A stretch of DNA of 64,000 nt, taken from Actinoplanes sp. L3-i22 (GTDB taxonomy: Bacteria; Actinomycetota; Actinomycetes; Mycobacteriales; Micromonosporaceae). The DNA is taken from contig NZ_AP024745.1 in NCBI RefSeq assembly GCF_019704555.1, positions 10,157,501 to 10,221,500 of the forward strand, in the 5' to 3' direction. Position 1 is the stretch's first letter; each line of letters opens with the position of its first letter. Shown one piece after another: positions 1 through 64,000 of the stretch. A program made the translations under genes and the position numbers. The notes beneath the pieces were generated by a model. It was not told the DNA's origin. It did not search any database and saw only the letters and a program-made list of their open reading frames with translations.

Positions 1-420
1 GGCGTCGACCGCGCGGCGCACGAGCCGGCGCAGGACGTCCTGGCTGAACGGGCTCTCCCCCGCCGCGGCCTGCCGGATGCCGTTGAGCAGCTCGGTGGGT
101 GGGGCGTCCTTGAGCAGGAACCCGCAGGCGCCGGACTGCAGCGCCGGGTAGAGGTGGTCGTCGTCGCCGAACGTGGTGAGGATCAGGACCCGGGTGGCCG
201 GGCGCTCGGACATGATCCGGCTGGTGGCGGTGATCCCGTCGACGCCGGGCATCCGGATGTCCATCACGACGACGTCCGGGACCAGCTGCGCGGCCAGGGT
301 GACCGCGGTCCGGCCGTCGCCGGCCTCGCCGACCACCTCCATGCCGGCCTCGGCGTCCAGCAGCATGCGCAGGCCGGCCCGGATCAGTTGCTGGTCGTCG
401 ACCAGGAGCACCCGGATCAC
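1..420 (-). CDS. NarL/LuxR-type response regulator, C-terminus off window
   Basis: The 140 visible residues form a receiver domain: acidic pair Asp8-Asp9, phosphoacceptor Asp54 in VVMDIRMPGVDG, the switch Thr in LILTTF, and the conserved Lys in FLLKD. The linker then runs out of the window, so the LuxR-type HTH is expected by family but not seen. The GTG start overlaps the kinase stop in a GTGA motif, which fixes the start and shows translational coupling to the sensor kinase. Its role would be DNA binding after phosphorylation by that kinase. A plausible target is the perfect inverted repeat at 3116-3137 ahead of its own operon, but nothing in the sequence proves it. Confidence 0.93.
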   Translation of the reverse strand, partial: MIRVLLVDDQQLIRAGLRMLLDAEAGMEVVGEAGDGRTAVTLAAQLVPDVVVMDIRMPGVDGITATSRIMSERPATRVLILTTFGDDDHLYPALQSGACGFLLKDAPPTELLNGIRQAAAGESPFSQDVLRRLVRRAVDA

Positions 421-1667
421 CTGTCCTCCCGGACAACGACAGCATCGGCGGCGACAGCATCGGCGACGGTAGCATCGGCGGCGGCCGGAGCAGTCGCGGG
501 ATCCGCGGCAGTGGACCCGGCGACCGCGGAGGCGGGCAGCACGGTGGCGACCCGCCAGCCCGCACCGTCCGGACCGGCGGTGAGCGACCCGCCGAGCACC
601 GCGACCCGTTCCCGCATCCCGGTCAGCCCGTGCCCGCCACCCGGCGGCGGCGCCCCGGGCGCGGACGCGCGCAGCCCGCCGTCGTCCCGCACCGACCAGC
701 ACAGGTCGGCGTCGTCCATCACGGCCCGCAGCGAGGCGCGGGCCTCCGGGCCGGCGTGCTTGGCCACGTTCGTCAGCGCCTCCTGGGTCAGCCGGAGCAG
801 CGCCAGCCCCCGGACCGCGTCCAGGGTGGTGATCGCCGGGTCGATCTCGGCCTCCACGATCACTCCGGCGCGGCGGGCCGTCTCGACCGCGCCGTCCATC
901 GCGGCCGGCAGCGCCGTGGGGTCGATGGCGGTGAGCGCGGCATCCCCCCGTACGCGATCGGGGTCTCGAAGAACCGCGACCAATCGGCGGAGGTCGGCCA
1001 GCGCGGCGGTCCCGGTGCGGTGCACGTCGTCGAAGACCTCCGCGACCCGCGGATCGGCGTCCGGCATGACGTGCCGCGCGACACCGACCCGCAGCACCAT
1101 CGAGGCGACGTGGTGCGCGACCACGTCGTGGAGCTCGCGGGCGATCGCGCCGCGCTCGTCGGCGCGGGCCGCCCGCTGCTCGGAGACGGCCTGCTGCTCG
1201 GCGCGCTTGCCGAGTTCCTGGGTGGTCCGCACGACCAGGCCGAGCAGGGTCGGGAGTCCGAGATTGATCGCCAGGCCGGCCAGTGAGGGCATGATCTGGC
1301 CGGTCTGCTGCGGCAGGTCGCACACCACGTAGGCGGCCGCGACCAGGCTGATCCCGGCGACCAGGTAGCCGGTCCGGGGCGCCCAGAGGGCCAGCTCGCC
1401 GACCGCCCACGCGGTGCCCACCTGGTTGATCGTCGCGTCGTCGAGCCGGAGCATCGCGACCGCGAACAGCGCGGTCTGGATGATCAGGTTGACCGGCGGG
1501 CGGCGGTGCAGGAACAGGGCGGACGCGAACGCCAACCCCGCCAGCAGCCACTGCAGCGGGGTCGGCGAAGGTCCGGTGTGATTGATGACGAGCAGGTAGC
1601 CGAGTCCGCTGCAGTCGAGCAGCACCATGCGCGTGAGCGTGTCCCGCGCATCGAGGAACTTGGCCAT
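417..1667 (-). CDS. Sensor histidine kinase (HisKA_3/HATPase, NarX-DesK class)
   Basis: 416 aa. Residues 1-150 hold about four to five hydrophobic segments with almost no extracytoplasmic loops, so the signal is probably sensed in or near the membrane. The dimerisation/phosphoacceptor helix follows, with ERGAIARELHDVVAHHV placing the phospho-His at residue 180. The C-terminal ATPase domain has a G box (GGGHGLTGMRERV). The last 35 residues are an Ala-rich tail of no evident function. It starts 5 nt after the stop of the ABA4-like gene and overlaps the response regulator by 4 nt, so kinase, regulator and two upstream membrane proteins form one operon. The ligand is unknown. Confidence 0.93.
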   Translation of the reverse strand: MAKFLDARDTLTRMVLLDCSGLGYLLVINHTGPSPTPLQWLLAGLAFASALFLHRRPPVNLIIQTALFAVAMLRLDDATINQVGTAWAVGELALWAPRTGYLVAGISLVAAAYVVCDLPQQTGQIMPSLAGLAINLGLPTLLGLVVRTTQELGKRAEQQAVSEQRAARADERGAIARELHDVVAHHVASMVLRVGVARHVMPDADPRVAEVFDDVHRTGTAALADLRRLVAVLRDPDRVRGDAALTAIDPTALPAAMDGAVETARRAGVIVEAEIDPAITTLDAVRGLALLRLTQEALTNVAKHAGPEARASLRAVMDDADLCWSVRDDGGLRASAPGAPPPGGGHGLTGMRERVAVLGGSLTAGPDGAGWRVATVLPASAVAGSTAADPATAPAAADATVADAVAADAVVVREDR

Positions 1668-1672
1668 GGCGC

Positions 1673-2125
1673 TCAGCGTAGAGCCCCCAGCTCCGGAGCG
1701 GTCGGCGCCGGCAGCGGCCAGCGGGTGCGGGCGGCGAGGTAGGCGGCCAGGCCGAGCGGCCCGAGCAGGATGGTGAGCACCAGGATCGGGGCGACGACCA
1801 GGTGCGGGATGCCGCGTTCCCGGGCGTCCAGCCAGGCCCAGCGGCCGACGAACAGGTCGAACGCGATCATGTGGGCCCAGCCGGCCGCCGCGCCGTCCGC
1901 GGTGCCGAGCAGGTCCCGGACGCCGCCCAGGGTCGGGTTGGTGACCGCCGGCAGCACCTCGCCGAAGGCCGGGATCACCAACGCCGCGTAGATCAGCACG
2001 ACCGGGAGCGCGATCAGCGGCGAGGCGATGATCCGCCGGGTCCAGGACCAGCCGGGGAGCAGGATCATCAGCGCCCAGAACGGCGCGGCCAGCAGGAAGG
2101 TCAGCTCGAACAGGAACCCGGTCAT
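1673..2125 (-). CDS. ABA4-like (DUF4281) small membrane protein
   Basis: 150 aa with four hydrophobic segments. The pattern FELTFLLAAPFWALMILLPGW near the N-terminus and FDLFVGRWAWLDARERGIPH in the middle is typical of the ABA4-like/DUF4281 family, named for a plant protein needed for neoxanthin synthesis. The bacterial function is not established. ATG overlaps the stop of the upstream 306-aa membrane gene in ATGA, and the histidine kinase starts 5 nt downstream. The fixed position between another membrane protein and a sensor kinase suggests a shared sensory or membrane-stress role; this is inference. Confidence 0.85.
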   Translation of the reverse strand: MTGFLFELTFLLAAPFWALMILLPGWSWTRRIIASPLIALPVVLIYAALVIPAFGEVLPAVTNPTLGGVRDLLGTADGAAAGWAHMIAFDLFVGRWAWLDARERGIPHLVVAPILVLTILLGPLGLAAYLAARTRWPLPAPTAPELGALR

Positions 2126-3042
2126 GCGGTCACCATCTCCGGCTTGCGTGCCCGGTTCAAGACCAGACCGATTCCGGTCAGGGTGGCGACGGCCAGGGCG
2201 GCGAACGCGGCGAGGGTGGTCGCGTCCGGCTGCAGCAGCGGTTGCGCGCGTAGCGCCTGCCAGGTCAGCAGCGGCACGAGTACGGCGTAACCGAGCCCGG
2301 CCACCAGCACCAGCCGCGCCCGGGTCACCGCGTCGAACCGGCCGCCCGCCCACCGGTTCAGCGCGTACGCCAGCAGCGGCAGCGCCTGCAGCGCGTGCAG
2401 TCCGACGAAGTGCCCGATCCGCAGGTCCCCGCCGACCGTGCTCCAGCCGGTGATCGGCAGGCCGGGCCCGCCGTCGGAGACGCCGACGCTGTGCGCGCCG
2501 ATCGTCCCCTCGAGGCTCTTCCGGGACGTCATGGGGAACGCGGCGGCCATCCCGAGCAGGGAGATGAACAGGCCGAGCCGGATCGCGTACGCGGTGGCCC
2601 GGTCCGGGATCCGCTGGATCAGCGCGACGATCGAGATCACCAGCTGGGCCAGGAACAGCACCATGATCGACGCGCCCATGATCGACCAGAGCGTCGCGTT
2701 CAGCGGCGTGGTCTCGTTGTAGTGGCTGGTGGTACCGCGGATCACCTGGGTCACGATGACCGCCATCTCGGCGACCAGCATGGCGACGATGACCGTGGCC
2801 GACCATTCGGCGACCCGGCTGCGCTTGGGCAGCACCGAGAGCAGCCAGGCCAGCGTCCAGCTGTAGACGACGAACGAGACGGCGAACTTGAACGGCTTGA
2901 GCCAGATCGGCACCCCGGTCAGGATGCGCGAGTCGGCGAACAGGCCGACCGCGGTGATCAGGACCAGGGCGACCGAGGCCCAGGTCAGCACGGTGAGCGG
3001 CCGGTGACCGCGGGGCGGCTTCAGGACGTCGACGATTGTCAT
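2122..3042 (-). CDS. Polytopic membrane protein, unknown function
   Basis: 306 aa with about seven to eight hydrophobic helices and short loops. A conserved-looking WLKPFKFAVSFVVYSWTLAWLL segment lies after the first helix, and a loop with MTSRKSLEGTIGAHSVG and SDGGPGLPITGWS lies in the middle. I do not recognise a transporter or enzyme motif. It is the first gene of the operon that continues with the ABA4-like protein, histidine kinase and response regulator. Its ATG at 3042 follows a GC-rich leader, and the inverted repeat at 3116-3137 sits about 75-95 nt upstream, so its expression may be controlled from there. Confidence 0.8.
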   Translation of the reverse strand: MTIVDVLKPPRGHRPLTVLTWASVALVLITAVGLFADSRILTGVPIWLKPFKFAVSFVVYSWTLAWLLSVLPKRSRVAEWSATVIVAMLVAEMAVIVTQVIRGTTSHYNETTPLNATLWSIMGASIMVLFLAQLVISIVALIQRIPDRATAYAIRLGLFISLLGMAAAFPMTSRKSLEGTIGAHSVGVSDGGPGLPITGWSTVGGDLRIGHFVGLHALQALPLLAYALNRWAGGRFDAVTRARLVLVAGLGYAVLVPLLTWQALRAQPLLQPDATTLAAFAALAVATLTGIGLVLNRARKPEMVTA

Positions 3043-3115
3043 ATCGACAGACTCGGTTCCCGGCGGGCCGGAATCGCCCGCCCTGGGGCCGCACCCGCGG
3101 CCGTTCGGCCGGACC

Positions 3116-3137
3116 GTCTCCTACCGGGGTAGGAGAC
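3116..3137. promoter_or_regulatory. Perfect inverted repeat between divergent genes
   Basis: Arms GTCTCCTACC (3116-3125) and GGTAGGAGAC (3128-3137) are perfectly complementary around a 2-nt GG centre. It lies in the 127-nt divergent gap, about 21 nt upstream of a GATACT -10-like hexamer (3158-3163) that sits 6 nt before the GTG of the 3170 gene. That fits a leaderless transcript with the repeat covering the -35 region. The size and symmetry suit a dimeric regulator. The response regulator at 1-420 is the nearest candidate. Confidence 0.6.
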
Positions 3138-3169
3138 GTCACCCGTAAGGACGACGCGATACTGGCGCG

Positions 3170-4558
3170 GTGCACCCCGCATCCCCTGGCGTGACCGACT
3201 TCCCCTCCGACTCCGACGGACGCCGCAGCAGCGCGGCCCTGGGCCGCGCGGTGGTCGCCGACGCGCTGCGCCCGGTCGACCCGGCCGCCGCCGCGGCCGC
3301 CGAGCGCGAGACCGACTGGCGGCGTGGCTACCCGCGGCATTTCCGGGCGCTCGTGGAGGCCGGGCTGAGCGCGGACGGCGCGGCCGGCTACGAGATCGCC
3401 GAGGCCGGCCTGCTCTCGCTGCAGTCCCGGATGCGGTACGTCCGCGACGACGGCGAGTTCACCCTGGCCCAGGCGCTGCTCGCGGAGCCGGAGCGGCCGT
3501 ACGAGTCGATCGAGTTCACCGGCTCGGCCGCGCCGGACCGCGAGCTGGACCTGGTGCCGAGGCTGGACGCCTGGGTCGCCGCCGGGGTGATCGAGGAGTC
3601 CTGCGCGGACGCGGTCCGCGAGGTCGCCGCCAACCCGGACTGGCTGGACCTGAGCGACCTGAAGTTCGCGTTGCTCGGCGCCGGCGCCGAGATGGGCCCG
3701 CTGAAGTGGCTGCTGAGCTGGGGCGCGACCGTCCTGGCGGTGGACCTGCCCCGGCCGGACCTGTGGGAGCGGATCACCGGGGTGGCGAAGGCCTCGGCCG
3801 GGCGGCTGATCGCCCCGGCCGGTAAGGACGGCGCGCTCGGCGCGGACCTGGGCGCCGAGTTCCCGCAGATCGCGAGCTGGCTGCTCGGTTTCGACGGGCA
3901 GCTGGTGCTGGGCAACTACGGGTACGCGCCGGGCAACGCGTACCCCAAGCTGGCGGCCGCGGTCGACGCACTCGCCGTGCACGTCCGGCAGCAGCGGCCG
4001 GACACCGCGCTCGCGGTGCTGGCCACGCCGACCGACGTCTACGCGGTGCCGGCCGGCGCGGTCGAGGAGTCCCGGGCCCGGTTCGCGGCCCGTGGGCTGC
4101 GAGCCCGGGTGACCGCGCCGATCTCCGGCGGGCAGCTGCTGCGACCGAACTATCCGCAGGCGACGGTCCCCGGGATCAACGACAGCCTGGTGCCGCAGCA
4201 GGGCCCGAACTACGCCCTCGCCAAGCGGATCCACCGGTGGCGGGCCACTCTCGGGCGGCGGGACGGCCTGGTCAGCTTCGCGGTGGCGCCGCCGACCCGG
4301 ACCCGGTCGGTGCTGAACAACCGGCTCCTCAAGGCCGCCTACGCCGGGGCGCACCTGTTCGGCGTGGAGGTCTTCGACCCGGCGACGGCCAGCCGGCTGA
4401 TGGCCGTCCTGATGGTCCATCAGCTGCGGAAACCCCGGGTCGCGGACGCGGCGGCGTGGCGGGACGAGACGATCGCGGCGGCGCACGGCGGGCTGTGGCG
4501 GACGGCCTACTTCCCGCGGACCGCGCTGCCGCTGGCCGCGGTGCGAGGTTTCCTGTAA
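3170..4558 (+). CDS. Conserved Rossmann-like protein of unknown function
   Basis: 462 aa, soluble, no signal peptide. Residues around 165-190 read DLKFALLGAGAEMGPLKWLLSWGATVLAVDLPRP, a beta-alpha-beta with a GAGAxMGP glycine turn and acidic end of strand 2, suggesting nucleotide (NAD(P)-like) binding. The C-terminal half has conserved-looking stretches (GINDSLVPQQGPNYALAKR, KPRVADAAAWRDETI) I cannot assign. The GTG start is chosen because a -10-like GATACT lies 6 nt upstream and no Shine-Dalgarno is present, as in leaderless actinobacterial genes. It is divergent from the two-component operon across the 3116 repeat. The substrate is unknown. Confidence 0.7.
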   Translation: MHPASPGVTDFPSDSDGRRSSAALGRAVVADALRPVDPAAAAAAERETDWRRGYPRHFRALVEAGLSADGAAGYEIAEAGLLSLQSRMRYVRDDGEFTLAQALLAEPERPYESIEFTGSAAPDRELDLVPRLDAWVAAGVIEESCADAVREVAANPDWLDLSDLKFALLGAGAEMGPLKWLLSWGATVLAVDLPRPDLWERITGVAKASAGRLIAPAGKDGALGADLGAEFPQIASWLLGFDGQLVLGNYGYAPGNAYPKLAAAVDALAVHVRQQRPDTALAVLATPTDVYAVPAGAVEESRARFAARGLRARVTAPISGGQLLRPNYPQATVPGINDSLVPQQGPNYALAKRIHRWRATLGRRDGLVSFAVAPPTRTRSVLNNRLLKAAYAGAHLFGVEVFDPATASRLMAVLMVHQLRKPRVADAAAWRDETIAAAHGGLWRTAYFPRTALPLAAVRGFL

Positions 4559-4605
4559 CAAACAACGGCACCACGCGCGTAACACGCCGTAGTTAGGCTC
4601 GATGG

Positions 4606-5172
4606 ATGATCACGGCCGGTCTTGTCCTGGCGGCCGGGGCGGGACGTCGGTACGGCATGCCGAAGGCGCTCGTTCCGTACCGTAATCGGCTTTTGGTGCG
4701 GAGCGCGGCCGCGACCCTGAGCGAAGCCGGTTGCGAGCGGACCTTGGTGGTTCTCGGCGCTCGCGCCGACGAGGTCCGGCAAGCGGCGCCGGACCTGCCG
4801 GAAACCGTGCTCAACCCGGACTGGGCGACCGGGATGGGCTCCTCGCTGCGCACCGGGCTGACCACGCTGAGCAGCGACGACTCGCTGACCTCGGTCGTCG
4901 TGCTGCTGGTCGACATGCCCGGCGTGACGGCCGAGGCGGTCCGCCGGATCACCGCGCACGCCGCCCCGGACGCCCTCGTGATGGGCGGCTATCAGGGGCG
5001 GCGCGGGCATCCGGTGCTGCTCGGGCGGGAGCACTGGGCGGGCGTCGCCGCGAGCGCGACGGGCGATCGGGGCGCGCGGGACTATCTGCGCGCGCACGAG
5101 GTGCTGGTGGTCGAGGTCGGTGACGTGGCCGACGACCGGGACCTGGACCACCCGGGGGATCTCGATGCGTGA
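4606..5172 (+). CDS. MobA/MocA-like nucleotidyltransferase
   Basis: 188 aa. The N-terminus GLVLAAGAGRRYGMPKAL is the nucleotide-binding signature LAAGxGxRxGxPK of MobA-like NTP transferases, and LLVDMPGV supplies the metal-binding Asp. The C-terminal RRGHPVLL is typical of the MocA/MobA group. By family it transfers CMP or GMP to molybdopterin-Mo to make the dinucleotide cofactor. It overlaps the XdhC gene by 8 nt, which supports the Mo-hydroxylase cofactor reading. A different ATG four nt upstream (4602) is out of frame. No molybdoenzyme structural gene lies nearby. Confidence 0.88.
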   Translation: MITAGLVLAAGAGRRYGMPKALVPYRNRLLVRSAAATLSEAGCERTLVVLGARADEVRQAAPDLPETVLNPDWATGMGSSLRTGLTTLSSDDSLTSVVVLLVDMPGVTAEAVRRITAHAAPDALVMGGYQGRRGHPVLLGREHWAGVAASATGDRGARDYLRAHEVLVVEVGDVADDRDLDHPGDLDA

Positions 5173-6154
5173 CGTGCTCGGCGACCTGTTGCGCTGGTGG
5201 TCGGCGGGCGAGCCGGCCGGGCTGGCGATCGTGACCGCGACCTGGTCGAGCGCGCCCCGGCAGGTGGGCGCGGCGATGGCGGTCGGGCCGGACGGGGTGG
5301 CGGTGGGCAGCGTGTCCGGCGGGTGCGTGGAGGCCGCCGTCTACGACCTGTGCCTGGAGGTGGCCGAGACCGGCGAGGCGCGGACCGCCAGTTTCGGGGT
5401 GGCCGACGATCTCGCGCTCGGCGTCGGGCTGCCCTGCGGCGGGACGATCGACCTGGCGATCGGCCGGGTCGACCACACCACATTTCCGGATTTGCCGGAT
5501 TTGACCTCGGCGGTCGAGGCCGAGCGGCCGGTCGCCCTGCTGGTGGAGCAAACCGGATATTCCATTCTTAAAACCGATTTTTACGTACGCTCGGAGCCCG
5601 CCGACAACCGCACGGTGATCCCCTTCTTCCCGCCGCCCCGGATGCTGGTCTTCGGCGCCACCGACCACGCCGCCGCGGTCGCCCGGATCGGCGGCTTCCT
5701 CGGCTACCGGGTGACCGTGTGTGACGCCCGGCCGATCTTCGCCACCCCCCGCCGCTTCCCCGGCGCGGACCAGGTGGTGGTCGACTGGCCGCACCGCTAC
5801 CTGGCCGCCGAGGCCGCGGCCGGCCGGATCGACAGCCGCACGGTCCTCTGCGTCCTCACCCACGACCCGAAGTTCGACGTGCCCACCCTGGAGCTGGCGC
5901 TCCGGCTGGACGTCGGCTACGTCGGCGCGATGGGCTCCCGGCGCACCCACCACGACCGGCTGGCCCGGCTGCGCGAGGCCGGCCTGGCCGAGCCGGAGCT
6001 GGCCCGGCTGTGCTCGCCGATCGGGCTGGACCTGGGCGCGCGCAGCCCGGAGGAGACCGCGGTGAGCATCGCCGCGGAGATCATCGCGCTGCGGCACAGC
6101 GGGACCGCCGAACGGCTCTCCACACTCTCCGGGCCGGTCCACAAAAAACTCTGA
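5165..6154 (+). CDS. xdhC: XdhC/CoxI family molybdenum-cofactor insertion factor
   Basis: 329 aa from the ATG at 5165, chosen because it overlaps the upstream stop and gives the family N-terminus MRDVLGDLLRWWSAGEPAGLAIV. The N-terminal XdhC_CoxI domain has SSAPRQVGAAMAV and GSVSGGCVEAAVYD, with the conserved Cys. The C-terminal domain from about residue 150 is a Rossmann fold (RMLVFGATDHAAAVARIGGFLGY) ending in YVGAMGSRRTHHDRL and LDLGARSPEETAVSIAAEI. By family it binds the molybdenum cofactor and delivers it to xanthine dehydrogenase or CO dehydrogenase-type enzymes. The inter-domain linker is locally AT-richer. The client enzyme must be encoded outside this window. Confidence 0.9.
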   Translation: MRDVLGDLLRWWSAGEPAGLAIVTATWSSAPRQVGAAMAVGPDGVAVGSVSGGCVEAAVYDLCLEVAETGEARTASFGVADDLALGVGLPCGGTIDLAIGRVDHTTFPDLPDLTSAVEAERPVALLVEQTGYSILKTDFYVRSEPADNRTVIPFFPPPRMLVFGATDHAAAVARIGGFLGYRVTVCDARPIFATPRRFPGADQVVVDWPHRYLAAEAAAGRIDSRTVLCVLTHDPKFDVPTLELALRLDVGYVGAMGSRRTHHDRLARLREAGLAEPELARLCSPIGLDLGARSPEETAVSIAAEIIALRHSGTAERLSTLSGPVHKKL

Positions 6155-6229
6155 ACCGGCGAGCAACCTTTCCGGGTCGCGGGCGCACTCCCCGGATGTC
6201 CCCCGACACCAATCCCCGAAGGGTTCGAC

Positions 6230-7033
6230 GTGTTCAAGAATCTGCGGAAGCGCTGGCGTGCCGGTCTCGTGGCGATCACCGCGGTCGGGCTGGGTCTCGG
6301 CGCGGTCGTCTACACCCAGGGCGCCTCGGCGGCGACCTGGCCGACCGCCACCGGAACCACCAAGCTGACCGCGACCAAGGCGGTCTCCGGCACCTTCGAC
6401 GGCGCCCTCAAGCGGTTCGTCGGCAGCGGCGCGCTCGGCACCGACTCGCAGGACGAGGACCAGGACCCGCTGTTCGAGCTGGCCGACGGCGCCGTGCTGA
6501 AGAACGTGATCCTCGGTGACCCGGCCGCCGACGGGGTGCATTGCCTCGGCTCCTGCACGCTGACCAACGTCTGGTGGGACAACGTCGGCGAGGACGCGGC
6601 CACCTTCAAGGGCGGCACCTCGGCGGTCTACACGGTGAACGGCGGCGGGGCCAAAGGCGCCGACGACAAGGTGTTCCAGCACAACGGCGGCGGCACGCTG
6701 ACGATCAAGAACTTCGCGGTCGACGACTTCGGCAAGCTGTACCGCTCGTGCGGCAACTGCAAGACCCAGTACAAGCGCAAGGTCGTGATCGACAACGTGA
6801 CCGCGACGTACCCGGGGCTGTCGCTGGTCGGCATCAACTCGAACTACGGCGACACCGCGACGCTGTCCAACATCACGATCGTGAACGACACCAAGAAGAA
6901 GCTGGCCGTCTGCATCACCTTCAAGGGCAACAACACCGGCGCCGAGCCGACCAAGCTGACGACGTTCACCGGCGCGACCGGCGGCGACGGGGTGAACTGC
7001 AAGTTCACCACCGCCAACGTGACCTACAAGTAG
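6230..7033 (+). CDS. Secreted pectate lyase, PL3 family
   Basis: 267 aa. A Sec signal peptide covers about residues 1-34 (basic KNLRKRWR, hydrophobic core, cleavage after QGASA). The mature part is a short right-handed beta-helix of the PL3 type: VLKNVILGDPAADGVHC, NVWWDNVGEDAATFKG and ADDKVFQHNGGG are family landmarks, with acidic Ca-binding residues and Cys pairs. The reaction is Ca-dependent beta-elimination of polygalacturonate. The GTG start is preceded by a GAAGG-like Shine-Dalgarno. The gene ends convergently with the HAD gene, overlapping by 10 nt. The kdgK-eda pair at 10839-12523 could process the resulting keto-deoxy sugars. Confidence 0.93.
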   Translation: MFKNLRKRWRAGLVAITAVGLGLGAVVYTQGASAATWPTATGTTKLTATKAVSGTFDGALKRFVGSGALGTDSQDEDQDPLFELADGAVLKNVILGDPAADGVHCLGSCTLTNVWWDNVGEDAATFKGGTSAVYTVNGGGAKGADDKVFQHNGGGTLTIKNFAVDDFGKLYRSCGNCKTQYKRKVVIDNVTATYPGLSLVGINSNYGDTATLSNITIVNDTKKKLAVCITFKGNNTGAEPTKLTTFTGATGGDGVNCKFTTANVTYK

Positions 7034-7689
7034 TCGGCCAGGTCCCGCAGTGAGCCGATGCGGTGCGGTTCGTCGGCCGGCCCGATCCCCAGCCGGTCCA
7101 GGTGAACCGCCCGCAGCCCGGCGGCGCGAGCCGCCAGCACGTCCAGATCGTGCCTGTCCCCAAGACTGAGGACCTCCCCGGGCCTCAGTCCCCAGCGGGC
7201 GACTGCCCCGCGGAACGCGCCCGGATCGGGCTTGGCCATCCCCAGATCGTCGGGAGTCCACACGGGCCCGAGATCGGCCAGGCCCATCCGGGCGAGTTTT
7301 CCCCGCTGCTGCGTCGCGGCGCCGTTGGTCAGCACGGCGGTCTTCAGACCCTTCGCGGCGACCAGGGCCAGCGCCTCGGCGACGTCGTCGTAGGCGTGGT
7401 AGGCCTTCTCATACTCGACGAGATAACCGGCGAAGATCAGATCAAGAGCTTCTTCGCCGTACGGGAAACCGAGCTCCCGCAATCGTCGGCGGCGCTGTTC
7501 GGCGTAGTCGACCTCGCGCCGCCGCCAGGCGGCCAGATGCTTCTCGGCGACCGCGTGCCAGCGGGCGATCGCCTCGTCGTCGGCGACCATCCCGACCGTC
7601 GGGAGCCAGGCCTTGAGCGCCGTCTCGACCGACGAATCGTGATCCCCGAGCGTGCCGTCCAGATCGAACAAAACTCCTTGTAGCGTCAA
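7024..7689 (-). CDS. HAD-superfamily hydrolase (phosphoglycolate phosphatase-like)
   Basis: 221 aa. Motif I is FDLDGTLGD with nucleophile Asp9 and Asp11. Motif II is AVLTNGA, and motifs III/IV lie in KPDPGAFRGAV and SLGDRHDLDVLAA. A helical cap lies between motifs I and II, as in subfamily IA. A TTG start is inferred because it overlaps the upstream regulator stop in TTGA and places the DxD motif at the usual distance from the N-terminus; no ATG or GTG is available there. It is a small-molecule phosphatase of unknown substrate, the third gene of the cysteine hydrolase-GlxA-HAD operon. Confidence 0.88.
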   Translation of the reverse strand: MTLQGVLFDLDGTLGDHDSSVETALKAWLPTVGMVADDEAIARWHAVAEKHLAAWRRREVDYAEQRRRRLRELGFPYGEEALDLIFAGYLVEYEKAYHAYDDVAEALALVAAKGLKTAVLTNGAATQQRGKLARMGLADLGPVWTPDDLGMAKPDPGAFRGAVARWGLRPGEVLSLGDRHDLDVLAARAAGLRAVHLDRLGIGPADEPHRIGSLRDLADYL

Positions 7690-8570
7690 CCGGCCCTCGC
7701 TCGTAGTCTTCGCAGCATCCGTGCGTCGCCGAAACCTACCGCGCGGGCGGCGGCCTCGATCGTCGAGCCGTGGCCGATCAGATATTCCGCGCGCTCGACC
7801 CGCAGCGTCTGCTGGTAGCGCAGCGGGGTGCGCCCGGTCGCGGCGGTGAACAGCCTGGTCAGCGTCCGTTCGCTGACGCCGGCGCTGGCGGCCAGCTCGC
7901 CCAGCAGCAGCGGCTCGGCGAACGACCCGTCGATCCGGTCCTGCACCCGGTGCACCACGTCGGACAGGTGCGCGCGGTGCCGCAGCATCGCGCTGGCCTG
8001 CCGCTCGTCGCCGTTGCGCCGGGCGTAGACGACCATCTCCCGGGCCACCCGGGCGGCCACCGCCGGGCCGTGCCGCAGCGCCACCAGGTGCAGCGCCAGG
8101 TCGATGCCGCTGGCGATGCCGGCCGAGGTGACCACCCGGTCGTCGGCGACGTAGAGGACGTCGCGGACCACGCCGGCCTTCGGGAACGTCCGCGCCAGGG
8201 TGTCCTGCAGATCGTGGTGGGTGGTGCAGCGGCGGCCGTCGAGCAGGCCGGCCCGGCCGAGCGCGTCGGCGCCGGCACAGACGCTGGCGACCGTGCCGCC
8301 GGCCGCGTGATGCCCGGCGATCCGGTGCAGCGTCGCCGCGCCGAACCAGCCGTAACCGGAGCGCCACCCCGGGACGACGACCAGGTCGTCCGGGGTCAGC
8401 TCGGGCCACTCCAGCTCGGCGTGCAGCACCGCGCCCTGCCAGGTGGGGACGCTCGTGCTCTCCGCGACGTAGTGCAGCGTGTAGCCGGGCGCGGTGGAGA
8501 AGACCTGGGCCGGACCGGCCAGGTCGAGCAGGTGGACCTGTGGGGTGAGCACGAAGACCACCTGGCTCAC
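7686..8570 (-). CDS. GlxA-family transcriptional regulator (DJ-1/PfpI plus AraC HTH)
   Basis: 294 aa. Residues 1-185 form a DJ-1/PfpI-like amidotransferase-fold domain with the elbow Cys98 in ASVCAGADALG. Residues about 195-290 are a two-HTH AraC DNA-binding domain (LLGELAASAGVSERTLTRLF and IEAAARAVGFGDARML). Proteins of this build respond to small molecules through the DJ-1 domain. It starts 7 nt after the stop of the isochorismatase-like hydrolase, and its own stop overlaps the HAD start. Control of this operon is likely but unproven. Confidence 0.92.
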   Translation of the reverse strand: MSQVVFVLTPQVHLLDLAGPAQVFSTAPGYTLHYVAESTSVPTWQGAVLHAELEWPELTPDDLVVVPGWRSGYGWFGAATLHRIAGHHAAGGTVASVCAGADALGRAGLLDGRRCTTHHDLQDTLARTFPKAGVVRDVLYVADDRVVTSAGIASGIDLALHLVALRHGPAVAARVAREMVVYARRNGDERQASAMLRHRAHLSDVVHRVQDRIDGSFAEPLLLGELAASAGVSERTLTRLFTAATGRTPLRYQQTLRVERAEYLIGHGSTIEAAARAVGFGDARMLRRLRARAG

Positions 8571-8577
8571 GATCCGG

Positions 8578-9162
8578 TCACCCCTTCTCGACCTCGGCGG
8601 TGGTCTTGATCGTCGCGAAACGGCCGGCCAGCGCGTACTCCGTCCGGGTCACGATGTCGGCGGACGCCAGCGTACGCGGGTCGGCCAGCAGCTCCGCCAC
8701 GGTCAGGTCCGCGGGGGCGTCCCAGTGTGGGATCGGGAACGTCGCGGTCGCGTCGGTGACGTAGGTGACCTCGTACCCCAGGTCGGAGCCGACCCGGGCG
8801 GTGGTCTCCACGCACTGCTCGGTGCGCAGGCCGCACACGGTGATCTTGTGGACGCCCGCGGTGGTGAGGCGGAACTGCAGGTCGGTGGTGGTGAACGCGT
8901 TGTGCACGAACTTGACCAGGGTGGGCTCGCCGTCGGCCGGGACCAGCTCGTCGACCAGGCGGACGAACCCGTTGGCCGGGTCGAACGTGCCGCCGCTGCC
9001 CGGCTCCGAGTGCAGCACCCAGATGACCTGGTGGCCGGCGTTGCGGGCGTGGTCGACCAGGCGCTGCACGTTCGCGATCACGTCCGGGTTGTTCAGGGTG
9101 GACCAGAGCGGGCGGGCCCGGAACGATTCCTGCACGTCGATGACAATCAGGGCTTCAGTCAT
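8578..9162 (-). CDS. Isochorismatase-family cysteine hydrolase
   Basis: 194 aa. The catalytic triad is visible: Asp9 in IVIDVQESF, Lys84 in LVKFVHNAF and Cys117 in GLRTEQCVETTAR, followed by the cis-peptide type region. Family members are nicotinamidases, N-carbamoyl hydrolases and true isochorismatases; the substrate cannot be told from the sequence. It is the first gene of an operon with a GlxA-type regulator and a HAD phosphatase, a common pairing of amidase-like hydrolase and its sensor. Confidence 0.9.
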   Translation of the reverse strand: MTEALIVIDVQESFRARPLWSTLNNPDVIANVQRLVDHARNAGHQVIWVLHSEPGSGGTFDPANGFVRLVDELVPADGEPTLVKFVHNAFTTTDLQFRLTTAGVHKITVCGLRTEQCVETTARVGSDLGYEVTYVTDATATFPIPHWDAPADLTVAELLADPRTLASADIVTRTEYALAGRFATIKTTAEVEKG

Positions 9163-9230
9163 GACTCCATCTCACCGCCGGACGGGGCGCCGGGACAGAC
9201 ACCATCCGGCCCGCTGCCGGACCGATCCGG

Positions 9231-9680
9231 TCACCGGGCCCGGCTGCGGGAACGCCGGTGGGCGTGCGCGATCAGGTCGGTGACGTCCGACTCGGGACAG
9301 ACGATCGAGCCCCAGCCCTGGGTGGCGTAGACCGGATGCGGGAACCAGCGATCCGCCTCGGCGAAGTCGATCCCGTCCTGGTGGGTGGGGAACTCCTCCG
9401 GGCCGTACCCGAAAAGCTCGTTGAATTTTGCCCGGCCGAGCTCGACGTTGAGCCGGAAGACACCGGGGCGGTCCAGGGCGGAGCGTTCGTCGAAGCCGGG
9501 CACGTTCTGGACGACGATCGTGGCGAACGGGCGCATCCGCTCCTCGCCGACGAAGAAGAAATGGTCGCCCCAGCTCAGCTCGGGTGCGCCGGTGCCCGGG
9601 CCGGCGATCAGCTGGAACACGTCCGGCAGGCTCCGGATCCGGTCGGCGAGGAGGTCGAGGGTCGGGAGATCGGTAGGCAT
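9231..9680 (-). CDS. DUF6194-type small protein
   Basis: 149 aa, no signal peptide. The core reads LSWGDHFFFVG, PFATIVVQNVPGFDE, GVFRLNVELGR, PEEFPTHQDGIDFAEADRWFPHPVYATQGWGSIVCP, which matches the actinobacterial DUF6194 family as I recall it. No function is established. Its ATG has no well-spaced Shine-Dalgarno, but TACGAT lies 7 nt upstream (9688-9693 on the reverse strand), so it is probably read from a leaderless transcript. It is divergent from the double-MerR gene at 9742, the likely regulator. Confidence 0.78.
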   Translation of the reverse strand: MPTDLPTLDLLADRIRSLPDVFQLIAGPGTGAPELSWGDHFFFVGEERMRPFATIVVQNVPGFDERSALDRPGVFRLNVELGRAKFNELFGYGPEEFPTHQDGIDFAEADRWFPHPVYATQGWGSIVCPESDVTDLIAHAHRRSRSRAR

Positions 9681-9682
9681 GA

Positions 9683-9702
9683 CCTCTATCGTATCGTTGA
9701 GG
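9683..9702. promoter_or_regulatory. Imperfect palindrome over the DUF6194 promoter
   Basis: CCTC and GAGG arms at 9683-9686 and 9699-9702 frame a partly symmetric 20-bp site containing the TACGAT -10-like hexamer of the divergent DUF6194 gene. MerR-class proteins bind such imperfect dyads inside promoters, so the adjacent 9742 gene product is the natural candidate. Symmetry is only about 6 of 10 positions per half. Confidence 0.35.
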
Positions 9703-9741
9703 CACCCGGTGAGGGTTGTCGTGCAGAATGCCTGGAGAGCG

Positions 9742-10518
9742 ATGCCAAAGTCTCAAAGTACGGCGTTCCGGCCGGTGGATCTGGCGCGGCGGCACGGGCT
9801 TTCCGCGCAGGCTATTCGTAACTATGAGCAGGACGGGGTGATCCCGCCGGCTCAGCGCACCGCCAGCGGATATCGCGCCTACGAGGAACGGCACATGGTC
9901 GCGGTGAGTGCTTTTCTCGCGCTCGCCTCGGCGTATGGGCACGGGCCCGCTGGGGTGATCATGCGGGCGGTGCTCGGCGGTGATCTCGAGGTCGCCTTCA
10001 CCACGATCGACGCCGGTCACGCCGCCCTGATCCGGGACCGCGAGACCCTGGCCGCGGTCGAGGCCACCGCCGGGCTGCTCACCCAGCCGCCGCCCGCCGC
10101 GGCCCTGGGGTTGCCGGCCGGCGCGCCCACCCTGGAGCTGCCGGCCGGCGGGCTCACCCCGCAGCAACCCGCAGGCCGGGGGTTGCCGGTCGGTGCGCTT
10201 GCTCACCGGCTCGGGGTTACCCCGGCCACGCTGCGCAAATGGGAGGAGGCCGGGATTCTCGTGCCGGCTCGGGACCGGGCCAGCCAGCAGCGGCTCTACT
10301 CCGCGGACGACGTCCGGGACGCCGACCTGGCGCATCTGCTGCGTCGTGGGGGCTACGGGCTGGCGCACATCGCGACGGTGCTGCGGCAGGTCCGTAGCGC
10401 GGGCGGGGCGGATTCGCTGGCGTCGTCGCTGGCCGAGTGGCGGACCCGGCTGACCGGGCGAGGGCAAGCGATGCTCACCGCCGCGGCCCGGCTCGCCGAA
10501 TTCCTCGCCCAGGCATAA
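9742..10518 (+). CDS. MerR-family regulator with two MerR HTH domains (TioE-like)
   Basis: 258 aa from the ATG with GGAGAG 4 nt upstream. Residues about 8-70 are one MerR HTH (PVDLARRHGLSAQAIRNYEQDGVIPPAQRT, then YRAYEERH). Residues about 145-220 are a second, complete one (LPVGALAHRLGVTPATLRKWEEAGILVPAR, then RLYSADDVRDADL). They are joined by a linker rich in Pro-Ala-Gly-Leu with repeated LPAG. Double-HTH MerR proteins are known in actinomycetes. No Cys-based metal site is evident, so a small organic ligand or the neighbouring DUF6194 protein is more likely than a metal. Confidence 0.85.
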   Translation: MPKSQSTAFRPVDLARRHGLSAQAIRNYEQDGVIPPAQRTASGYRAYEERHMVAVSAFLALASAYGHGPAGVIMRAVLGGDLEVAFTTIDAGHAALIRDRETLAAVEATAGLLTQPPPAAALGLPAGAPTLELPAGGLTPQQPAGRGLPVGALAHRLGVTPATLRKWEEAGILVPARDRASQQRLYSADDVRDADLAHLLRRGGYGLAHIATVLRQVRSAGGADSLASSLAEWRTRLTGRGQAMLTAAARLAEFLAQA

Positions 10519-10838
10519 GCGCCGCCCCGCGCCCGAGCACCCCTCGCCGCCCCGCCCCGCCCCGCCCCGCGCCCGAACGGCCCTCGCCGCCCCGCCCCTA
10601 GCCGGCTCGCGCTGAGAGGCGTCTCCGCGGGCTCACGCTGAAGGGTGCGTCTCCGTCGGCTGGCGCTGAGGCCGCGCCGGCCAGCAGGGGCGAGGCGCCG
10701 CTCAGGGCTCGATTGCGGGGGCTGAGGCACCCCGCAGGGCCACCCGACCGCGCGGCCCGGGGCTAGCCGCGCGGCCCGGGGCCAGCCGCGCGGGCCGGGG
10801 CCAGCCGCGCGGGCCGGGGTCGGGCGCGCGGGCCGGGG
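10519..10838. repeat. Non-coding GC-rich gap with short tandem repeats
   Basis: This 320-nt gap between convergent genes has no credible ORF. It opens with iterations of CGCCCCGCCC (about 10540-10600), then near-repeats of GGCTCGCGCTGAGAGGCGTCTCCG type. It ends at about 10749-10840 with four to five copies of a roughly 22-nt unit with core GCCGCGCGGGCCGGGG. Such slippage-prone GC tracts recur in several gaps of this window (27607, 28840, 47226). No strong terminator was recognised. Confidence 0.6.
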
Positions 10839-11885
10839 TCAGCGGTGGATGTCGGCGCCGGTGAGGGCGGTGAGCTCGGCTCGGGTGGGGGCCCCGTCGC
10901 AGTCCCCCGGGACCGTCACCGCGAAGGCGCCCGCCGCGATCGCCGTCCGCAGGCGCTGCTCCGGCACGGCGCCGAGCAGGCGGTCGGCCAGGTAGCCCGC
11001 GACGAAGGCGTCACCCGCGCCGACCGGGTCGATGGCGGTGACCGGGAGCGCCGGGAGGGTGTAGCGGGCGCCGTCGATCAGCGCCACGCAGCCCTTGGCG
11101 CCGTCCTTCAGGATCACCTCGGACGGGCCGAGCGCGGCCAGCCCGTCGACCGGGTCGGCGGCGTCGACGAACAGGGCCGCCTCCTCCGGGCTCGCGAAGA
11201 CCACGTCGGCGAGCGCGGCCAGGTCGCGCAGGACCGGGGTGGCGTCGAAGCGGGACCAGAGCTTGCCGCGGTAGTTCACGTCGAACGAGACCGGGACCCC
11301 GGCCGCGCGGGCGGCCTCCACGGCGGCGAACACGGTGGCTCGGGCGGTCGTGCTCAGGGCCGGGGTGATGCCGGTGACGTGCAGGACCCCGGCCGACTCG
11401 ATCGCCGGCAGCGGCAGGTCGGCGGGGGTCAGGCGGGATCCGGCGCTGCCCGCCCGGTGGTAGTCGGCGTGGATGAACTGGGCGGATCGCCGGTAACGGA
11501 TCATCAGGCCGGTGGGGGCCTCGTCGGGGACGGCCCACACCCGTACCCCGGAAGCTCTCAACCGCCCGGTGATCAGCGACCCGGTGGAATCCGGACCCAG
11601 CCGGCCGAGCCAGGCGGCGGAGCCGCCGAGGCGAGCGACGCCGACCGCGACGTTGCTCTCCGCGCCACCGACCGCGAGGGTGAAGGCCCGGGCGTGCTCG
11701 ATCGGGCCGATCCCGTCCGCGACGAAGATCCCCATCGCCTCACCGAGCGTGAAGAGCCCCCCGGACGAGCCCGCTGCCGAGCCGGCAGACAAGGCTGCGG
11801 CCGGGCCGGCAGACGAGGTTGCGGCCGGGCCGGAGTCAAAAGCCGGCCCCGGAGACGAAGCCGCGGCGGACGGCGAGGTGGTCAT
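10839..11885 (-). CDS. kdgK: 2-keto-3-deoxygluconate kinase, PfkB family
   Basis: 348 aa. The PfkB fold starts near residue 44 (LFTLGEAMGIFV) with the sugar-binding VGGAESNVAVGVARLG. The C-terminal ATP/anion-hole signature is DPVGAGDAFVAGYL with the catalytic Asp. PfkB sugar kinases closest to this pattern phosphorylate 2-keto-3-deoxygluconate. The first 43 residues are a low-complexity Ala-Ser-Gly-Pro extension not needed for the fold; the ATG is kept because it overlaps the eda stop in ATGA. Paired with eda it gives KDG to KDPG to pyruvate plus glyceraldehyde 3-phosphate, the end of uronate or pectin catabolism. Confidence 0.88.
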   Translation of the reverse strand: MTTSPSAAASSPGPAFDSGPAATSSAGPAAALSAGSAAGSSGGLFTLGEAMGIFVADGIGPIEHARAFTLAVGGAESNVAVGVARLGGSAAWLGRLGPDSTGSLITGRLRASGVRVWAVPDEAPTGLMIRYRRSAQFIHADYHRAGSAGSRLTPADLPLPAIESAGVLHVTGITPALSTTARATVFAAVEAARAAGVPVSFDVNYRGKLWSRFDATPVLRDLAALADVVFASPEEAALFVDAADPVDGLAALGPSEVILKDGAKGCVALIDGARYTLPALPVTAIDPVGAGDAFVAGYLADRLLGAVPEQRLRTAIAAGAFAVTVPGDCDGAPTRAELTALTGADIHR

Positions 11886-12523
11886 GATCGGGCGGTGGCG
11901 ACGGCGTCGACCGCTCGCCGGGCACGGTCGGCCAGCGCGGTGAGGCTGCCGCCGGTGCCCGCGTCCCCGATCAGCGGGCCGCCCAGCCCGACCGCCGCGG
12001 CCCCCGCGCCCAGCCAGGCCCCGATGTCGTCCAGGTTGATCCCGCCGGTCGGCAGGATCCGGACCTGCGGCAACGGACCACGAAGATCTTTGAGGTACGC
12101 CGGTGTCAGCCCCCCGGCCGGAAAGAGCTTCACCAGCGGCGCCCCGGCCCGGTACGCGGCGTAGACCTCGGTCGGCGTGTAGGCCCCCGGGTAGCACGGC
12201 ACGTCCTGCCCGGCGAGGGTGTCCAGCACCGGCGAGACCAGGAACGACGCCCCCGCGGCCACGGCCGCCTCGGCATCGTCCGGGGTGAGCACGGTGCCGG
12301 CGCCGATGATCGTGCCCGCCGGCAGCCGGCGCCGCAGATCGGCGATGGCCTCCAGAGCGCCGTTCGACGTGAGGGTGACCTCGAGGGCGGTGATGCCGGC
12401 GTCGACCAGCACGTCGGCGATCGCGGCGAACCCACCCGCGGACGGGGCCCGGAGGATGGCGACGATGCCGCTGTCGACGACGGCGGCGGAGACGGGATCG
12501 AGCGGAGCGGGTTGGTCGGTCAC
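11882..12523 (-). CDS. eda: KDPG (2-dehydro-3-deoxyphosphogluconate) aldolase
   Basis: 213 aa, the normal family length. GIVAILRAPS carries the phosphate-binding Arg25, ITALEVTLTS the catalytic Glu48, and GAPLVKLFPAG the Schiff-base Lys132. GAGTVLT and PTGGINLDDIGAWL are further class I KDPG aldolase marks. The GTG at 12523 is preferred over upstream in-frame codons because an AGGA element lies about 9 nt before it and it gives the standard N-terminus. It cleaves KDPG to pyruvate and glyceraldehyde 3-phosphate and is translationally coupled to kdgK. Confidence 0.92.
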   Translation of the reverse strand: MTDQPAPLDPVSAAVVDSGIVAILRAPSAGGFAAIADVLVDAGITALEVTLTSNGALEAIADLRRRLPAGTIIGAGTVLTPDDAEAAVAAGASFLVSPVLDTLAGQDVPCYPGAYTPTEVYAAYRAGAPLVKLFPAGGLTPAYLKDLRGPLPQVRILPTGGINLDDIGAWLGAGAAAVGLGGPLIGDAGTGGSLTALADRARRAVDAVATARS

Positions 12524-12617
12524 ATCGTCGATCCTGCCCGATGTCCGAGTGCCGGGCCAGCCCCGGCGGTAAGTTTCCCGGGCTGCAGGAAAGCGTATTC
12601 CCACGGCCCGGGAGCGA

Positions 12618-13184
12618 TCAGTTCCGATCCTCGGCCGGGGCTTTCCGGGGCAGTCGGCGGACCTTGCCGTTGGACGTGTGCGGGAGCGGCGCCGGCGGCG
12701 TGTCCTCGATGCCGAGCTCCTCGCGCACCGCCGCCTCGAACTGCTGCATCACGAGCGGGACCTGGGCCAGCAGCTCCCGGAAGTGGGTCTCCGGCCGGAC
12801 GCCGCTGACCGCGGCCGGGTTCATCTGGCTGTGCAGGCGCTCCAGCTGGAGGTGCACGGCGAGGGCGGCGCTGCGGACCGGCCCGGAGGCGAGCAGCCGC
12901 ACCGGCATCAGCGCCGGGCCGATCTCGTCGACGTAGGCGAGCACGGTCGGCGGCTTCTCCCCCGCCTCGAAGGTCGCGCGCAGGCGCACGGTGGCCCGCT
13001 CGAAGCCGGCGAGCAGTTGGACGTAGGCCTCCTTGCGCTCGTCGTACCAGCGGCGGGTGCGCCGCCGACGACTCAGCAGAAGATTGTCGCGAGCGGCCAC
13101 GAACCGCACCGCAGCGGCACCGGCCAGGGCGAACACGGCGGCGACCAGGGGCAGCCCCCACCACGGGATCTGAGACACCCGCAT
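12618..13184 (-). CDS. Small single-pass membrane protein, unknown function
   Basis: 188 aa from the ATG at 13184; a GTG 39 nt upstream is an alternative. One membrane segment lies near the N-terminus (LPLVAAVFALAGAAAVRFVA), followed by a very basic SRRRRTRRWYDERKEAY stop-transfer. A mainly helical cytoplasmic domain of about 130 residues follows, with evenly spaced Leu/Ala consistent with a helical bundle or coiled coil. No enzyme motif is visible. It lies alone between eda and the GntR/TetR regulator, on the same strand as both. Confidence 0.7.
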   Translation of the reverse strand: MRVSQIPWWGLPLVAAVFALAGAAAVRFVAARDNLLLSRRRRTRRWYDERKEAYVQLLAGFERATVRLRATFEAGEKPPTVLAYVDEIGPALMPVRLLASGPVRSAALAVHLQLERLHSQMNPAAVSGVRPETHFRELLAQVPLVMQQFEAAVREELGIEDTPPAPLPHTSNGKVRRLPRKAPAEDRN

Positions 13185-13213
13185 ACCGTATCGAGCCCGG
13201 CCGGTGCGGTCTG

Positions 13214-14113
13214 TCAACCACACCCCCTCCGGCCGACCCAGACCCCGATGCCGTCCAGGAAGCGCGCCAGCCCGAACTCGAACAACACATCAAGATCAAA
13301 TTCAAAGTCCGGCGTACGGAGGAACAGCTCCTCGTACGTCGGCGACGGGTGCTCCGCCACGAACCGGTGGAACGTCGCCTCCTGGGTCTCCATCCACTCG
13401 TCCCCGGTCATCCCGGTGTCCCGCATCGCCTCGGCCTCCGGCTGGATCGCCTCGGCCACCCCCCGCACGAAGCTGAACAGCAGCACCTGCACCAGCATCC
13501 GGTCGGACGCGGCCAGCCCGGTCGGACCGAGCGACCCCATCACCCACTCGCCGAGCCGCATCCCGTTCAGTGAGAGCTGCGGCCGGGTCAGGGACATCGT
13601 CGCGCCCAGCCACGGGTGCCGCTGGAACAGCTCCCACATGACCCGGCCGCACTGTTCCAGGTCGGCCCGCCAGTCCCCGGTGTACCGCGGCGGCACCCGC
13701 AGCTCGCCGAGCGCCGCGTCGATCATCGCGACCTCCAGGTCCTCCCGGCTGGGCACGTGCCGGTAGAGCGACATGGTGGCCACGCCCAGGTCGGTGGCGA
13801 TCCGGCGCATCGACAGCTCGGCCATGCCGAACCGGTCGGCGACCGCCGTCGCGGCCGCCACGATCCGGTCCAGGCCCAGATCGGTGTCGCGGCGCGGGGC
13901 CGGGCCGGCCACCACCGTGCCGACGCCGGGGCGGGCCACGGTCAGGCCCTCGTCGCGTAGTACGGCATGCGCCTTGGTAGCGGTCGCAATGGCGACACCG
14001 AACTCCCGGGTGATCGCCCGCGCCGACGGGACCCGGTCGCCGGGCCGCAGCTCACCGGCCTCGATCCGGCGCTTCACCTCGGCCACGATCCGCGTGTAGG
14101 CCACCTCCGCCAC
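13214..14113 (-). CDS. Double-headed regulator: GntR HTH fused to TetR HTH and TetR C-domain
   Basis: 299 aa. Residues 1-70 are a GntR winged helix (YTRIVAEVKRRIEAGELRPGDRVPSARAITREFGV, then ATKAHAVLRDEGL). Residues about 80-130 are a TetR HTH (IVAAATAVADRFGMAELSMRRIATDLGVATMSLYRHVPSRED). The rest is a helical TetR ligand-binding domain of the TetR_C type. Two DNA-reading heads in one chain would recognise composite operators. It is divergent from the FAD monooxygenase, and copies of CTAGTAC flank both starts. The start is GTG without a clear Shine-Dalgarno; a second GTG lies three codons in. Confidence 0.9.
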   Translation of the reverse strand: MAEVAYTRIVAEVKRRIEAGELRPGDRVPSARAITREFGVAIATATKAHAVLRDEGLTVARPGVGTVVAGPAPRRDTDLGLDRIVAAATAVADRFGMAELSMRRIATDLGVATMSLYRHVPSREDLEVAMIDAALGELRVPPRYTGDWRADLEQCGRVMWELFQRHPWLGATMSLTRPQLSLNGMRLGEWVMGSLGPTGLAASDRMLVQVLLFSFVRGVAEAIQPEAEAMRDTGMTGDEWMETQEATFHRFVAEHPSPTYEELFLRTPDFEFDLDVLFEFGLARFLDGIGVWVGRRGCG

Positions 14114-14194
14114 CTAGTACACCCACCCTTCCGTACTAGTGCGGTTTGCCCTGGTCAGAGCGCCGCACCTACCGTCCCTAGTACATCGATATAC
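14114..14194. promoter_or_regulatory. Operator cluster: CTAGTAC repeats and ATCGAT dyad
   Basis: CTAGTAC occurs at 14114-14120, inverted as GTACTAG at 14133-14139 (12-nt spacer), and again direct at 14178-14184. The last copy runs into GTACATCGATATAC (14181-14194), a 14-bp dyad matching in 12 positions. The TATACA within it can serve as the -10 of the monooxygenase gene, and the first pair abuts the regulator start. This arrangement suits joint autoregulation and control of the monooxygenase by the GntR/TetR protein. Confidence 0.55.
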
Positions 14195-14217
14195 AGAGTA
14201 CGCAGAGGAGCGGGGAG

Positions 14218-15426
14218 ATGCGGGTACTGATTTCCGGGAGCAGCATCGCCGGGCCGGCTTGTGCGTTCTGGCTGCACCGGGCCGGCGCCGAGGTGACCGT
14301 GGTGGAGAAGTCCCGTGCGCCGCGGCCGGGCGGGCACGCGGTGGACATCCGCGGCGTGGCGCGGCAGATCGTCGAGTGGATGGGGATCCGGGAGGCGATC
14401 CGGGCCCGGCAGGTCGACGAGCGCGGCTGGGCGCTGGTGGACGGCCGCAACCGGGTGCTGGGCCGGATGGGCGCGGACGCGTTCGGCGGCGAGGGCATCG
14501 TCGCGGAGATCGAGATCTCCCGGGGCGATCTGGCCGAGGTGCTGCGGGACGCGACGGCCGGGTTCACCGAGTACCGCTACGGCGACCGGATCGCCGAGCT
14601 GGCACAGGACGCGCGCGGCGTCGACGTGACGTTCGCGAGCGGCGTCAAGGAGCGCTACGACCTGGTGATCGGCGCCGACGGCGTGCATTCCGGGGTCCGC
14701 GAGCTGGCCTTCGGCCCGGACTCGGACTACGTCCGCTACCTCGGGGTCTACTCGGCGTACTTCACGGTGACCGATCCGGGCGACATGGACAACTGGTACC
14801 TGATGTACAACGAGCCGGGCCGGGTCGCCGGCCTGCGCCCGGAGCGCGGCGGCACCGCCAAGGCCCAGCTCGCCTTTCGCGAGCCGCTGGCCCGCTACCA
14901 GCGGCTGAGCCGGGACGAGGAGCGGCGGGTGGTCGCCGAGCGGATGGCCGGCGGCGGCTGGCGGATCCCGGAGTTGCTGGCGCAGATGCCGGACGCGCCG
15001 GACTTCTTCTTCGACTCGATCGACCAGGTGCACGTGAAGCGCTGGTGGCGGGGCCGGGTGGCGCTGGTCGGCGACGCCGGCTACTGCGGGTCGCCGCTGG
15101 CCGGGCTCGGCACCAGCATGAGCCTGGTCGGCGCGTACGTCCTGGCCGGCGAACTGGCCGGCGCGGCGGACCCGGAACGGGCCCTCGCCGCCTACCAGAA
15201 CACCATGGCCGACTACGTCGCCGAGGGCCTGAAGCTGCCGCCGGGCGGGGCGAAGGGTTTCGCTCCGAAGAGCCGGCTGCTGATCCGCAGCCGCGCGCTG
15301 TCCATGTCGATGATGACCGCGTGGCCGTTCCGGAACATCATGGCCAAGCAGTTCGGCAAGGCCGACGCGATCACCCTCGAGGACTACGGGCTGGGCACGC
15401 ATGCCCCGGCGGCTCAGCTCAGGTAG
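14218..15426 (+). CDS. FAD-dependent aromatic-type monooxygenase (PHBH/TetX fold)
   Basis: 402 aa. The N-terminal dinucleotide-binding turn is VLISGSSIAGPACAFWLHRAGAEVTVVEKS, ending in the ribose-binding Glu. The second motif DLVIGADGVHSGVRE (DG motif) and third motif RVALVGDAGYCGSPLAGLGTSMSLVGAYVLAGEL (GD motif) complete the class A flavin monooxygenase pattern. GAGGAG lies 7 nt before the ATG. It hydroxylates an unknown, probably aromatic or antibiotic-like, compound with NAD(P)H and O2. Divergence from a ligand-sensing regulator suggests an inducible detoxification or resistance role. The 3-prime end overlaps the amidase stop by 13 nt. Confidence 0.9.
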   Translation: MRVLISGSSIAGPACAFWLHRAGAEVTVVEKSRAPRPGGHAVDIRGVARQIVEWMGIREAIRARQVDERGWALVDGRNRVLGRMGADAFGGEGIVAEIEISRGDLAEVLRDATAGFTEYRYGDRIAELAQDARGVDVTFASGVKERYDLVIGADGVHSGVRELAFGPDSDYVRYLGVYSAYFTVTDPGDMDNWYLMYNEPGRVAGLRPERGGTAKAQLAFREPLARYQRLSRDEERRVVAERMAGGGWRIPELLAQMPDAPDFFFDSIDQVHVKRWWRGRVALVGDAGYCGSPLAGLGTSMSLVGAYVLAGELAGAADPERALAAYQNTMADYVAEGLKLPPGGAKGFAPKSRLLIRSRALSMSMMTAWPFRNIMAKQFGKADAITLEDYGLGTHAPAAQLR

Positions 15427-17468
15427 GCCAGGCCGTCGATGGTCACGGTGGGCCGTCCGGCCGTGCCCTCCGGCTCCACCTTGACCGTGTGCGTCGCGGT
15501 GTCCGGCCACGACTTGCTGAACACCAGCCGGCGGTACTGCGGCGTGGCGGCGTTCAGGTCGGCGTACCCGGCGAGGACGCCGTCGATCGAGACCTTGACC
15601 CGGCCGGACGTCGCCGACCTGGCCGCCACCAGGCCGACCGAGCGGCCGGTCACGGTCCAGCTCAGCGAGGCTCCGGCGGCCGCGGCGGCGGCCGCCACCC
15701 CACCGAGGTGGTTGGCATCCCGGGCCGCCCGCCAGCTTCCGGTCCGCGTCGCTTGCGCTTCGGCCAGGATCATCGGCGTACGGTCGACCGTCGCGACCCG
15801 CCGATTCCCGGCGTGATCGACGACGCCCACCCGCCACGTGCTGGTCACGCCGACCGGCGCCGGCCCGGTCAGCGCGCGGATCGCCCCGTCGAGCACGGTC
15901 GCGCTGGTCCCGGCGACGATCGCGGTGCGGATCCCGGCCGGGTCGGTCGCGGACCAGCTCACCTTGATCGGCACGCTGGTCCCGACCGTCCCGCCGGTCA
16001 GGTAGACCTGCGGGAGCGCGGTGAAGACGGGCGGCTCGACGTCCGCGACCACCTTGGCGACGGCGGTGGCGGTCCGGCCGGAGAGGTGCCGGGCGCGCAC
16101 CGCGACGGTGTGCGGGCCGGGGCTGAGCCGGATCGAGCCGGCCCGGATCGAGCCGGCCCGGGAGTCGACCATCTCGCCGTCCACGTAGACGTCGAACCGG
16201 TCGATCATCCGGCTCGGGGTGAGCAGGTCCCAGAGCGGGGCGATCGCACCCCGGGTCCAGTACGTGTCGCCCCAGACCCCGGCGCCGTCCACCTTGACGA
16301 CGTGCAGCCCGGCCGGGGCGCTGCCGGCCAGCTGCCGGATCGCCGGCAGCTGGCGGTAGAGCGAGGTGCCGGGGCACTCGGTGAGCCCGGCGTCGCGGTG
16401 CCCGGAGATCCGGTTCAGCACGACCCGGCGGCCGACCGCGAACTTCGGGCCGCCGCCGGAGGTCAGCGCGACCCGGCTGGCCGGCGCGTTGCCGGCCCCG
16501 CCCAGCTTGTACGCCGCCAGCTGGGCCACCGACAGCCGGGCCGCCGCCGGGATCGGCGTGGACCGGAAGTCGCCGATCACCGCGACCGCGCTGGCGTTGG
16601 TGTTGAAGCCCAGGGTGTGCGCGCCGAGCACGTTCCGGTCCACCCCGCCGCGACGGCCCTCGAAGATCGTGCCGCACTTGTCGACCAGGAAGTTGTAGCC
16701 GATGTCGTTCCAGCCCTTGCTCTTCACCTGGTACGCCTCGATCCCCCGCACCACGCTGGTCGAGCTCGCGCAGCTGTAGCCGTTGCCGGTCGCGGTGTGG
16801 TGCACGAAGAACACCTGGACCGGCCCGGTGTACGTGGGCGCCTCCTTGACGATCTTCTCGTTCGCGCCCCACGCGGCCCGGCTGAGCAGCTTCGGCTCCG
16901 GGCGCGACGGGATCTCCACGCCGTTGACCCGCCGCGGGCGCTGCATCGCGACCGGGGCGATCTCCTCGCGCGGCCGGCCCACCACGTCCGGGTTGATCAG
17001 GTCGACCCGCATCCCGGCCGGCAGCGCCCGGACCTCGTCCCCGGCGACCACCCGGGCCCGCACCCCGTTCGACGGGCCCACCCAGAGCGGGTCGCTGGCG
17101 CCGCGGGCCGGGCCGCCGTCGGCGCCGCCGGACTCGTCGGGGGCGTCGGTCTCCAGGTCCTGCCAGGGCGTCCAGCTCCGGGCGCCGACCGGCCGGGTCC
17201 GCACCTGGATCGTCCCGCCGGTCACCGCGCGCGGGTCGTCCCAGGTCACGCCGACCAGGCTGAACCGTCTGGTGTCCCGTTCCGGCACCTCGGCGGCGAC
17301 CCCGTCGGTGGCGCCGCCGGTCTCCGCGACCAGGCGCAGCCCGCCGGTGAAGGCGAAGGTCTGCAGCATCGGGTCCGGCCCGGGCGACCTGGTGAGCCCG
17401 CCGTAGACGGCCAGGGCCAGCACCGGAAGACCGGCGACCAGGGCGGTGACGAGACGTTTCCGGCGCAT
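15414..17468 (-). CDS. Secreted PGRP-type N-acetylmuramoyl-L-alanine amidase
   Basis: 684 aa from ATG 17468, chosen for the GGGGGA Shine-Dalgarno and because it gives a signal peptide (MRRKRLVTALVAGLPVLALAVYGG). Residues about 190-385 are a PGRP/amidase_2 domain. The zinc ligands are a His in VFFVHHTA (223/224), His357 in ISGHRDAGLTECPG and Cys365. The region before it is beta-rich and the C-terminal 300 residues contain Ig-like repeats (PHTVAVRARHLSGRT, ADVEPPVFTALP) likely for wall or glycan contact. A small duplication gives RAGSIRAGSIR near residue 460. The reaction is cleavage of the lactyl-peptide bond in peptidoglycan. Confidence 0.9.
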   Translation of the reverse strand: MRRKRLVTALVAGLPVLALAVYGGLTRSPGPDPMLQTFAFTGGLRLVAETGGATDGVAAEVPERDTRRFSLVGVTWDDPRAVTGGTIQVRTRPVGARSWTPWQDLETDAPDESGGADGGPARGASDPLWVGPSNGVRARVVAGDEVRALPAGMRVDLINPDVVGRPREEIAPVAMQRPRRVNGVEIPSRPEPKLLSRAAWGANEKIVKEAPTYTGPVQVFFVHHTATGNGYSCASSTSVVRGIEAYQVKSKGWNDIGYNFLVDKCGTIFEGRRGGVDRNVLGAHTLGFNTNASAVAVIGDFRSTPIPAAARLSVAQLAAYKLGGAGNAPASRVALTSGGGPKFAVGRRVVLNRISGHRDAGLTECPGTSLYRQLPAIRQLAGSAPAGLHVVKVDGAGVWGDTYWTRGAIAPLWDLLTPSRMIDRFDVYVDGEMVDSRAGSIRAGSIRLSPGPHTVAVRARHLSGRTATAVAKVVADVEPPVFTALPQVYLTGGTVGTSVPIKVSWSATDPAGIRTAIVAGTSATVLDGAIRALTGPAPVGVTSTWRVGVVDHAGNRRVATVDRTPMILAEAQATRTGSWRAARDANHLGGVAAAAAAAGASLSWTVTGRSVGLVAARSATSGRVKVSIDGVLAGYADLNAATPQYRRLVFSKSWPDTATHTVKVEPEGTAGRPTVTIDGLAYLS

Positions 17469-17596
17469 GCGAAATATCCCCCAGTCGCCGGTGGAAGGGG
17501 TCAATTCGGTCGTGAACCGGCGACCATCTGACACCTTGCCGGGGACTTGAGTGGCGCGTGGTGCCTTCTGCGAAAAAAGCTCTATTTATCCGCGGC

Positions 17597-17622
17597 GGGC
17601 CCGCACCGTCCGGTGCGGGCCC
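17597..17622. promoter_or_regulatory. Perfect hairpin in divergent gap
   Basis: An 11-bp perfect stem (GGGCCCGCACC, 4-nt loop, GGTGCGGGCCC) can be lengthened by an outer CCGCG/CGCGG pair at 17590-17594 and 17624-17628. It lies between the amidase promoter side and the small membrane peptide gene, with an A-rich run (AAAAAAG) upstream at 17574-17580. On the reverse strand that run would be a T tract after the hairpin, so it may stop antisense transcription into the amidase promoter; a leader structure for the 17697 gene is the alternative. Confidence 0.45.
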
Positions 17623-17696
17623 TCGCGGTGGTTTAGCGCCGCGCGGCCATGGGGTAATGCGTCGCCGCCCCACCCCCACGGCTTCGAGGAGTATCC

Positions 17697-17843
17697 ATGT
17701 CCACTCAGGGCGTTCTTTACATCATCGCGGTGATCCTTCTGGTCCTGGCCGCGCTGCCGATCGGCACCCGCGGCATCAGCCTGGCCCTGCTCGGCGCGGC
17801 GTTCGCGCTGCTCGCCTACTCCTGGCCGGTGCTCACGGCGTGA
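17697..17843 (+). CDS. 48-aa single-segment membrane peptide
   Basis: The ORF begins MSTQGVLYIIAVILLVLAALP and continues with IGTRGISLALLGAAFALLAYSW, giving two hydrophobic stretches separated by a short polar turn. GAGGAG lies 7 nt before the ATG, a good ribosome binding site. It is too short for routine ORF lists, but the composition is clean membrane protein and the reading frame shows no GC-shadow bias. The stop overlaps the 3-prime end of the convergent GH13 gene by 11 nt. Function unknown; similar short peptides are widespread in actinomycete membranes. Confidence 0.75.
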   Translation: MSTQGVLYIIAVILLVLAALPIGTRGISLALLGAAFALLAYSWPVLTA

Positions 17844-19539
17844 CGCTGCGCCGATAGACGACCGCCTGCCAGGGGGCCAGGGTCAGCGACCCGGACGACG
17901 CCCCCGGCAGGTTGGTCAGCACCAGCTCGGCCCCGGACCAGCCGGCCGCGTCGTCGATCTCGGCCGGCACGGTCTCGCCGGTGAAGTTGCCGATCACCAG
18001 CAGCTCGGTGTCGCCGAGGCGGCGGGTGAAGGCGTACAGCCGCTCGTCGTGCGGCAGCAGCATGGTGAAGTCGCCCCCGGCCACGGCCGGCTCGGTGCGC
18101 CGCAGCTCGATCAGCTGCCGGTAGTAGTGGAACACCGAGTCCGGGTCCTTGCGCTGGGCCGCGGCGTTCACCTCCGGGTAGTTCGGATTGACCGCCAGCC
18201 ACGGCGTGCCGGTGGTGAACCCGGCCTCCGGCGCGGAGTCCCACTGCATCGGGGTACGGGCGTTGTCCCGCCCCCGGGCGCGGAGCACGGTCAGCACCTC
18301 CTCCGGCCGCCGCCCCTCCAGCTCCAGGGCCTGCTTGTACTGCCCGAGTGCCTCGATGTCGCGGAAGTCCTCGATGCCGCGGAACGGGTAGTTGGTCATC
18401 CCGAGTTCCTCGCCCTGGTACACGTAGGGCGTGCCGCGGTGCAGGTGGAGCACGGTGCCGAGCATCTTCGCCGAGGCCACCCGGAACTCCGGCGAGTCGT
18501 CGCCGTACCGCGAGACGATCCGCGGCTGGTCGTGGTTGTTCCAGTAGAGGCTGTTCCAGCCCACCTCGGCCAGCCCGGCCTGCCAGCGGCCCAGGATCGC
18601 CTTGAGGTTGGTGAGCTGGAGTTTCTGCAACAGCCACGGGTCCGGTCCCCGGTCGGCCCAGACGTGGTCGAACTGGAAGACCATGTCGATCTCGTGCCGG
18701 TCCGGGTCGGTGTGCAGCCTCGCCTCGTCCACGGTGACGCCGGGCATCTCGCCGACCGTCAGCAGGCCCTCGCGGCCCGCGAAGACCTCCCGGTACATCT
18801 CCTGGAGGAACTCGTGCAGGCGCGGGCCGCCGACGAAACCGGCGGAGCCGTCCGCGTACGCCGAGCCGGCCGACAGCCGACCGTCCGGCAGCGGCAGGAC
18901 CTTGGAGATCATGTTGATCACGTCCATCCGGAAGCCGTCCACGCCCCGGTCCAGCCACCAGCGCATCATCGCGTGGACCGCCTGCCGGACCTCCGGGTTC
19001 TCCCAGTTGAGGTCGGGCTGCTTGCGCGAGAACAGGTGCAGGTAGTACTCCCCGGTCCGCTCGTCGAGCTCCCAGGCCGGGCCGCCGAAGACCGAGCCCC
19101 AGTTGGTCGGCTCGGCACCGGGCGTGCCGGCCGCCATGCCCTCCCGGGCCGGCTGCCACCAGTACCAATCACGTTTCGGGCTGTCCTTGGACGACCGGCT
19201 CTCCACGAACCACGGGTGCTCGTCCGAGCTGTGGTTGACCACCAGATCCATCACGATCTTCATCCCCCGGGCGTGTGCCCCGGCGAGCAGTTCGTCGAAG
19301 ATCTCCAGGGTCCCGAACATCGGCTCGATGCCCTGGTAATCGCTGATGTCGTAACCGTTGTCGTCCTGCGGCGAGGGATAGATCGGCGACAACCACAACA
19401 CGTCCACGCCCAGTTCAGCGAGGTGATCCAGGTGGTCGATGACCCCGCGCAGATCGCCCATCCCGTCACCGTCCGAGTCCGCGAAGCTTCGCGGATAGAT
19501 CTGGTAGACGACCGACTTCTTCCACCATGAATCCGTCAT
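17833..19539 (-). CDS. GH13 oligo-1,6-glucosidase/alpha-glucosidase
   Basis: 568 aa, cytoplasmic (no signal). The barrel motifs are VVYQIYPRSFADSDGDGMGDLRG, MDLVVNHSSDEHPWF, GFRMDVINMISK (nucleophile Asp206), LLTVGEMPG (acid/base Glu264) and NNHDQPR (Asp337). Val207 after the nucleophile is the residue reported for alpha-1,6-preferring GH13_31 members such as oligo-1,6-glucosidase. It cleaves terminal glucose from isomalto-oligosaccharides or related sugars. It is divergent from the GT4 gene at 19622 and convergent with the 48-aa peptide gene. It is paralogous to, and separate from, the GH13 in the ABC operon at 35720. Confidence 0.93.
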   Translation of the reverse strand: MTDSWWKKSVVYQIYPRSFADSDGDGMGDLRGVIDHLDHLAELGVDVLWLSPIYPSPQDDNGYDISDYQGIEPMFGTLEIFDELLAGAHARGMKIVMDLVVNHSSDEHPWFVESRSSKDSPKRDWYWWQPAREGMAAGTPGAEPTNWGSVFGGPAWELDERTGEYYLHLFSRKQPDLNWENPEVRQAVHAMMRWWLDRGVDGFRMDVINMISKVLPLPDGRLSAGSAYADGSAGFVGGPRLHEFLQEMYREVFAGREGLLTVGEMPGVTVDEARLHTDPDRHEIDMVFQFDHVWADRGPDPWLLQKLQLTNLKAILGRWQAGLAEVGWNSLYWNNHDQPRIVSRYGDDSPEFRVASAKMLGTVLHLHRGTPYVYQGEELGMTNYPFRGIEDFRDIEALGQYKQALELEGRRPEEVLTVLRARGRDNARTPMQWDSAPEAGFTTGTPWLAVNPNYPEVNAAAQRKDPDSVFHYYRQLIELRRTEPAVAGGDFTMLLPHDERLYAFTRRLGDTELLVIGNFTGETVPAEIDDAAGWSGAELVLTNLPGASSGSLTLAPWQAVVYRRSVTP

Positions 19540-19587
19540 TCCTCTTCTCTAACACGAGAACGCGGAAAGTTTCGGGCGGGCATACTG

Positions 19588-19597
19588 ACCACGTGGT
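19588..19597. promoter_or_regulatory. ACCACGTGGT palindrome upstream of GT4 gene
   Basis: A perfect 10-bp palindrome lies 25 nt before the glycosyltransferase ATG and about 50 nt from the divergent GH13 start. No other obvious promoter element is present. A role as operator for either gene is a guess from position and symmetry. Confidence 0.3.
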
Positions 19598-19621
19598 TAT
19601 CACCGAGAAATGGCTTTTGTC

Positions 19622-20623
19622 ATGAAGATGGCGTTGCTGGGGCCGATCGCCTGGCGAACCCCACCGCTGCACTACGGCCCGTGGGAACTGGTCACCAGCC
19701 TGCTCGCCGAGGGGCTGGTCGCGCGCGGGATCGACGTCACCCTCTTCGCCACCCTCGACTCGGTGACCACGGCAACCCTGGCCGGCGTGGTCCCGGCCGG
19801 CTACGAGGGCAACGACGACCTGGACGGGCGGGTCTGGGAGGCGATCCACGTCAGTAACGTCCTGGCCCGCTCGGGCGAGTTCGACCTGATCCACAACCAC
19901 CTGGACTGGCTGCCGCTGGCGTTCTCCGCGCACTGCGCGGCGCCGATGCTGACCACCATCCACGGGTTCTCCGGCGCGAACATCCTGCCGGCGTACCGCC
20001 GGGCGAACTCGCACTTCGTGTCCATCTCCGACAGCGACCGCTCGCCCGATCTGGACTATCTGGCCACCGTGCACCACGGCGTGGACGTCGCCGGGCTGCC
20101 GTTCCAGGCGGACGGCGGGGACGATCTGATCCTGTTCGGCCGGATCCACCCGGACAAGGGCACCGATCTGGCCATCGAGATCGCCCGCCGGGCCGGCCGG
20201 CGGCTGGTGATCTGCGGCATCGTGCAGGACCGGGCGTTCTTCGAGGAGCGGGTGGAGCCGCTGATCGACGGGGAACGCGTGGTCTACCTGGGGTCGGTGG
20301 GGCCAGGCGAGCGCGGGGCGATCCTCGGCTCCGGCGCGGCGCTGCTGCACCCGATCCGGTTCGCCGAGCCGTTCGGGCTCTCCGTGGTGGAGTCGATGAT
20401 CTGCGGGACGCCGGTGATCGCGTACCGGAAAGGCTCTATGCCCGAAGTCGTGGACGAGGGCGTCACCGGGCGTCTGGTCGCGTCCGTCGATGAGGCGGTG
20501 GCCGCCGTCGAGGGCATCGCGAGCCTGGACCGCGCGGCCTGCTCGGCCCGCGCGCGGGACCGCTTCTCGGCGGATCGGATGGTCGACGAGTACCTGGCGA
20601 TTTACCGAAAAATCATCAGCTGA
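19622..20623 (+). CDS. GT4-type glycosyltransferase
   Basis: 333 aa from ATG 19622; ATGs at 19610 and 19628 are also possible, and none has a good Shine-Dalgarno. The N-terminus MKMALLGPIAWRTPPLHYGPWE fits the GT-B acceptor domain of actinobacterial GT4 proteins. The donor side has LILFGRIHPDKGTDLAIEIAR and EPFGLSVVESMICGTPVIAYRKGSMPEVV, containing the EX7E motif for nucleotide-sugar binding. Retaining transfer from a UDP- or GDP-sugar is expected. It precedes the GT-unknown-GH130 operon by 162 nt and may act in the same pathway. Confidence 0.88.
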   Translation: MKMALLGPIAWRTPPLHYGPWELVTSLLAEGLVARGIDVTLFATLDSVTTATLAGVVPAGYEGNDDLDGRVWEAIHVSNVLARSGEFDLIHNHLDWLPLAFSAHCAAPMLTTIHGFSGANILPAYRRANSHFVSISDSDRSPDLDYLATVHHGVDVAGLPFQADGGDDLILFGRIHPDKGTDLAIEIARRAGRRLVICGIVQDRAFFEERVEPLIDGERVVYLGSVGPGERGAILGSGAALLHPIRFAEPFGLSVVESMICGTPVIAYRKGSMPEVVDEGVTGRLVASVDEAVAAVEGIASLDRAACSARARDRFSADRMVDEYLAIYRKIIS

Positions 20624-20785
20624 ATAGCTTGATCTTGTTACGGTCCCAATGTGAATTGCGCGTTAACCGGGGCATTTTCCCGATACGCCCTTTACGCCGT
20701 TCACGCGCGGTGCCCGTTGTGTTGCCCGCGCGCGGTGTCCGCGCTGCGGGGGAGGCAGCCCGGCCGATGAACAGAAAGGCCAGTC

Positions 20786-21952
20786 ATGCCCACGACATAC
20801 GGGTTTTTGAGCACATATCCGCCCACTCAATGCGGTTTGGCAACGTTCAATGCCGCACTCGCCACCCATCTGACCGCGGGAACGCCCGGAGCGGCCATCG
20901 GATCCGGCGTGGTACGCCTGCTCAGTCAGGACAACGCCAGTGGGGGAATCGCACTCGACCGGGCCGCCCCCCGGATCGTGCACACCTGGGACACCGACCG
21001 GGCCGGCGGCTGGCCCGGCGCGGCGGACACGCTGAACCGCTACCACGTGGCGATCATCCAGCACGAGTACGGCATCTACCCCGGCCACGCCGGCGCCGAG
21101 GTGCTCCCGCTGCTGCACGCCCTCAAGGTCCCCGCCGTCGTGGTGCTGCACACCGTCCTCACCAACCCCGACCCCCAGCAGCGCGCGGTGCTGGAGGAGA
21201 TCGTCGACGTCGCGGCGGCCATCGTGACCATGACCGACACCGCCCGGCAGCGCCTGACCGCGAACTACGTGGTGAACCCACGCAAGATCACGGTGATCCC
21301 GCACGGCGCGGCCAGCCACGCCGGGGTGCCCCGCGAGGACCACGACCGGCCCAACCTGCTCACCTGGGGGCTGCTCGGGCCGGGCAAGGGCATCGAGTGG
21401 GGGCTGCGGGCCCTCGCCCTGCTCGGTGACCTGCGGCCGGCCCCGGTCTACACGGTCGCCGGGCGGACCCACCCGAAGGTCATCGAGCACCAGGGCGACG
21501 TCTACCGGTCGTCGCTGGTGGAGCTGGCCGCTGAGCTCGGCGTGACCGACTCGGTGCGCTGGGTGGACGCGTACCTGGAGCCGGCCGAGCTGTCCCGGCT
21601 GATCCGGTCGGCGGACGCGGTGGTGCTGCCGTACGACTCGACCGAGCAGGTCACCTCCGGGGTGCTGATCGAGGCGGTGGGCGCCGGGATCCCGGTCGTC
21701 GCGACCGAGTTCCCGCACGCGGTGGAGCTGCTCGCGGACGGGCCCGGGCTGCTCGTGCCGCATCAGGACCCGGAGGCGATGGCGCTGGCGATCCGGCACG
21801 TGCTCGCCGAACCCGGGCTGCCCGGGCGACTGGCCGGGCTGGCCGGCGGACCGACGCTGCGCTGGCCGGCGGTGGCCGCCCGCTACCAGGCCCTGGCCGC
21901 CCGCCTGCTCGCCGACCGTGCCCCCTTGGCGTCCGCGACTATTCCGGCATGA
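20786..21952 (+). CDS. GT4-like glycosyltransferase, first gene of GH130 operon
   Basis: 388 aa. GT-B architecture: N-terminal YGFLSTYPPTQCGLATFNAALATHL with the glycine-rich acceptor loop, VAIIQHEYGIYPG, and a donor domain with LLTWGLLGPGKGIEWGLRALALL and the EX7E-like EQVTSGVLIEAVGAGIPVVATEFPHAVELL. AAAGG 6 nt before the ATG supports the start. Its stop overlaps the next start in ATGA. Proteins of this kind next to GH130 enzymes are thought to build or remodel mannose-containing oligosaccharides, but the product is unknown. The 162-nt leader is free of other genes. Confidence 0.88.
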   Translation: MPTTYGFLSTYPPTQCGLATFNAALATHLTAGTPGAAIGSGVVRLLSQDNASGGIALDRAAPRIVHTWDTDRAGGWPGAADTLNRYHVAIIQHEYGIYPGHAGAEVLPLLHALKVPAVVVLHTVLTNPDPQQRAVLEEIVDVAAAIVTMTDTARQRLTANYVVNPRKITVIPHGAASHAGVPREDHDRPNLLTWGLLGPGKGIEWGLRALALLGDLRPAPVYTVAGRTHPKVIEHQGDVYRSSLVELAAELGVTDSVRWVDAYLEPAELSRLIRSADAVVLPYDSTEQVTSGVLIEAVGAGIPVVATEFPHAVELLADGPGLLVPHQDPEAMALAIRHVLAEPGLPGRLAGLAGGPTLRWPAVAARYQALAARLLADRAPLASATIPA

Positions 21953-23031
21953 GCCAGGGGTTGCGGCTGATTCCGCCGCCGATCCGGCTCACCGACGTTC
22001 CCGAGCCCCGCTTCGACCACCTCCTGCGGCTCTCCGACGACACCGGGCTGTTCGAGCACGCGCGCCACGCGATCCCCCGGCGCGAGCACGGCTACTGCGT
22101 CGACGACGTCGCCCGGGGCCTGCTGGTGGTGGCCCGGGAGCCGCACCCCGCCCCGGACGTGCTCCGGGCCGCCGAGCGCTACCTGGCCTTCCTCACCCAC
22201 GCCCAGGACGCCGATGGGGCGTTCCGCAACCGGATGGGCTACGACCGGCGCTGGCAGGACGAGGCGTCGCTGGGCGACTGGTGGGGCCGGGCGCTGTGGG
22301 GGCTGGGCACCGCCGCGGCCCGCTGCGGCACCGGGCGGCTCCGCCGGGAGGCGATGTACGCCTTCCGCCTCGGCGCCGGCCGGCGCTCCAGCTGGCCCCG
22401 GGCGATGGCCTTCGCCGGGCTGGGCGCGGCCGAGGTGCTGCGCGCCGACCCGCACGACCGGATCGCCGCCGAGCTGCTCGGCGACGCGGCCACCGTGATC
22501 GGCCTGCCCGGCTCCGACCCGGAGTGGGTGTGGCCGGAACGGGAGCTGACCTACGCCAACCCGGCCCTGGCCGAGGTGGTGATCGCGGCCGGCGACCTGC
22601 TCGGCGACGAGGCGCTGCTCGGCGACGGCCTGCGGATGCTCTCCTGGCTCTGCGACACGCAGGAGCACCAGGGGCACCTGTCGACCGTGCCGGTCGGCGG
22701 CTGGCGCCCGGGCATCCCGAAGCACCGGCACGACCAGCAGCCGATCGAGGCGGCGGCGACCGCGGACGCCTGCGCCACGGCCGCCGCGGTCACCGGCGAC
22801 GAGCGCTGGGACGCCCCGCTCTTTCAGTCGATCGCGTGGTTCCTGGGCGACAACGACACCGGATCGGTGATGTGGGACAGCGAGACTGGCGGTTGTTATG
22901 ACGGATTGACGGTTGATGGTCCTAATCTGAACCAAGGAGCCGAATCCACCCTCGCGCTGGTCGCCACGCTGCAGCATGCCCGCACGCTGGCGACTCGACG
23001 CGCGACCCGACCGTCAGGCGGCTTGGCGTGA
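21949..23031 (+). CDS. Glycosyltransferase-associated protein, probable alpha/alpha barrel
   Basis: 360 aa, cytoplasmic. Repeated amphipathic helix pairs with aromatic and His/Asp-rich turns (HGYCVDDVARGLLVVAR, DGAFRNRMGYDRRW, GDWWGRALWGLG, SETGGCYDGL) look like an (alpha/alpha)6 barrel as in several glycoside hydrolases and epimerases. I cannot place it in a numbered family. It is locked between a glycosyltransferase and a GH130 enzyme by ATGA and GTGA overlaps, so its substrate is very likely the same glycan. Conserved acidic residues (Asp in CVDD, Glu/Asp around YGR-like turns) are candidate catalytic positions. Confidence 0.75.
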   Translation: MSQGLRLIPPPIRLTDVPEPRFDHLLRLSDDTGLFEHARHAIPRREHGYCVDDVARGLLVVAREPHPAPDVLRAAERYLAFLTHAQDADGAFRNRMGYDRRWQDEASLGDWWGRALWGLGTAAARCGTGRLRREAMYAFRLGAGRRSSWPRAMAFAGLGAAEVLRADPHDRIAAELLGDAATVIGLPGSDPEWVWPERELTYANPALAEVVIAAGDLLGDEALLGDGLRMLSWLCDTQEHQGHLSTVPVGGWRPGIPKHRHDQQPIEAAATADACATAAAVTGDERWDAPLFQSIAWFLGDNDTGSVMWDSETGGCYDGLTVDGPNLNQGAESTLALVATLQHARTLATRRATRPSGGLA

Positions 23032-24515
23032 CAGCGACCGTGAACTCCACCGACATCACCCGCCACAACATCACCATGGCGCCCGACGGCCGCCGCGTGG
23101 TCATCAAGCTGTTCGTTCCCGGCGAGGACGCGCACGCCACGCACAACCGCGCGGCCTGCATGATCGAGCGAATGCTGCAACTCGACGAGACCGACATCGG
23201 CACGCTGCTCGACGACGTGCTGAACCGCTTCGCCGGGCGGCACCACGACATCCTGTCGGTCTTCCAGCACCACTACGAGGTGGTGCAGCACCGGGTGCCC
23301 ACCGGCATCGAGCTGTCGCCACAGGCCCGGACACTGATCGGGGCGTACTTCAGCCACGAGTTCTCGGTCGAGGCGGCGGCGCTGTGCAACCCGTCGATCG
23401 TCCCGCACCCGGACCAGAGCGACCTGGCCCCCGGCGAGCTGCGCGGGGCGCTGAGCCTGCGGCAGATCGGCGAGGGACACATCTCGTCGATCGGCTTCTG
23501 CAGCGTGATCATCGGGCCGGGCGCGGCGATCCGCCTGGAGGACCGGGACGGCCCGCTCGCGATCGGCAGCCGGGTCGGCGCCAAGCACATGAAGCACCAG
23601 CTGTTCGCCGCGCTCGGCGACGAGGACATCGACAACGAGGCGTCCGCGTACATCCTGAACGCCCTGCCGGACCGGTACGACGACACCGAGTTCGAGGACA
23701 CCCTCAGCCACATGCCGCCCGAGCTGCTGGCCCGGCCGACCACCCCGATGACGATGGACCTGATCCGGCGCATCGTGATGGACGACTACGCGGTCACCTT
23801 CCCGCCCACCATGCCGCTGCACCAGCGGGTCCTCTGGCCGGCCACGCCCAGCGAGAGCCGGGGCATGGAGGACGCCCGGTTCGTCCAGGTGATCGACCCG
23901 GACGGGCGGCCGGCGTACCAGGCGACCTACACCGCGTACGACGGGTTCAACATCTCCGGGCGGGTCATCTACACCCGTGACCTGCGGCACTTCGAGGTGA
24001 CCGCGCTGCACGGGCCGGCCGCGCAGAACAAGGGCATGGCGCTGTTCCCGCGCTACATCCGGGACAAGAAGTGGGCGCTCTGCCGCTCCGACGGCGAGAC
24101 GCTCGGCCTCGCCGTCCGCGACGAGCAGCACCGCTGGCAGCCGGTCGGCCCGCTGCTGGTCCCGTCCCGCGGCTGGGACCTGATCCAGGTCGGCAACTGC
24201 GGCTCGCCGATCGAGACCGAGGCCGGCTGGCTGGTGCTCACCCACGGCGTCGGGCCGATGCGGCGGTACGCGATCGGCGCCATGCTGCTCGACCTGGACG
24301 ACCCGTCCAAGGTGATCGCCGACCTCCCGCAGGGGCTGATCGACCCGGACGAGATCGAGCGCGAGGGGTACGTGCCGAACGTGCTCTACTCCTGCGGCGG
24401 GATGGTGCACGAGGGGCGGTTCTGGCTGCCGTACGCCTCCAGTGACGTCCGGATCAGCTTCGCCAGCATGCCGCTCGACCGCCTGCTGCACCGGATGCAG
24501 CCGGTCGAACGGTAG
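23028..24515 (+). CDS. GH130-family glycoside phosphorylase/mannosidase
   Basis: 495 aa. The C-terminal half is a five-bladed propeller with the GH130 signature ESRGMEDARFVQV (catalytic Asp region), YDGFNISGRVIYTRDL, AAQNKGMALFPR, and GNCGSPIETEAGWLVLTHGVG. The first 200 residues are a helical extension (IERMLQLDETDIGTLLDDVLNRFAGRHHDI) typical of the longer members. GH130 enzymes phosphorolyse or hydrolyse beta-mannosides. The GTG start overlaps the upstream stop. Coupled to a glycosyltransferase and the 21949 protein, it could recycle or trim a beta-mannan-like oligosaccharide. Confidence 0.9.
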   Translation: MTATVNSTDITRHNITMAPDGRRVVIKLFVPGEDAHATHNRAACMIERMLQLDETDIGTLLDDVLNRFAGRHHDILSVFQHHYEVVQHRVPTGIELSPQARTLIGAYFSHEFSVEAAALCNPSIVPHPDQSDLAPGELRGALSLRQIGEGHISSIGFCSVIIGPGAAIRLEDRDGPLAIGSRVGAKHMKHQLFAALGDEDIDNEASAYILNALPDRYDDTEFEDTLSHMPPELLARPTTPMTMDLIRRIVMDDYAVTFPPTMPLHQRVLWPATPSESRGMEDARFVQVIDPDGRPAYQATYTAYDGFNISGRVIYTRDLRHFEVTALHGPAAQNKGMALFPRYIRDKKWALCRSDGETLGLAVRDEQHRWQPVGPLLVPSRGWDLIQVGNCGSPIETEAGWLVLTHGVGPMRRYAIGAMLLDLDDPSKVIADLPQGLIDPDEIEREGYVPNVLYSCGGMVHEGRFWLPYASSDVRISFASMPLDRLLHRMQPVER

Positions 24516-24516
24516 G

Positions 24517-25338
24517 TCAGACGGTTCCGGCGACGACCCAGATCGTCAGGACCGCCAGGAAGTCGCCGCGGGCGCCGGCCGCCGCCACCTCGGTCAGCCA
24601 CTCGTCGCGGAGGGCCGGTGGGGTGTGCCAGGCGTCCGCCGGCACCCGCGGGTTGACCATGGGGAGCACCACACCGGCCGAGTCGGGGCTGCCGAACAGG
24701 CAGGTCACCGGGGTCGCGGTCAGGCTGTTCAGGCCGGCCGCGACCAGGCGGCGGCGCAGCGTCCGGCCCATGTCCCGGCCCGGCGGCAGGAAGTGCCCAC
24801 CGACGTACGTCATCAGGGTCTTCTGCAGTTTGGTGGGCATGCCGTCGAACAGCAGCGACTCCCAATCCGTGTCGACCAGGCAGATCCGGCCGCCCGGGCG
24901 GGTCACCCGGCGCAGCTCGGCGATCGCCCGGTCCGGATCCTCGACGTGCTGCAGCACCCGCTCGCACCACACGCCGTCGACACTGTCGTCGGGCAGGTCG
25001 AGCGCGGTGACGTCGCCGGTCACGTAGTCCACGTTGCTGTCGTCGTGCTGGGCGATCGCGGCCGCGGTGAGCGCCGCCGACTGGTCCAGCGCGATCACCT
25101 CGCCGCGCGGCCCGACCTCGGCGGCCAGCTCGCGGGCCACGTCACCGTTCCCGGAACCCGCGTCCAGCAGCCGCGCCCCGAGCGCCGGCCGCAGCGCGTC
25201 GAACCCGGCCCGCCGCACCCGCCGGATCTCCGGATGCCGGCCCATCTCGATCAGCGCGTCGAGCACCATCGTCGACATCTCGGTGGGCAGTCCGTCGATG
25301 TCGGAGAACGGCGTACGTTCCCTCTGCGCGGGTTCCAT
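24517..25338 (-). CDS. SAM-dependent methyltransferase (UbiE/class I type)
   Basis: 273 aa. Motif I ARLLDAGSGNGDVARELAAEVGP, acidic motif II VIALDQS, motif III VTGDVTALDLPDDSVDGVWCERVLQHV and the post-motif RPGGRICLVDTDWESLL form a class I methyltransferase. The N-terminal helix region PFSDIDGLPTEMSTMVLDALIEMG is substrate-side. Substrate unknown; similar proteins methylate small aromatic or quinone-like molecules. It ends 2 nt from the stop of GH130 in convergent orientation and has no partner gene. Confidence 0.88.
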   Translation of the reverse strand: MEPAQRERTPFSDIDGLPTEMSTMVLDALIEMGRHPEIRRVRRAGFDALRPALGARLLDAGSGNGDVARELAAEVGPRGEVIALDQSAALTAAAIAQHDDSNVDYVTGDVTALDLPDDSVDGVWCERVLQHVEDPDRAIAELRRVTRPGGRICLVDTDWESLLFDGMPTKLQKTLMTYVGGHFLPPGRDMGRTLRRRLVAAGLNSLTATPVTCLFGSPDSAGVVLPMVNPRVPADAWHTPPALRDEWLTEVAAAGARGDFLAVLTIWVVAGTV

Positions 25339-25463
25339 GCGCCGATTGTTCTCTGGGCCAACCCGATTCGCCGGTCCCCGTCATCCATCCGACAGGGGGC
25401 TCCACCTGCTTTTCTTTTGATCCGTTCAAGTACCGTGAGGCGCCTGTGAACGAGGAGCACGCG

Positions 25464-26417
25464 ATGACCACACCCCAGCCGGCGCCCGAGACGCCGGCCT
25501 GGATCACCTGGCCGATCCGGGCGATCGCCCTGATCGTGGTGTTCCCCTTCCGCCTGCTCTGGGAACTGGCCGTCCTCGTCAAGCGGTTCGTCCTGGTGCC
25601 CGTCGGGCGGGCGCTGGGCTGGCTGCTGCGTACCTTCCTGGTGGTGCCGCTGCTGTGGTTGCTCCGGCAGTTCCTGCAGTGGGTGCTGCTGCCGATCTGG
25701 CACGCGCTGCGCTGGACGGCGGCCGCGCTGGTCACCGGCGTCGCCTGGGCGCTGCGGGCCCTCCTGCGGTTCGTGCTGCGCCCGGTCGCGCTGGCGATCA
25801 TGTGGGTGCTGGTGCCGGTCGCGCGGGCCATCTACAACTGGGTGCTCGTGCCGGTCGTCCGGGCGCTCTACAACTGGGTGCTGGCACCGCTCGGGCACGG
25901 GCTGGCGTGGGTGCTGATGGCGCTGTTCCGCTGGGTGCTGGTGCCGCTCGGGCAGGGGACCGTGTGGGCGGGCCTGATGTCCGGCCGGGCGATCGGGTGG
26001 ACGGCCCGGGCCGTCTACCGGTGGGTGCTGCGCCCGGCCGGCCTCGCGATCGCCTGGCTGGCCGTGCGCTTCTACCGGGGAATCGCCTGGTTGGCCGTGG
26101 CCTTCTACCGGGGAATCGCCTGGCTGGTCGTGGCGTTCTACCGCTGGCTCCTGCGCCCGATCGGCCTGGCCATCGCCTGGGCCTGCTGGGCTGTCTACCG
26201 CTTCGTGCTGCGCCCCGTCGGCCTCGCGATCGCCTGGGCCTCCCGGGTCATCTACCGGTTCGTGCTGCGCCCGATCGGCATCGCGATCCGGTTCGCCTGG
26301 CGGAATACGTTCGGCGCGCTGTTCCGCGGCATCGCGGCGTCCGGCCGCTGGCTTCGCGACGAGGTTCTCCGCCCGGCCGGGAGTGTGGTGCGCGCCGCTC
26401 TGGGACAGCGCCGCTGA
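25464..26417 (+). CDS. Trp/Arg-rich amphipathic repeat protein without acidic residues
   Basis: 317 aa from ATG 25464, selected for GAGGAG 6 nt upstream; an in-frame GTG at 25446 is less likely. After a short N-terminus (MTTPQPAPETPAWITWPIRA) the chain is built of degenerate repeats of about 20-22 residues with consensus like YRFVLRPVGLAIAWA, plus an 11-residue near-duplication FYRGIAWLAVA/FYRGIAWLVVA at 26071-26145. From about residue 35 to 285 I find no Asp or Glu and no Lys; positive charge is all Arg, spaced every 7-11 residues among Trp, Leu, Val, Ala. This predicts short re-entrant or surface-lying membrane helices. I recognise no family. It is monocistronic. Confidence 0.75.
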   Translation: MTTPQPAPETPAWITWPIRAIALIVVFPFRLLWELAVLVKRFVLVPVGRALGWLLRTFLVVPLLWLLRQFLQWVLLPIWHALRWTAAALVTGVAWALRALLRFVLRPVALAIMWVLVPVARAIYNWVLVPVVRALYNWVLAPLGHGLAWVLMALFRWVLVPLGQGTVWAGLMSGRAIGWTARAVYRWVLRPAGLAIAWLAVRFYRGIAWLAVAFYRGIAWLVVAFYRWLLRPIGLAIAWACWAVYRFVLRPVGLAIAWASRVIYRFVLRPIGIAIRFAWRNTFGALFRGIAASGRWLRDEVLRPAGSVVRAALGQRR

Positions 26418-26467
26418 TACCACATTTCGTGACGCGGCGTCATGCGGGCGTTATCACAAGTAACGGC

Positions 26468-26479
26468 CGGGTGCACCCG
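26468..26479. promoter_or_regulatory. CGGGTGCACCCG palindrome before oxidoreductase gene
   Basis: A perfect 12-bp palindrome is bordered by TAACGG direct repeats at 26461-26466 and 26480-26485, 35 nt before the oxidoreductase ATG. A looser TGACG/CGTCA dyad lies at 26431-26443. The set is compact enough to be an operator for a sugar-responsive regulator, but no regulator gene is adjacent. Confidence 0.35.
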
Positions 26480-26514
26480 TAACGGTCTGGCAATCGATGT
26501 GAAAAACTTCCGGC

Positions 26515-27537
26515 ATGATCGAGCAGGTGCGGTTCGGGCTGGTGGGGTACGGCAGCGGTGGGCGGATCTTCCACGCCCCCCTGATCTCGTCGGCGGCGAA
26601 CATTGATTTCGCCGGCGTCGTCACCACCTCGGAGGAGCGCCGCAAGCAGGTCGCCGAGCAGCTCCCCGGCGTCGGGACCTACGACTCGCTGGCCGCGCTG
26701 GCCGCCGACGGGGTGCGCGCCGTCGCCATCTCCACGCCCGCGGCGACCCACGCCGACCTGGCCCTCGAAGCCATCCGGCTGGGCCTGGCCGTGGTCGTCG
26801 ACAAGCCGTTCACGCTGGACGCGCCGACCGCCCGCGAGCTGGTCAAGGCCGCCGAGGCCGCCGAGGTCCCGCTGACGGTCTACCAGAACCGGCGCTACGA
26901 CTCGGACTACCTCACCATCCGCAAGCTCATCGAGCAGGGCTCGCTCGGCACGATCCGCCGCTTCGAGTCCCGGATGGAACGCTGGGCCCCGGACCGTCTC
27001 CCCGGCGCGGCCGGCGGCGGCACCCTCCTCGACTTCGGCTCCCACCTGGTCGACCAGGCCCTCAAGCTGCACGGCCCGGCCCAGCGCGTCTACGCCGAGG
27101 TCCGCGGCGACACCGAGCTGGACGACGACTTCTTCCTGGCCATGCACCACCTCAGCGGCGTCGAGTCGCACCTGTGGGGCAGCTGGCGCCAGGGCGGCCC
27201 CGGCCCCCGTTTCCGGGTGACCGGCTCGTCCGGCACGTTCATCTCCCCCGAGCTCGACGGCCAGGAGGAACTCCTCAAGGCCGGCAAGACCCCGGCCAAG
27301 CTGGGCGACCGCTGGGGCATCGAGCACGAGCACCGCTGGGGCCACCTGTGGCGCGGCAAGACCGGCGCCCCGGTGGAGAGCTGCCGCGGCCGGTGGGACC
27401 TGTTCTACCCCGCCTTCGCCGACGCGGTGCTGGGCAACGGCCCGCTGCCGGTGGACCCGTGGGACACGGTCCGCGCCATGGAAATCCTGGACGCGGCCCG
27501 GGTCAGCGCTTCCACAGGCCGCTCCGTCACCCTCTGA
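26515..27537 (+). CDS. Gfo/Idh/MocA-family NAD(P)-dependent oxidoreductase
   Basis: 340 aa. The N-terminal Rossmann fold has FGLVGYGSGGRIFHAPLI, and AISTPAATHADLALEAIRLGLAVVVDKPFT contains the family KP motif with catalytic Lys. The C-terminal alpha/beta domain has GGGTLLDFGSHLVDQALKLHG with the conserved Asp/His pair. Substrates of the family are sugars, inositols and their phosphates, oxidised at a ring hydroxyl. No neighbour indicates which. No strong Shine-Dalgarno is seen at the ATG. A perfect hairpin 226 nt downstream (27763-27796) may end its transcript. Confidence 0.9.
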   Translation: MIEQVRFGLVGYGSGGRIFHAPLISSAANIDFAGVVTTSEERRKQVAEQLPGVGTYDSLAALAADGVRAVAISTPAATHADLALEAIRLGLAVVVDKPFTLDAPTARELVKAAEAAEVPLTVYQNRRYDSDYLTIRKLIEQGSLGTIRRFESRMERWAPDRLPGAAGGGTLLDFGSHLVDQALKLHGPAQRVYAEVRGDTELDDDFFLAMHHLSGVESHLWGSWRQGGPGPRFRVTGSSGTFISPELDGQEELLKAGKTPAKLGDRWGIEHEHRWGHLWRGKTGAPVESCRGRWDLFYPAFADAVLGNGPLPVDPWDTVRAMEILDAARVSASTGRSVTL

Positions 27538-27606
27538 CAGCCCGTTCCGCCCCGGCGACGGCCACGCGCGGCACACTCCCGGCCCGATCGCAGCCTGATC
27601 AACCGG

Positions 27607-27735
27607 GCCCGACCACCCCGGCCTGACCGCCGCTGCTCACCCGGCCCGACCACCCGGCCTGACCGCCGCTGCTCACCCGGCCCGACCACCCGGCCTGACC
27701 GCCGCTGCTCACCCGGCCCCGGGCCTGACCGCCGC
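27607..27735. repeat. 36-bp tandem repeat, about 3.5 copies
   Basis: Copies of GGCCTGACCGCCGCTGCTCA plus CCCGGCCCGACCACCC begin at about 27620, 27656 and 27692, exactly 36 nt apart, with a shortened copy at 27722. It lies downstream of the oxidoreductase and has no convincing coding capacity. Confidence 0.75.
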
Positions 27736-27762
27736 CGGCTAAGTCGACCCATAGCTCCACCC

Positions 27763-27796
27763 GTGCTCGGACCGCTCTCCCTTGCGGTCCGAGCAC
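27763..27796. terminator. Perfect 13-bp hairpin, rho-independent-like
   Basis: Arms GTGCTCGGACCGC (27763-27775) and GCGGTCCGAGCAC (27784-27796) pair perfectly around an 8-nt loop. There is no T-run, as is usual for GC-rich actinomycete terminators. It follows the oxidoreductase and the 36-bp repeats. Confidence 0.6.
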
Positions 27797-27944
27797 TGCC
27801 GTTTGCGCCTGAACCACCACATCCGGCAGCCCGACCGCCGTCCCCCGCGCCGCCCACCGCCCCTCGCTGTCCGCCCACCTCTCCAGGCAGTTCCGGCCCT
27901 CGCCACCGGCCGACCCAGCAAAACACAACTCCGATGATCAACGC

Positions 27945-28009
27945 GGTTATCCACAGTGGCGGGTTATCCACAGGGCGCCAGCACGATCTTGAACTTCCTC
28001 GGCAGAATG
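27945..28009. repeat. Dispersed 65-nt element, copy A, with paired DnaA-box sequences
   Basis: Two perfect TTATCCACA nonamers (27947-27955, 27964-27972) are 17 nt apart, followed by a tail with GATCTT and AGAATG at fixed spacing. Copy B at 46953-47017 aligns without gaps, about 47 of 65 positions identical by hand count. The rest of the 27538-28152 gap holds a tandem repeat, a hairpin and no further gene. Confidence 0.7.
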
Positions 28010-28152
28010 CTCACCGGGCGGCAGCGTGCTGGAATTGCATTTCCGCAGCCTGAGAAGCTTTTACGAATGCGGAAACATATGTCTTCGCATTAGCCGAGAA
28101 TGGCATGATCGAATACTTACACGGCGGGCCTGAAGGGCGGGAGAATTGTCGC

Positions 28153-28410
28153 ATGACTCAGCTGCCACTGTTCAAACGGAGTGAGATCGCCGGCATGCGG
28201 CACCGGACGGCCTCGCGCAATTACTCGGCAGCACGTGACGAGTTTCGTCGCGAACACGAAAGGCATCGCGCCTGGGGCCTGAAACGTCGCCACGCCGAGC
28301 GCCTACGCCAAATCCGCGAACGGGACGCCGCGCCACCAGCAGCCCCTAACCCGCCCCTGGACCCCGCACCCGGACCCCGCACCAGCGGAGGACACCAACA
28401 CCGCGGATGA
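28153..28410 (+). CDS. Small basic protein, unknown function
   Basis: 85 aa from ATG 28153, with GGGAGAA about 9 nt upstream. An upstream in-frame ATG at 28105 is less likely. The core MTQLPLFKRSEIAGMRHRTASRNY then SAARDEFRREHERHRAWGLKRRHAERLRQIRERD is strongly helical and rich in Arg, Glu and His, ending in a Pro-rich tail. The charge pattern suggests nucleic acid or ribosome contact; no domain is recognised. The upstream 100 nt are AT-rich compared with the surroundings and probably hold its promoter. It stands alone after the DnaA-box-like element. Confidence 0.6.
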   Translation: MTQLPLFKRSEIAGMRHRTASRNYSAARDEFRREHERHRAWGLKRRHAERLRQIRERDAAPPAAPNPPLDPAPGPRTSGGHQHRG

Positions 28411-28943
28411 GGCTGGCCCAGGGATGACACCCACTCACCCTCAAGAGGCCGGTCTCACGCCAAGCACGGAGGTCAAGCCGATGGCGCATGGCCTCCGCTC
28501 GCAGAATTCAGCATAACCGCGAACCAGTGGAGGCAGCCAGACCAATGGCCGCTTTTCGCCGAAAGCGAAAGGCAACTGCCGAGGCAACCGGAAATAGATG
28601 CCGAACGCGGTCGGCACGACGAAAGATATTAACGCGGCGCTGACGGTAATAAAGGATTCACAATAGGACGAACAGGAGAGTGACCCACGAGCGGCAGAAG
28701 GGCTAGAAAGGCGTGCCCGCGTCCGGACGGTGGACGCGGGCACGCGGTGCGGTGCTGCGGTGCGCAGGCGACGGCTGGGGGCTTGGTGTGGTGTTGTTCA
28801 GGGGGCCGCGACCGGCAGGAAGCCGGTCGCGGCCTGGGTAAGGCGGGCCAGTTGCGGCCCGGTCGGATGGGCTAGTTGCGGCCCGGCGGGCTGGGCCAGG
28901 TGCGGCCCGGGTGAGGCGGGCCGGGTGCGGCCCGGCCCGGTGG
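28411..28943. other. Gene-free stretch with hairpin and GC repeats
   Basis: No credible ORF. 28411-28700 has lower GC than the surroundings (runs such as GAAAGATATTAACG and GGTAATAAAGGATTCAC) and may be a decayed sequence. A perfect 14-bp hairpin lies at 28711-28745. From about 28840 to 28950 four to five degenerate copies of a 24-26-nt unit with core GGGCCAGTTGCGGCCCGG run up to the stop of the GH87 gene. Confidence 0.5.
28711..28745 (-). terminator. Perfect 14-bp hairpin ending the GH87/ABC operon
   Basis: Arms GCGTGCCCGCGTCC (28711-28724) and GGACGCGGGCACGC (28732-28745) pair perfectly around a 7-nt loop. Read on the reverse strand it lies about 200 nt after the GH87 stop and is followed by CTTTCT. 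It is the first strong hairpin after that operon. Confidence 0.65.
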
Positions 28944-31900
28944 CTAGTTGCGGGTGATGGTGAACGTGCTCGTGGGGTTCTCGATGTCCTTGTAGTTGTT
29001 GCTCAGGGTGAGGTTCGTGAAGGTGGCCGATCCGACCGCCGGGCCCTGGCCCGCCTCCGGGAGCGGGTTCGCCCAGATGCCGTAGCCGGACTTGGCGTCG
29101 TAGGCGTCGCCGCTCTTCTGCGCGCCCGTGATGCTGACGTTGGTGAAGACCGAGTCGGTGATCGGGTTGACCGGGTTGCCGCCGATGTACTGGGTCTGGA
29201 ACATGATTCCGGAGTAGGTCGGGTCGACGATGTCGACGTTGCTGACCCGGATGCCCTGGAAGACCTTCGACGCGCTGAACATCCAGATCGCCGGGAAGAC
29301 CTGGGCGCCCCAGAAGTGGCCGCCGGCCCGGACGATCGAGATGTTGTCGAACACCGTGGGCGGGTTGGCGCCGAAGCCGTTCATCGGGTAGCCGAAGTCC
29401 AGCGAGCTGATCGTGATGCCGGAGTAGACCAGCGTGTCGGCGATGTAGATGTTCTTGAACGTGTTCGCGTAGCCGCCGTAGACCGCGACGCTCGCGGCCC
29501 GCCAGGTCAGCGTCGACGACAGATTCGAGAACGTGTTGTTGATCTCGTCGGAGCCGCCCGCGTCGATCGCGGAGAACAGCGCGAACGAGTCGTCCCCGGT
29601 GGCCCGGGCGTCGTTGTTGTCGACCAGGTTGCCGGTGCTGCCGTTGGTCATGTTGATGCCGTCGGCGAACGTGTCCCGGATCCGCGAATTCTTGATCACC
29701 ATGTTGTCGGTGTTCGCGCCCCAGTACAGGCAGACCACGTGCTCGGCCCAGATGTTGTCGATCGTCACGTTGGCCACGTTGGCGAAGTCGAACACCTTGC
29801 CGGGCCCGTCGATCCGGGTCGTGTAGTTGCCGAAGAACGCGAAGTTCGCGAACGTCGACCCGTTGGCGGTGGCGTCGGCCCGGAAGCCGGCGTCCGTCTC
29901 GGACTGGGTGGCCGGGGTGTAGAACCGGGTGTACCAGGGTCCGGCGCCGACGACCTTGAGCGCCTTGCCGTACACCTGGAACTTGTTCGAGGTCTGGTAG
30001 TCACCGGCGGGCAGGTAGACGCCGACCTTGGTGGTGTCCTGGCGCGCGGCGTCCAGGGCGTTCTGCACCGACTGCTGGTCGAAACCGGCCGGCACCACGT
30101 ACTTGGTGGCGTCCGGGTTCGTGACCGGGGCGACCTGCTCCAGGTTGATGAAGTCGATCGCGATGTTGCCGCTGTTGCCGGAGTCCTTCTGCAGCTTGAT
30201 CGTGCTGCCGGCCGGGAACGAGCCGTTCAGCAGGATGTTCGCCTCGTCGTAGATGTGCCGCGGGTCGGAGCCGGAGTTCTGCGGCGCCGTCTCGTTGCCG
30301 TACAGCCACGCGTACTTCGAGGTCAGCGGCAGGGTCTTGTTCAGGGTGCCGTTGACGTACACGTTGATCGAGCTGGTCGTGCCGTCCGGGATGGAGAACC
30401 GCGCGACGACCGTGTTGGTGGCGTTGCGGGTGGTCCACTGGACGTACGAGCCGGTCTGGTTCAGCGTGACGGCCTTGCGCCCGGACGCCTCGCCGGCCAG
30501 GTCGCCGACGGTGCGGTTGGGTCCGACGACGTTCGCGCCGCCGCCGGTCGTGCCGTCCTCGGCCTCGTACATGTCGTACGGCATGTTCGCCCCGCGACCG
30601 ACGAAGAACGACTTCTCACTGGTGTTGTTGGCCTGCTTGACCGGCAGTTCGTTGGTGTCCGTGGCGACCACCGTACGAACCGTGTACTTGCCGTTCACCG
30701 CGGTCCAGGTGCCCAGGCTGATCGACGGCGACGACGCGCCGGCGGCCAGGGTCCCGGTGTACGACCCGGTGAACGTCTTGACCGTGGTCGACCCGTTCAG
30801 CACGGTGACCGTGACGTTGTGCGCGCCGCTGCCGCTGGCCGCGGTGCCCTGGTTCTTCAGGGTCGCCGCGAACGTGACGGTCTGGCCGGCCGACGGGTTC
30901 CCGGGCGACCAGGAGACCGCCGAGGCGACCAGGTCGGAGCTGCTGACCGGCGCGACGACCAGGCTGGCCGGGTTGGTGTACGAGTTGTTGGCGTCGTTCG
31001 TCTCGACGACCGTGTTCGCCTCGTCGACGATGGCGGAGAGCGCGTAACTGCCCGCGTCCCGCGCGCCGATCGACGCCGAGACGGTCGAGCTGGCACCCGC
31101 GGCGAGCGCGCCGACCGTGGCGGTGCCGACTTTCGCCGTACCCAGGTAGAAGTTGATCGAAGAGGCGGGGGAAGCGGCCGTGCCGGCGTTGCGGACCGTG
31201 CCGGACAGCGTGATCGCGTCGGTTTCGACCGGCGACGCCGGCGCGAAGGACAGCCCGGTGACCGTCAGGTCCGGGTTCGGCGCGGCGGTCCCGATGACCT
31301 GCAGTTCCGCGACCTGGCCGCTGGGCGCGCCGGTGTTCGCGGTGAAGGAGAGGCGCAGGTCCGCGGTGGTCGCGGAGACCGGGATGGTCACCGTGTTGCC
31401 ACTCGAGGGATTGAAGGTGTACGTCGCGGAGCCCACGATCGTGGTGTAGCTCGACGAGGACTGCTCCCGGCCGAGGACCGCGAACGTCTGCTGCCGGGTG
31501 CCCCAGTCGGTCGCCGGGTTCAGCTTGACGACCACCGAGGAGACGGTCGCGTTCGCGCCCAGCTTCACGGTCAGGTTCGCCGGGTAGGCGGAACCCTCCC
31601 AGTAGGTGGCGGTGTCGTTGTCGTTCGCGTTGGTGGCGACGAACGTGAACACCGACGAGGACGCGTCGATCGGCTTGCCGACCGCGAGGTTCGTGCCGGT
31701 GCCCGGGTTGCCGGTACGCGTCACCGTGTTGCTCGCCGCGGACTCGTTGCCGGCCGCGTCACGCGCCTTCACGTAGTACGAGACGGTCGCCGTGTCGGCC
31801 TGGCTGTCGGTGTACGTCGTCCCGGTGACCGTCGTCTTGAGGGTCCCGTTGGCGTACACGTTGTAGCCGGTCACGCCCACGTTGTCGGTCGAGGCGCCCC

Positions 31901-32765
31901 AGGCGAGCCGGATCTGCCCGCTGGCCGGCGTCGTGTAGGACAGCGTCCCGGGCGTGGTCGGCGCCTGGGTGTCCCCGGTCGCACCGGTCCGGGTGACGGT
32001 GTTGCTGTTGCCGGAGACGTTGCCGGCGGCGTCCTTGGCGCGCACGTAGTACGCCACGGTCGCGGTGTCCGGCTGGCTGTCGGTGTAGGTGAGCACGTTC
32101 CCGGCGACCGAGGTCCGGAGCACGCCGTTCGCGTAGATGTCGTACCCGGTGACGCCCACGTTGTCGGTCGAGGCGTTCCAGTTGAGCCGGATCTGACCGC
32201 TGGCCGGCTCGGTGTAGCTGAGGCTGCCGGGCGCGCTCGGCGCCTGGCTGTCCCCGCTGACCGGGCCGTAGAGCTCGACCTCGGAGAGCTGACCGGCGGG
32301 CCAGGACGTGTTCGCGGTGAAGTTCAGGCGCACGAAACGCGCGCTCGCGGCGGTGAAATCGACGGTCACGATGTTGCCCGAGGCCGGGTTGAACGTGTAG
32401 CCGGCGCTCGCCTTGAGGTCGCTGAACGACGTGCCGTTCGTGCTGCCCTGGATCGAAAGTGTCTCGGTCCGGGTGCTCCAGGCGGTGGCCGGCGGCAGCT
32501 TGAGCACGGCCTGGTTGACCTGGGTGGCGGTGCCGAGGTCGACCTGCAGCCACTGCGGGAAGGCGTTGTTGTTGCTCTCCCAGTACGTGTTGGCGTTGCC
32601 GTCACCGGCGTTTCCGGCCGGGTAGACGTCGGTGTAGCTGCTGGCGCTGAACGTCTTTCCGGCGGCCAGGTTGGGTCCGGCGGCGAGCGCCGCCGGGGCG
32701 TGGACGAGCGCGGCGACCACGCTCGCGGCCGCCGTGGCAGCCACTATGAGCCTGAATCTGGACAT
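28944..32765 (-). CDS. Secreted multimodular GH87-type alpha-1,3-glucanase/mycodextranase
   Basis: 1273 aa from ATG 32765 (signal peptide through APAALAAG, residues 1-30). Order by eye: discoidin/F5-8 type module 31-168 (NTYWESNNNAFPQWLQVDLG), two FN3 modules about 175-260 and 265-350 (each with ASTDNVGVTGY), second discoidin 358-492, two CARDB-like modules 497-605 and 608-720, a CBM6/35-like module 728-878, then a beta-helix 885-1273. The catalytic zone FADGINM, then ATGDDSFALF, supplies Asp1035, Asp1058 and Asp1059, the GH87 acidic triad pattern. It should cleave alpha-1,3- (or mixed 1,3/1,4-) glucan outside the cell. It is last in the ABC-GH13-GH87 operon. Confidence 0.87.
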   Translation of the reverse strand: MSRFRLIVAATAAASVVAALVHAPAALAAGPNLAAGKTFSASSYTDVYPAGNAGDGNANTYWESNNNAFPQWLQVDLGTATQVNQAVLKLPPATAWSTRTETLSIQGSTNGTSFSDLKASAGYTFNPASGNIVTVDFTAASARFVRLNFTANTSWPAGQLSEVELYGPVSGDSQAPSAPGSLSYTEPASGQIRLNWNASTDNVGVTGYDIYANGVLRTSVAGNVLTYTDSQPDTATVAYYVRAKDAAGNVSGNSNTVTRTGATGDTQAPTTPGTLSYTTPASGQIRLAWGASTDNVGVTGYNVYANGTLKTTVTGTTYTDSQADTATVSYYVKARDAAGNESAASNTVTRTGNPGTGTNLAVGKPIDASSSVFTFVATNANDNDTATYWEGSAYPANLTVKLGANATVSSVVVKLNPATDWGTRQQTFAVLGREQSSSSYTTIVGSATYTFNPSSGNTVTIPVSATTADLRLSFTANTGAPSGQVAELQVIGTAAPNPDLTVTGLSFAPASPVETDAITLSGTVRNAGTAASPASSINFYLGTAKVGTATVGALAAGASSTVSASIGARDAGSYALSAIVDEANTVVETNDANNSYTNPASLVVAPVSSSDLVASAVSWSPGNPSAGQTVTFAATLKNQGTAASGSGAHNVTVTVLNGSTTVKTFTGSYTGTLAAGASSPSISLGTWTAVNGKYTVRTVVATDTNELPVKQANNTSEKSFFVGRGANMPYDMYEAEDGTTGGGANVVGPNRTVGDLAGEASGRKAVTLNQTGSYVQWTTRNATNTVVARFSIPDGTTSSINVYVNGTLNKTLPLTSKYAWLYGNETAPQNSGSDPRHIYDEANILLNGSFPAGSTIKLQKDSGNSGNIAIDFINLEQVAPVTNPDATKYVVPAGFDQQSVQNALDAARQDTTKVGVYLPAGDYQTSNKFQVYGKALKVVGAGPWYTRFYTPATQSETDAGFRADATANGSTFANFAFFGNYTTRIDGPGKVFDFANVANVTIDNIWAEHVVCLYWGANTDNMVIKNSRIRDTFADGINMTNGSTGNLVDNNDARATGDDSFALFSAIDAGGSDEINNTFSNLSSTLTWRAASVAVYGGYANTFKNIYIADTLVYSGITISSLDFGYPMNGFGANPPTVFDNISIVRAGGHFWGAQVFPAIWMFSASKVFQGIRVSNVDIVDPTYSGIMFQTQYIGGNPVNPITDSVFTNVSITGAQKSGDAYDAKSGYGIWANPLPEAGQGPAVGSATFTNLTLSNNYKDIENPTSTFTITRN

Positions 32766-32805
32766 GCGGGAGCGCACCTTTCTTCCATGAGAGGTGAGGG
32801 GGACG

Positions 32806-32842
32806 CCGGGCGGGCGGTTATCGGTGGGAGCCACCCGCCCGG
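32806..32842 (-). terminator. GC hairpin between the two GH87 genes
   Basis: CCGGGCGGG (32806-32814) pairs with CCCGCCCGG (32834-32842), with further pairing inside (GGTGG/CCACC type). On the reverse strand it sits immediately after the stop of the 32848 GH87 gene and about 40 nt before the next GH87 start. It may lower readthrough or protect the upstream message. Confidence 0.5.
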
Positions 32843-32847
32843 ACGAA

Positions 32848-35631
32848 TCAGGAGGTGTAGACCTCGAACTCGGACAGCTGACCCGCTGGCCAGCCGGTGT
32901 TCCCCGTGAAAGTGAGGCGCAGATAGCGCTGCGTCGTGGCCATCGAGACGGTCACCGTGTTGCCGCTCGCCGGGTCGAACGCGTAGCCGGCGCTCGCCTT
33001 GACCGTGCTGTAGCTCGAGCCGTCGGTGCTGCCCAGGACGGACAGCGTCTCGGTCCGGGCGGCCCACGCCGTGGCCGGCGGGAGCTTCAGGACGACCCGG
33101 CCGACCGCCCGGTTCTGGCCCAGGTCGACCGTGACCGACTGCGGGAAGGCGTTGCTGCCGCTCTCCCAGTAGCTGTTCGCGTTGCCGTCGGTCAGGTTCG
33201 CCGGCGTGTAGACGTCCGCCTGGCTGGTCGCGGTGACGGTCTTTCCAGCCGCGAGGTTGCCGGTCGGAACCGGCGGGGTGGTCGTGGGCGGGGTGCTGGT
33301 CGGCGGCGTGGTGGTCGGCGGCGTCGTGGTTCCGCCGCTCGCGTAGAGCTCCAGCTCAGAGAGCTGCGCTGCGGGCCAGCCGGTGTTGGCCGAGAAAGTC
33401 AGCCGCACATATCGGAAGTTTCCGGTCGTCAGGGCGACAGTCGCGCTGTTCCCGCTCGCCGGGTCCAGCGTGACCCCGGTGGCTCCGGCCAGTGGCGTCC
33501 AGTTGGACCCATCCGTGGATCCGGCGATCGCGACGGTCTCGGTCCGCTTCTCCCAGCCTGCCGGCAGCTTCAGTACGGCTTTGCCGACGGTCTGCGCCGA
33601 GCCGAGATCCACGGTGTACGTCTGCGGGAACGCGTTGTTCGCGCTCTCCCAGTACGTCGCCGCGTTGCCGTCCACCGCGTTGGCGCCCGGGTAGGGCCCG
33701 TTCGCGGAGGAGACGGCGACGGTCTTGCCCTGCGCCAGGTTGCCGTTGGCCGGCGGCGGCGTGGTGCTGGTCGACGGCGAGGGGGTCGGCGAGGACGAGG
33801 TCGGCGGGTTGGACGGCGTCGTGGTGGTGTTGCCCCACTTCGGCGCCGGCCACGGCCCGCAGTACGGTGTCGCCGTCTGCCACCCGGAGTTCCCGCCACC
33901 GTCGGTGATGGCCAAGCCCGAGCCGGTGCAGTTGTAGGTCGGCGGGTTCTGGGCGATCCCGCTGGCCTTGACGTTGGTGAACGTCGCGGTGGCCGGGGCC
34001 TGCGCCTGCAGCGCGAACGTACCGGCGCCGACGATGTTCACGTTGGTCAGGTTCAGCCCGCTGGTGCCGTTGCCGATCCACTGGATCGCGGCGTACGAGC
34101 TGTCCAGGATGTCGGTGTCGGTGATGTTCAGGGTGGCCCCGGTGATCGCGCCCGAGTCCGGCCAGAACCAGATCGCGCCGATCCCGAAGTTCCAGTTGTA
34201 GTCGGAGTTGCCGGTCCGGATCAGCGTGTTGCGGGCCATCGTCCAGGTGCCGGCGACCGCGGTCGCGCCCTGGACCCCCGGGTACCGGTTGCCGATGTGC
34301 AGGCCACCACCGTTGGAGACGGTCTCGGCCATCACGTTGTCGCTGATCGTGATGTCCCGGCCGCCGTAGCTGACGATGTTGTTCGCCAGGATCGGCGCGA
34401 CCACGGTGTTGTGGGTGAAGGAGTTGCCGACGTTCGGCGTGTTCTCCGCCCACATGGCCAGGCCGTCGTCACCGGTGTTGCGGACGAACGTGTTGGTCAC
34501 CGTCGAGTTGGTGACGCCGATGTGGAAGTTCACGCCGTCCGCGGTCTGGTCCAGGATGCGGCTGTTCTTGATGGTGAACCGGTCCATCGGGCCGTCCATC
34601 CAGGCGCCGACCTTGGTGTGCTGCATCCACACGTCGTCGATCGTCGAGTTCGACATGGCCCCGCCGAACGCGTTGACCTGGTCCTCGTCGACCCGCTCCT
34701 GGATGTCGCCGATGACCGCGAGGTCCTTGACGGTGACGTTCTGGCTCGGGCCGCCCTGGCCGACGTACTTGCCGTAGATGCCGGCCGCCAGGTTGCGCTG
34801 GGTGGGGTGCCGGCCGCCGAGCACGGTGTACCAGGGACCGGCCCCGGCCAGCGTGACCCGGTCGACGATGACGTGGCTGTACAGCGTGAAGTTGCCCTGC
34901 GGGAGGTAGACGACGCGCCCGGAGGCGGCCCCGGCGTCGACCGCGGCCTGGATCTTCGCGGTCGAATCGGTGGCCCCGGTCGGGTCCGCGCCGTAGTCGG
35001 CGACCGCGTCGATCGCGCCGGACGGCTTGCCGATCGGTCCCGCCACGTTCTCGAAATCGGCCAGGTCGACGGTGAAACTCGGCGACTGCGCGGTCGAGCT
35101 GACCTGGATCCGGATCTTCGTACCGGCCGCGTACGTGGTCCCGAACAGCGCCCGGGCCTCGTCGTAGAAGTGGTGCGGGCGGCCGTCGCCGGCGTTGTTG
35201 GTGAACGGGTAGTAGCCGTAGTACCAGCTGTACTTCGAGGTCACCGGCACGGTCTTGATCAGCGTCGAGCCGGTCCGCAGGTCCAGCGTCGCGCTCTTGC
35301 CGTCCGGCACGCTGTACCGGAAGGTGACCGCGTTGGCCGGCTTGGTGAGGGTGAACTCGACGTACTCACCCGCGGCGTCGAGGGTGACCGCCTCCCGCCC
35401 GGAGGCCTCCGAGGAGAGGGTGCCGTAGGTCCGGTCGGTACCGGTGGACGTGCCGTTGGTCGCGGCCTTCTCGGCCTCGATCTCGGTGAACGGCACGGTC
35501 GCGCCCCGCCCGGCGACGTCGAACGGGGAGAGCCCGGCGGCCTGAGCCGCGGGCGATTGCCAGATCACGGTGGTGACGGCTGCCGCGAGGACGGCGGCGA
35601 GCGTCGCTAGTGGGGCGGTGCGGTTGGCCAT
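32848..35631 (-). CDS. Secreted GH87-type alpha-1,3-glucanase with C-terminal discoidin pair
   Basis: 927 aa from ATG 35631 with AAGGAAGGG just upstream. Signal peptide 1-32 (SPAAQAAG). Modules: CBM6/35-like 45-195 (FTEIEAEKAATNG, EYVEFTLTKPA), GH87 beta-helix about 203-590, Ser/Thr/Pro linker (TTTTPSNPPTSSS), discoidin/F5-8 about 628-765, Pro/Thr linker, second discoidin about 790-927. QTADGVNFHIGVTNSTVTN and FVRNTGDDGLAMW place Asp365, Asp388 and Asp389, the triad of GH87 enzymes, and match alpha-1,3-glucanases more closely than the 28944 paralogue does. The module order is reversed relative to that paralogue. It should degrade alpha-1,3-glucan such as mutan or fungal wall. Confidence 0.9.
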   Translation of the reverse strand: MANRTAPLATLAAVLAAAVTTVIWQSPAAQAAGLSPFDVAGRGATVPFTEIEAEKAATNGTSTGTDRTYGTLSSEASGREAVTLDAAGEYVEFTLTKPANAVTFRYSVPDGKSATLDLRTGSTLIKTVPVTSKYSWYYGYYPFTNNAGDGRPHHFYDEARALFGTTYAAGTKIRIQVSSTAQSPSFTVDLADFENVAGPIGKPSGAIDAVADYGADPTGATDSTAKIQAAVDAGAASGRVVYLPQGNFTLYSHVIVDRVTLAGAGPWYTVLGGRHPTQRNLAAGIYGKYVGQGGPSQNVTVKDLAVIGDIQERVDEDQVNAFGGAMSNSTIDDVWMQHTKVGAWMDGPMDRFTIKNSRILDQTADGVNFHIGVTNSTVTNTFVRNTGDDGLAMWAENTPNVGNSFTHNTVVAPILANNIVSYGGRDITISDNVMAETVSNGGGLHIGNRYPGVQGATAVAGTWTMARNTLIRTGNSDYNWNFGIGAIWFWPDSGAITGATLNITDTDILDSSYAAIQWIGNGTSGLNLTNVNIVGAGTFALQAQAPATATFTNVKASGIAQNPPTYNCTGSGLAITDGGGNSGWQTATPYCGPWPAPKWGNTTTTPSNPPTSSSPTPSPSTSTTPPPANGNLAQGKTVAVSSANGPYPGANAVDGNAATYWESANNAFPQTYTVDLGSAQTVGKAVLKLPAGWEKRTETVAIAGSTDGSNWTPLAGATGVTLDPASGNSATVALTTGNFRYVRLTFSANTGWPAAQLSELELYASGGTTTPPTTTPPTSTPPTTTPPVPTGNLAAGKTVTATSQADVYTPANLTDGNANSYWESGSNAFPQSVTVDLGQNRAVGRVVLKLPPATAWAARTETLSVLGSTDGSSYSTVKASAGYAFDPASGNTVTVSMATTQRYLRLTFTGNTGWPAGQLSEFEVYTS

Positions 35632-35681
35632 TGTGCCCTTCCTTGGTGTGGCCAGCCCCCGGTGTGTCCGGTCCTGCTCGT

Positions 35682-35713
35682 AGGCGCCTCCAGCGGTGGA
35701 ACCGGAGGCGCCT
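35682..35713 (-). terminator. Hairpin between GH13 and GH87 genes
   Basis: AGGCGCCTCC (35682-35691) and GGAGGCGCCT (35704-35713) form a perfect 10-bp stem with a 12-nt loop, 7 nt past the GH13 stop on the reverse strand. No T-run follows, so it may separate expression of cytoplasmic and secreted enzymes rather than end the operon. Confidence 0.5.
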
Positions 35714-35719
35714 TCGGGT

Positions 35720-37273
35720 TTAGAGACGCAGCCAGATCGCGGTGTCCTGGGGGAGGAGGTCACCGTCGAGCGGGCCGCTGGCGAGCAGGATGGTCTCGTG
35801 CTCCGGCAGGGGAACGGGTGCGCCGGAGAGGTTGAGCACGCAGGCGAACTCGGCGCCGCGGGTGTAGGCGAGCACCGTGTTGCCACGGTCCAGCCAGGTG
35901 AATCCGGCGCCCTGCGAGCCGCGCAGGCGGATCGCCGAGCGGTACAGCTCGAGCATCGAGTTCGGGTCGCCGGTCTGCGCCTGGACCGTGCGGTCCTTCC
36001 ACTCGGCGGGCTGCGGCAGCCACGGTCCGGCGGTGCTGAATCCGTACGGCGGCTCGTCGCCCGACCACGGCAGCGGGACCCGGCAACCGTCCCGGGTGTG
36101 CCCGCGACGGGCGTACATCGGGTCCTGGATCTGCTCTTCCGGAATGTTCTCGTTCTCCCAGAGACCCAGTTCCTCGCCCTGGTAGACGTAGGTCGCGCCG
36201 GGCAGGGAGAGCGACAGCAGGGCGGCCGCGCGGGCCCGGCGGGTGCCGAGCTCCAGGTCGACCGGGGTGCCGTCGAGGTTGTTCTCGAAGCTGAACGTGG
36301 TGTCCGTGCGGCCGTAGCGGGTCACGTGCCGGGTCACGTCATGGTTCGACAACACCCAGGTGGGCGGCGCGCCGACGGTGGCATGGGCGTCCAGTGTCCG
36401 ATCGATACAAGCCTTCATGAGGTACGGATCCCACGCGCACCCGAGGAAGTCGAAGTTGAACGCCGCGTGCAGTTCGTCGGGTCGCAGATAGTTCGTGAAG
36501 CGCTCCACCTCCGGCATCCACACCTCGCCGATCAGCGCCCGGCCCTGGTACTCGTCGGCGACGCGACGCCACGCCCGGTACACGTCGTGCACCGCGTCGA
36601 GGTCGTGGAACGGGTGCGGTTCGCCGTCCCGTACCTCAGGGAAGTTGGTGTCCTTGAAGAGCAGTGCGGCCGAGTCGATCCGGATGCCGTCGGCGCCCCG
36701 GTCGAACCAGAACCGCAGGATGTCCTCGAACTCGGCCTTGACGTCCGGGTGCTCCCAGTTCAGGTCCGGCTGCTCCGGGGTGAACAGGTGCAGGTACCAG
36801 GAGCCGTCGGGCGCCGTGGACCAGGTCGTCCCGCCGAACTCGCCGGTCCAGTCGGTCGGCATCTTCTCGGACGCCGGCCGGAACCAGAAGTAGTCCCGCT
36901 CGGGCGCGTCCGGCGAGGCGATGGCGGCCTTGAACCACGGGTGCTCGGAGGAGATGTGGTTCGGCACGATGTCGACGATCATCTTGATCCCGGCCGCGTG
37001 CGCCTCGGCGATCAGCGCCTCGGCCCCGGCGAGCGTGCCGAAGGCCGGGTCGATGTCCCGGAAGTCGGCCACGTCGTAGCCGGCGTCCGCCATCGGCGAG
37101 GGGTACCACGGGCTCATCCAGATCGCGTCCACCCCGAGGTCGCGGAGGTGACCCAGGTGCGCGCGGATGCCGTCGATGTCGCCGACGCCGTCACCGTCGG
37201 AGTCGGCGAAACTCCGCGGATACACCTGGTAGATGACCGCGTCGCGCCACCACGCACTGTCTTTTGCGGACAC
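35720..37273 (-). CDS. GH13 alpha-glucosidase, cytoplasmic
   Basis: 517 aa. The GTG at 37273 gives MSAKDSAWWRDAVIYQVYPRSFADSDGDGVGD. Catalytic residues are Asp200 (DGIRIDSAA), Glu250 (ALIGEVWMPE) and Asp312 (VLSNHDVTRH). Ser201 after the nucleophile and the IVPNHISSEHPWF second motif distinguish it from the 1,6-specific paralogue at 17833 and suit GH13_30/23-like alpha-glucosidases acting on alpha-1,4 or alpha-1,3 disaccharides. No signal peptide, so it would hydrolyse oligosaccharides imported by the ABC transporter whose genes lie directly upstream (77-nt gap). The gap is AT-richer and may contain an internal promoter. Confidence 0.92.
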   Translation of the reverse strand: MSAKDSAWWRDAVIYQVYPRSFADSDGDGVGDIDGIRAHLGHLRDLGVDAIWMSPWYPSPMADAGYDVADFRDIDPAFGTLAGAEALIAEAHAAGIKMIVDIVPNHISSEHPWFKAAIASPDAPERDYFWFRPASEKMPTDWTGEFGGTTWSTAPDGSWYLHLFTPEQPDLNWEHPDVKAEFEDILRFWFDRGADGIRIDSAALLFKDTNFPEVRDGEPHPFHDLDAVHDVYRAWRRVADEYQGRALIGEVWMPEVERFTNYLRPDELHAAFNFDFLGCAWDPYLMKACIDRTLDAHATVGAPPTWVLSNHDVTRHVTRYGRTDTTFSFENNLDGTPVDLELGTRRARAAALLSLSLPGATYVYQGEELGLWENENIPEEQIQDPMYARRGHTRDGCRVPLPWSGDEPPYGFSTAGPWLPQPAEWKDRTVQAQTGDPNSMLELYRSAIRLRGSQGAGFTWLDRGNTVLAYTRGAEFACVLNLSGAPVPLPEHETILLASGPLDGDLLPQDTAIWLRL

Positions 37274-37350
37274 GAAAACTCGCTTTCTGCGTATTATTGC
37301 CGCATTTTTTGCGCTTTGGCGGGCGCGCTCGCCTCGATCGGAGGCGGCGC

Positions 37351-38238
37351 TCAGCCCTTCAAGCTGCCCGAGGTCAGGCCGGACATGATGTTCCGCTGGA
37401 AGATCAGGAAGATGATCACGGTCGGAATCGCCGCGATGACCGAGGCGGCGACGATCTCGTTCATCGCCGTGCCGCCGGAGAAGGCGTAGATGCCGACGCT
37501 GACCGTGCGCGTCTCCGGTGACGGCATGACCAGCTTCGGCCAGAGGAAGTCCTTCCACACGTAGGTCACCGCGAAGATCGAGACCACCCCGAGGATCGGC
37601 CGGGACATCGGCAGGATGATCGACCAGAGCGTGCGCAGCGGGCCCGCGCCGTCCACCTGCGCCGCCGACATCAGTTCCTCCGGGATGGAGTCGAAGAACC
37701 GCTTCAACAGGAAGATGTTGAAGGCGTTGGCGACCAGCGGCAGCCAGATCGCGAACGGCGAGTCGAGCATGTTGACGTGCACGAACGGCAGGTTGATCAC
37801 GGTGACGTACTGCGGGACGACCAGCACGATCGCCGGGATCATCAGGGTCGCCAGCATCGCGCCGAGGATCACGTTGCCGAGGATCGGGCGGAGCTTGGAG
37901 AGGGCGTACGCCGCGGCGGTGTCCAGGACCAGCTGGAACAGCACCGCGCCGATCGCGTAGTAGAACGTGTTGAACAGCAGCTTCGCCAGGTCGAGGTTCT
38001 GCCACGCGTTGGTGTAGTTGGCGATCTCCGGGTGCTTCGGGAACAGCGTCGGCGGGGTCTGCGCGATCTCGTTACCCGACTTGAGCGCGCCGGTGACCAT
38101 CCAGTACAGCGGCCCGATGAAGACCAGGGTGAACGCGAGGACGACGAGCGCCAGCAGCGCCCAGTAGACGTACCTGCCCTTGCCGCGCCGCAGCTGCGCC
38201 TGCGAGACCAGCGTGCGGGTGCCGGAATCCTGTGCCAT
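37351..38238 (-). CDS. ABC sugar transporter permease, MalG/CUT1 type
   Basis: 295 aa with six hydrophobic helices. The EAA loop reads PEELMSAAQVDGAGPLRTLWSIILPMSRP, the contact site for the ATPase. N-terminal RRGKGRYVYWALLALVVLAFTLVFIGPLYWMV is the first segment. It pairs with the 38250 permease (11-nt gap) and the 39266 solute-binding protein. No ATPase gene is in the operon, so it probably uses a shared MsiK-like ATPase encoded elsewhere, as is usual for actinobacterial CUT1 systems. Confidence 0.93.
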   Translation of the reverse strand: MAQDSGTRTLVSQAQLRRGKGRYVYWALLALVVLAFTLVFIGPLYWMVTGALKSGNEIAQTPPTLFPKHPEIANYTNAWQNLDLAKLLFNTFYYAIGAVLFQLVLDTAAAYALSKLRPILGNVILGAMLATLMIPAIVLVVPQYVTVINLPFVHVNMLDSPFAIWLPLVANAFNIFLLKRFFDSIPEELMSAAQVDGAGPLRTLWSIILPMSRPILGVVSIFAVTYVWKDFLWPKLVMPSPETRTVSVGIYAFSGGTAMNEIVAASVIAAIPTVIIFLIFQRNIMSGLTSGSLKG

Positions 38239-38249
38239 CTCCTACCGTC

Positions 38250-39197
38250 CTAATCGTTCTTCGTCGTCAGGCGCAGGTAGAACGCCGAGAAGGCGGCCAG
38301 GACGACGAGCATGATCACGCCGAGCGCCGCGGCGCCGTTGAGATCGTTCTGGAAGAAGCCGTGCTGGTAGATCAGGTACGCGACGGTGGTCGCGGAGTCC
38401 TGGGTGCCGGCGCCGTTGGCCAGGATCAGCGGCTCGACGAAGACCTGCATGGTGGCGACGATCTGCATCATGGCCAGCAGGCCCAGGATCAGCTTGGTCT
38501 GCGGGATCGTGACGTTCCAGATCCGCCGCCAGAGGCCGGCGCCGTCCAGCTCGGCCGCCTCGTACAACTCACCGGGGATGTTCTGCAGCGACGCCAGGTA
38601 GATCAGCACCGCGCCGCCCATGTTCATCCAGGTCGAGGCGAGCACCATGGCCGGCATGGTGGCGTCGGCCGACTGCATCCACTGCGAGGTCGGCAGGTGC
38701 AGGAACTTCAGGATCGCGTTGAACAGGCCGGCGTCGCTCGGGTCGTACGCGTAGAACTTGAAGAGGAACAGCGCCGAGGCCGGCGGCAGCATGACCGGCA
38801 GGTAGACCAGGACGCGCAGGTAACCCTTGGCGTGCCGCAGCTCGTTGAGCAGGATCGCCACGAAGAACGGCACCGCGTACCCGATGATCAGCGCCAGCAG
38901 GGTGAAGTAGACGGTGTTCTTCCAGGCGGGCCAGAAGCTCGGGTCGGCGAGGATCCGGGTGTAGTTGTCCCAGCCGACCCAGGTGGTCACGCCGCGCCGG
39001 GTCTTCTGGAAGCTCATGACGATCCCGCGGATCATCGGGTACCAGGTGAAGAGCGCGAAGCAGAGGACCGCGCCGATCAGGAAAGCGTGCCCGGTGATGT
39101 TGTCGCGGATCTTGCGGCTGCGCCGCGCGCTGGTCCCGGCCCGCGTCGCGCTGCGGGTCAGCTGCTCGGTCGTGCCCGGGGCGGTGATGGTCGCCAA
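38250..39197 (-). CDS. ABC sugar transporter permease, MalF/CUT1 type
   Basis: 315 aa. A TTG at 39197 is the preferred start: AGGAG lies 8 nt upstream and no ATG or GTG fits; the next upstream start would add 19 residues that overlap the hairpin. Six membrane helices, with the EAA loop PGELYEAAELDGAGLWRRIWNVTIPQTK. The N-terminal arm (TITAPGTTEQLTRSATRAGTSARRSRK) is basic and disordered. It forms the heterodimeric channel with the 37351 permease. Confidence 0.92.
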   Translation of the reverse strand: MATITAPGTTEQLTRSATRAGTSARRSRKIRDNITGHAFLIGAVLCFALFTWYPMIRGIVMSFQKTRRGVTTWVGWDNYTRILADPSFWPAWKNTVYFTLLALIIGYAVPFFVAILLNELRHAKGYLRVLVYLPVMLPPASALFLFKFYAYDPSDAGLFNAILKFLHLPTSQWMQSADATMPAMVLASTWMNMGGAVLIYLASLQNIPGELYEAAELDGAGLWRRIWNVTIPQTKLILGLLAMMQIVATMQVFVEPLILANGAGTQDSATTVAYLIYQHGFFQNDLNGAAALGVIMLVVLAAFSAFYLRLTTKND

Positions 39198-39225
39198 CGG
39201 AAAACTCCTGCGGTGAGTCGGAAGG

Positions 39226-39254
39226 GTGCGGGCCGGTCGGTGACCGGCCCGCAC
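39226..39254 (-). terminator. Stem-loop between solute-binding protein and permease genes
   Basis: GTGCGGGCCGGTC (39226-39238) and GACCGGCCCGCAC (39242-39254) form a perfect 13-bp stem with a 3-nt loop, 11 nt beyond the solute-binding protein stop. Such hairpins commonly let the binding protein be made in excess over the permeases by partial termination or 3-prime protection. Confidence 0.7.
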
Positions 39255-39265
39255 TCCTCGCGGGA

Positions 39266-40645
39266 TCAGCTACCGGCGGCCAGCAGCTGGTTGACCTTCT
39301 CCTCGGCGGTCTTGAGCAGCGCCGTGGGGTCGGCCTTCGGGTCGGTCAGCACCCCGGACATCGCCGAGTCGAGCACCGCGTAGATCGCCTGGGCGTTCGC
39401 CGGCTCACCCTTGATCGGCAGCTGCTGCTGCTCGAAGAGCGAGTAGATCGACGGGTCGACGTTCGCGTTCGCCTTGCGCAGGTCGAACTCGGCCTTGGCG
39501 GTCGCGCTGTCCTTGGCGAACAGCAGCGGCTGCGGCACCCCGACCGGGTAGTTCTGCGGCTTGGCCCGCGGGTAGTCGAACTGACCCTTGCCGACGGTCA
39601 GCTTCTCGTACGCGATCCACTTCAGGCCGGCCTTGACCTGGGCGTCGGTCAGGCCCTTCTTGAAGAAGTAGCCGTCACCGCCACCGAGGGTGGCCTTGGC
39701 CAGGCCGTCCTGGCCGGGCAGCGGGGCCACGGCCCAGTCGTCGTACTTGCCCTTGAACTGGGAGACGATCGCCTGGGTGGTGTCCGGCGCGCCGACGAAC
39801 ATGCCGACCTTGCCGGCCGCCGCGTTGGTCAGCAGGTCGCCCCACTGGAGCAGCTGACGCGAGCCCATGCTGTTGTCGCCGTACCGCATGTCCTTGAGGT
39901 TCTGCAGGACCTGCTTGCCCTGGGCGTTGTTGAAGTCGGCCTTCTTGCCGTCCGCGCTCAGGATCTGGCCGCCCTGCGAGTACATCTCGGCGGTGAAGTG
40001 CCAGCCACCGGTGTTGCCCGCGCTGTACTCGGCGTAGCCGGCCACGCTCTTGTCCGCGTCGGCGATCTTCTTGGCTGCGGCGCGCACCTCGGCCCAGGTC
40101 TTCGGCGGGCTGGCCGGGTCGAGACCGGCCTTCTGGAACAGGACCTTGTTGTAGACCAGGCCCATCGAGTAGTTCTTGACCGGCAGCGCGTAGGTCTTGC
40201 CGCCGTCGGTGAACACCGCCTTGAGGGCCGGGTCGACGTCCTTCCAGGCCGGCAGGTTCGCGTCGGTCAGGTACGACGTGATGTCCATCGCCTGGCCGGA
40301 GTCCAGCACCTGCTGCAGGTCGGTCATGTAGCCGTAGAACACGTCGGTGGTGGTGCCACCGGCGAGCCGGGCGGTGAAGTCCGGCGGGTTGTTGCACTGG
40401 GTGCCGACGCTCACGCTCTTGATCGTGATGTCGGGGTTGTCCTTCTGGAACGCGGCGACGTCCGCGTTCCAGTTCGCCAGCAGGTCCTTCTCGGTGCCGA
40501 CCGGCATGCAGTCGACCGTGATGGTGACCTTGCCGTCGGCGCTGGTGCTGTCGTCGTTGCTCTTCGTGGAGCACGCCGACAGGCCAAGTCCCAGGCCGGC
40601 CGCCAGCGCGAACGCCGCGACCCTCCGGTACTGCGGTGCGGACAT
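39266..40645 (-). CDS. ABC sugar-binding lipoprotein, CUT1 type
   Basis: 459 aa from ATG 40645. Signal peptide with lipobox (AAGLGLGLSACST), Cys at about residue 23 lipidated. The mature part is a type B periplasmic-binding fold: VTITVDCMPVGTEKDLLANWNADVAAFQKDNPDI, YALPVKNYSMGLVYNKVLFQKAGLD, KTWAEVRAAAKKIA, GKVGMFVGAPDTTQAI. The pattern resembles maltose/trehalose/alpha-glucoside-binding proteins. Longer in-frame extensions upstream (to 40762) lack a signal sequence and are rejected. It is first in the operon, followed by the 39226 hairpin, two permeases, GH13 and two GH87 enzymes. Confidence 0.92.
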   Translation of the reverse strand: MSAPQYRRVAAFALAAGLGLGLSACSTKSNDDSTSADGKVTITVDCMPVGTEKDLLANWNADVAAFQKDNPDITIKSVSVGTQCNNPPDFTARLAGGTTTDVFYGYMTDLQQVLDSGQAMDITSYLTDANLPAWKDVDPALKAVFTDGGKTYALPVKNYSMGLVYNKVLFQKAGLDPASPPKTWAEVRAAAKKIADADKSVAGYAEYSAGNTGGWHFTAEMYSQGGQILSADGKKADFNNAQGKQVLQNLKDMRYGDNSMGSRQLLQWGDLLTNAAAGKVGMFVGAPDTTQAIVSQFKGKYDDWAVAPLPGQDGLAKATLGGGDGYFFKKGLTDAQVKAGLKWIAYEKLTVGKGQFDYPRAKPQNYPVGVPQPLLFAKDSATAKAEFDLRKANANVDPSIYSLFEQQQLPIKGEPANAQAIYAVLDSAMSGVLTDPKADPTALLKTAEEKVNQLLAAGS

Positions 40646-40989
40646 CTGTCCATCCCTTCGGGAACGGTTATCCAAGACGTATTGATCTGCTTCGAGTTCG
40701 CCGTTGTCTCGCAGAGTCGACATCCGGGCACTCGCCGTGGTCAGCTCTGTGAGTGGAGTCACCGTAGCGAGACCGACTCATTTCCGCAAGGTTTCGATCG
40801 TGCGCTGAAAAGACACGACAATGAAGTGGCAGATGTTGACCGCGCGCTGATTCGCGAGACTATGTCAGCTTTCGCCCGAACTGTGGGCATGAAAAAACGG
40901 CCGCCGACCGCAAGACGCGGTCGTCGGCCGTTCCGTTTTTGCAGCGCTTACCTGGGAGCCCTTGCTCGGGAGCTCTTACTTGGGAGCTC
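40646..40989. other. Gap between ABC operon promoter and lacI: promoter, terminator, small repeats
   Basis: This 344-nt non-coding gap holds the promoter side of the solute-binding protein gene (reverse strand), a bidirectional terminator at 40897-40931, and at about 40947-41001 four direct copies of a 14-nt unit like CTTACCTGGGAGCC, the last of which contains the lacI stop. No clear LacI-type operator could be assigned by eye. Confidence 0.5.
40897..40931. terminator. Bidirectional terminator downstream of lacI
   Basis: A 15-bp stem with one mismatch (ACGGCCGCCGACCGC / GCGGTCGTCGGCCGT) has a 5-nt loop, followed on the forward strand by TCCGTTTTT and on the reverse strand by TTTTTTC. It is the clearest canonical intrinsic terminator in the window and ends the lacI transcript 58 nt after its stop. 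Confidence 0.85.
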
Positions 40990-41985
40990 TTACCTGGGAG
41001 CGGGCCCGGTCGAGCCCCGGACCACCAGCTCCGGCTCGAAGAGCAGCTCGTCGTGCAGGACGCCGGCCTCCTCGATCTGGCTGACCAGGATGTCCACCGC
41101 GGCCTGGCCCATCGTCTCGATCGGCTGCCGGACCGTGGTCAGCGGCGGATCGGTGCAGGTCATGAACGCGGAATCGTCGAAACCGACCACCGAGACGTCG
41201 GCCGGCACCGACTTGCCCAGCCGCCGGACGGCCCGGATCGCGCCCAGGGCGAGCACGTCGCTGGCGCAGATGATGCCGGTCGCGCCGCGCTCGATCAGCT
41301 TGGTCGCGGCGACCCGGGCACCCTCCATGGAGAAGCTGGAGCGCTCCACCCAGGCGTCGTCGGACCAGTTCCCCGCCGCGAACATCGCGGCCAGCTTGCG
41401 GCGCGACGGGATGTGCCCCTCCGGGCCGAGCACCATGCCGATCCGCTCATGACCCAGGGACCGCAGATGCCCGTACGCCTGCTCGACGGCGACCGCGTCG
41501 TCGGTCGACACCCGCGGGAACCCGAGCTCGTCGACGCCCGCGTTGACCAGCACCACCGGCAGGCCCCGGTCGGTCAGCCGGCGGTAGTGCTCGTGCGAGG
41601 CGTCGGCCAGCGCGTAGGAGCCACCGGCGAAGATCACGCCGGAGACCTGGTGGTCGAGCAGCATCTCCACGTAGTCCGACTCGGGGACGCCGCCGATGGT
41701 CCGGGCGCACAGCGCCGGGGTGAACCCGCGCTGGGCCAGCGACGCGGTCACCACCTCGGCGAGCGCCGGGAAGATCGGGTTCTGCAGCTCGGGGAGCACC
41801 AGGCCGACCAGCCGGGCCCGCTCGCCGCGCAGCTTGGTGGGGCGCTCGTAGCCCAGGACATCGAGAGCGGTCAGCACCGACGCGCGGGTGGCCTCGGAGA
41901 CGCCGTCGCGCCCGTTGAGCACCCGGCTGACGGTCGCCTCACTGACCCCGGCCTTCTTCGCCACTTCGGCTAGACGTTTGGTCAC
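40990..41985 (-). CDS. LacI-family transcriptional regulator
   Basis: 331 aa, GTG start. N-terminal HTH and hinge RLAEVAKKAGVSEATVSRVLNGRDGVSEATRASVLTALDVLGY, then the periplasmic-binding-like effector domain (VGLVLPELQNPIFPALAEVV, VSGVIFAGG, GATGIICASDVLALGAIRAVRRLG, VSVVGFDDSAFMTCTDPPLTTVRQP). It sits just upstream of the ABC-GH13-GH87 operon on the same strand, but is separated from it by a strong terminator. It is therefore transcribed on its own and most likely represses the operon until an alpha-glucoside binds. Confidence 0.93.
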   Translation of the reverse strand: MTKRLAEVAKKAGVSEATVSRVLNGRDGVSEATRASVLTALDVLGYERPTKLRGERARLVGLVLPELQNPIFPALAEVVTASLAQRGFTPALCARTIGGVPESDYVEMLLDHQVSGVIFAGGSYALADASHEHYRRLTDRGLPVVLVNAGVDELGFPRVSTDDAVAVEQAYGHLRSLGHERIGMVLGPEGHIPSRRKLAAMFAAGNWSDDAWVERSSFSMEGARVAATKLIERGATGIICASDVLALGAIRAVRRLGKSVPADVSVVGFDDSAFMTCTDPPLTTVRQPIETMGQAAVDILVSQIEEAGVLHDELLFEPELVVRGSTGPAPR

Positions 41986-42320
41986 GGCGGAATCCTACGT
42001 CAAGCTCTTGCAAAAACTGAACCGCCGTTTGCGCCATCTTTTGAAATCGATGACAGTGCTTACCGATTCTTGCAGGAGTCCTAACCGTTTCGGCCCGACG
42101 TTTCGGCGATGTTTCACGGCGGGTGACAGACGCTCCCGAACTTACCCGGTTCAGTCGTCGCGCTTCGTGCTGATCCGGCTTACCTCACGCTTCCATAACG
42201 GGCGACGGCCGGGACCGGCCCGTCCTCTCGTCACCGGCCATCGGATCGTCGAAAACACCACGCGACGGGTGTGCCGGGTGGGATGTTGGGAGCTACCGGT
42301 AAGAAAGGGATCACCACGAC
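41986..42320. other. Divergent promoter region of lacI and the MCP-like gene
   Basis: 335 nt with no ORF of its own. The lacI side contains AT-rich pieces (CTCTTGCAAAAACTGAACC near 42003; TTGAAATCGATGACAG near 42041) that could hold an operator and promoter. The forward side ends with AAGAAAGGGATCACCACGAC before the MCP-like ATG. No riboswitch or sRNA was recognised. Confidence 0.4.
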
Positions 42321-42830
42321 ATGACCGACTGGGATCAGAACGACAGCTGGTCGTCCGGAAACGGCGGCCAGGGAGACCGGTCGGCGCAGGACCGGCAGCG
42401 CGACTCGGTGTTCCGGCTGGCCAACGTGAGCAACGACATGGCGACCGCGACCCTGGCCGCGGTGCACGCGGCGGAGACCGCGGTGCAGGTGATCCAGCGG
42501 CTCGAGGCGAGCAGCACCGAGATCGGCAAAGTCGTGCAACTGATCGCCACGATCGCCAAGCAGACCAACCTGCTGGCGCTGAACGCCACCATCGAGGCGG
42601 CCCGGGCCGGCGAGGCGGGCCGCGGCTTCGCCGTGGTGGCCAGCGAGGTCAAGGACCTGGCGAACGAGACCGCCACCGCGACCAGCGAGATCGGCACCCA
42701 GGTCGGCGGGATCCGCACCGACACCCAGAACGCGGTCTCCGCGATCGAGGAGATGCAGGGGCTGATCGAGGAGCTGGACCGCTGCCAGAAGGTGATCAGT
42801 GGGATCGTCGTGGAGCAACAGGCCGGCTGA
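42321..42830 (+). CDS. Soluble mini-MCP: methyl-accepting signalling domain only
   Basis: 169 aa. There is no membrane segment, ligand domain or HAMP. The hairpin tip of chemoreceptors is intact: [44 protein letters not shown]. The flanking helices ([34 protein letters not shown]) are short, so it is far smaller than a standard receptor. No che genes are nearby. It may plug into a receptor array encoded elsewhere or act as a decoy or adaptor for CheA/CheW. The N-terminal 28 residues are polar and Gly/Ser/Asp-rich. Confidence 0.88.
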
Positions 42831-42845
42831 GGAAGACTGTCCGGC

Positions 42846-43235
42846 ATGGCTGGGAAGCGAACACCCCGCGCGAGAGCATGCCCGTGCGGGTCACCGGCGT
42901 ACGCGCAATGTTGTGGTCCTCTGCATGACGGCAAGCCGGCGGAGAACCCGCAAGCTCTGATGCGATCGCGCTTCAGCGCGTTCGCCCTTGATCTGTCCGA
43001 TTACGTCCTGGCGACGTGGCATCCGGACACCCGCCCGGAGACGCTCGAGAGTGATCCCGGCCTACGCTGGGTACGCCTGGAAGTGCTGGAGAGCACAGGC
43101 GGCACGCTGTTCGACGCGGAGGGAACCGTGACGTTCCGGGCGCACTTCCGGGACGACGGCACACCCGGCGTCCTCGACGAGAAGAGCAGATTCGTCCGGC
43201 ACCACGCCCGCTGGGTCTACCACGGCCCGATGTGA
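42846..43235 (+). CDS. YchJ/UPF0225-like protein with SEC-C-type zinc motif
   Basis: 129 aa. RACPCGSPAYAQCCGPLHDG is a CxCGSxxxxxxCC zinc motif of the SEC-C type, followed by the NTF2-like YchJ domain (PQALMRSRFSAFALDLSDYVLATWHPDTRP, VTFRAHFRDDGT, SRFVRHHARWVYHGPM). The function of YchJ is not known. It starts 15 nt after the MCP-like stop and ends 30 nt before kynA, so it may be co-transcribed with either. Confidence 0.9.
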   Translation: MAGKRTPRARACPCGSPAYAQCCGPLHDGKPAENPQALMRSRFSAFALDLSDYVLATWHPDTRPETLESDPGLRWVRLEVLESTGGTLFDAEGTVTFRAHFRDDGTPGVLDEKSRFVRHHARWVYHGPM

Positions 43236-43265
43236 TCTCCTGGTCCAAACGAGGTAGGTGGTCGC

Positions 43266-44117
43266 ATGTCGGCAACGAGGCCGATCGAGGACGGGATCGT
43301 CCGTGATTTCAAGGTCAATCTCTCCTACGGGGAGTACCTGCACCTGGACGAGGTCCTCAACGCCCAGCATCCGGTCAGCGTCCCCGAGCACCACGACGAG
43401 CTGCTGTTCATCCTCCAGCACCAGACGTCCGAGCTCTGGCTGAAACTGATCATCCACGAGCTGCGTGCGGTGCTGGCGCATCTCGCCAAGGACGAGCTGA
43501 AACCGGCGCTCAAGGGGATGGCCCGGGTCAAGCACATCCAGCGCACGCTGACCGAACAGTGGTCCGTGCTGGCCACCCTGACCCCGACCGAGTACGCGCA
43601 GTTCCGCAGCTTCCTCGGCACGTCGTCCGGGTTCCAGTCGTACCAGTACCGCGCGGTCGAGTTCCTGCTCGGCAACAAGGACCGCCACATGCTGCGGATC
43701 TTCGACGACCAGCCGGCCGCGCTCGTGCTGCTCGAGGAGCTGCTCGGCACGCCGAGCGTGTACGACGAGTTCCTGCGCTACCTGGCCCGGCACGGGCACC
43801 CGATCCCGGCCGCGGTCCTGACCCGGGACATCACCGAGGCCTGGTCGTTCACCGAAGAGCTCGTCCCGGTCTTCCAGACCATCTACGAGAAGGCCGAGCA
43901 GAACTGGGAGGCGTACGAGGCCTGCGAGGAACTCGTCGACCTGGAGGAGAACTTCCAGTTCTGGCGCTTCCGGCACCTCAAGACGGTGGAGCGCACGATC
44001 GGCTTCAAGCGGGGCAGCGGCGGCTCCAGCGGGGTCACGTTCCTGAAGGCGGCGCTCGATCTGACATTCTTCCCCGAGCTCTACGCCGTCCGCACCGAGA
44101 TCGGAGTTCCCCGTTGA
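43266..44117 (+). CDS. kynA: Tryptophan 2,3-dioxygenase
   Basis: 283 aa, all-helical haem enzyme. Family marks: LSYGEYLHLDEVL, PEHHDELLFILQHQTSELWLKLIIHEL (containing the distal His region), SGFQSYQYRAVEFLLGNK, WRFRHLKTVERTIGFKRGSGGSSGVTFL (proximal haem His in RFRHLKTVER). It oxidises L-tryptophan to N-formylkynurenine. AGGTAGGTGG lies before the ATG. It overlaps kynureninase by TTGA. This is the first committed step of the kynurenine pathway operon 43266-46911. Confidence 0.96.
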   Translation: MSATRPIEDGIVRDFKVNLSYGEYLHLDEVLNAQHPVSVPEHHDELLFILQHQTSELWLKLIIHELRAVLAHLAKDELKPALKGMARVKHIQRTLTEQWSVLATLTPTEYAQFRSFLGTSSGFQSYQYRAVEFLLGNKDRHMLRIFDDQPAALVLLEELLGTPSVYDEFLRYLARHGHPIPAAVLTRDITEAWSFTEELVPVFQTIYEKAEQNWEAYEACEELVDLEENFQFWRFRHLKTVERTIGFKRGSGGSSGVTFLKAALDLTFFPELYAVRTEIGVPR

Positions 44118-45327
44118 GCCTGCTCGCCCGCGCCGCCGACCTGGACGCCGCCGATCCGCTGGCGGCGTACCGGGACAGGTTCCTGCCGGCCCCGTCGGTG
44201 GTCTCCTACCTCGACGGGAACTCGCTCGGCCGGCCGCTGGCGGCGACCGCCGACCTGCTCGACGACTTCGTCCGCGACCAGTGGGGCGGCCGGCTGATCC
44301 GCGGCTGGACCGACGGCTGGCTGGACTGGCCGCTCACCCTCGGTGACCGGCTCGGCGCGGTCGCGCTCGGTGCGGCGCCCGGCCAGACCGTCGTCGCGGA
44401 CTCGACCACGGTGCTGCTCTACAAACTGGCGCGGGCCGCGGTCGACGCGCGACCCGGCCGCCGCAAGGTCATCCTGGACACCGACAACTTCCCCACCGAT
44501 CGGTACGTCCTGGAGGGCATCGCCGCCGAGCGAGGCCTCACCCTGGTCTGGATCTCCACCGACCCGGCCGCCGGCGTCCTGGCCGATCAGCTCCGCGAGG
44601 TGCTCGACGAGGACACCGCCCTGGTCCTGTTCTCGCACGTGGCCTACCGCTCCGGCTGGCTCGCCGACGTGCCGGAGATCAACCGGATCGCGCACCAGGC
44701 CGGGGCGCTGACCCTCTGGGACCTGTGCCACTCGGCCGGCTCGGTGCCGATCCGGCTCGACGAGTGGGGGGTGGACCTCGCGGTCGGCTGCTCGTACAAA
44801 TACCTCAACGGCGGGCCCGGCGCGCCGGCCTTCGCCTACCTGCGGCACGAGCTGCAGGACTCGGTCCGGCAGCCGATCCAGGGCTGGATGGGCCACCGGG
44901 CGGCGTTCGAGATGGGCCCCGGCTACGAGCCCGCGCCCGGCATCCGCGCGCTGCTCAGCGGCACCCCGCCGATCCTCGGCATGGTCCCGATGCACGCCAA
45001 CCTGGACCTGCTCGCCGAGGCCGGCATCGACGCGGTCCGCACCAAGTCGCTGCTGCTCACCGGCTTCATCCTGGACTTCGCCGACGAACGCCTGGCCCCG
45101 CTCGACGTCACGGTCGCCGGCCCCCGCGACCCGGCCCGCCGCGGCGGCCACGTCACGCTCCGCCGCCCCGGCTTCGAGCAGCTCCTCGCCCCGCTCTGGG
45201 ACAGCGGCGTCATCCCGGACTACCGCCGCCCGGACGGCCTGCGCATCGGGCCGGCGCCGTTGAGCACCAGTTTCAGCGAGCTCTACCAGGGCCTGACCAC
45301 CCTCCACGACCTGGCCGAGAAGCACCG

Positions 45328-45331
<4 letters not shown>
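44114..45331 (+). CDS. kynU: Kynureninase
   Basis: 405 aa from TTG 44114, set by the TTGA overlap with kynA and by family length. A PLP fold-type I enzyme: YLDGNSLGRPL near the N-terminus, NFPTDRYVL, LWDLCHSAGSVP (cofactor Asp203, His206), and GCSYKYLNGGPGAPAF with Schiff-base Lys229. The reaction is kynurenine to anthranilate plus alanine (or 3-hydroxykynurenine to 3-hydroxyanthranilate). Next to kynA, the formamidase step is not obviously encoded unless the 45328 gene supplies it. Confidence 0.96.
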
Positions 45332-46911
<1,580 letters not shown>

Positions 46912-46952
46912 TCGCCCGCGCCCAAGGTAGCTCGCCCGGCCGGGCCCCCAAG

Positions 46953-47017
46953 GGTTATCCACACCAGAGGGTTATCCACAGCCCACCCACATGATCTTCG
47001 AGCTTTTTGCCAGAATG
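46953..47017. repeat. Dispersed 65-nt element, copy B, with paired DnaA-box sequences
   Basis: TTATCCACA at 46955-46963 and 46972-46980 (17 nt apart, as in copy A), then GATCTT and AGAATG at the same offsets. It follows the amidohydrolase by about 40 nt and precedes the minisatellite. See copy A at 27945-28009. Confidence 0.7.
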
Positions 47018-47708
47018 ACCCCGGTGGACCAAGCCCCCTGGGAGGGCGGGCCATGTGCGGACGCGACCGGCCCGCCTGACGACCCGGGTCGTGCAGTCTG
47101 CTGCCGCGAGCCACGGACGTTGCGGGCCACGCGCCGCCACCTGCCGGCAGCAAGACGCGAGCCGCCAGCCCAAATCGCGGCGCGGGCACGGCGCGAGGCC
47201 GCGGGCACGGCGCGAGGCCGTCAGCACAGCGCGGCGCGAGGGCGCGGAGTGTGAGGCGCGGCGCGGCGCGAGGGCGCGGCGCGGCGCGAGGGCGCGGCGC
47301 GGCGCGAGGGCGCGGCGCGGCGCGAGGGCGCGGCGCGGCGCGAGGGCGCGGCGCGGCGCGAGGGCGCGGCGCGGCGCGAGGGCGCGGCGCGGCGCGAGGG
47401 CGCGGCGCGGCGCGAGGGCGCGGCGCGGCGCGAGGGCGCGGCGCGGCGCGAGGGCGCGGCGCGGCGCGAGGGCGCGGCGCGGCGCGAGGGCGCGGCGCGG
47501 CGCGAGGGCGCGGCGCGGCGCGAGGGCGCGGCGCGGCGCGAGGGCGCGGCGCGGCGCGAGGGCGCGGCGCGGCGCGAGGGCGCGGAGTGTGAGGCGAGGG
47601 CGCGGCGCGGCGCGAGGGCGCGGAGTGTGAGGCGAGGGCGCGGGCGCGAGGGCGCGGGCGCGAAGGCGCGGGCAAGCGCGCGAAGCCGGATCCGAGCGCG
47701 AAAGGACG

Positions 47709-47742
47709 GCACCCGCCGCAGACCGAAGTCCGCGACGGGTGC
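47709..47742 (-). terminator. UUCG-capped terminator of the SulP-carbonic anhydrase gene
   Basis: On the reverse strand a 15-bp stem (two G-T pairs) is capped by TTCG closed by C-G, 43 nt after the stop. UUCG tetraloops strongly stabilise RNA hairpins. A short pyrimidine stretch (GTCCTTTCG) follows. Confidence 0.75.
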
Positions 47743-47784
47743 GGGCGAAAACAAACAAAGCCGACAACGGCTGGTGGAAACCTC

Positions 47785-49947
47785 TCAAGCAGCCTGGGTC
47801 CGGACCGCGCGGTGGACGCCGAGGATCGGGTCCACCTCGTACATCCGGGCCTCCGCGATGTCGAAGTACATCCCGGTCAACCGCAAACGCCCAGCCGCCT
47901 CCGCCGTCTGCACGACCGGATGGCTGCGGAGGTTGGCCAACTGCTGGACCACGTTGTCCGTGCAGCACCGCTCCTCGTCGCCCGGGTCGGTGAAGTGCAC
48001 CCCGGACATCCCGAGCCAGTCTCCGAGCGACGACCCCGGCGCCGCCGCCCCGGACATCAGGGCCCGGACGGCGCCGCACCCGGAGTGGCCGCAGACCGTG
48101 ATCGTGGTGACCCCGAGGACCTCGACGGCGTACTCGATGGCCGCGCCGACCGACGCGTCCCCGACGCCGGGCAGCGCCGACGATCCGAGCGGGCGCTGGG
48201 CGGAGGCGTGCGGTGGGACGATGTTGCCCACGTTGCGGACGCAGAACAGGTCGCCCGGACCACTGGCGGTGATCAGGTTGGGCACCAGCCGGGAGTCCGC
48301 GCACGTGATGAAGAGCTGTTCCGGCCGCTGGCCGTCGCGGGCGAGGGCGGCCAGGTGCGGCCGTACCATCGGCGCGACGTTGCGTTCGAACTCGGCGATG
48401 CCGGCCGCCATCGCGTCCCGGCGCTGGTGGTCGATGCCCTGCCAGCGGGTCCAGGAGCCGACCAGGCGGGGGGTGCTCCGGCTGCCGCCGAGCCGGCCCG
48501 AGGTGGCCCGGTGGAACCAGGAGTCGTGCACCTCGTGGATGCGGACCCGGCCGCCGGCTTTCCGGTACTGGTCCTCCCACGTCTTGATCGTCTCGAACGC
48601 CCCGTGGTCGAGGTAGTCGAGGTGCAGTTCGACGTCGACGTCCCCGTTCGGCGGGATCGCGCCGAACTCGCGGGTGAGCCGGGCCGACTCGATGAACGCG
48701 AGCGTGCCGCTGATCCGGACCAGCCATTCACCCGGGGCGCGCTGCACGGTGCGGATCTCGCACCGGGTGAGCCGCCACAGGATCAGGACCGCGGCGGTCG
48801 CCATGCCGAGCGCCACGCCCGTGAGCAGGTCGACAAGAACCACACCCAAAGCCGTGATCAGGTACGTCGGTAGCTCCCCGTGCCGGGCGTAGGTGCGGAT
48901 CTGGGCCAGGTTGATCAGCTTGACCCCGACCACGATCAGCACCGCGGCCAGCACCGCCATCGGGATCTTCTCCAGCAGGGCCGCGCAGAGCAGCACGAAC
49001 ACCGCGACCCACACGCCGTGCAGGATCGCCGACGCCCGGGTCTTCGCGCCGGCCGCCACGTTCGTCGAGCTGCGCACGATCACGCCGGTCACCGGCAGGC
49101 CGCCGAGCAGCCCGGAGACGGTGTTGGCGGCGCCCTGCCCGATCAGCTCCTTGTTGAGCCGGGCCCGCGGCCCGTCGTGCATCCGGTCGACGGCGACCGC
49201 GGAGAGCAGCGATTCCACGCTGGCGACCAGGGCGATGGTGAGGACGGCGACGGTGATCCGGCGCAGCGGCGCGTCCGGCCAGACCGGGGTGATGAGTTCG
49301 GCGAGCGGCTCCTCGGGCAGGTTGACCCGGACCAGTTGGGCGCCGGTCACCCAGGCCAGCGTGGTGACGCCGACGACCGCGACCAGCGCGGCCGGCAGCA
49401 CCGAGACTTTCACGAGGCGCGGCCAGAGCACCAGGATCGCCACGGTGAGCAGGCCGAGCAGGGTGGCGGTGCCGTGGTGGTCGGCGATCTGGGCGGGCAG
49501 TTCCCGGATGTTCTCCCAGGCGCTGCTCCGCGGTGCGCCGCCGAGCAGCACGTGCACCTGGCTGAGCGCGATGACCAGGCCGATGCCGGCCAGCATGCCG
49601 TGCACGACGGCGGGTGAGAGGGCGAGTGCGGCGCGTCCCAGGCGGGAGACGCCGAGCAGGATCTGGACGATTCCGGCGACGGCCACGATCGCCGCGGTGC
49701 CGGCGAACCCGAAGTCCGCCACAGCTCCCGCCACGATCACGGTCAACCCGGCGGCCGGGCCGCTGACCTGCAATGGGGCGCCACCTAGAGCGCCCGCGAC
49801 AATGCCGCCGACAACCGCGGCGACCAACCCCGCCAGCAGCGGGGCCCCGGACGCGGCGGCGATGCCGAGCGACAGGGGGATGGCGATCAGGAACACGACG
49901 ATCGACGCCGGCAAGTCCCGGCGCAACAACTGCGTCAAGTCGGACAT
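47785..49947 (-). CDS. SulP anion transporter fused to beta-carbonic anhydrase
   Basis: 720 aa. Residues 1-400 are SulP/SLC26-type with about 11-12 helices (DLPASIVVFLIAIPLSLGIAAASGAPLLAGLVAAVVGGI, GLLGGLPVTGVIVRSSTNVAAGAKTRAS). Residues about 405-485 resemble a STAS domain, and 515-720 are a beta-carbonic anhydrase with zinc ligands in ITCADSRLVPN and VCGHSGCGAVRAL. The fusion couples bicarbonate (or sulphate) movement with CO2/bicarbonate interconversion at the inner membrane face. The ATG at 49947 has no Shine-Dalgarno; TATTTT ends 6 nt upstream, so the message is probably leaderless, with the palindrome at 49947-49964 over its promoter. Confidence 0.93.
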   Translation of the reverse strand: MSDLTQLLRRDLPASIVVFLIAIPLSLGIAAASGAPLLAGLVAAVVGGIVAGALGGAPLQVSGPAAGLTVIVAGAVADFGFAGTAAIVAVAGIVQILLGVSRLGRAALALSPAVVHGMLAGIGLVIALSQVHVLLGGAPRSSAWENIRELPAQIADHHGTATLLGLLTVAILVLWPRLVKVSVLPAALVAVVGVTTLAWVTGAQLVRVNLPEEPLAELITPVWPDAPLRRITVAVLTIALVASVESLLSAVAVDRMHDGPRARLNKELIGQGAANTVSGLLGGLPVTGVIVRSSTNVAAGAKTRASAILHGVWVAVFVLLCAALLEKIPMAVLAAVLIVVGVKLINLAQIRTYARHGELPTYLITALGVVLVDLLTGVALGMATAAVLILWRLTRCEIRTVQRAPGEWLVRISGTLAFIESARLTREFGAIPPNGDVDVELHLDYLDHGAFETIKTWEDQYRKAGGRVRIHEVHDSWFHRATSGRLGGSRSTPRLVGSWTRWQGIDHQRRDAMAAGIAEFERNVAPMVRPHLAALARDGQRPEQLFITCADSRLVPNLITASGPGDLFCVRNVGNIVPPHASAQRPLGSSALPGVGDASVGAAIEYAVEVLGVTTITVCGHSGCGAVRALMSGAAAPGSSLGDWLGMSGVHFTDPGDEERCCTDNVVQQLANLRSHPVVQTAEAAGRLRLTGMYFDIAEARMYEVDPILGVHRAVRTQAA

Positions 49948-49964
49948 TAGGTAAAAATACCTAA
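49947..49964. promoter_or_regulatory. TTAGGTA/TACCTAA palindrome over the SulP-CA start
   Basis: TTAGGTA and TACCTAA arms with a 4-nt A/T centre form a perfect 18-bp dyad whose end is the first base of the ATG. It embeds the -10-like TATTTT. The arms resemble DtxR/IdeR-family half sites (TTAGGT...ACCTAA), but the spacer is 6 instead of 7, so the binding protein is unknown. The surrounding 40 nt are unusually AT-rich. Confidence 0.6.
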
Positions 49965-50094
49965 AAATAATTAACTGCGGATTATCAGACGCGCACCCAC
50001 AGGTAAACCACAGTGATTTGCCGACCATTTCTCAGCCAGTGGGAGCAAGTCGCACATCGTGTGCGGCAACGCCGAAAAGCTGCTCCGGAAATGG

Positions 50095-50118
50095 GAAAAG
50101 GGCCTCGCGGCCCTTTTC
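50095..50118 (-). terminator. Hairpin terminator after epimerase gene
   Basis: GAAAAGGGCC (50095-50104) and GGCCCTTTTC (50109-50118) form a perfect 10-bp stem with a TCGC loop, 47 nt past the epimerase stop. Confidence 0.7.
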
Positions 50119-50164
50119 TCCGGGAAAACGCCCGGCACGATCCTACGGTTTGTCAGCGCCCTGA

Positions 50165-51235
50165 TCAGGCCTTCCAGACATCCTGGTTCGCCTCGTACAT
50201 CTCGCGAAGGATGGCCGGAACATCGTAGGTGAGCTTCCATTCCGGGTAGTGCTCCTCGAACCGCGCGGTGCTGCTGATCCACCACTGGTGGTCGCCCATC
50301 CGGCTCTCGTCGACATATTCGGTGCGCGCCTCGAGGCCGGTGATCTCCTCGGCGATCTTGAAAGCCTCGATGTGGCTGCAGTTCGAGAAACGACCGCCGC
50401 CCATGTTGTAGATCTCGGCGACCCGGGGCGCCCGCTGGAACGCCTCGAACGCCGACACCAGGTCGTGCGAGTGGATCGCGTCGCGGACCATCTTGCCCTT
50501 GTAGCCGTAGATCTTGTAGAGCCGGCCCTCCATGACGCAGCGCATCACGTACGCCAGGAAGCCGTGCAGCTCGGCCGCCGAGTGCCCGGGACCGGTCAGC
50601 GTGCCGCCCCGGAACACCGCGGTCGGCATGTCGAAGTACCGCCCGTACTCCTGGACCATCACGTCGGCGGCGACCTTGCTGGCGCCGAAGACCGAGTGCA
50701 TGCTGTTGTCGATCGTCATCGTCTCGTCGATGCCGCCGAACCACTTGTGGTCCTCGGGCAGCTCCCAGCGGGTCTCCTTCTCGACCAGCGGCAGGGAGTT
50801 CGGCGTGTCGCCGTACACCTTGTTGGTCGAGGTGAAGATGAAGGGCGCCGCGATCGCGTGCCGGCGGGCCGCCTCGAGCATGTTGAGCGTGCCGACCGCG
50901 TTGACGTCGAAGTCGGTGAACGGCTCGCGGGCCGCCCAGTCGTGGCTCGGCTGCGCGGCGGCGTGGATCACCAGGCCGATGTTCTTGCCGTACTCGGCGA
51001 ACAGCTTGCCGAGGCCCTCGCGGTCCCGGATGTCCAGCGAGTAGTGGGTGTACTTCGCGCCGATGTCCTTGGTCAGGCGGTCCAGGTTCCACTTGGTGGA
51101 GCCGTCCGCGCCGAAGAAGTAGCCGCGCATGTCGTTGTCGACACCGACGACGTCCATGCCGAGGGCGGCGAAGTGGCGAACCGACTCCGAACCGATCAGA
51201 CCGGCCGAGCCGGTGATGACGACGACGCTGCCCAT
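50165..51235 (-). CDS. NAD-dependent epimerase, CDP-paratose 2-epimerase-like
   Basis: 356 aa from ATG 51235 with GGAGG 6 nt upstream. Extended [35 protein letters not shown] (GxxGxxG), [14 protein letters not shown], and [12 protein letters not shown]. The catalytic YxxxK site appears as [23 protein letters not shown], with Phe where Tyr is usual. [16 protein letters not shown] and the long [24 protein letters not shown] resemble the CDP-paratose/tyvelose epimerase branch. It would act on a nucleotide sugar for a surface or secondary-metabolite glycan. It stands alone; the divergent neighbour is the GCS2-ATP-grasp gene. Confidence 0.87.
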
Positions 51236-51401
51236 CAGGACCTCCGCTGGATGTGGGTGCCGACACAGGAGGTTACCGGTAGCGACGAAACCTCCGCCGG
51301 GCCGGTGGCGGCTGTGGTGATCACGATGCTTGGCGAGCGCACGAAATGGGCACGTCACACATCTGCCACAACAGATCGAAACGCTGGGCGGAGTTCACCA
51401 C

Positions 51402-53990
51402 ATGAAGGCGGTCGCTATGACGGAGTCCCTTCCGGCGCTGGAGTCCCCCCTGCCCGACGACCCCGACGCGCTCACCCTCGGCGCCGAGGAGGAGCTGCAC
51501 GTCGTCGATCTGGCCACCCGAGAACTCGTCCCCCGGGCCCCGGAGATCCTCGATCAGCTCGACCCGCAGCACTTCTCGGCCGAGCTGCACCGCTCGGTGG
51601 TGGAGACGAACACGCCGGTCAGCACCACGCTGGACGGTCTGCGTGAGGGCATCACGGCTCGACGCCGTACGGCGATCGGGGTTGCCGAATCGCTCGGCCT
51701 GGGCCTGGTCGCGGCCGGCACGGTCCCCCTGGTCGACCTGGACGCGCTGCCGGTCACCCCGACCACCCGCTACCGCCGGATGCTCAGCGAGTACCAGATG
51801 CTCGTCCGCGAGCAGCTGATCTGCGGCGCCCAGGTGCACGTCGGCGTGCCGGACCGGGACGAGGCGGTCTCGGTGGCGCAGCGGGTCTCGCCGTCACTCC
51901 CCGTGCTGCTGGCCCTGTCGACCAGCTCGCCGTTCTGGATGGGCGAGGACTCCGGGTACGCCAGTGCCCGCTCGCTGGTCTGGACCCGCTGGCCGACGGC
52001 CGGCGACAGCGGCGCGCTGCACTCCGCCGAGGAGTTCGACATGCTGGTCAACGACCTGATCGCGTCCGGGACGATCAGCGACCCGAAGATGGTCTACTTC
52101 GACGTGCGCCCGTCCGCGCACGTGCCGACCGTGGAGCTGCGCGTCACCGACGCCTGCCCGGACGTGGACACCGTGGTGCTGCTGGCCGGCCTGTTCCGGG
52201 CGCTGGTCCGGCGCGCCCAGGAGGACTACCGGGCCGGTCGGCCGCTGCCGGCGGCCCGCCCGCCGCTGCACCGGGCCGCGATGTGGCGGGCGGCGCGCTC
52301 CGGCCTGGAGGGCGACCTGCTCGACCTGCCCCGCTCCCCGGTGCCGGTCCCGGCCGCGCTGGCGGTCGAGCACCTGGTCGGCGAGCTGCGGCCGCATCTG
52401 GAGGCGCTCGGCGACTGGGAGCAGGTCTTCGACCTGTCGGTACGGGCCCTGAGCCGGGGCAGCTCGGCCTCCCGGCAGCGGCGCGCGCTGGCCCGCCGGG
52501 GCCGGATCGCGGACGTGGTGGACCTGCTGGTGGCCGAGACCCGGGGCGGCACGGCGACCAGCACCCCGGTGGCGCCGACCCGGCTCAGCCCCTACACGGT
52601 CGACGGCGACGAGGCGTTCCCCGGCGAGGTCGCCGCGGAGTACACCGGCATCGTCCCGGTGCTGACCGCGCTCGGCGCGACCGGGCTGCGGCACCGCGAG
52701 GACGCCCGGGACGAGGAGCAGCGGGCCAACGGCGTCACGTTCAGCGTGGCCGGCGAGGCGGCCACCCGGCTGTTCCCGTTCGACCTGGTCCCGCGGGTGG
52801 TCCCGGCCGCCGACTGGGCGGCGCTGCGGGGCGGGCTGACCCAGCGGGTGCGCGCGCTGAACGCGTTCCTCGCCGACGTCTACAACGGGCGGCAGATCGT
52901 CGCGGACGGGATCGTCCCGGAGTGGGTGATCGACGGCTCGCCCGAGCTGCGGGCCAGCGGCGCGCTGGCGGCGAACGCCGGGGTCCGCGCCCAGGTGGCC
53001 GGCGTCGACCTGGTCCGGGACGCGAACGGCCAGTGGTGCGTGCTGGAGGACAACCTGCGGGTGCCGTCCGGGATCGCGTACGCCATGCAGAACCGCCGCC
53101 TGACCGAGAGCATCCTGCCCGAGCTGCCCCGCCCGGGCGGTCTGATCTCGGTCGAGGACACGCCCCGGCTGCTCAGGGAGGCGCTGCTGGCCGCGGCCGG
53201 CCCGGCGGCCGGCGACGACCCGGCGCTGGTCGTGCTCAGCCAGGGCCCGGACGACTCGGCCTGGTTCGAGCACCGGATGCTGGCCGAGGCGATGGACGTG
53301 CCGGTGGTCCGCAGCACCGAGCTGTTCGTCGAGGACGGCCGGGTGCAGCGGCTGCGGGACGGCAAGCGGTACCCGGTGGACGTGATCTACCTGCGGATGG
53401 GCGAGGACAGCCTGGTGCACTCCCCCGGCGCGGACGGGATGCCGCTGGGCCCGAGCCTGGTCGCCGCGCTGCACGCGAAGACCGTCACGCTGGCCAACGC
53501 GCTGGGCAACGGGATCGGCGACGACAAGGCGGTCTACGCCTACGTGCCGAAGATGATCGAGTTCTACCTGAACGAGAAGCCGCTGCTGGCCGACGTGCCG
53601 ACCTACCTGTGCGGGCTCCCGGAGCAGCTCTCCGAGGTGCTGTCCCGGCTGAACGAGCTGGTCAGCAAGCCGGTCGACGGCTACGGCGGGGACCGGATCG
53701 TGATCGGCCCGCACGCCTCGGCCGACGAGCTGGACGCGCTGCGCCGGCAGATCCGGGCGGCGCCGCACCGCTGGGTGGCGCAGGAGCTGGTCCAGCTCTC
53801 CACCCACCCGGTCTTCGACGGCCACCAGCTCGCGCCGCGGCACGTGGACCTGCGCGCCTTCGTCTTCTCCGGCGCGGGCGAGCCGGTCGTCGCGCCGGCC
53901 GCGCTGACCCGGGTGGCCCCGGCCGGCTCCATGATCGTCAACTCGTCGCGCGGCGGCGGGTCCAAGGACACCTGGCTACTGGGAGGCTGA
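51402..53990 (+). CDS. GCS2-type carboxylate-amine ligase fused to circularly permuted ATP-grasp
   Basis: 862 aa from ATG 51402; ATG 51417 is an equal alternative (both have Shine-Dalgarno 8 nt upstream). The first about 400 residues are a YbdK/GCS2 ligase: TLGAEEELHVVDLATREL, SVVETNTPVSTTLDGLREGI, GAQVHVGVPDRDEAV, YFDVRPSAHVPTVELRVTDACPD. Residues about 440-860 are a type 2 circularly permuted ATP-grasp: GVTFSVAGEAATRLFPFDLVPRV, VIDGSPEL, LEDNLRVPSGIAYAMQNRR, DVIYLRMGEDSL, and KPVDGYGGDRIVIG. Two peptide- or amide-forming ATP enzymes in one chain imply stepwise ligation of amino acids. It is coupled to AsnO-like (2 nt) and S9 peptidase genes. Confidence 0.9.
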   Translation: MKAVAMTESLPALESPLPDDPDALTLGAEEELHVVDLATRELVPRAPEILDQLDPQHFSAELHRSVVETNTPVSTTLDGLREGITARRRTAIGVAESLGLGLVAAGTVPLVDLDALPVTPTTRYRRMLSEYQMLVREQLICGAQVHVGVPDRDEAVSVAQRVSPSLPVLLALSTSSPFWMGEDSGYASARSLVWTRWPTAGDSGALHSAEEFDMLVNDLIASGTISDPKMVYFDVRPSAHVPTVELRVTDACPDVDTVVLLAGLFRALVRRAQEDYRAGRPLPAARPPLHRAAMWRAARSGLEGDLLDLPRSPVPVPAALAVEHLVGELRPHLEALGDWEQVFDLSVRALSRGSSASRQRRALARRGRIADVVDLLVAETRGGTATSTPVAPTRLSPYTVDGDEAFPGEVAAEYTGIVPVLTALGATGLRHREDARDEEQRANGVTFSVAGEAATRLFPFDLVPRVVPAADWAALRGGLTQRVRALNAFLADVYNGRQIVADGIVPEWVIDGSPELRASGALAANAGVRAQVAGVDLVRDANGQWCVLEDNLRVPSGIAYAMQNRRLTESILPELPRPGGLISVEDTPRLLREALLAAAGPAAGDDPALVVLSQGPDDSAWFEHRMLAEAMDVPVVRSTELFVEDGRVQRLRDGKRYPVDVIYLRMGEDSLVHSPGADGMPLGPSLVAALHAKTVTLANALGNGIGDDKAVYAYVPKMIEFYLNEKPLLADVPTYLCGLPEQLSEVLSRLNELVSKPVDGYGGDRIVIGPHASADELDALRRQIRAAPHRWVAQELVQLSTHPVFDGHQLAPRHVDLRAFVFSGAGEPVVAPAALTRVAPAGSMIVNSSRGGGSKDTWLLGG

Positions 53991-53992
53991 TG

Positions 53993-55765
53993 ATGTGTGG
54001 CATCGCCGGTGAGATCCGTTACGGCGAGCGTTCCGCGGACGTGGAGGCGGTCCGCCGGATGCTGCCCGCGCTCGAGTCCCGGGGGCCGGACGGTGAGGGC
54101 GTCTGGTCGCAGGGGCGGATCGCTTTCGGTCATCGGCGCCTGAGAATCATCGACCTGAGCGAGACCGGCGCGCAGCCGATGACCGACGCCGAGCTCGGGC
54201 TGACGGTGGTCTTCAACGGCTGCATCTACAACTACCGTCAGTTGCGCGAGGAGCTCCGGGGGTACGGCTACCGGTTCTTCTCCACCTCGGACACCGAGGT
54301 GATCCTCAAGGCGTACCACCGGTGGGGCGCGGACTGCGTCACGCACTTCCTGGGGATGTTCGCGTTCGCCGTCGCCGAGCACGACACCGGGACCGTCACG
54401 CTGGCCCGGGACCGGCTCGGGATCAAGCCGTTGTACCTGGCCGAGACGCCCGGCGGGGTGCGCTTCGCGTCGACCCTGCCGGCGCTGCTCGCGGCCGGCG
54501 GGGTGGACACCACGATCGACGAGGTCGCGCTGCAGCACTACATGACGTTCCACTCGGTGGTGCCGGCGCCGCGGACCATCCTGTCCGGGATCCGGAAACT
54601 GCCACCCGCGACGGTGCGGGTGGTCAAGGCCGACGGCGCGGTCACCGACCGCTGCTATTGGGAGGCAGATTTCCGCCGTACGTCGTCAATCGCCAAGGAC
54701 GAGTGGGCCGCAGCCGTAAGGGAGAAGTTGAATCTCGCCGTGCAACGGCGGATGGTCGCGGACGTGCCGGTGGGCGTGCTGCTCTCCGGCGGCCTGGACT
54801 CCAGCCTGATCGTCGCGCTCCTCGCCGAGCAGGGCCAGCACGGGCTCACCACGTTCAGCATCGGGTTCGAGTCGGGGGGCGGCGAGAGCGGTGACGAGTT
54901 CGCTTACTCGGATCTGATCGCCAAGCAGTTCGGGACCGAGCACCACCAGATCAGAATCGGCCAGGACCGCTTCCTGCCGGCCGTCGACCGGACCGTGGCG
55001 GCGATGAGCGAGCCGATGGTCAGCCACGACTGCATCGCGTTCCACCTGCTCAGTGAGGACGTGGCGAAGCAGGTCAAGGTGGTGCAGTCCGGGCAGGGCG
55101 CGGACGAGATCTTCGCGGGTTACAGCTGGTATCCGCCGCTCGCCGGAGTGCCGCGCGAGCGGGCCGCCGAGGCGTACGCGAAAGAATTCTTCGATCGTCG
55201 GCACGACGAGCTCGGCACCCAGCTCAACCCGGCCTGGCACCTCGACCGGGACCACGCCATGGCGTTCGTCGCGGAGAGCTTCGGCCGCCCCGGCGCGGAG
55301 ACCGCGGTCGATGCGGCGCTGCGGCTCGACTCCCAGGTGATGCTCGTCGACGATCCGGTCAAGCGGGTCGACAACATGACTATGGCGTGGGGGCTGGAAG
55401 CGCGCGTACCCTTCCTCGATCACGAGCTGGTCGAGCTCGCCGCGGCCTGCCCGCCCGAGCTGAAGCTGGCCTCGGACGGCAAGGGGGTGCTCAAGGACGC
55501 GGCGCGCGGGCTCGTGCCGGACGAGGTGATCGACCGGACCAAGGGTTACTTCCCGGTTCCCGGGATCCGGCACCTGGAGGGCGCGATGCTGGCGAGGGTG
55601 CGCGACGCGCTGCACGACCCGGCGGCCCGGCACCGCGGGCTGTTCCGGCCGGAGTACGTGGACGCGCTGCTCGCCGACCCGAACACCCCGCGGACCACGC
55701 TCGGGGCGAACCAGCTGTGGCAGATCGCGCTGCTGGAGATGTGGTTGCAGGACAAAAAGCTTTAG
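53993..55765 (+). CDS. Asparagine-synthase-family amidotransferase (AsnB/AsnO type)
   Basis: 590 aa. The ATG at 53993 is chosen to leave Cys2 as the N-terminal glutaminase nucleophile (MCGIAGEIRYG); ATG 53990 would hide it. Class II glutaminase marks: ESRGPDGEG, FGHRRLRIIDL, FNGCIYNYRQLREEL. The synthetase part has the PP-loop VLLSGGLDSSLIVALLAE and GQGADEIFAGYSWYP. It resembles N-acetylglutaminylglutamine amidotransferase (AsnO), which amidates a dipeptide osmolyte, more than plain asparagine synthetase. Strong GGGAGG site 7 nt upstream. The ligase partner here is the GCS2-ATP-grasp fusion, not the Ngg protein known from proteobacteria. Confidence 0.9.
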   Translation: MCGIAGEIRYGERSADVEAVRRMLPALESRGPDGEGVWSQGRIAFGHRRLRIIDLSETGAQPMTDAELGLTVVFNGCIYNYRQLREELRGYGYRFFSTSDTEVILKAYHRWGADCVTHFLGMFAFAVAEHDTGTVTLARDRLGIKPLYLAETPGGVRFASTLPALLAAGGVDTTIDEVALQHYMTFHSVVPAPRTILSGIRKLPPATVRVVKADGAVTDRCYWEADFRRTSSIAKDEWAAAVREKLNLAVQRRMVADVPVGVLLSGGLDSSLIVALLAEQGQHGLTTFSIGFESGGGESGDEFAYSDLIAKQFGTEHHQIRIGQDRFLPAVDRTVAAMSEPMVSHDCIAFHLLSEDVAKQVKVVQSGQGADEIFAGYSWYPPLAGVPRERAAEAYAKEFFDRRHDELGTQLNPAWHLDRDHAMAFVAESFGRPGAETAVDAALRLDSQVMLVDDPVKRVDNMTMAWGLEARVPFLDHELVELAAACPPELKLASDGKGVLKDAARGLVPDEVIDRTKGYFPVPGIRHLEGAMLARVRDALHDPAARHRGLFRPEYVDALLADPNTPRTTLGANQLWQIALLEMWLQDKKL

Positions 55766-55775
55766 GAGGTACGTC

Positions 55776-57512
55776 TTGGAGGGTCAGCTCCACCGCGTCG
55801 ACGTCACCGTGCTGCCGTCGTTCTCGCTGTACACCTCGGCGATCGCCGGGAACTGGTCGGTGACGCTGTCACCGGACGGGCGGCATGCGGCGTACGTCTC
55901 GGACCGCAGCGGCACCCCGAGCGTGTGGGTGCAGCCGATCGGGAGCGAGCTGGCCTTCCAGATAGCGTTCGCCGAACCGGTGAGCGCGGTCGCCTGGTCG
56001 TCCGGCGGCGGCTGGCTGGCCTGCCAGATCGCCCCCGGCGGGGCACCCCGGCAGGAGGTCTGGCTGGTCCGGCCGGACGGCTCCGACCTGCACCAGGTGG
56101 CCGGGTTCGGCGCCGACACCGCGGACAACCCGCGGTGGCTGCCGGGGCGGCCGGTGCTCGCGCTGACCGAGAACCTGACCGAGGCCGTGCTGATCGACGT
56201 GGTCGCCGGGACCCGGACCGTGGTCGCCTCCGGTGACCTGATCTCGCTCTGCGACGTCGACCCGGCCGGCCGGGCCGTCCTGCTCCGGCGCGGGCCGCGC
56301 GGCGACCGCCGGATCGTGTCCACCCAGGGGGAGACGATCTGCCGGGGCGAGCAGGCCGTGTTCAGCCCGGGTGGCGGGTGCGTCTACGCGCGCAGCGAGG
56401 ACGGCGAGTTCCCGGCCCTGGTCCGGGTGGCCGGCGGCACCACCGAGGTGCTCGCCGCCGGCGACCGCGAGGTGGAGACGTTCGCGGTGACCGCGGACGG
56501 GCGGACCGCCGCGGTGCTGTGGAACGTGCACGGCGGCGAGTCGGCGCTCTCGCTGCTCGACCTGGACCACTCCGGGTCCGGTGAGCTGATCGACGTGCCG
56601 CTGCCCGGCCCGGTGGTCTCCGGCCTGACCTGGAGTTTCGACGGGTCGGCGCTGGCCTTCACCGCGGAGGGCCCGGGGCAGCCGCACGGCGTCTGGGTCT
56701 GTGCCCGGGACGGGAGCGACCTGCGGGCGATCTCCGCCGAGCCGGCCGCGGCCGACGCCGTCCGGCCCGCCCTGGTGAGCTTCCCCGCGCACGACGGCCT
56801 CACCCTGACCGGCTGGCTGTTCACCCCGCCCGGTCCCGGCCCGCATCCCACGGTGATCTGGCTGCACGGCGGCCCGGAAGCGCAGGAGCGGCCCGGTCAC
56901 GGACCGCTGTTCCAGTCACTCGCCCAGCGCGGGATCGCGGTGCTGGCGCCGAACGTCCGCGGGTCCTCCGGCTTCGGCCGCACCTTCGTGAACGCGGACA
57001 ACGTGAAGCTGCGGTACGACGCGATCGAGGACGTCCGGACCTGCGCCGCCTTCCTGGCCGGCGCCCCGCGGATCGGGGTGATGGGACGCTCCTACGGCGG
57101 ATATCTGACGCTGGCCGCGCTCTGCGCCTATCCCGACCTGTTCGACGTCGGCATCGACGTCTGCGGCATGTCCGACTTCGCCACCTTCTACGAGCACACC
57201 GAGCCGTGGATCGCGTCCGCCGCGATCAGCAAGTACGGCGACCCGGTGGCCGACGCCGACCTGCTGCGCGACCTGTCGCCGATCCACCGGCTGGACCGGC
57301 TGCGGGCGCCGCTGATGGTGGTGCACGGCGAGAACGACAGCAACGTCCCGGTGATCGAGGCCGAGCAGGTGGTCGCCGCCCTCGCCGCGCGCGACCACCC
57401 GCACCGGTACCTGCTCTTCCCGGGTGAGGGGCACGAGCTGCTGCACCGGTCGTCGCGGGCGTCCTACCTGCGCGAGACGATCGACTGGCTGACCACCCAC
57501 CTGCTGCGCTGA
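55776..57512 (+). CDS. S9 prolyl-oligopeptidase-family peptidase
   Basis: 578 aa from TTG 55776, with AGGAGG 6 nt upstream. Residues 1-330 form a beta-propeller of WD/TolB-like blades (SVTLSPDGRHAAYVSDRSGTPSVW, AVAWSSGGGWLACQI). Residues 340-578 are the alpha/beta-hydrolase with triad Ser439 (GRSYGGY), Asp521 (GENDSNVP) and His553 (PGEGHELLH). No signal peptide, so it acts in the cytoplasm, probably cutting a small peptide. Only 10 nt separates it from the amidotransferase, so it likely recycles or matures the product of that pathway. Confidence 0.92.
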   Translation: MEGQLHRVDVTVLPSFSLYTSAIAGNWSVTLSPDGRHAAYVSDRSGTPSVWVQPIGSELAFQIAFAEPVSAVAWSSGGGWLACQIAPGGAPRQEVWLVRPDGSDLHQVAGFGADTADNPRWLPGRPVLALTENLTEAVLIDVVAGTRTVVASGDLISLCDVDPAGRAVLLRRGPRGDRRIVSTQGETICRGEQAVFSPGGGCVYARSEDGEFPALVRVAGGTTEVLAAGDREVETFAVTADGRTAAVLWNVHGGESALSLLDLDHSGSGELIDVPLPGPVVSGLTWSFDGSALAFTAEGPGQPHGVWVCARDGSDLRAISAEPAAADAVRPALVSFPAHDGLTLTGWLFTPPGPGPHPTVIWLHGGPEAQERPGHGPLFQSLAQRGIAVLAPNVRGSSGFGRTFVNADNVKLRYDAIEDVRTCAAFLAGAPRIGVMGRSYGGYLTLAALCAYPDLFDVGIDVCGMSDFATFYEHTEPWIASAAISKYGDPVADADLLRDLSPIHRLDRLRAPLMVVHGENDSNVPVIEAEQVVAALAARDHPHRYLLFPGEGHELLHRSSRASYLRETIDWLTTHLLR

Positions 57513-57518
57513 GCGTTC

Positions 57519-57561
57519 CCCGGTGGCGCGCCGCTCCCCGGTGTGCCGGCGCGCCACCGGG
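57519..57561. terminator. Shared bidirectional hairpin between convergent genes
   Basis: CCCGGTGGCGCGCCG (57519-57533) and its perfect complement at 57547-57561 make a 15-bp stem with a 13-nt loop, exactly filling the gap between the S9 peptidase and RHH-Clp_N genes. Confidence 0.75.
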
Positions 57562-58305
57562 TCACTGCCGCTGCTCGAGTCGCTCGATCCGCTCGATCAG
57601 CGGCTGCAGGGCCGCGGCCAGCAGCTGGGCCGGGTCGGCGCTGCCCGCGTTGCGCAGCTCGGAGTAGCCCGCGGCGGCGGCCGTGTTGGCCTGCAGATGG
57701 CGGTAACCGGCCAGCGCCGAGGCCACCGCCCGCCGGGTCAGCCGCGGATCGGCGCCGGCCGCCCGCAGCACCTGGCCGGCCCCGCCGTCCGGCTCGGCGA
57801 CCAAGCCGAGCAGCAGGTGCTCGCAGCCCACGTAGTTGTGCCCGAGGCCGACCGCCTCGCCGACGGCCAGCTCCAGTGCGCCCGCCGCCGGGACGCTCAG
57901 GTGCACGCCCGGGCCCGGCCCGGGAGTCTCGTCGCCCGCCTGCTGCTCCAGGTCACGGGCCAGCCGGCCGGGCTCGATCTCCAGTGCTTGCAGCACGTGG
58001 ATCGCCAGGTTCGACCCCTCCGTCAGCATCCCGCCGAGCAGGTCACCGCTGGTCACCGACGTGCGCGCGGCGGCGCCGGCCCGCTCGACGGCCAGGCCGA
58101 GGACCGTGCGGCCGCGGCCGGTCATCAGCGGGAAGCGCTGCTCCAGGTCGGCGCCGGAGAGCTCGGCGAGGGACGTCTCGCGGATCGCGGTGACCCGGCG
58201 GACCGCCTGCTCCAGCGCCCGCTGGCAGATCGCCGAGACCGGCAGGCCGGTCTCCCTGACCGCCTCGGCCAGCTCGTCCGGCAGATACACATTGATCTTC
58301 GGCAT
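57562..58305 (-). CDS. Ribbon-helix-helix domain fused to Clp N-terminal repeats
   Basis: 247 aa from ATG 58305 with GGAGG 8 nt upstream. Residues 1-40 (MPKINVYLPDELAEAVRETG, then LPVSAICQRALEQAVRR) are a CopG-like ribbon-helix-helix DNA-binding head. Residues about 60-215 contain two Clp_N-type helical repeats (AARTSVTSGDLLGGMLTEGSNLAIHVLQAL and HNYVGCEHLLLGLVAEPDGGAGQVLRAAG), as in the substrate-sensing N-domain of ClpC. No AAA+ domain. It probably represses its own promoter at the 58327 palindrome and reads protein or peptide status through the Clp_N part. Confidence 0.9.
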   Translation of the reverse strand: MPKINVYLPDELAEAVRETGLPVSAICQRALEQAVRRVTAIRETSLAELSGADLEQRFPLMTGRGRTVLGLAVERAGAAARTSVTSGDLLGGMLTEGSNLAIHVLQALEIEPGRLARDLEQQAGDETPGPGPGVHLSVPAAGALELAVGEAVGLGHNYVGCEHLLLGLVAEPDGGAGQVLRAAGADPRLTRRAVASALAGYRHLQANTAAAAGYSELRNAGSADPAQLLAAALQPLIERIERLEQRQ

Positions 58306-58326
58306 CACGCCCACCTCCGTCAGACT

Positions 58327-58350
58327 TGGGGTTATAAAGCTATACCCCCA
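58327..58350. promoter_or_regulatory. Inverted repeat, RHH autoregulatory operator candidate
   Basis: TGGGGTTATA (58327-58336) and TATACCCCCA (58341-58350) match in 9 of 10 positions around a 4-nt centre. It overlies a likely -10 (TATAGC on the reverse strand) of the RHH-Clp_N gene, whose -35 TTGATG lies near 58363. A half-site-like AATAGGGTTAC follows. Ribbon-helix-helix proteins typically bind such sites as dimers of dimers. Confidence 0.55.
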
Positions 58351-58457
58351 ATAGGGTTACATCAAGGCGGGCCAGTGGGCAAACGCACGTTGCGGCGCGC
58401 CGACCTGCGGAGAAGGCTTGGAAAGTACAAAAGAGCCGCGCGAGTGGAAGGCGCCAC

Positions 58458-59804
58458 ATGTCCCTGCGACCCGGAGCCCGGGCCTGGGCGGTGTGGGCCG
58501 CCGGCCTCGCCGCGTACGTCATCGCCGTCCTCAACCGCACGTCCCTCGGCGTCGCCGGGCTGGACGCGCAGCACCGGTTCGACGTCGGCGCGAGCGCGCT
58601 GGCCAGCTTCGCGGTGCTGCAACTGCTCGTCTACGCCGGGCTGCAGATCCCGGTCGGGCTGCTGCTCGACCGATTCGGATCACTGCGGCTGGTGGTCTCC
58701 GGCGCGCTGGTGATGGCCGCCGGGCAGGCCCTGATGGCGTTCGCCGACGGGATCACCGGCGCGGTCGTGGCCCGGGTCCTGGTCGGCGCCGGGGACGCGA
58801 TGACGTTCATCAGCGTGCTGCGCCTGGTGCCGCGCTGGTTCCCGGCCCGCCGGGTGCCGGTCCTCACTCAGTTGACCGGCATCGTGGGACAGCTCGGGCA
58901 GGTGCTCTCCGCCGTACCGCTGGCCCTGCTGCTCGCCGGACCGGGCTGGGCCCCGGCCTTCCTCGCGACCGCCGGCGCCGGGGTCTTCGTCGCCCTGGCG
59001 GCGGCAGCCGCCCTGCACGACACCCCGGAGCGCCGGGTCACCAGCGGCAATCCGATCAACCTGCGCAAGCTCGGCGCCGACGTGGCGATCGCCTGGCGGC
59101 ACCCGGGCAACCGGCTCGGGCTGTGGACGCACTTCACCACCCAGTTCACCGGCACCGTCTTCGCCCTGATGTGGGGCGTCCCGTTCCTGATCGCCGGCGA
59201 GGGCGTCAGCCGGGGCACGGCCAGCTCGCTGCTCACCCTGTTCGTGATCGTCGGGATGGCGACCGGCCCGGTCCTCGGCACCCTGGTGCAGCGCTTCCCG
59301 CTGCGCCGCTCGCTGCTGGTGCTCGGCATCGTCGGGATCAACCTGGGCGCGTGGGCGCTGGTCATCCTCTGGCCCGGCCGGGCGCCGCTGCCGGTGCTGA
59401 TCCTGCTGGTGGTGGCGCTCGGCTCGGGCGGGCCGGGCTCGATGATCGGGTTCGACTACGCGCGTACGTTCAATCCCCCGCACCGCCTCGGCACCGCGAC
59501 CGGCGTGGTCAACGTCGGCGGGTTCGTCGCCTCGCTGCTCACCATCGAGCTGGTCGGCCTGATCCTGGACGCCCGCACCGGCGGCAGTGCCGACTATCAC
59601 ATCGCCGATTTCCGGGTCGCGATGTCGGTGCAGTTCCTGATCGCCGCGGTGGGCCTGACCGGCATCCTGCGCAGTCGGAAGCTGGCCCGGCAGCGTCTCG
59701 AGGAGGAGGAAGGCATCGTCATCCGCCCGCTGCGGGTCGCCATCGCCGAGCGGCGGGGTTTGGCGATGAGCCGTGGGGTTAAGGCGGATAACTGGCGCGA
59801 CTGA
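58458..59804 (+). CDS. MFS transporter
   Basis: 448 aa with about 12 hydrophobic helices. The A-motif loop reads GLLLDRFGSLRLVVSGA after helix 2 and the N-terminus is AWAVWAAGLAAYVIAVLNRTSLGVAGLDAQ. The second half has YARTFNPPHRLGTATGVVNVGGFVASLL. It fits a nitrate/organic-anion type MFS branch, but the substrate cannot be assigned. The C-terminal tail is charged (EEEEGIVIRPLRVAIAERRG). The 152-nt gap to the divergent RHH-Clp_N gene holds the 58327 operator, which may also affect this gene. Confidence 0.9.
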   Translation: MSLRPGARAWAVWAAGLAAYVIAVLNRTSLGVAGLDAQHRFDVGASALASFAVLQLLVYAGLQIPVGLLLDRFGSLRLVVSGALVMAAGQALMAFADGITGAVVARVLVGAGDAMTFISVLRLVPRWFPARRVPVLTQLTGIVGQLGQVLSAVPLALLLAGPGWAPAFLATAGAGVFVALAAAAALHDTPERRVTSGNPINLRKLGADVAIAWRHPGNRLGLWTHFTTQFTGTVFALMWGVPFLIAGEGVSRGTASSLLTLFVIVGMATGPVLGTLVQRFPLRRSLLVLGIVGINLGAWALVILWPGRAPLPVLILLVVALGSGGPGSMIGFDYARTFNPPHRLGTATGVVNVGGFVASLLTIELVGLILDARTGGSADYHIADFRVAMSVQFLIAAVGLTGILRSRKLARQRLEEEEGIVIRPLRVAIAERRGLAMSRGVKADNWRD

Positions 59805-59814
59805 GAGGGGGCAC

Positions 59815-60522
59815 ATGACCGAGCACGCGCAACCCCGGATCTGGGCCGGCATCGACATTCCCAAGACCATCGCCGGCACCCTGGCGGCCGTCTCGGCCGC
59901 GGTGATCGGCTCGTTCCTCGGCGTCGCCGGGACGTTGATCGGCGCGGCGGTGGCCAGCCTGATCAGCTCGGTAGGCACCGAGGTGTACCACCGCTATCTG
60001 AACCACGGCACGAAGAAGCTGCAGGCCGCGTTCGTGACCGCGCCCGCCGCGGTCGGCACGCCCGAGGTGGCCGCGGCGGAGGAGGAGACCCCGTCCGGCA
60101 CCCCGCGGAAGATCCGCTGGAAGCGGATCGCGATGGTGACCGGCGCGCTGTTCGTCCTCGCGATGGGCACGCTCACCGTGGCCGAGCTGCTGGCCGGCAG
60201 GTCCGCGGCGGATGCCACCGGCGGGCGGGACGGCGGGGCGCCGACCGTGTTCAACTGGTCCGGCAACCACTCCGACGACCCGGCGACGCCGGCCCCGGCG
60301 CCGTCGGCCACGCCGACCGGCACCGATCCGGCGCCCACCGGCGCCGCGACCACCCCGGCCGGCACCGGGACGGCGACGACCGCACCGGCGCAGGACCCGA
60401 CCACCGAGGCCCCGGCCGACCCGACGCCGACCGGCGACTCCGGCGGCGACACCACCACCGGCGGTGGCTCCGACACCGGCGGCGACACGACTCAGCAGGG
60501 CACCGCGGAACAACCGCAGTAG
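59815..60522 (+). CDS. Two-segment membrane protein with Thr/Pro/Gly tail
   Basis: 235 aa from ATG 59815 (GAGAGGGGG upstream). Residues 18-50 hold a long glycine-zipper-like hydrophobic stretch (AAVSAAVIGSFLGVAGTLIGAAVASLI), a charged helix follows, then a second segment (IAMVTGALFVLAMGTLTVAELL). The last about 100 residues are a low-complexity Thr/Pro/Ala/Gly tail, presumably outside the cell. No enzyme motif. Starts 10 nt after the MFS stop and ends 17 nt before the DinB-like gene, so it is probably part of that transcript. Confidence 0.78.
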   Translation: MTEHAQPRIWAGIDIPKTIAGTLAAVSAAVIGSFLGVAGTLIGAAVASLISSVGTEVYHRYLNHGTKKLQAAFVTAPAAVGTPEVAAAEEETPSGTPRKIRWKRIAMVTGALFVLAMGTLTVAELLAGRSAADATGGRDGGAPTVFNWSGNHSDDPATPAPAPSATPTGTDPAPTGAATTPAGTGTATTAPAQDPTTEAPADPTPTGDSGGDTTTGGGSDTGGDTTQQGTAEQPQ

Positions 60523-60539
60523 CGGGAGGGAGATCGAGG

Positions 60540-61043
60540 ATGGACGCGAAGGGCGTACTCGGCGAGGCGTTCGGGCGGGTGCCCGAGCTGATCGGCACGG
60601 CGATCGACGGCCTCACCCCGGAGCAGCTGCACTGGGCGCCGAAACCGGGCGCCAACTCGATCGGCTGGCTGATCTGGCACCTCACCCGGGTGCACGACCA
60701 TCACGTCGCCGACGTCCTCGACGCCGAGCAGATCTACGTGACCGGGGACTGGGCCCAGCGGTTCGGCCGCAAGTCCGACCCGTCGGACACCGGCTATGCC
60801 CACACCGCCGCCGACGTGGCCGCGGTGGTGCCCGTGAGCGCGGCCGCGCTGACCGATTACTACCAGGCCGTGCACGAGCGGACCGTGGGCTACCTGGGTG
60901 GGCTGACCGAGTCCGACCTGGACCGGATCGTGGACCGGCGGTGGGATCCGCCGGTCACCCTGGGCGTGCGGCTGGTCAGCGTCTACGACGACTGCGCGCA
61001 GCACGCCGGCCAGGCGGCCTACATTCGGGGCCTGCTTCCCTAG
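60540..61043 (+). CDS. DinB-family (DUF664) metal-dependent protein
   Basis: 167 aa four-helix bundle. Metal-ligand His residues appear in WLIWHLTRVHDHH and in DDCAQHAGQAAYIRG, the DinB/YfiT arrangement of three His. PELIGTAIDGLTPEQLHWAPKPGANSIGWLI is the characteristic first helix. In actinobacteria this family includes mycothiol-dependent transferases and maleylpyruvate isomerase; which applies here is unknown. Confidence 0.9.
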   Translation: MDAKGVLGEAFGRVPELIGTAIDGLTPEQLHWAPKPGANSIGWLIWHLTRVHDHHVADVLDAEQIYVTGDWAQRFGRKSDPSDTGYAHTAADVAAVVPVSAAALTDYYQAVHERTVGYLGGLTESDLDRIVDRRWDPPVTLGVRLVSVYDDCAQHAGQAAYIRGLLP

Positions 61044-61131
61044 GCCGCCTTTTGGGGGTACGGCGTTCAGCGGCGTGGCTGTCTGACGCCGGGCCCCCGG
61101 TGTTGCGGCAGATCGCCGGGTGGCACGTGTG

Positions 61132-61143
61132 ACAGGTGTCAGC
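61132..61143. promoter_or_regulatory. TGACA-GG-TGTCA inverted repeat
   Basis: A perfect 5-bp dyad with 2-nt centre lies about 36 nt before the methyltransferase start. It could be an operator or part of the promoter; support is positional only. Confidence 0.3.
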
Positions 61144-61178
61144 GGCCGGGGATGCGGGTGCGCGATAGCGTCGAGGCC

Positions 61179-62045
61179 ATGCCGGAGTATCGGGCGAGTC
61201 AGACAGCGGTTCTCGTGTGCCAGGGGCGGGCGGTGGCCCACGAGCGGCGCCTGCCCGGGCGATATGCGGATCCGACCGCGATGGTGCTGCTCCGCGACGA
61301 CGAGCGGGCCGCCGTCGAGCGGGTGCTGGCCGGGGCGTTGCCGGCCGACTGGAACGACCGGATGGCGTACGAGATGGTCCTGCGCTGCGGCGAGATGCTG
61401 GTCCCGCGCACGGTGGCGATCGACGACGCGATCCGCGAGCGGCCGGCCGGCCAGGTGGTGATCCTCGGCGCGGGCCTGGACGGGCGCGCCTGGCGGATGC
61501 CGGACCTCGCCGACGCGGCCGTCTACGAGGTCGACCAGCCCGCCTCCCAGCAGGACAAACGCGATCGGGCCACGGCGCTCAAGGGCACCCCGCCGACGTT
61601 CGTGCCGGTGGACTTCGCGCGGGACCGGCTCGGGGACGCGCTCGCCGGCGCCGGGCACCGGGCCGCCGAGCCGACCACCTGGGTGTGGGAGGGCGTCGTC
61701 CCCTACCTGACCGCGGCGCAGGTCACCGGCATGGTCCAGCAGATCGCGGCGCTGTCCGCGGCGGGCAGCCGGCTGATCGTCAACTATCAGGAGCATTCGG
61801 TGGCCGCGCGGTTCGGCCGGCTCATCGCGCGGGCCATGGCCCGGCCGGGCGGGCGGTCCAACCCGTGGGCCGCCGAGCCGTGGCTCTCCACCTGGACGCC
61901 GGCCTCGATGGGCGGGCTGCTGCGGCGGCACGGGTTCACGGTGCTCCGCGACGATGATCTGCGGACGGTGGCGGCCGGCCTCAAGGAGGTGGCGCCGGAC
62001 CGGATGTCGTTCCGCTCCGGCCGCGTCGCCGTCGCCGACATCTAG
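61179..62045 (+). CDS. Leucine carboxyl methyltransferase-family SAM methyltransferase
   Basis: 288 aa from ATG 61179 (MPEYRASQTAVLVCQGRAVAHERRLP). The SAM site is QVVILGAGLDGRAWRMPDLADAAVYEVDQPASQQDKR, characteristic of the PPM/LCM (TIGR00027-like) group, and WVWEGVVPYLTAAQV is the second family motif. Such proteins O-methylate carboxyl groups in secondary metabolism or modify small molecules; no substrate is evident. The stop overlaps the reverse-strand SRPBCC remnant by 3 nt. Confidence 0.9.
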   Translation: MPEYRASQTAVLVCQGRAVAHERRLPGRYADPTAMVLLRDDERAAVERVLAGALPADWNDRMAYEMVLRCGEMLVPRTVAIDDAIRERPAGQVVILGAGLDGRAWRMPDLADAAVYEVDQPASQQDKRDRATALKGTPPTFVPVDFARDRLGDALAGAGHRAAEPTTWVWEGVVPYLTAAQVTGMVQQIAALSAAGSRLIVNYQEHSVAARFGRLIARAMARPGGRSNPWAAEPWLSTWTPASMGGLLRRHGFTVLRDDDLRTVAAGLKEVAPDRMSFRSGRVAVADI

Positions 62046-62179
62046 GCGCTTTCCAGGACCGCTTTCATCTCGACGATGCCGCGCTCGACCCGGGCGCGGA
62101 CCGCGCCGACATCCGCGATCGCCGCCCACACCTGGGCGGCCGGCACATCCACGGACGTCTCGACGGCGACGGTGGCCAA
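62042..62179 (-). pseudogene. N-terminal fragment of an SRPBCC/polyketide-cyclase-like gene
   Basis: 45 codons from a TTG with GGGAG 5 nt upstream. The product reads MATVAVETSVDVPAAQVWAA, then IADVGAVRARVERGIVEMKAV. This is the first strand and helix of an SRPBCC (START-like) domain, whose full length is about 140 residues. It ends in TAG at the stop of the convergent methyltransferase, and no continuation is found in other frames. It is either a decaying gene truncated by a rearrangement at the methyltransferase border or, less likely, a genuine mini-protein. Confidence 0.55.
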
Positions 62180-62267
62180 AGTTTCTCCCGGTGGTGCGGC
62201 GATGGGCGGAGAGCGACGGCGCTATCTATTCTCGTTTTCAGCAAGACATGGGAAGGAAGCGCCGCCA

Positions 62268-62319
62268 GGAGCCGCCCATCACCGACCCCGATCCTAGGGG
62301 ACCGGCGGCGGGCGGCTCC
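62268..62319 (-). terminator. Inverted repeat after the cNMP-histidine kinase gene
   Basis: GGAGCCGCCC (62268-62277) pairs perfectly with GGGCGGCTCC (62310-62319), with inner CCCC/GGGG pairing inside the 32-nt loop. It starts 8 nt past the kinase stop on the reverse strand. Confidence 0.55.
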
Positions 62320-62326
62320 AGCCGAA

Positions 62327-63796
62327 TTACGCCGAGGCCGGCTCGCTCATCGGCAGCCGGACCAGAAACTTCGTGTCCCCGGGCGAGGACTGCAGCGAGA
62401 TGTCGCCGCCGTGCCCGTTGACCACGATCCGGTACGAGATGTCCAGCCCCAGCCCGGTCCCCTGGCCCACCGGCTTGGTGGTGAAGAACGGCTCGAACAC
62501 CCGCTTCTTGATCTCGTCGGGCACGCCCGGGCCGGTGTCCCCGACCGCGACGACGACCCAGTCGTCCTCCTGGTACGTCCGGACCGTCAGGGTGCCCGCC
62601 CCGGACATCGCCTGGACGGCGTTGTCGATCAGGTTGGTCCACACCTGGTTCAGCTCGGCCGGGTGGACCGGGATCTGCGGCAGCGAGCGGTCGTACTCCT
62701 TGACCACCCGGATGCCGTCACCGATCTTGTGGTTGAGCATCACCAGGGTGCTGTCCAGCCCGGTGTGCACGTCGATCCACTGGTGCGCCGACCGGTCCAC
62801 GTGCGAGTACTGCTTCGCCGCGTTGACCAGCGACGACACCCGGCCGGTGGCGTCCTCGATGTCGCTCATCAACTGCTCGGTCTCCAGGGCGTAGCCGATC
62901 CAGTGGATCGCCTGGTCGAGCAGTTCCGGCGACTCCAGCCGGGACTGGATCTCGGAGAGGCACTCGGTGTCGATGCCGCCCTGGGCGAAGACCGGCGCGA
63001 CGTCCCAGCCGCCGGTGACGCCGTGCTCCTCCATCCAGTCGCCGAGCTCGTCCTCCAGGTCGGCGATCTGCATCGCGGTGCGCACCGGCGCCTTGGCGGC
63101 CCGCTCGATGACCTCCTCCTGGAGGTTGAGCAGGGCGATCAGGCGGTCCGGCGGGACCTTGCCCTTGGCCAGCTTGCCGAGCTTCATCCGCATCCCGGCG
63201 ACCCGCTCGCGCAGCGCGCCGGTGGCCCGGGACGCGGCCGCGGCCGGATTGTTCAGCTCGTGCATCAGGCCGGCGGAGAGCGCGCCGAGCGCCTGGAGCC
63301 GCTGCCGCTCGCCGATCGCCGCCTGCGAGCTGCGCATCCCCAGCGCCAGGCCCTCCAGCAGGTGGGTGGCCATCGGGAACCACTCGCGCATCATCCGGCT
63401 GAAGTCGCGCTCGGAGAGCACGAAGAACTCGGAGTCGGAGAGCGCCCGCATCGAGCCCATGTAGTTGCGGGGCACGCCGTCGTCACGCAGGTACGCGTTC
63501 GTGGCGCCCATGTACACGCCGCGCTGCTCGGTGCGGCTGGTCTGCACGTCGTCCTGCCCGACCCGCCGGCTCAGCGCGATCGTGCCGCTGAGCAGCACGA
63601 AGAACTGGGTGGCCGGGTCGCCCTCGCGCAGCACCAAGCCGCCGCCGGGGACGCGCATGGTGCAGCCGTGCTCGGCGATCCAGGCGAGCTGCTCGTCGGT
63701 CAGCTTCTCGAACAGGAACAGCGTCTTCAGGTCGGCGGGGGTGAGCCGGCCGGGCTCGCAGGGTTCGAGGCGGATCTCTTCGGTCTCGACAGTCAT
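62327..63796 (-). CDS. Cyclic-nucleotide-binding-domain histidine kinase
   Basis: 489 aa, soluble. Residues about 20-145 are a Crp-like cNMP-binding fold (LKTLFLFEKLTDEQLAWIAEHGCTMRVPGGGLVLREGDPATQFFVLLSGTIALSR). Residues 160-260 carry the H box GALSAGLMHELNNPAAAASRATG with phospho-His179. The HATPase has the N box NQVWTNLIDNAVQAM, G1 GDTGPGVP and G2 GQGTGLGLDISYRIV. It lies 2 nt after the flavoprotein stop, so the two are one operon. The usual role would be redox or cyclic-nucleotide sensing; the response regulator is not in view. Confidence 0.92.
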   Translation of the reverse strand: MTVETEEIRLEPCEPGRLTPADLKTLFLFEKLTDEQLAWIAEHGCTMRVPGGGLVLREGDPATQFFVLLSGTIALSRRVGQDDVQTSRTEQRGVYMGATNAYLRDDGVPRNYMGSMRALSDSEFFVLSERDFSRMMREWFPMATHLLEGLALGMRSSQAAIGERQRLQALGALSAGLMHELNNPAAAASRATGALRERVAGMRMKLGKLAKGKVPPDRLIALLNLQEEVIERAAKAPVRTAMQIADLEDELGDWMEEHGVTGGWDVAPVFAQGGIDTECLSEIQSRLESPELLDQAIHWIGYALETEQLMSDIEDATGRVSSLVNAAKQYSHVDRSAHQWIDVHTGLDSTLVMLNHKIGDGIRVVKEYDRSLPQIPVHPAELNQVWTNLIDNAVQAMSGAGTLTVRTYQEDDWVVVAVGDTGPGVPDEIKKRVFEPFFTTKPVGQGTGLGLDISYRIVVNGHGGDISLQSSPGDTKFLVRLPMSEPASA

Positions 63797-63798
63797 GG

Positions 63799-64000
63799 TT
63801 ACTGCGCCTCCAGGTAACGATGGACCAATGCGACGGCCATCGCGCCCTCACCGACCGCCGAGGCCACCCGTTTGATCGAGTTGGCCCGGACGTCGCCGGC
63901 GGCGAAGATGCCGGGAACACTGCTCTCCAGGTAGAACGGATCGCGGTCCCGATCCCATCCCCGCGGACGCCCACCGTTTGCGAGAAGGTCCGATCCGGTG
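63799..64000 (-). CDS. Thioredoxin-reductase-like flavoprotein, C-terminus only
   Basis: The last 67 codons are visible. SSVPGIFAAGDVRANSIKRVASAVGEGAMAVALVHRYLEAQ is the C-terminal FAD-binding motif (GIFAAGDV, then AxxEG) of thioredoxin-reductase-like class II flavoproteins. The rest lies beyond the window end. The stop is 2 nt from the start of the cNMP-domain kinase. In similar operons the reductase often carries its own cNMP domain, but that part is not visible here. Confidence 0.88.
   Translation of the reverse strand, partial: TGSDLLANGGRPRGWDRDRDPFYLESSVPGIFAAGDVRANSIKRVASAVGEGAMAVALVHRYLEAQ

Follow-up and report, generated by a model that had tools for sequence, protein, structure and literature searches.

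A fused GCS2/ATP-grasp ligase encoded beside AsnO in Actinoplanes: a candidate alternative route to amidated gamma-glutamyl peptides

Here we highlight a three-gene operon of Actinoplanes sp. L3-i22 that may encode an alternative AsnO pathway, in which a two-domain ligase would make a gamma-glutamyl peptide, AsnO would amidate it and an S9 peptidase would recycle it, with a product other than NAGGN; we give this reading an even chance of being right. We found no description of such an operon in the literature searched, a search outside which most subscription papers fall. The genes are three same-strand open reading frames at 51402–57512 of the window (the whole 64,000-nucleotide stretch of DNA analysed), separated by gaps of 2 and 10 nt:

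51402..53990, + strand: GCS2 + circularly permuted ATP-grasp fusion ligase, 862 aa counted from the ATG at 51402
Fusion aa 26–302, + strand: GCS2 domain (YbdK-type carboxylate-amine ligase, PF04107; Pfam 3.7e-53)
Fusion aa 464–839, + strand: CP_ATPgrasp_2 domain (PF14403, COG2308 type; Pfam 1.1e-123)
53993..55765, + strand: AsnO-family class II glutamine-dependent amidotransferase, 590 aa
55776..57512, + strand: S9 (prolyl oligopeptidase family) serine peptidase, 578 aa (PF00326, 4.8e-40)

The earlier note on this DNA had described three tightly packed genes and named domains in each, and both observations hold, the domains being recovered by Pfam (GCS2, CP_ATPgrasp_2, GATase_7 with Asn_synthase, and Peptidase_S9). 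Starting instead from the ATG at 51417, the fusion would be 857 aa long, the length of database entry P0001. The peptidase gene begins with TTG, with AGGAGG ahead of the start codon; by eye its product carries a GRSYGGY motif, has no evident signal peptide and appears to be cytoplasmic.

The amidotransferase scores 966.8 bits against TIGR03104, the NCBI model for the NAGGN amidotransferase (cut-off 570.1), 441.2 bits against the general asparagine synthase model TIGR01536 (cut-off 267.1), and 285.3 bits against PRK09431, below its cut-off of 499. These scores rule out ordinary AsnB and agree with the earlier note, which had called the protein AsnO-like. It is 60–67% identical to the AsnO proteins of Azospirillum, Sinorhizobium and Micromonosporaceae ngg loci, and the sequence and alignments show Cys2, SGGLDSS, QSGQGADE and K517. 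The predicted structure (md3a58b2f5c61; mean pLDDT 90.0, pTM 0.91) has TsnB9 (7ylz) and then AsnB (1ct9) as its closest solved folds. Ordinary asparagine synthesis beside two unrelated neighbours could appeal to the passing TIGR01536 score, but the TIGR03104 score is more than double, other asparagine-synthetase-like sequences (L002–L004) occur in the genome, and the genes are kept together across many families, all of which makes this explanation scarcely credible.

Of the 12 distinct genomes that carry the fusion (eight from 61 genomes of the family and five from 396 of the phylum, G000 being in both), 11 have it directly ahead of AsnO; in the exception, G368, it is followed by S9 with no AsnO between. 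We also surveyed 151 distinct AsnO loci, a sample weighted towards relatives of the Actinoplanes window. Homologues of ngg were found at 65 loci and GCS2 and/or ATP-grasp at 73 (52 with both, 17 with GCS2 only, 4 with ATP-grasp only), while ngg together with either occurred at none of the 151 at a line of 100 bits. The remaining 13 had neither linked; some of these are cut by contig ends, and three have a GCS2 judged unlinked. Adjacency in the 11 genomes, together with this survey, rules out chance neighbours and bears out the co-occurrence expected from the earlier note. Where named loci have both ligase domains, these form a single ORF in 39 of 40; the fortieth, Rubrobacteraceae locus L206, and its twin L115 encode them as separate genes ahead of AsnO. 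The phylum sample has five GCS2–AsnO–S9 genomes; PF14403 is absent from all three of those searched for it (G083, G252, G187), so that GCS2 can supply AsnO without this ATP-grasp. A TIGR03103 search of the 12.0 Mb single-contig Actinoplanes genome found no ngg over the cut-off (best match 165 bits, to positions 241–527 only), and likewise none of the 12 fusion-bearing genomes has ngg over the cut-off.

The type of hydrolase goes with the type of ligase. A gene for an M42 peptidase occurs at 25 of the 65 ngg loci and at none of the 86 loci without linked ngg, while S9 (72 of 86) and NTN hydrolase (3 of 86) genes are both absent from the ngg loci. In the window, tblastn with the Azospirillum M42 protein as query gave no match in the 18 kb around the operon.

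The earlier note had set NAGGN synthesis in proteobacteria against this operon in actinobacteria, a division that the survey contradicts. In the 396-genome sample of the window's phylum, ngg is present at 37 of 55 AsnO loci; Micromonospora and Mycobacterium each include both ngg-type and GCS2-type AsnO loci; and NMR has shown NAGGN production by a Micromonospora that carries asnO and ngg (PMC8146288, excerpt). A strict split is thus ruled out and, since canonical NAGGN cassettes are found in actinobacteria too, the operon would be an alternative rather than simply the actinobacterial version. Could it still make NAGGN by another route, with the fusion replacing ngg as N-acetyl-Gln-Gln synthetase and an acetyltransferase encoded elsewhere? 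The TIGR03104 score and the NAGGN-making Micromonospora would suit this, as would a Frankia AsnO cluster filed as NAGGN though its 'Ngg' is <15% identical to known Ngg (PMC5563000, excerpt). The model fails to split the two kinds (897–970 bits for five GCS2-type proteins, 964 and 1024 for two ngg-type, 923 for ngg-type L132). Against the route, no GNAT domain was found by Pfam in any of the three genes, and GCS2 chemistry, judged from relatives, is gamma-glutamyl transfer. We consider this route unlikely, and the AsnO alignment bears on it further, at two places in particular:

55121..55126, + strand: AsnO codons 377–378, Tyr377 (candidate dyad Tyr) and variable residue 378
55691..55708, + strand: AsnO codons 567–572, the columns best separating ngg-type from GCS2-type AsnO

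The Tyr of a Glu-Tyr dyad (PMC13060819, excerpt) is placed here at Tyr377 by E-x4-Y spacing only. At the next residue, 64 of the 65 ngg-type rows have His, while GCS2-type rows mostly have Ser/Asp. Codons 567–572 read R-T-T-L-G-A in the window and mostly L-T-P-L-R-G in the ngg type, and at residue 567 all 65 ngg-type rows have Leu/Ile (Ile in L036 and L037) and 67 of 70 GCS2-type rows have Arg, a few duplicate rows included. Both alignments show Asp346, Arg444 and Arg458 without variation. At an 85% threshold just three columns carry fixed differences between the two kinds, a small number that would suit NAGGN synthesis.

Residue 567 also differs in Rubrobacteraceae-type rows (Ser/Lys) and in L133 (Thr), and in a tree built without the separating columns both of these sit among ngg-type AsnO. 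A single ngg-type clade is marginally rejected (AU p 0.0395), and L133, on long branches with support of 93/91 (not starred), changes position in another tree, for which we set AsnB-like proteins from the window's own genome, on very long branches, as outgroup. These two lineages besides the main one appear to have acquired GCS2 separately. At positions 378, 567, 569 and 572 each of the three GCS2 lineages differs from the ngg-type set, against 0.03 columns expected if they were independent, in a scan designed after 567 had already been noticed. The ngg-type controls form 18 clusters, of which 16 depart in only 0–2 of 7–9 GCS2-type columns; the exceptions, L113 and L132, are single rows that depart in four and keep Leu567. 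The independent ligase switches number only two to three, too few for a significant sign test. By comparison, then, a few AsnO positions seem to have changed in concert with the ligase swap, which argues against the NAGGN route.

The fusion has PF04107 with the usual motifs of GCS2 carboxylate-amine ligases, and its second half, plainly 'ATP-grasp' in the earlier note, can be refined to the circularly permuted COG2308/PF14403 type; NCBI already names the protein 'carboxylate--amine ligase/circularly permuted type 2 ATP-grasp protein'. Homologues number 1948 at E <= 1e-30 among 7995 candidates scored, with both domains in 120 of the 120 matches listed. The predicted structure (m068b3a4b7fec; mean pLDDT 77.3, pTM 0.61) matches 3n6x, 1tt4 and 1r8g, as well as human, potato, yeast and soybean glutathione or homoglutathione synthetases. 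In AsnO-linked fused GCS2, Gln mostly replaces the first His of the HVH motif, giving CG(A/T)QVHV. The Rubrobacteraceae GCS2 is so strongly divergent that it may take another substrate. An orphan mycobacterial GCS2 without AsnO falls inside the fused GCS2 clade, which counts against the alternative pathway that we favour.

These relationships raise the question of a thiol product such as glutathione amide, a compound that occurs in Chromatium (PMC7278568, excerpt). GCS2, a member of the gamma-glutamylcysteine ligase superfamily, would make gamma-Glu-Cys, the ATP-grasp, with its glutathione synthetase-like matches, would add Gly, and AsnO would amidate the C-terminus. GCS2-only loci, however, would end at gamma-Glu-Cys amide, and the window AsnO still has possible counterparts of the two residues that, in known AsnO, are proposed to recognise an amide side chain. 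Mycothiol, moreover, is the main thiol of actinobacteria, and presumably that of Actinoplanes. We regard a thiol product as distinctly unlikely.

Peptide tagging or modification was reportedly proposed for COG2308 ATP-grasp operons by Iyer and colleagues in 2009, and the trio might by extension put short amidated chains on a protein or ribosomal peptide, as a tag or modification, for the S9 peptidase to remove. COG2308 genes elsewhere adjoin alpha-E and transglutaminase genes (four of four and three of four, respectively, in the plasmid genes compared), and the Pup ligase PafA is among the GCS2-fold relatives (PMC2588565, excerpt). Pfam, however, found neither alpha-E nor transglutaminase among the three operon genes, we saw no precursor or tag gene, and known AsnO works on a free dipeptide (PMC8070244, excerpt); tagging thus seems quite improbable.

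Returning to the alternative AsnO pathway, comparison across genomes shows which genes make up the set, that they are conserved together, that ngg and M42 are replaced, and that a few AsnO positions change in concert. It also supports the earlier note's idea of a small amidated peptide made by another kind of ligase. The substrates, the step order and the physiology that we infer are as follows. GCS2 would activate the gamma-carboxylate of glutamate with ATP and couple it with either an amino acid or a small peptide, and the glutathione-synthetase-like ATP-grasp of the same chain would add a further residue, much as in GshF. AsnO, whose amidating function is known for the family, would then use glutamine ammonia to cap the peptide at its C-terminal carboxylate, where the residue is most likely glutamine, and the S9 peptidase would hydrolyse the peptide once it is no longer needed. 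Such a gamma-Glu-...-Gln-NH2 type peptide would carry no net negative charge and could plausibly be a compatible solute, the osmolyte role raised in the earlier note being a guess; the product is probably not NAGGN.

Frankia alni on PEG induces FRAAL1888, a glutamine amidotransferase linked to NAGGN by the authors (PMC5768760, excerpt), and in M. smegmatis an asparagine synthase and a carboxylate-amine ligase, at most candidate relatives of the operon genes, are SigF-dependent (PMC4694148, excerpt). We set both reports aside as functional evidence; FRAAL1888 could not be identified with window-type AsnO. A SigF-like promoter (GTTT-N14-17-GGGTA), sought upstream of the operon on the + strand with one mismatch per box, gave only loose matches that support no conclusion. 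The excerpts seen of a Casuarina Frankia salt study show no salt induction of asnO (PMC5563000), and those of a Nocardiopsis gilva paper mention NAGGN only in general (PMC5884947).

More broadly, and with somewhat less than even confidence, we suggest that many actinobacterial 'NAGGN amidotransferases' belong to a second pathway to gamma-glutamyl peptide amides, a new class of stress solute, in which GCS2-type ligases would have replaced ngg about three times, the AsnO acceptor site being retuned to match on each occasion. If so, for many actinobacteria the NCBI equivalog name for AsnO would be wrong, as would genome papers that take asnO as evidence of NAGGN, and a group common in soil and in association with plants would make a capped peptide absent from the literature searched. 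The AsnO pairs would form a natural series in which to follow the retuning of an amidotransferase acceptor site, and the question is directly testable with two genes, fusion and AsnO, and a product readable by mass spectrometry.

Four known systems resemble the operon in part. The NAGGN cassette asnO–ngg(–M42 peptidase) of Sinorhizobium, Azospirillum, Pseudomonas and Micromonospora shares AsnO and the logic of ligase, amidotransferase and peptidase. Its ligase, however, combines GNAT with a RimK-like ATP-grasp, whereas the window has GCS2 with a circularly permuted ATP-grasp, places the ligase gene first, encodes an S9 rather than an M42 peptidase, and differs in AsnO at 378 and 567–572. The bifunctional glutathione synthetase GshF joins two ligases in one chain, the second adding a residue for glutathione; the likeness is one of architecture, with an ATP-grasp ligase coming after a glutamate ligase, but the window fusion uses the GCS2 family and a COG2308 ATP-grasp, with an amidotransferase gene next to it. 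COG2308–COG2307 operons (ATP-grasp with alpha-E and often transglutaminase) share the ATP-grasp, at ~38–45% identity among the matches listed and with 3n6x as a solved relative, and differ in the two partner genes that the trio lacks; fused ATP-grasps also cluster apart from four alpha-E-linked ones. Finally, YbdK/EgtA-type GCS2 ligases share the GCS2 fold and motifs, from which the AsnO-linked fused enzymes depart by their usual Gln in HVH.

The three genes of the operon (51402-57512, forward strand) lie where the earlier note had placed them, separated by gaps of 2 and 10 nt. The source genome is one contig of 12,014,766 bases, and the window covers 10157501-10221500. Both flanking ORFs are on the opposite strand, so the transcription unit is probably limited to these three genes. 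The first encodes the fusion ligase, the second AsnO (966.8 bits against TIGR03104, the NCBI model for the NAGGN amidotransferase; cut-off 570.1) and the third an S9 peptidase.

Upstream flanking ORF, opposite strand to the operon: epimerase-like, named by eye
Fusion ligase: GCS2 at aa 26-302, circularly permuted ATP-grasp (PF14403) at aa 464-839
57562-58314, opposite strand to the operon: downstream flanking ORF

Elsewhere in the window, 47785-49953 (reverse strand) encodes a single protein that joins a SulP-family sulfate permease (PF00916) to a carbonic anhydrase domain (PF00484). Just downstream of its C-terminal end is a GC-rich tandem array (47179-47662; 18-nt unit, about 26 copies), with several frames open on both strands.

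AsnO homologues were sorted by the ligase gene linked to them. In the family sample, TIGR03104 exceeded its cut-off in 15 of 61 genomes; the 17 matches were linked to the fusion (8), to the NAGGN synthetase gene ngg (7), or to neither on the same strand (2). The phylum sample gave 55 matches in 54 of 396 genomes (ngg 37, GCS2 + ATP-grasp 7, GCS2 6, ATP-grasp only 1, none or other 4, one of these four truncated by a contig end). The 80 named loci, a sample biased towards the AsnO of the window as the best 80 of 583 confirmed matches, comprised GCS2 + ATP-grasp (39), ngg (22), GCS2 (8), none (7), ATP-grasp (3) and Rubrobacteraceae type (1). Seven plasmid-derived loci were added, six with AsnO, and removal of three duplicates left a pooled set of 151 AsnO loci: ngg 65, GCS2 + ATP-grasp 52, GCS2 17, ATP-grasp 4 and none 13. 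At a 100-bit threshold, ngg occurred together with GCS2 or ATP-grasp at none of the 151. The kind of peptidase tracks the kind of ligase: M42 peptidases were found at 25/65 ngg loci versus 0/86 others, S9 peptidases at 72/86 non-ngg loci versus 0/65 ngg loci, and the Pfam DUF1028 NTN hydrolase at 3/86 non-ngg loci versus none with ngg. The operon is real and conserved.

The fusion stands before AsnO in 11 of 12 fusion-bearing genomes, the exception (G368, locus L148) having S9 directly after the fusion with no AsnO between. None of the 12 carries ngg above the cut-off, although lower-scoring hits of 161-177 bits, confined to the ATP-grasp part, were obtained in six. Fusion and AsnO occur together in Micromonosporaceae, Pseudonocardiaceae, Frankiaceae, Mycobacteriaceae, Kineosporiaceae, Microbacteriaceae, Propionibacteriaceae, Nakamurellaceae and Streptosporangiaceae, in a family with a member that one source names Euzebyales, and in one possibly mis-binned MAG labelled Nevskia. 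Micromonospora is mixed, with the fusion in M. noduli and M. arida and the canonical cassette in M. marina and M. mirobrigensis. The named Streptomyces and Nonomuraea loci are of a GCS2-AsnO-S9 kind without ATP-grasp; three of the five such genomes in the phylum sample (G083, G252, G187) were searched for a PF14403 gene and all three lacked it, so GCS2 without that ATP-grasp seems to suffice there.

Other arrangements were also seen. Geodermatophilaceae loci L188, L192 and L211 have the order AsnO-S9-ATP-grasp, with no GCS2 found nearby. Two genomes carry two AsnO copies each, G056 (L042, L054) and G045 (L049, L053); the first copy accompanies the fusion in G056 and the ngg cassette in G045, and the second, in both genomes, has a generic GCS2 in divergent orientation about 2 kb away. 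An orphan GCS2 on a Mycobacterium branderi plasmid (L038, 5992-7131) belongs to the clade of fused GCS2 sequences; a CsbD-family gene lies close to it, and the 13 kb examined carry no AsnO or ATP-grasp annotation.

Only three AsnO columns (119, 525, 567; window AsnO numbering) are fixed differently at 85% between ngg-type and fusion-type proteins. Ranked by separation of the two kinds, column 567 comes first (Leu in 63 and Ile in 2 of 65 ngg-type rows versus Arg in 67/70 GCS2-type rows), followed by 572 and 571, with 569 and 574 also among the first six. At 567, 569, 571 and 572, the three distinct Rubrobacteraceae-type rows have Ser/Lys, Arg, Gly and Ser, and locus L133 has Thr, Asn, Gly and Ser. 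A scan of all columns, designed after 567 had come to notice, retained a column if both the Rubrobacteraceae type and L133 depart there from the ngg-type set, together with 80% or more of the main GCS2-linked group (the GCS2 crown); four passed (378, 567, 569, 572), with 0.03 expected under independence. Eighteen ngg-type clusters treated identically served as controls, and 16 departed in 0-2 of 7-9 crown columns; the Azospirillum and Sinorhizobium clusters score at 567 through Ile. Two single ngg-type rows, L113 and L132, depart in four. The Rubrobacteraceae type departs in 5/7 (22 departures overall), L133 in 6/7 (78 overall), L053 and L054, assigned to neither kind, in four, and Kocuria in five. 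The Kocuria proteins (L180, L186) read an intermediate H-T-P-L-R-S at 567-572, and no ligase or peptidase was detected in the 17.8 kb examined at the thresholds used.

GCS2 may have been recruited more than once. Rubrobacteraceae-type loci place an ATP-grasp, in some with a separate GCS2 too, before AsnO and then an NTN hydrolase; the GCS2 is extremely divergent, the ATP-grasp falls outside the fused group, and the AsnO lies among ngg-type proteins (19-row clade, support 95/99, in a tree of 60 of the 151 rows). L133 is a possible third case: its GCS2 belongs to another subfamily, and its AsnO adjoins an ngg-type row (93/91, long branches) in one tree and is placed elsewhere in another. A single clade of all ngg-type AsnO was rejected marginally (AU p 0.0395). 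The trees either lack a root or have one placed on very long branches, and thus the direction of replacement follows from parsimony only.

In PesC, a relative of AsnO, mutation shows that a Glu-Tyr dyad matters (PMC13060819); AsnO residues carry no numbers in that source. Mapped by spacing, the Tyr of this dyad is Tyr377, directly before residue 378. Asp346, Arg444 and Arg458, candidates for the residue pair proposed to read the amide side chain in known AsnO, are invariant in both AsnO alignments. This leads us to expect a product with a C-terminal glutamine, as in the known AsnO substrate, and a different remainder. Our conjecture for 567 is that its polar residue recognises a charged gamma-glutamyl end and not an acetyl group. 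An alternative AsnO pathway is a credible prediction from these sequences, and its predicted product is probably other than NAGGN.

A Micromonospora with asnO and ngg makes NAGGN (PMC8146288), and NAGGN clusters are called conserved in that genus (PMC12915310, PMC11537254). A Frankia paper describes an AsnO >60% identical to others, an 'Ngg' <15% identical and a peptidase gene between them (PMC5563000); this cluster may be the same anomaly. All four Frankiaceae loci examined (L161, L169, L170, L178) have the fusion before AsnO. Our literature searches listed no published account of a GCS2/ATP-grasp-AsnO-S9 operon. Ligases of such kinds were reportedly surveyed by Iyer et al. in 2009, who may mention the fusion.

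The predicted AsnO structure (pLDDT 90.0) is nearest to TsnB9 (7ylz) and AsnB (1ct9) among solved structures. The fusion ligase, whose closest named homologue among the matches listed is from Actinoplanes sp. NPDC020271 (92%), was modelled with a mean pLDDT of 77.3 and a pTM of 0.61. Its model matches the COG2308 protein 3n6x (E 6.6e-34), 1r8g (YbdK) and the Salmonella relative of the latter, 1tt4, as well as human, potato, yeast and soybean glutathione or homoglutathione synthetases. By these matches, the modelled chain joins two folds, that of a gamma-glutamyl ligase and one resembling glutathione synthetase. GshF couples the same two kinds of fold; the fusion of the window resembles it in this pairing but differs in the families used.
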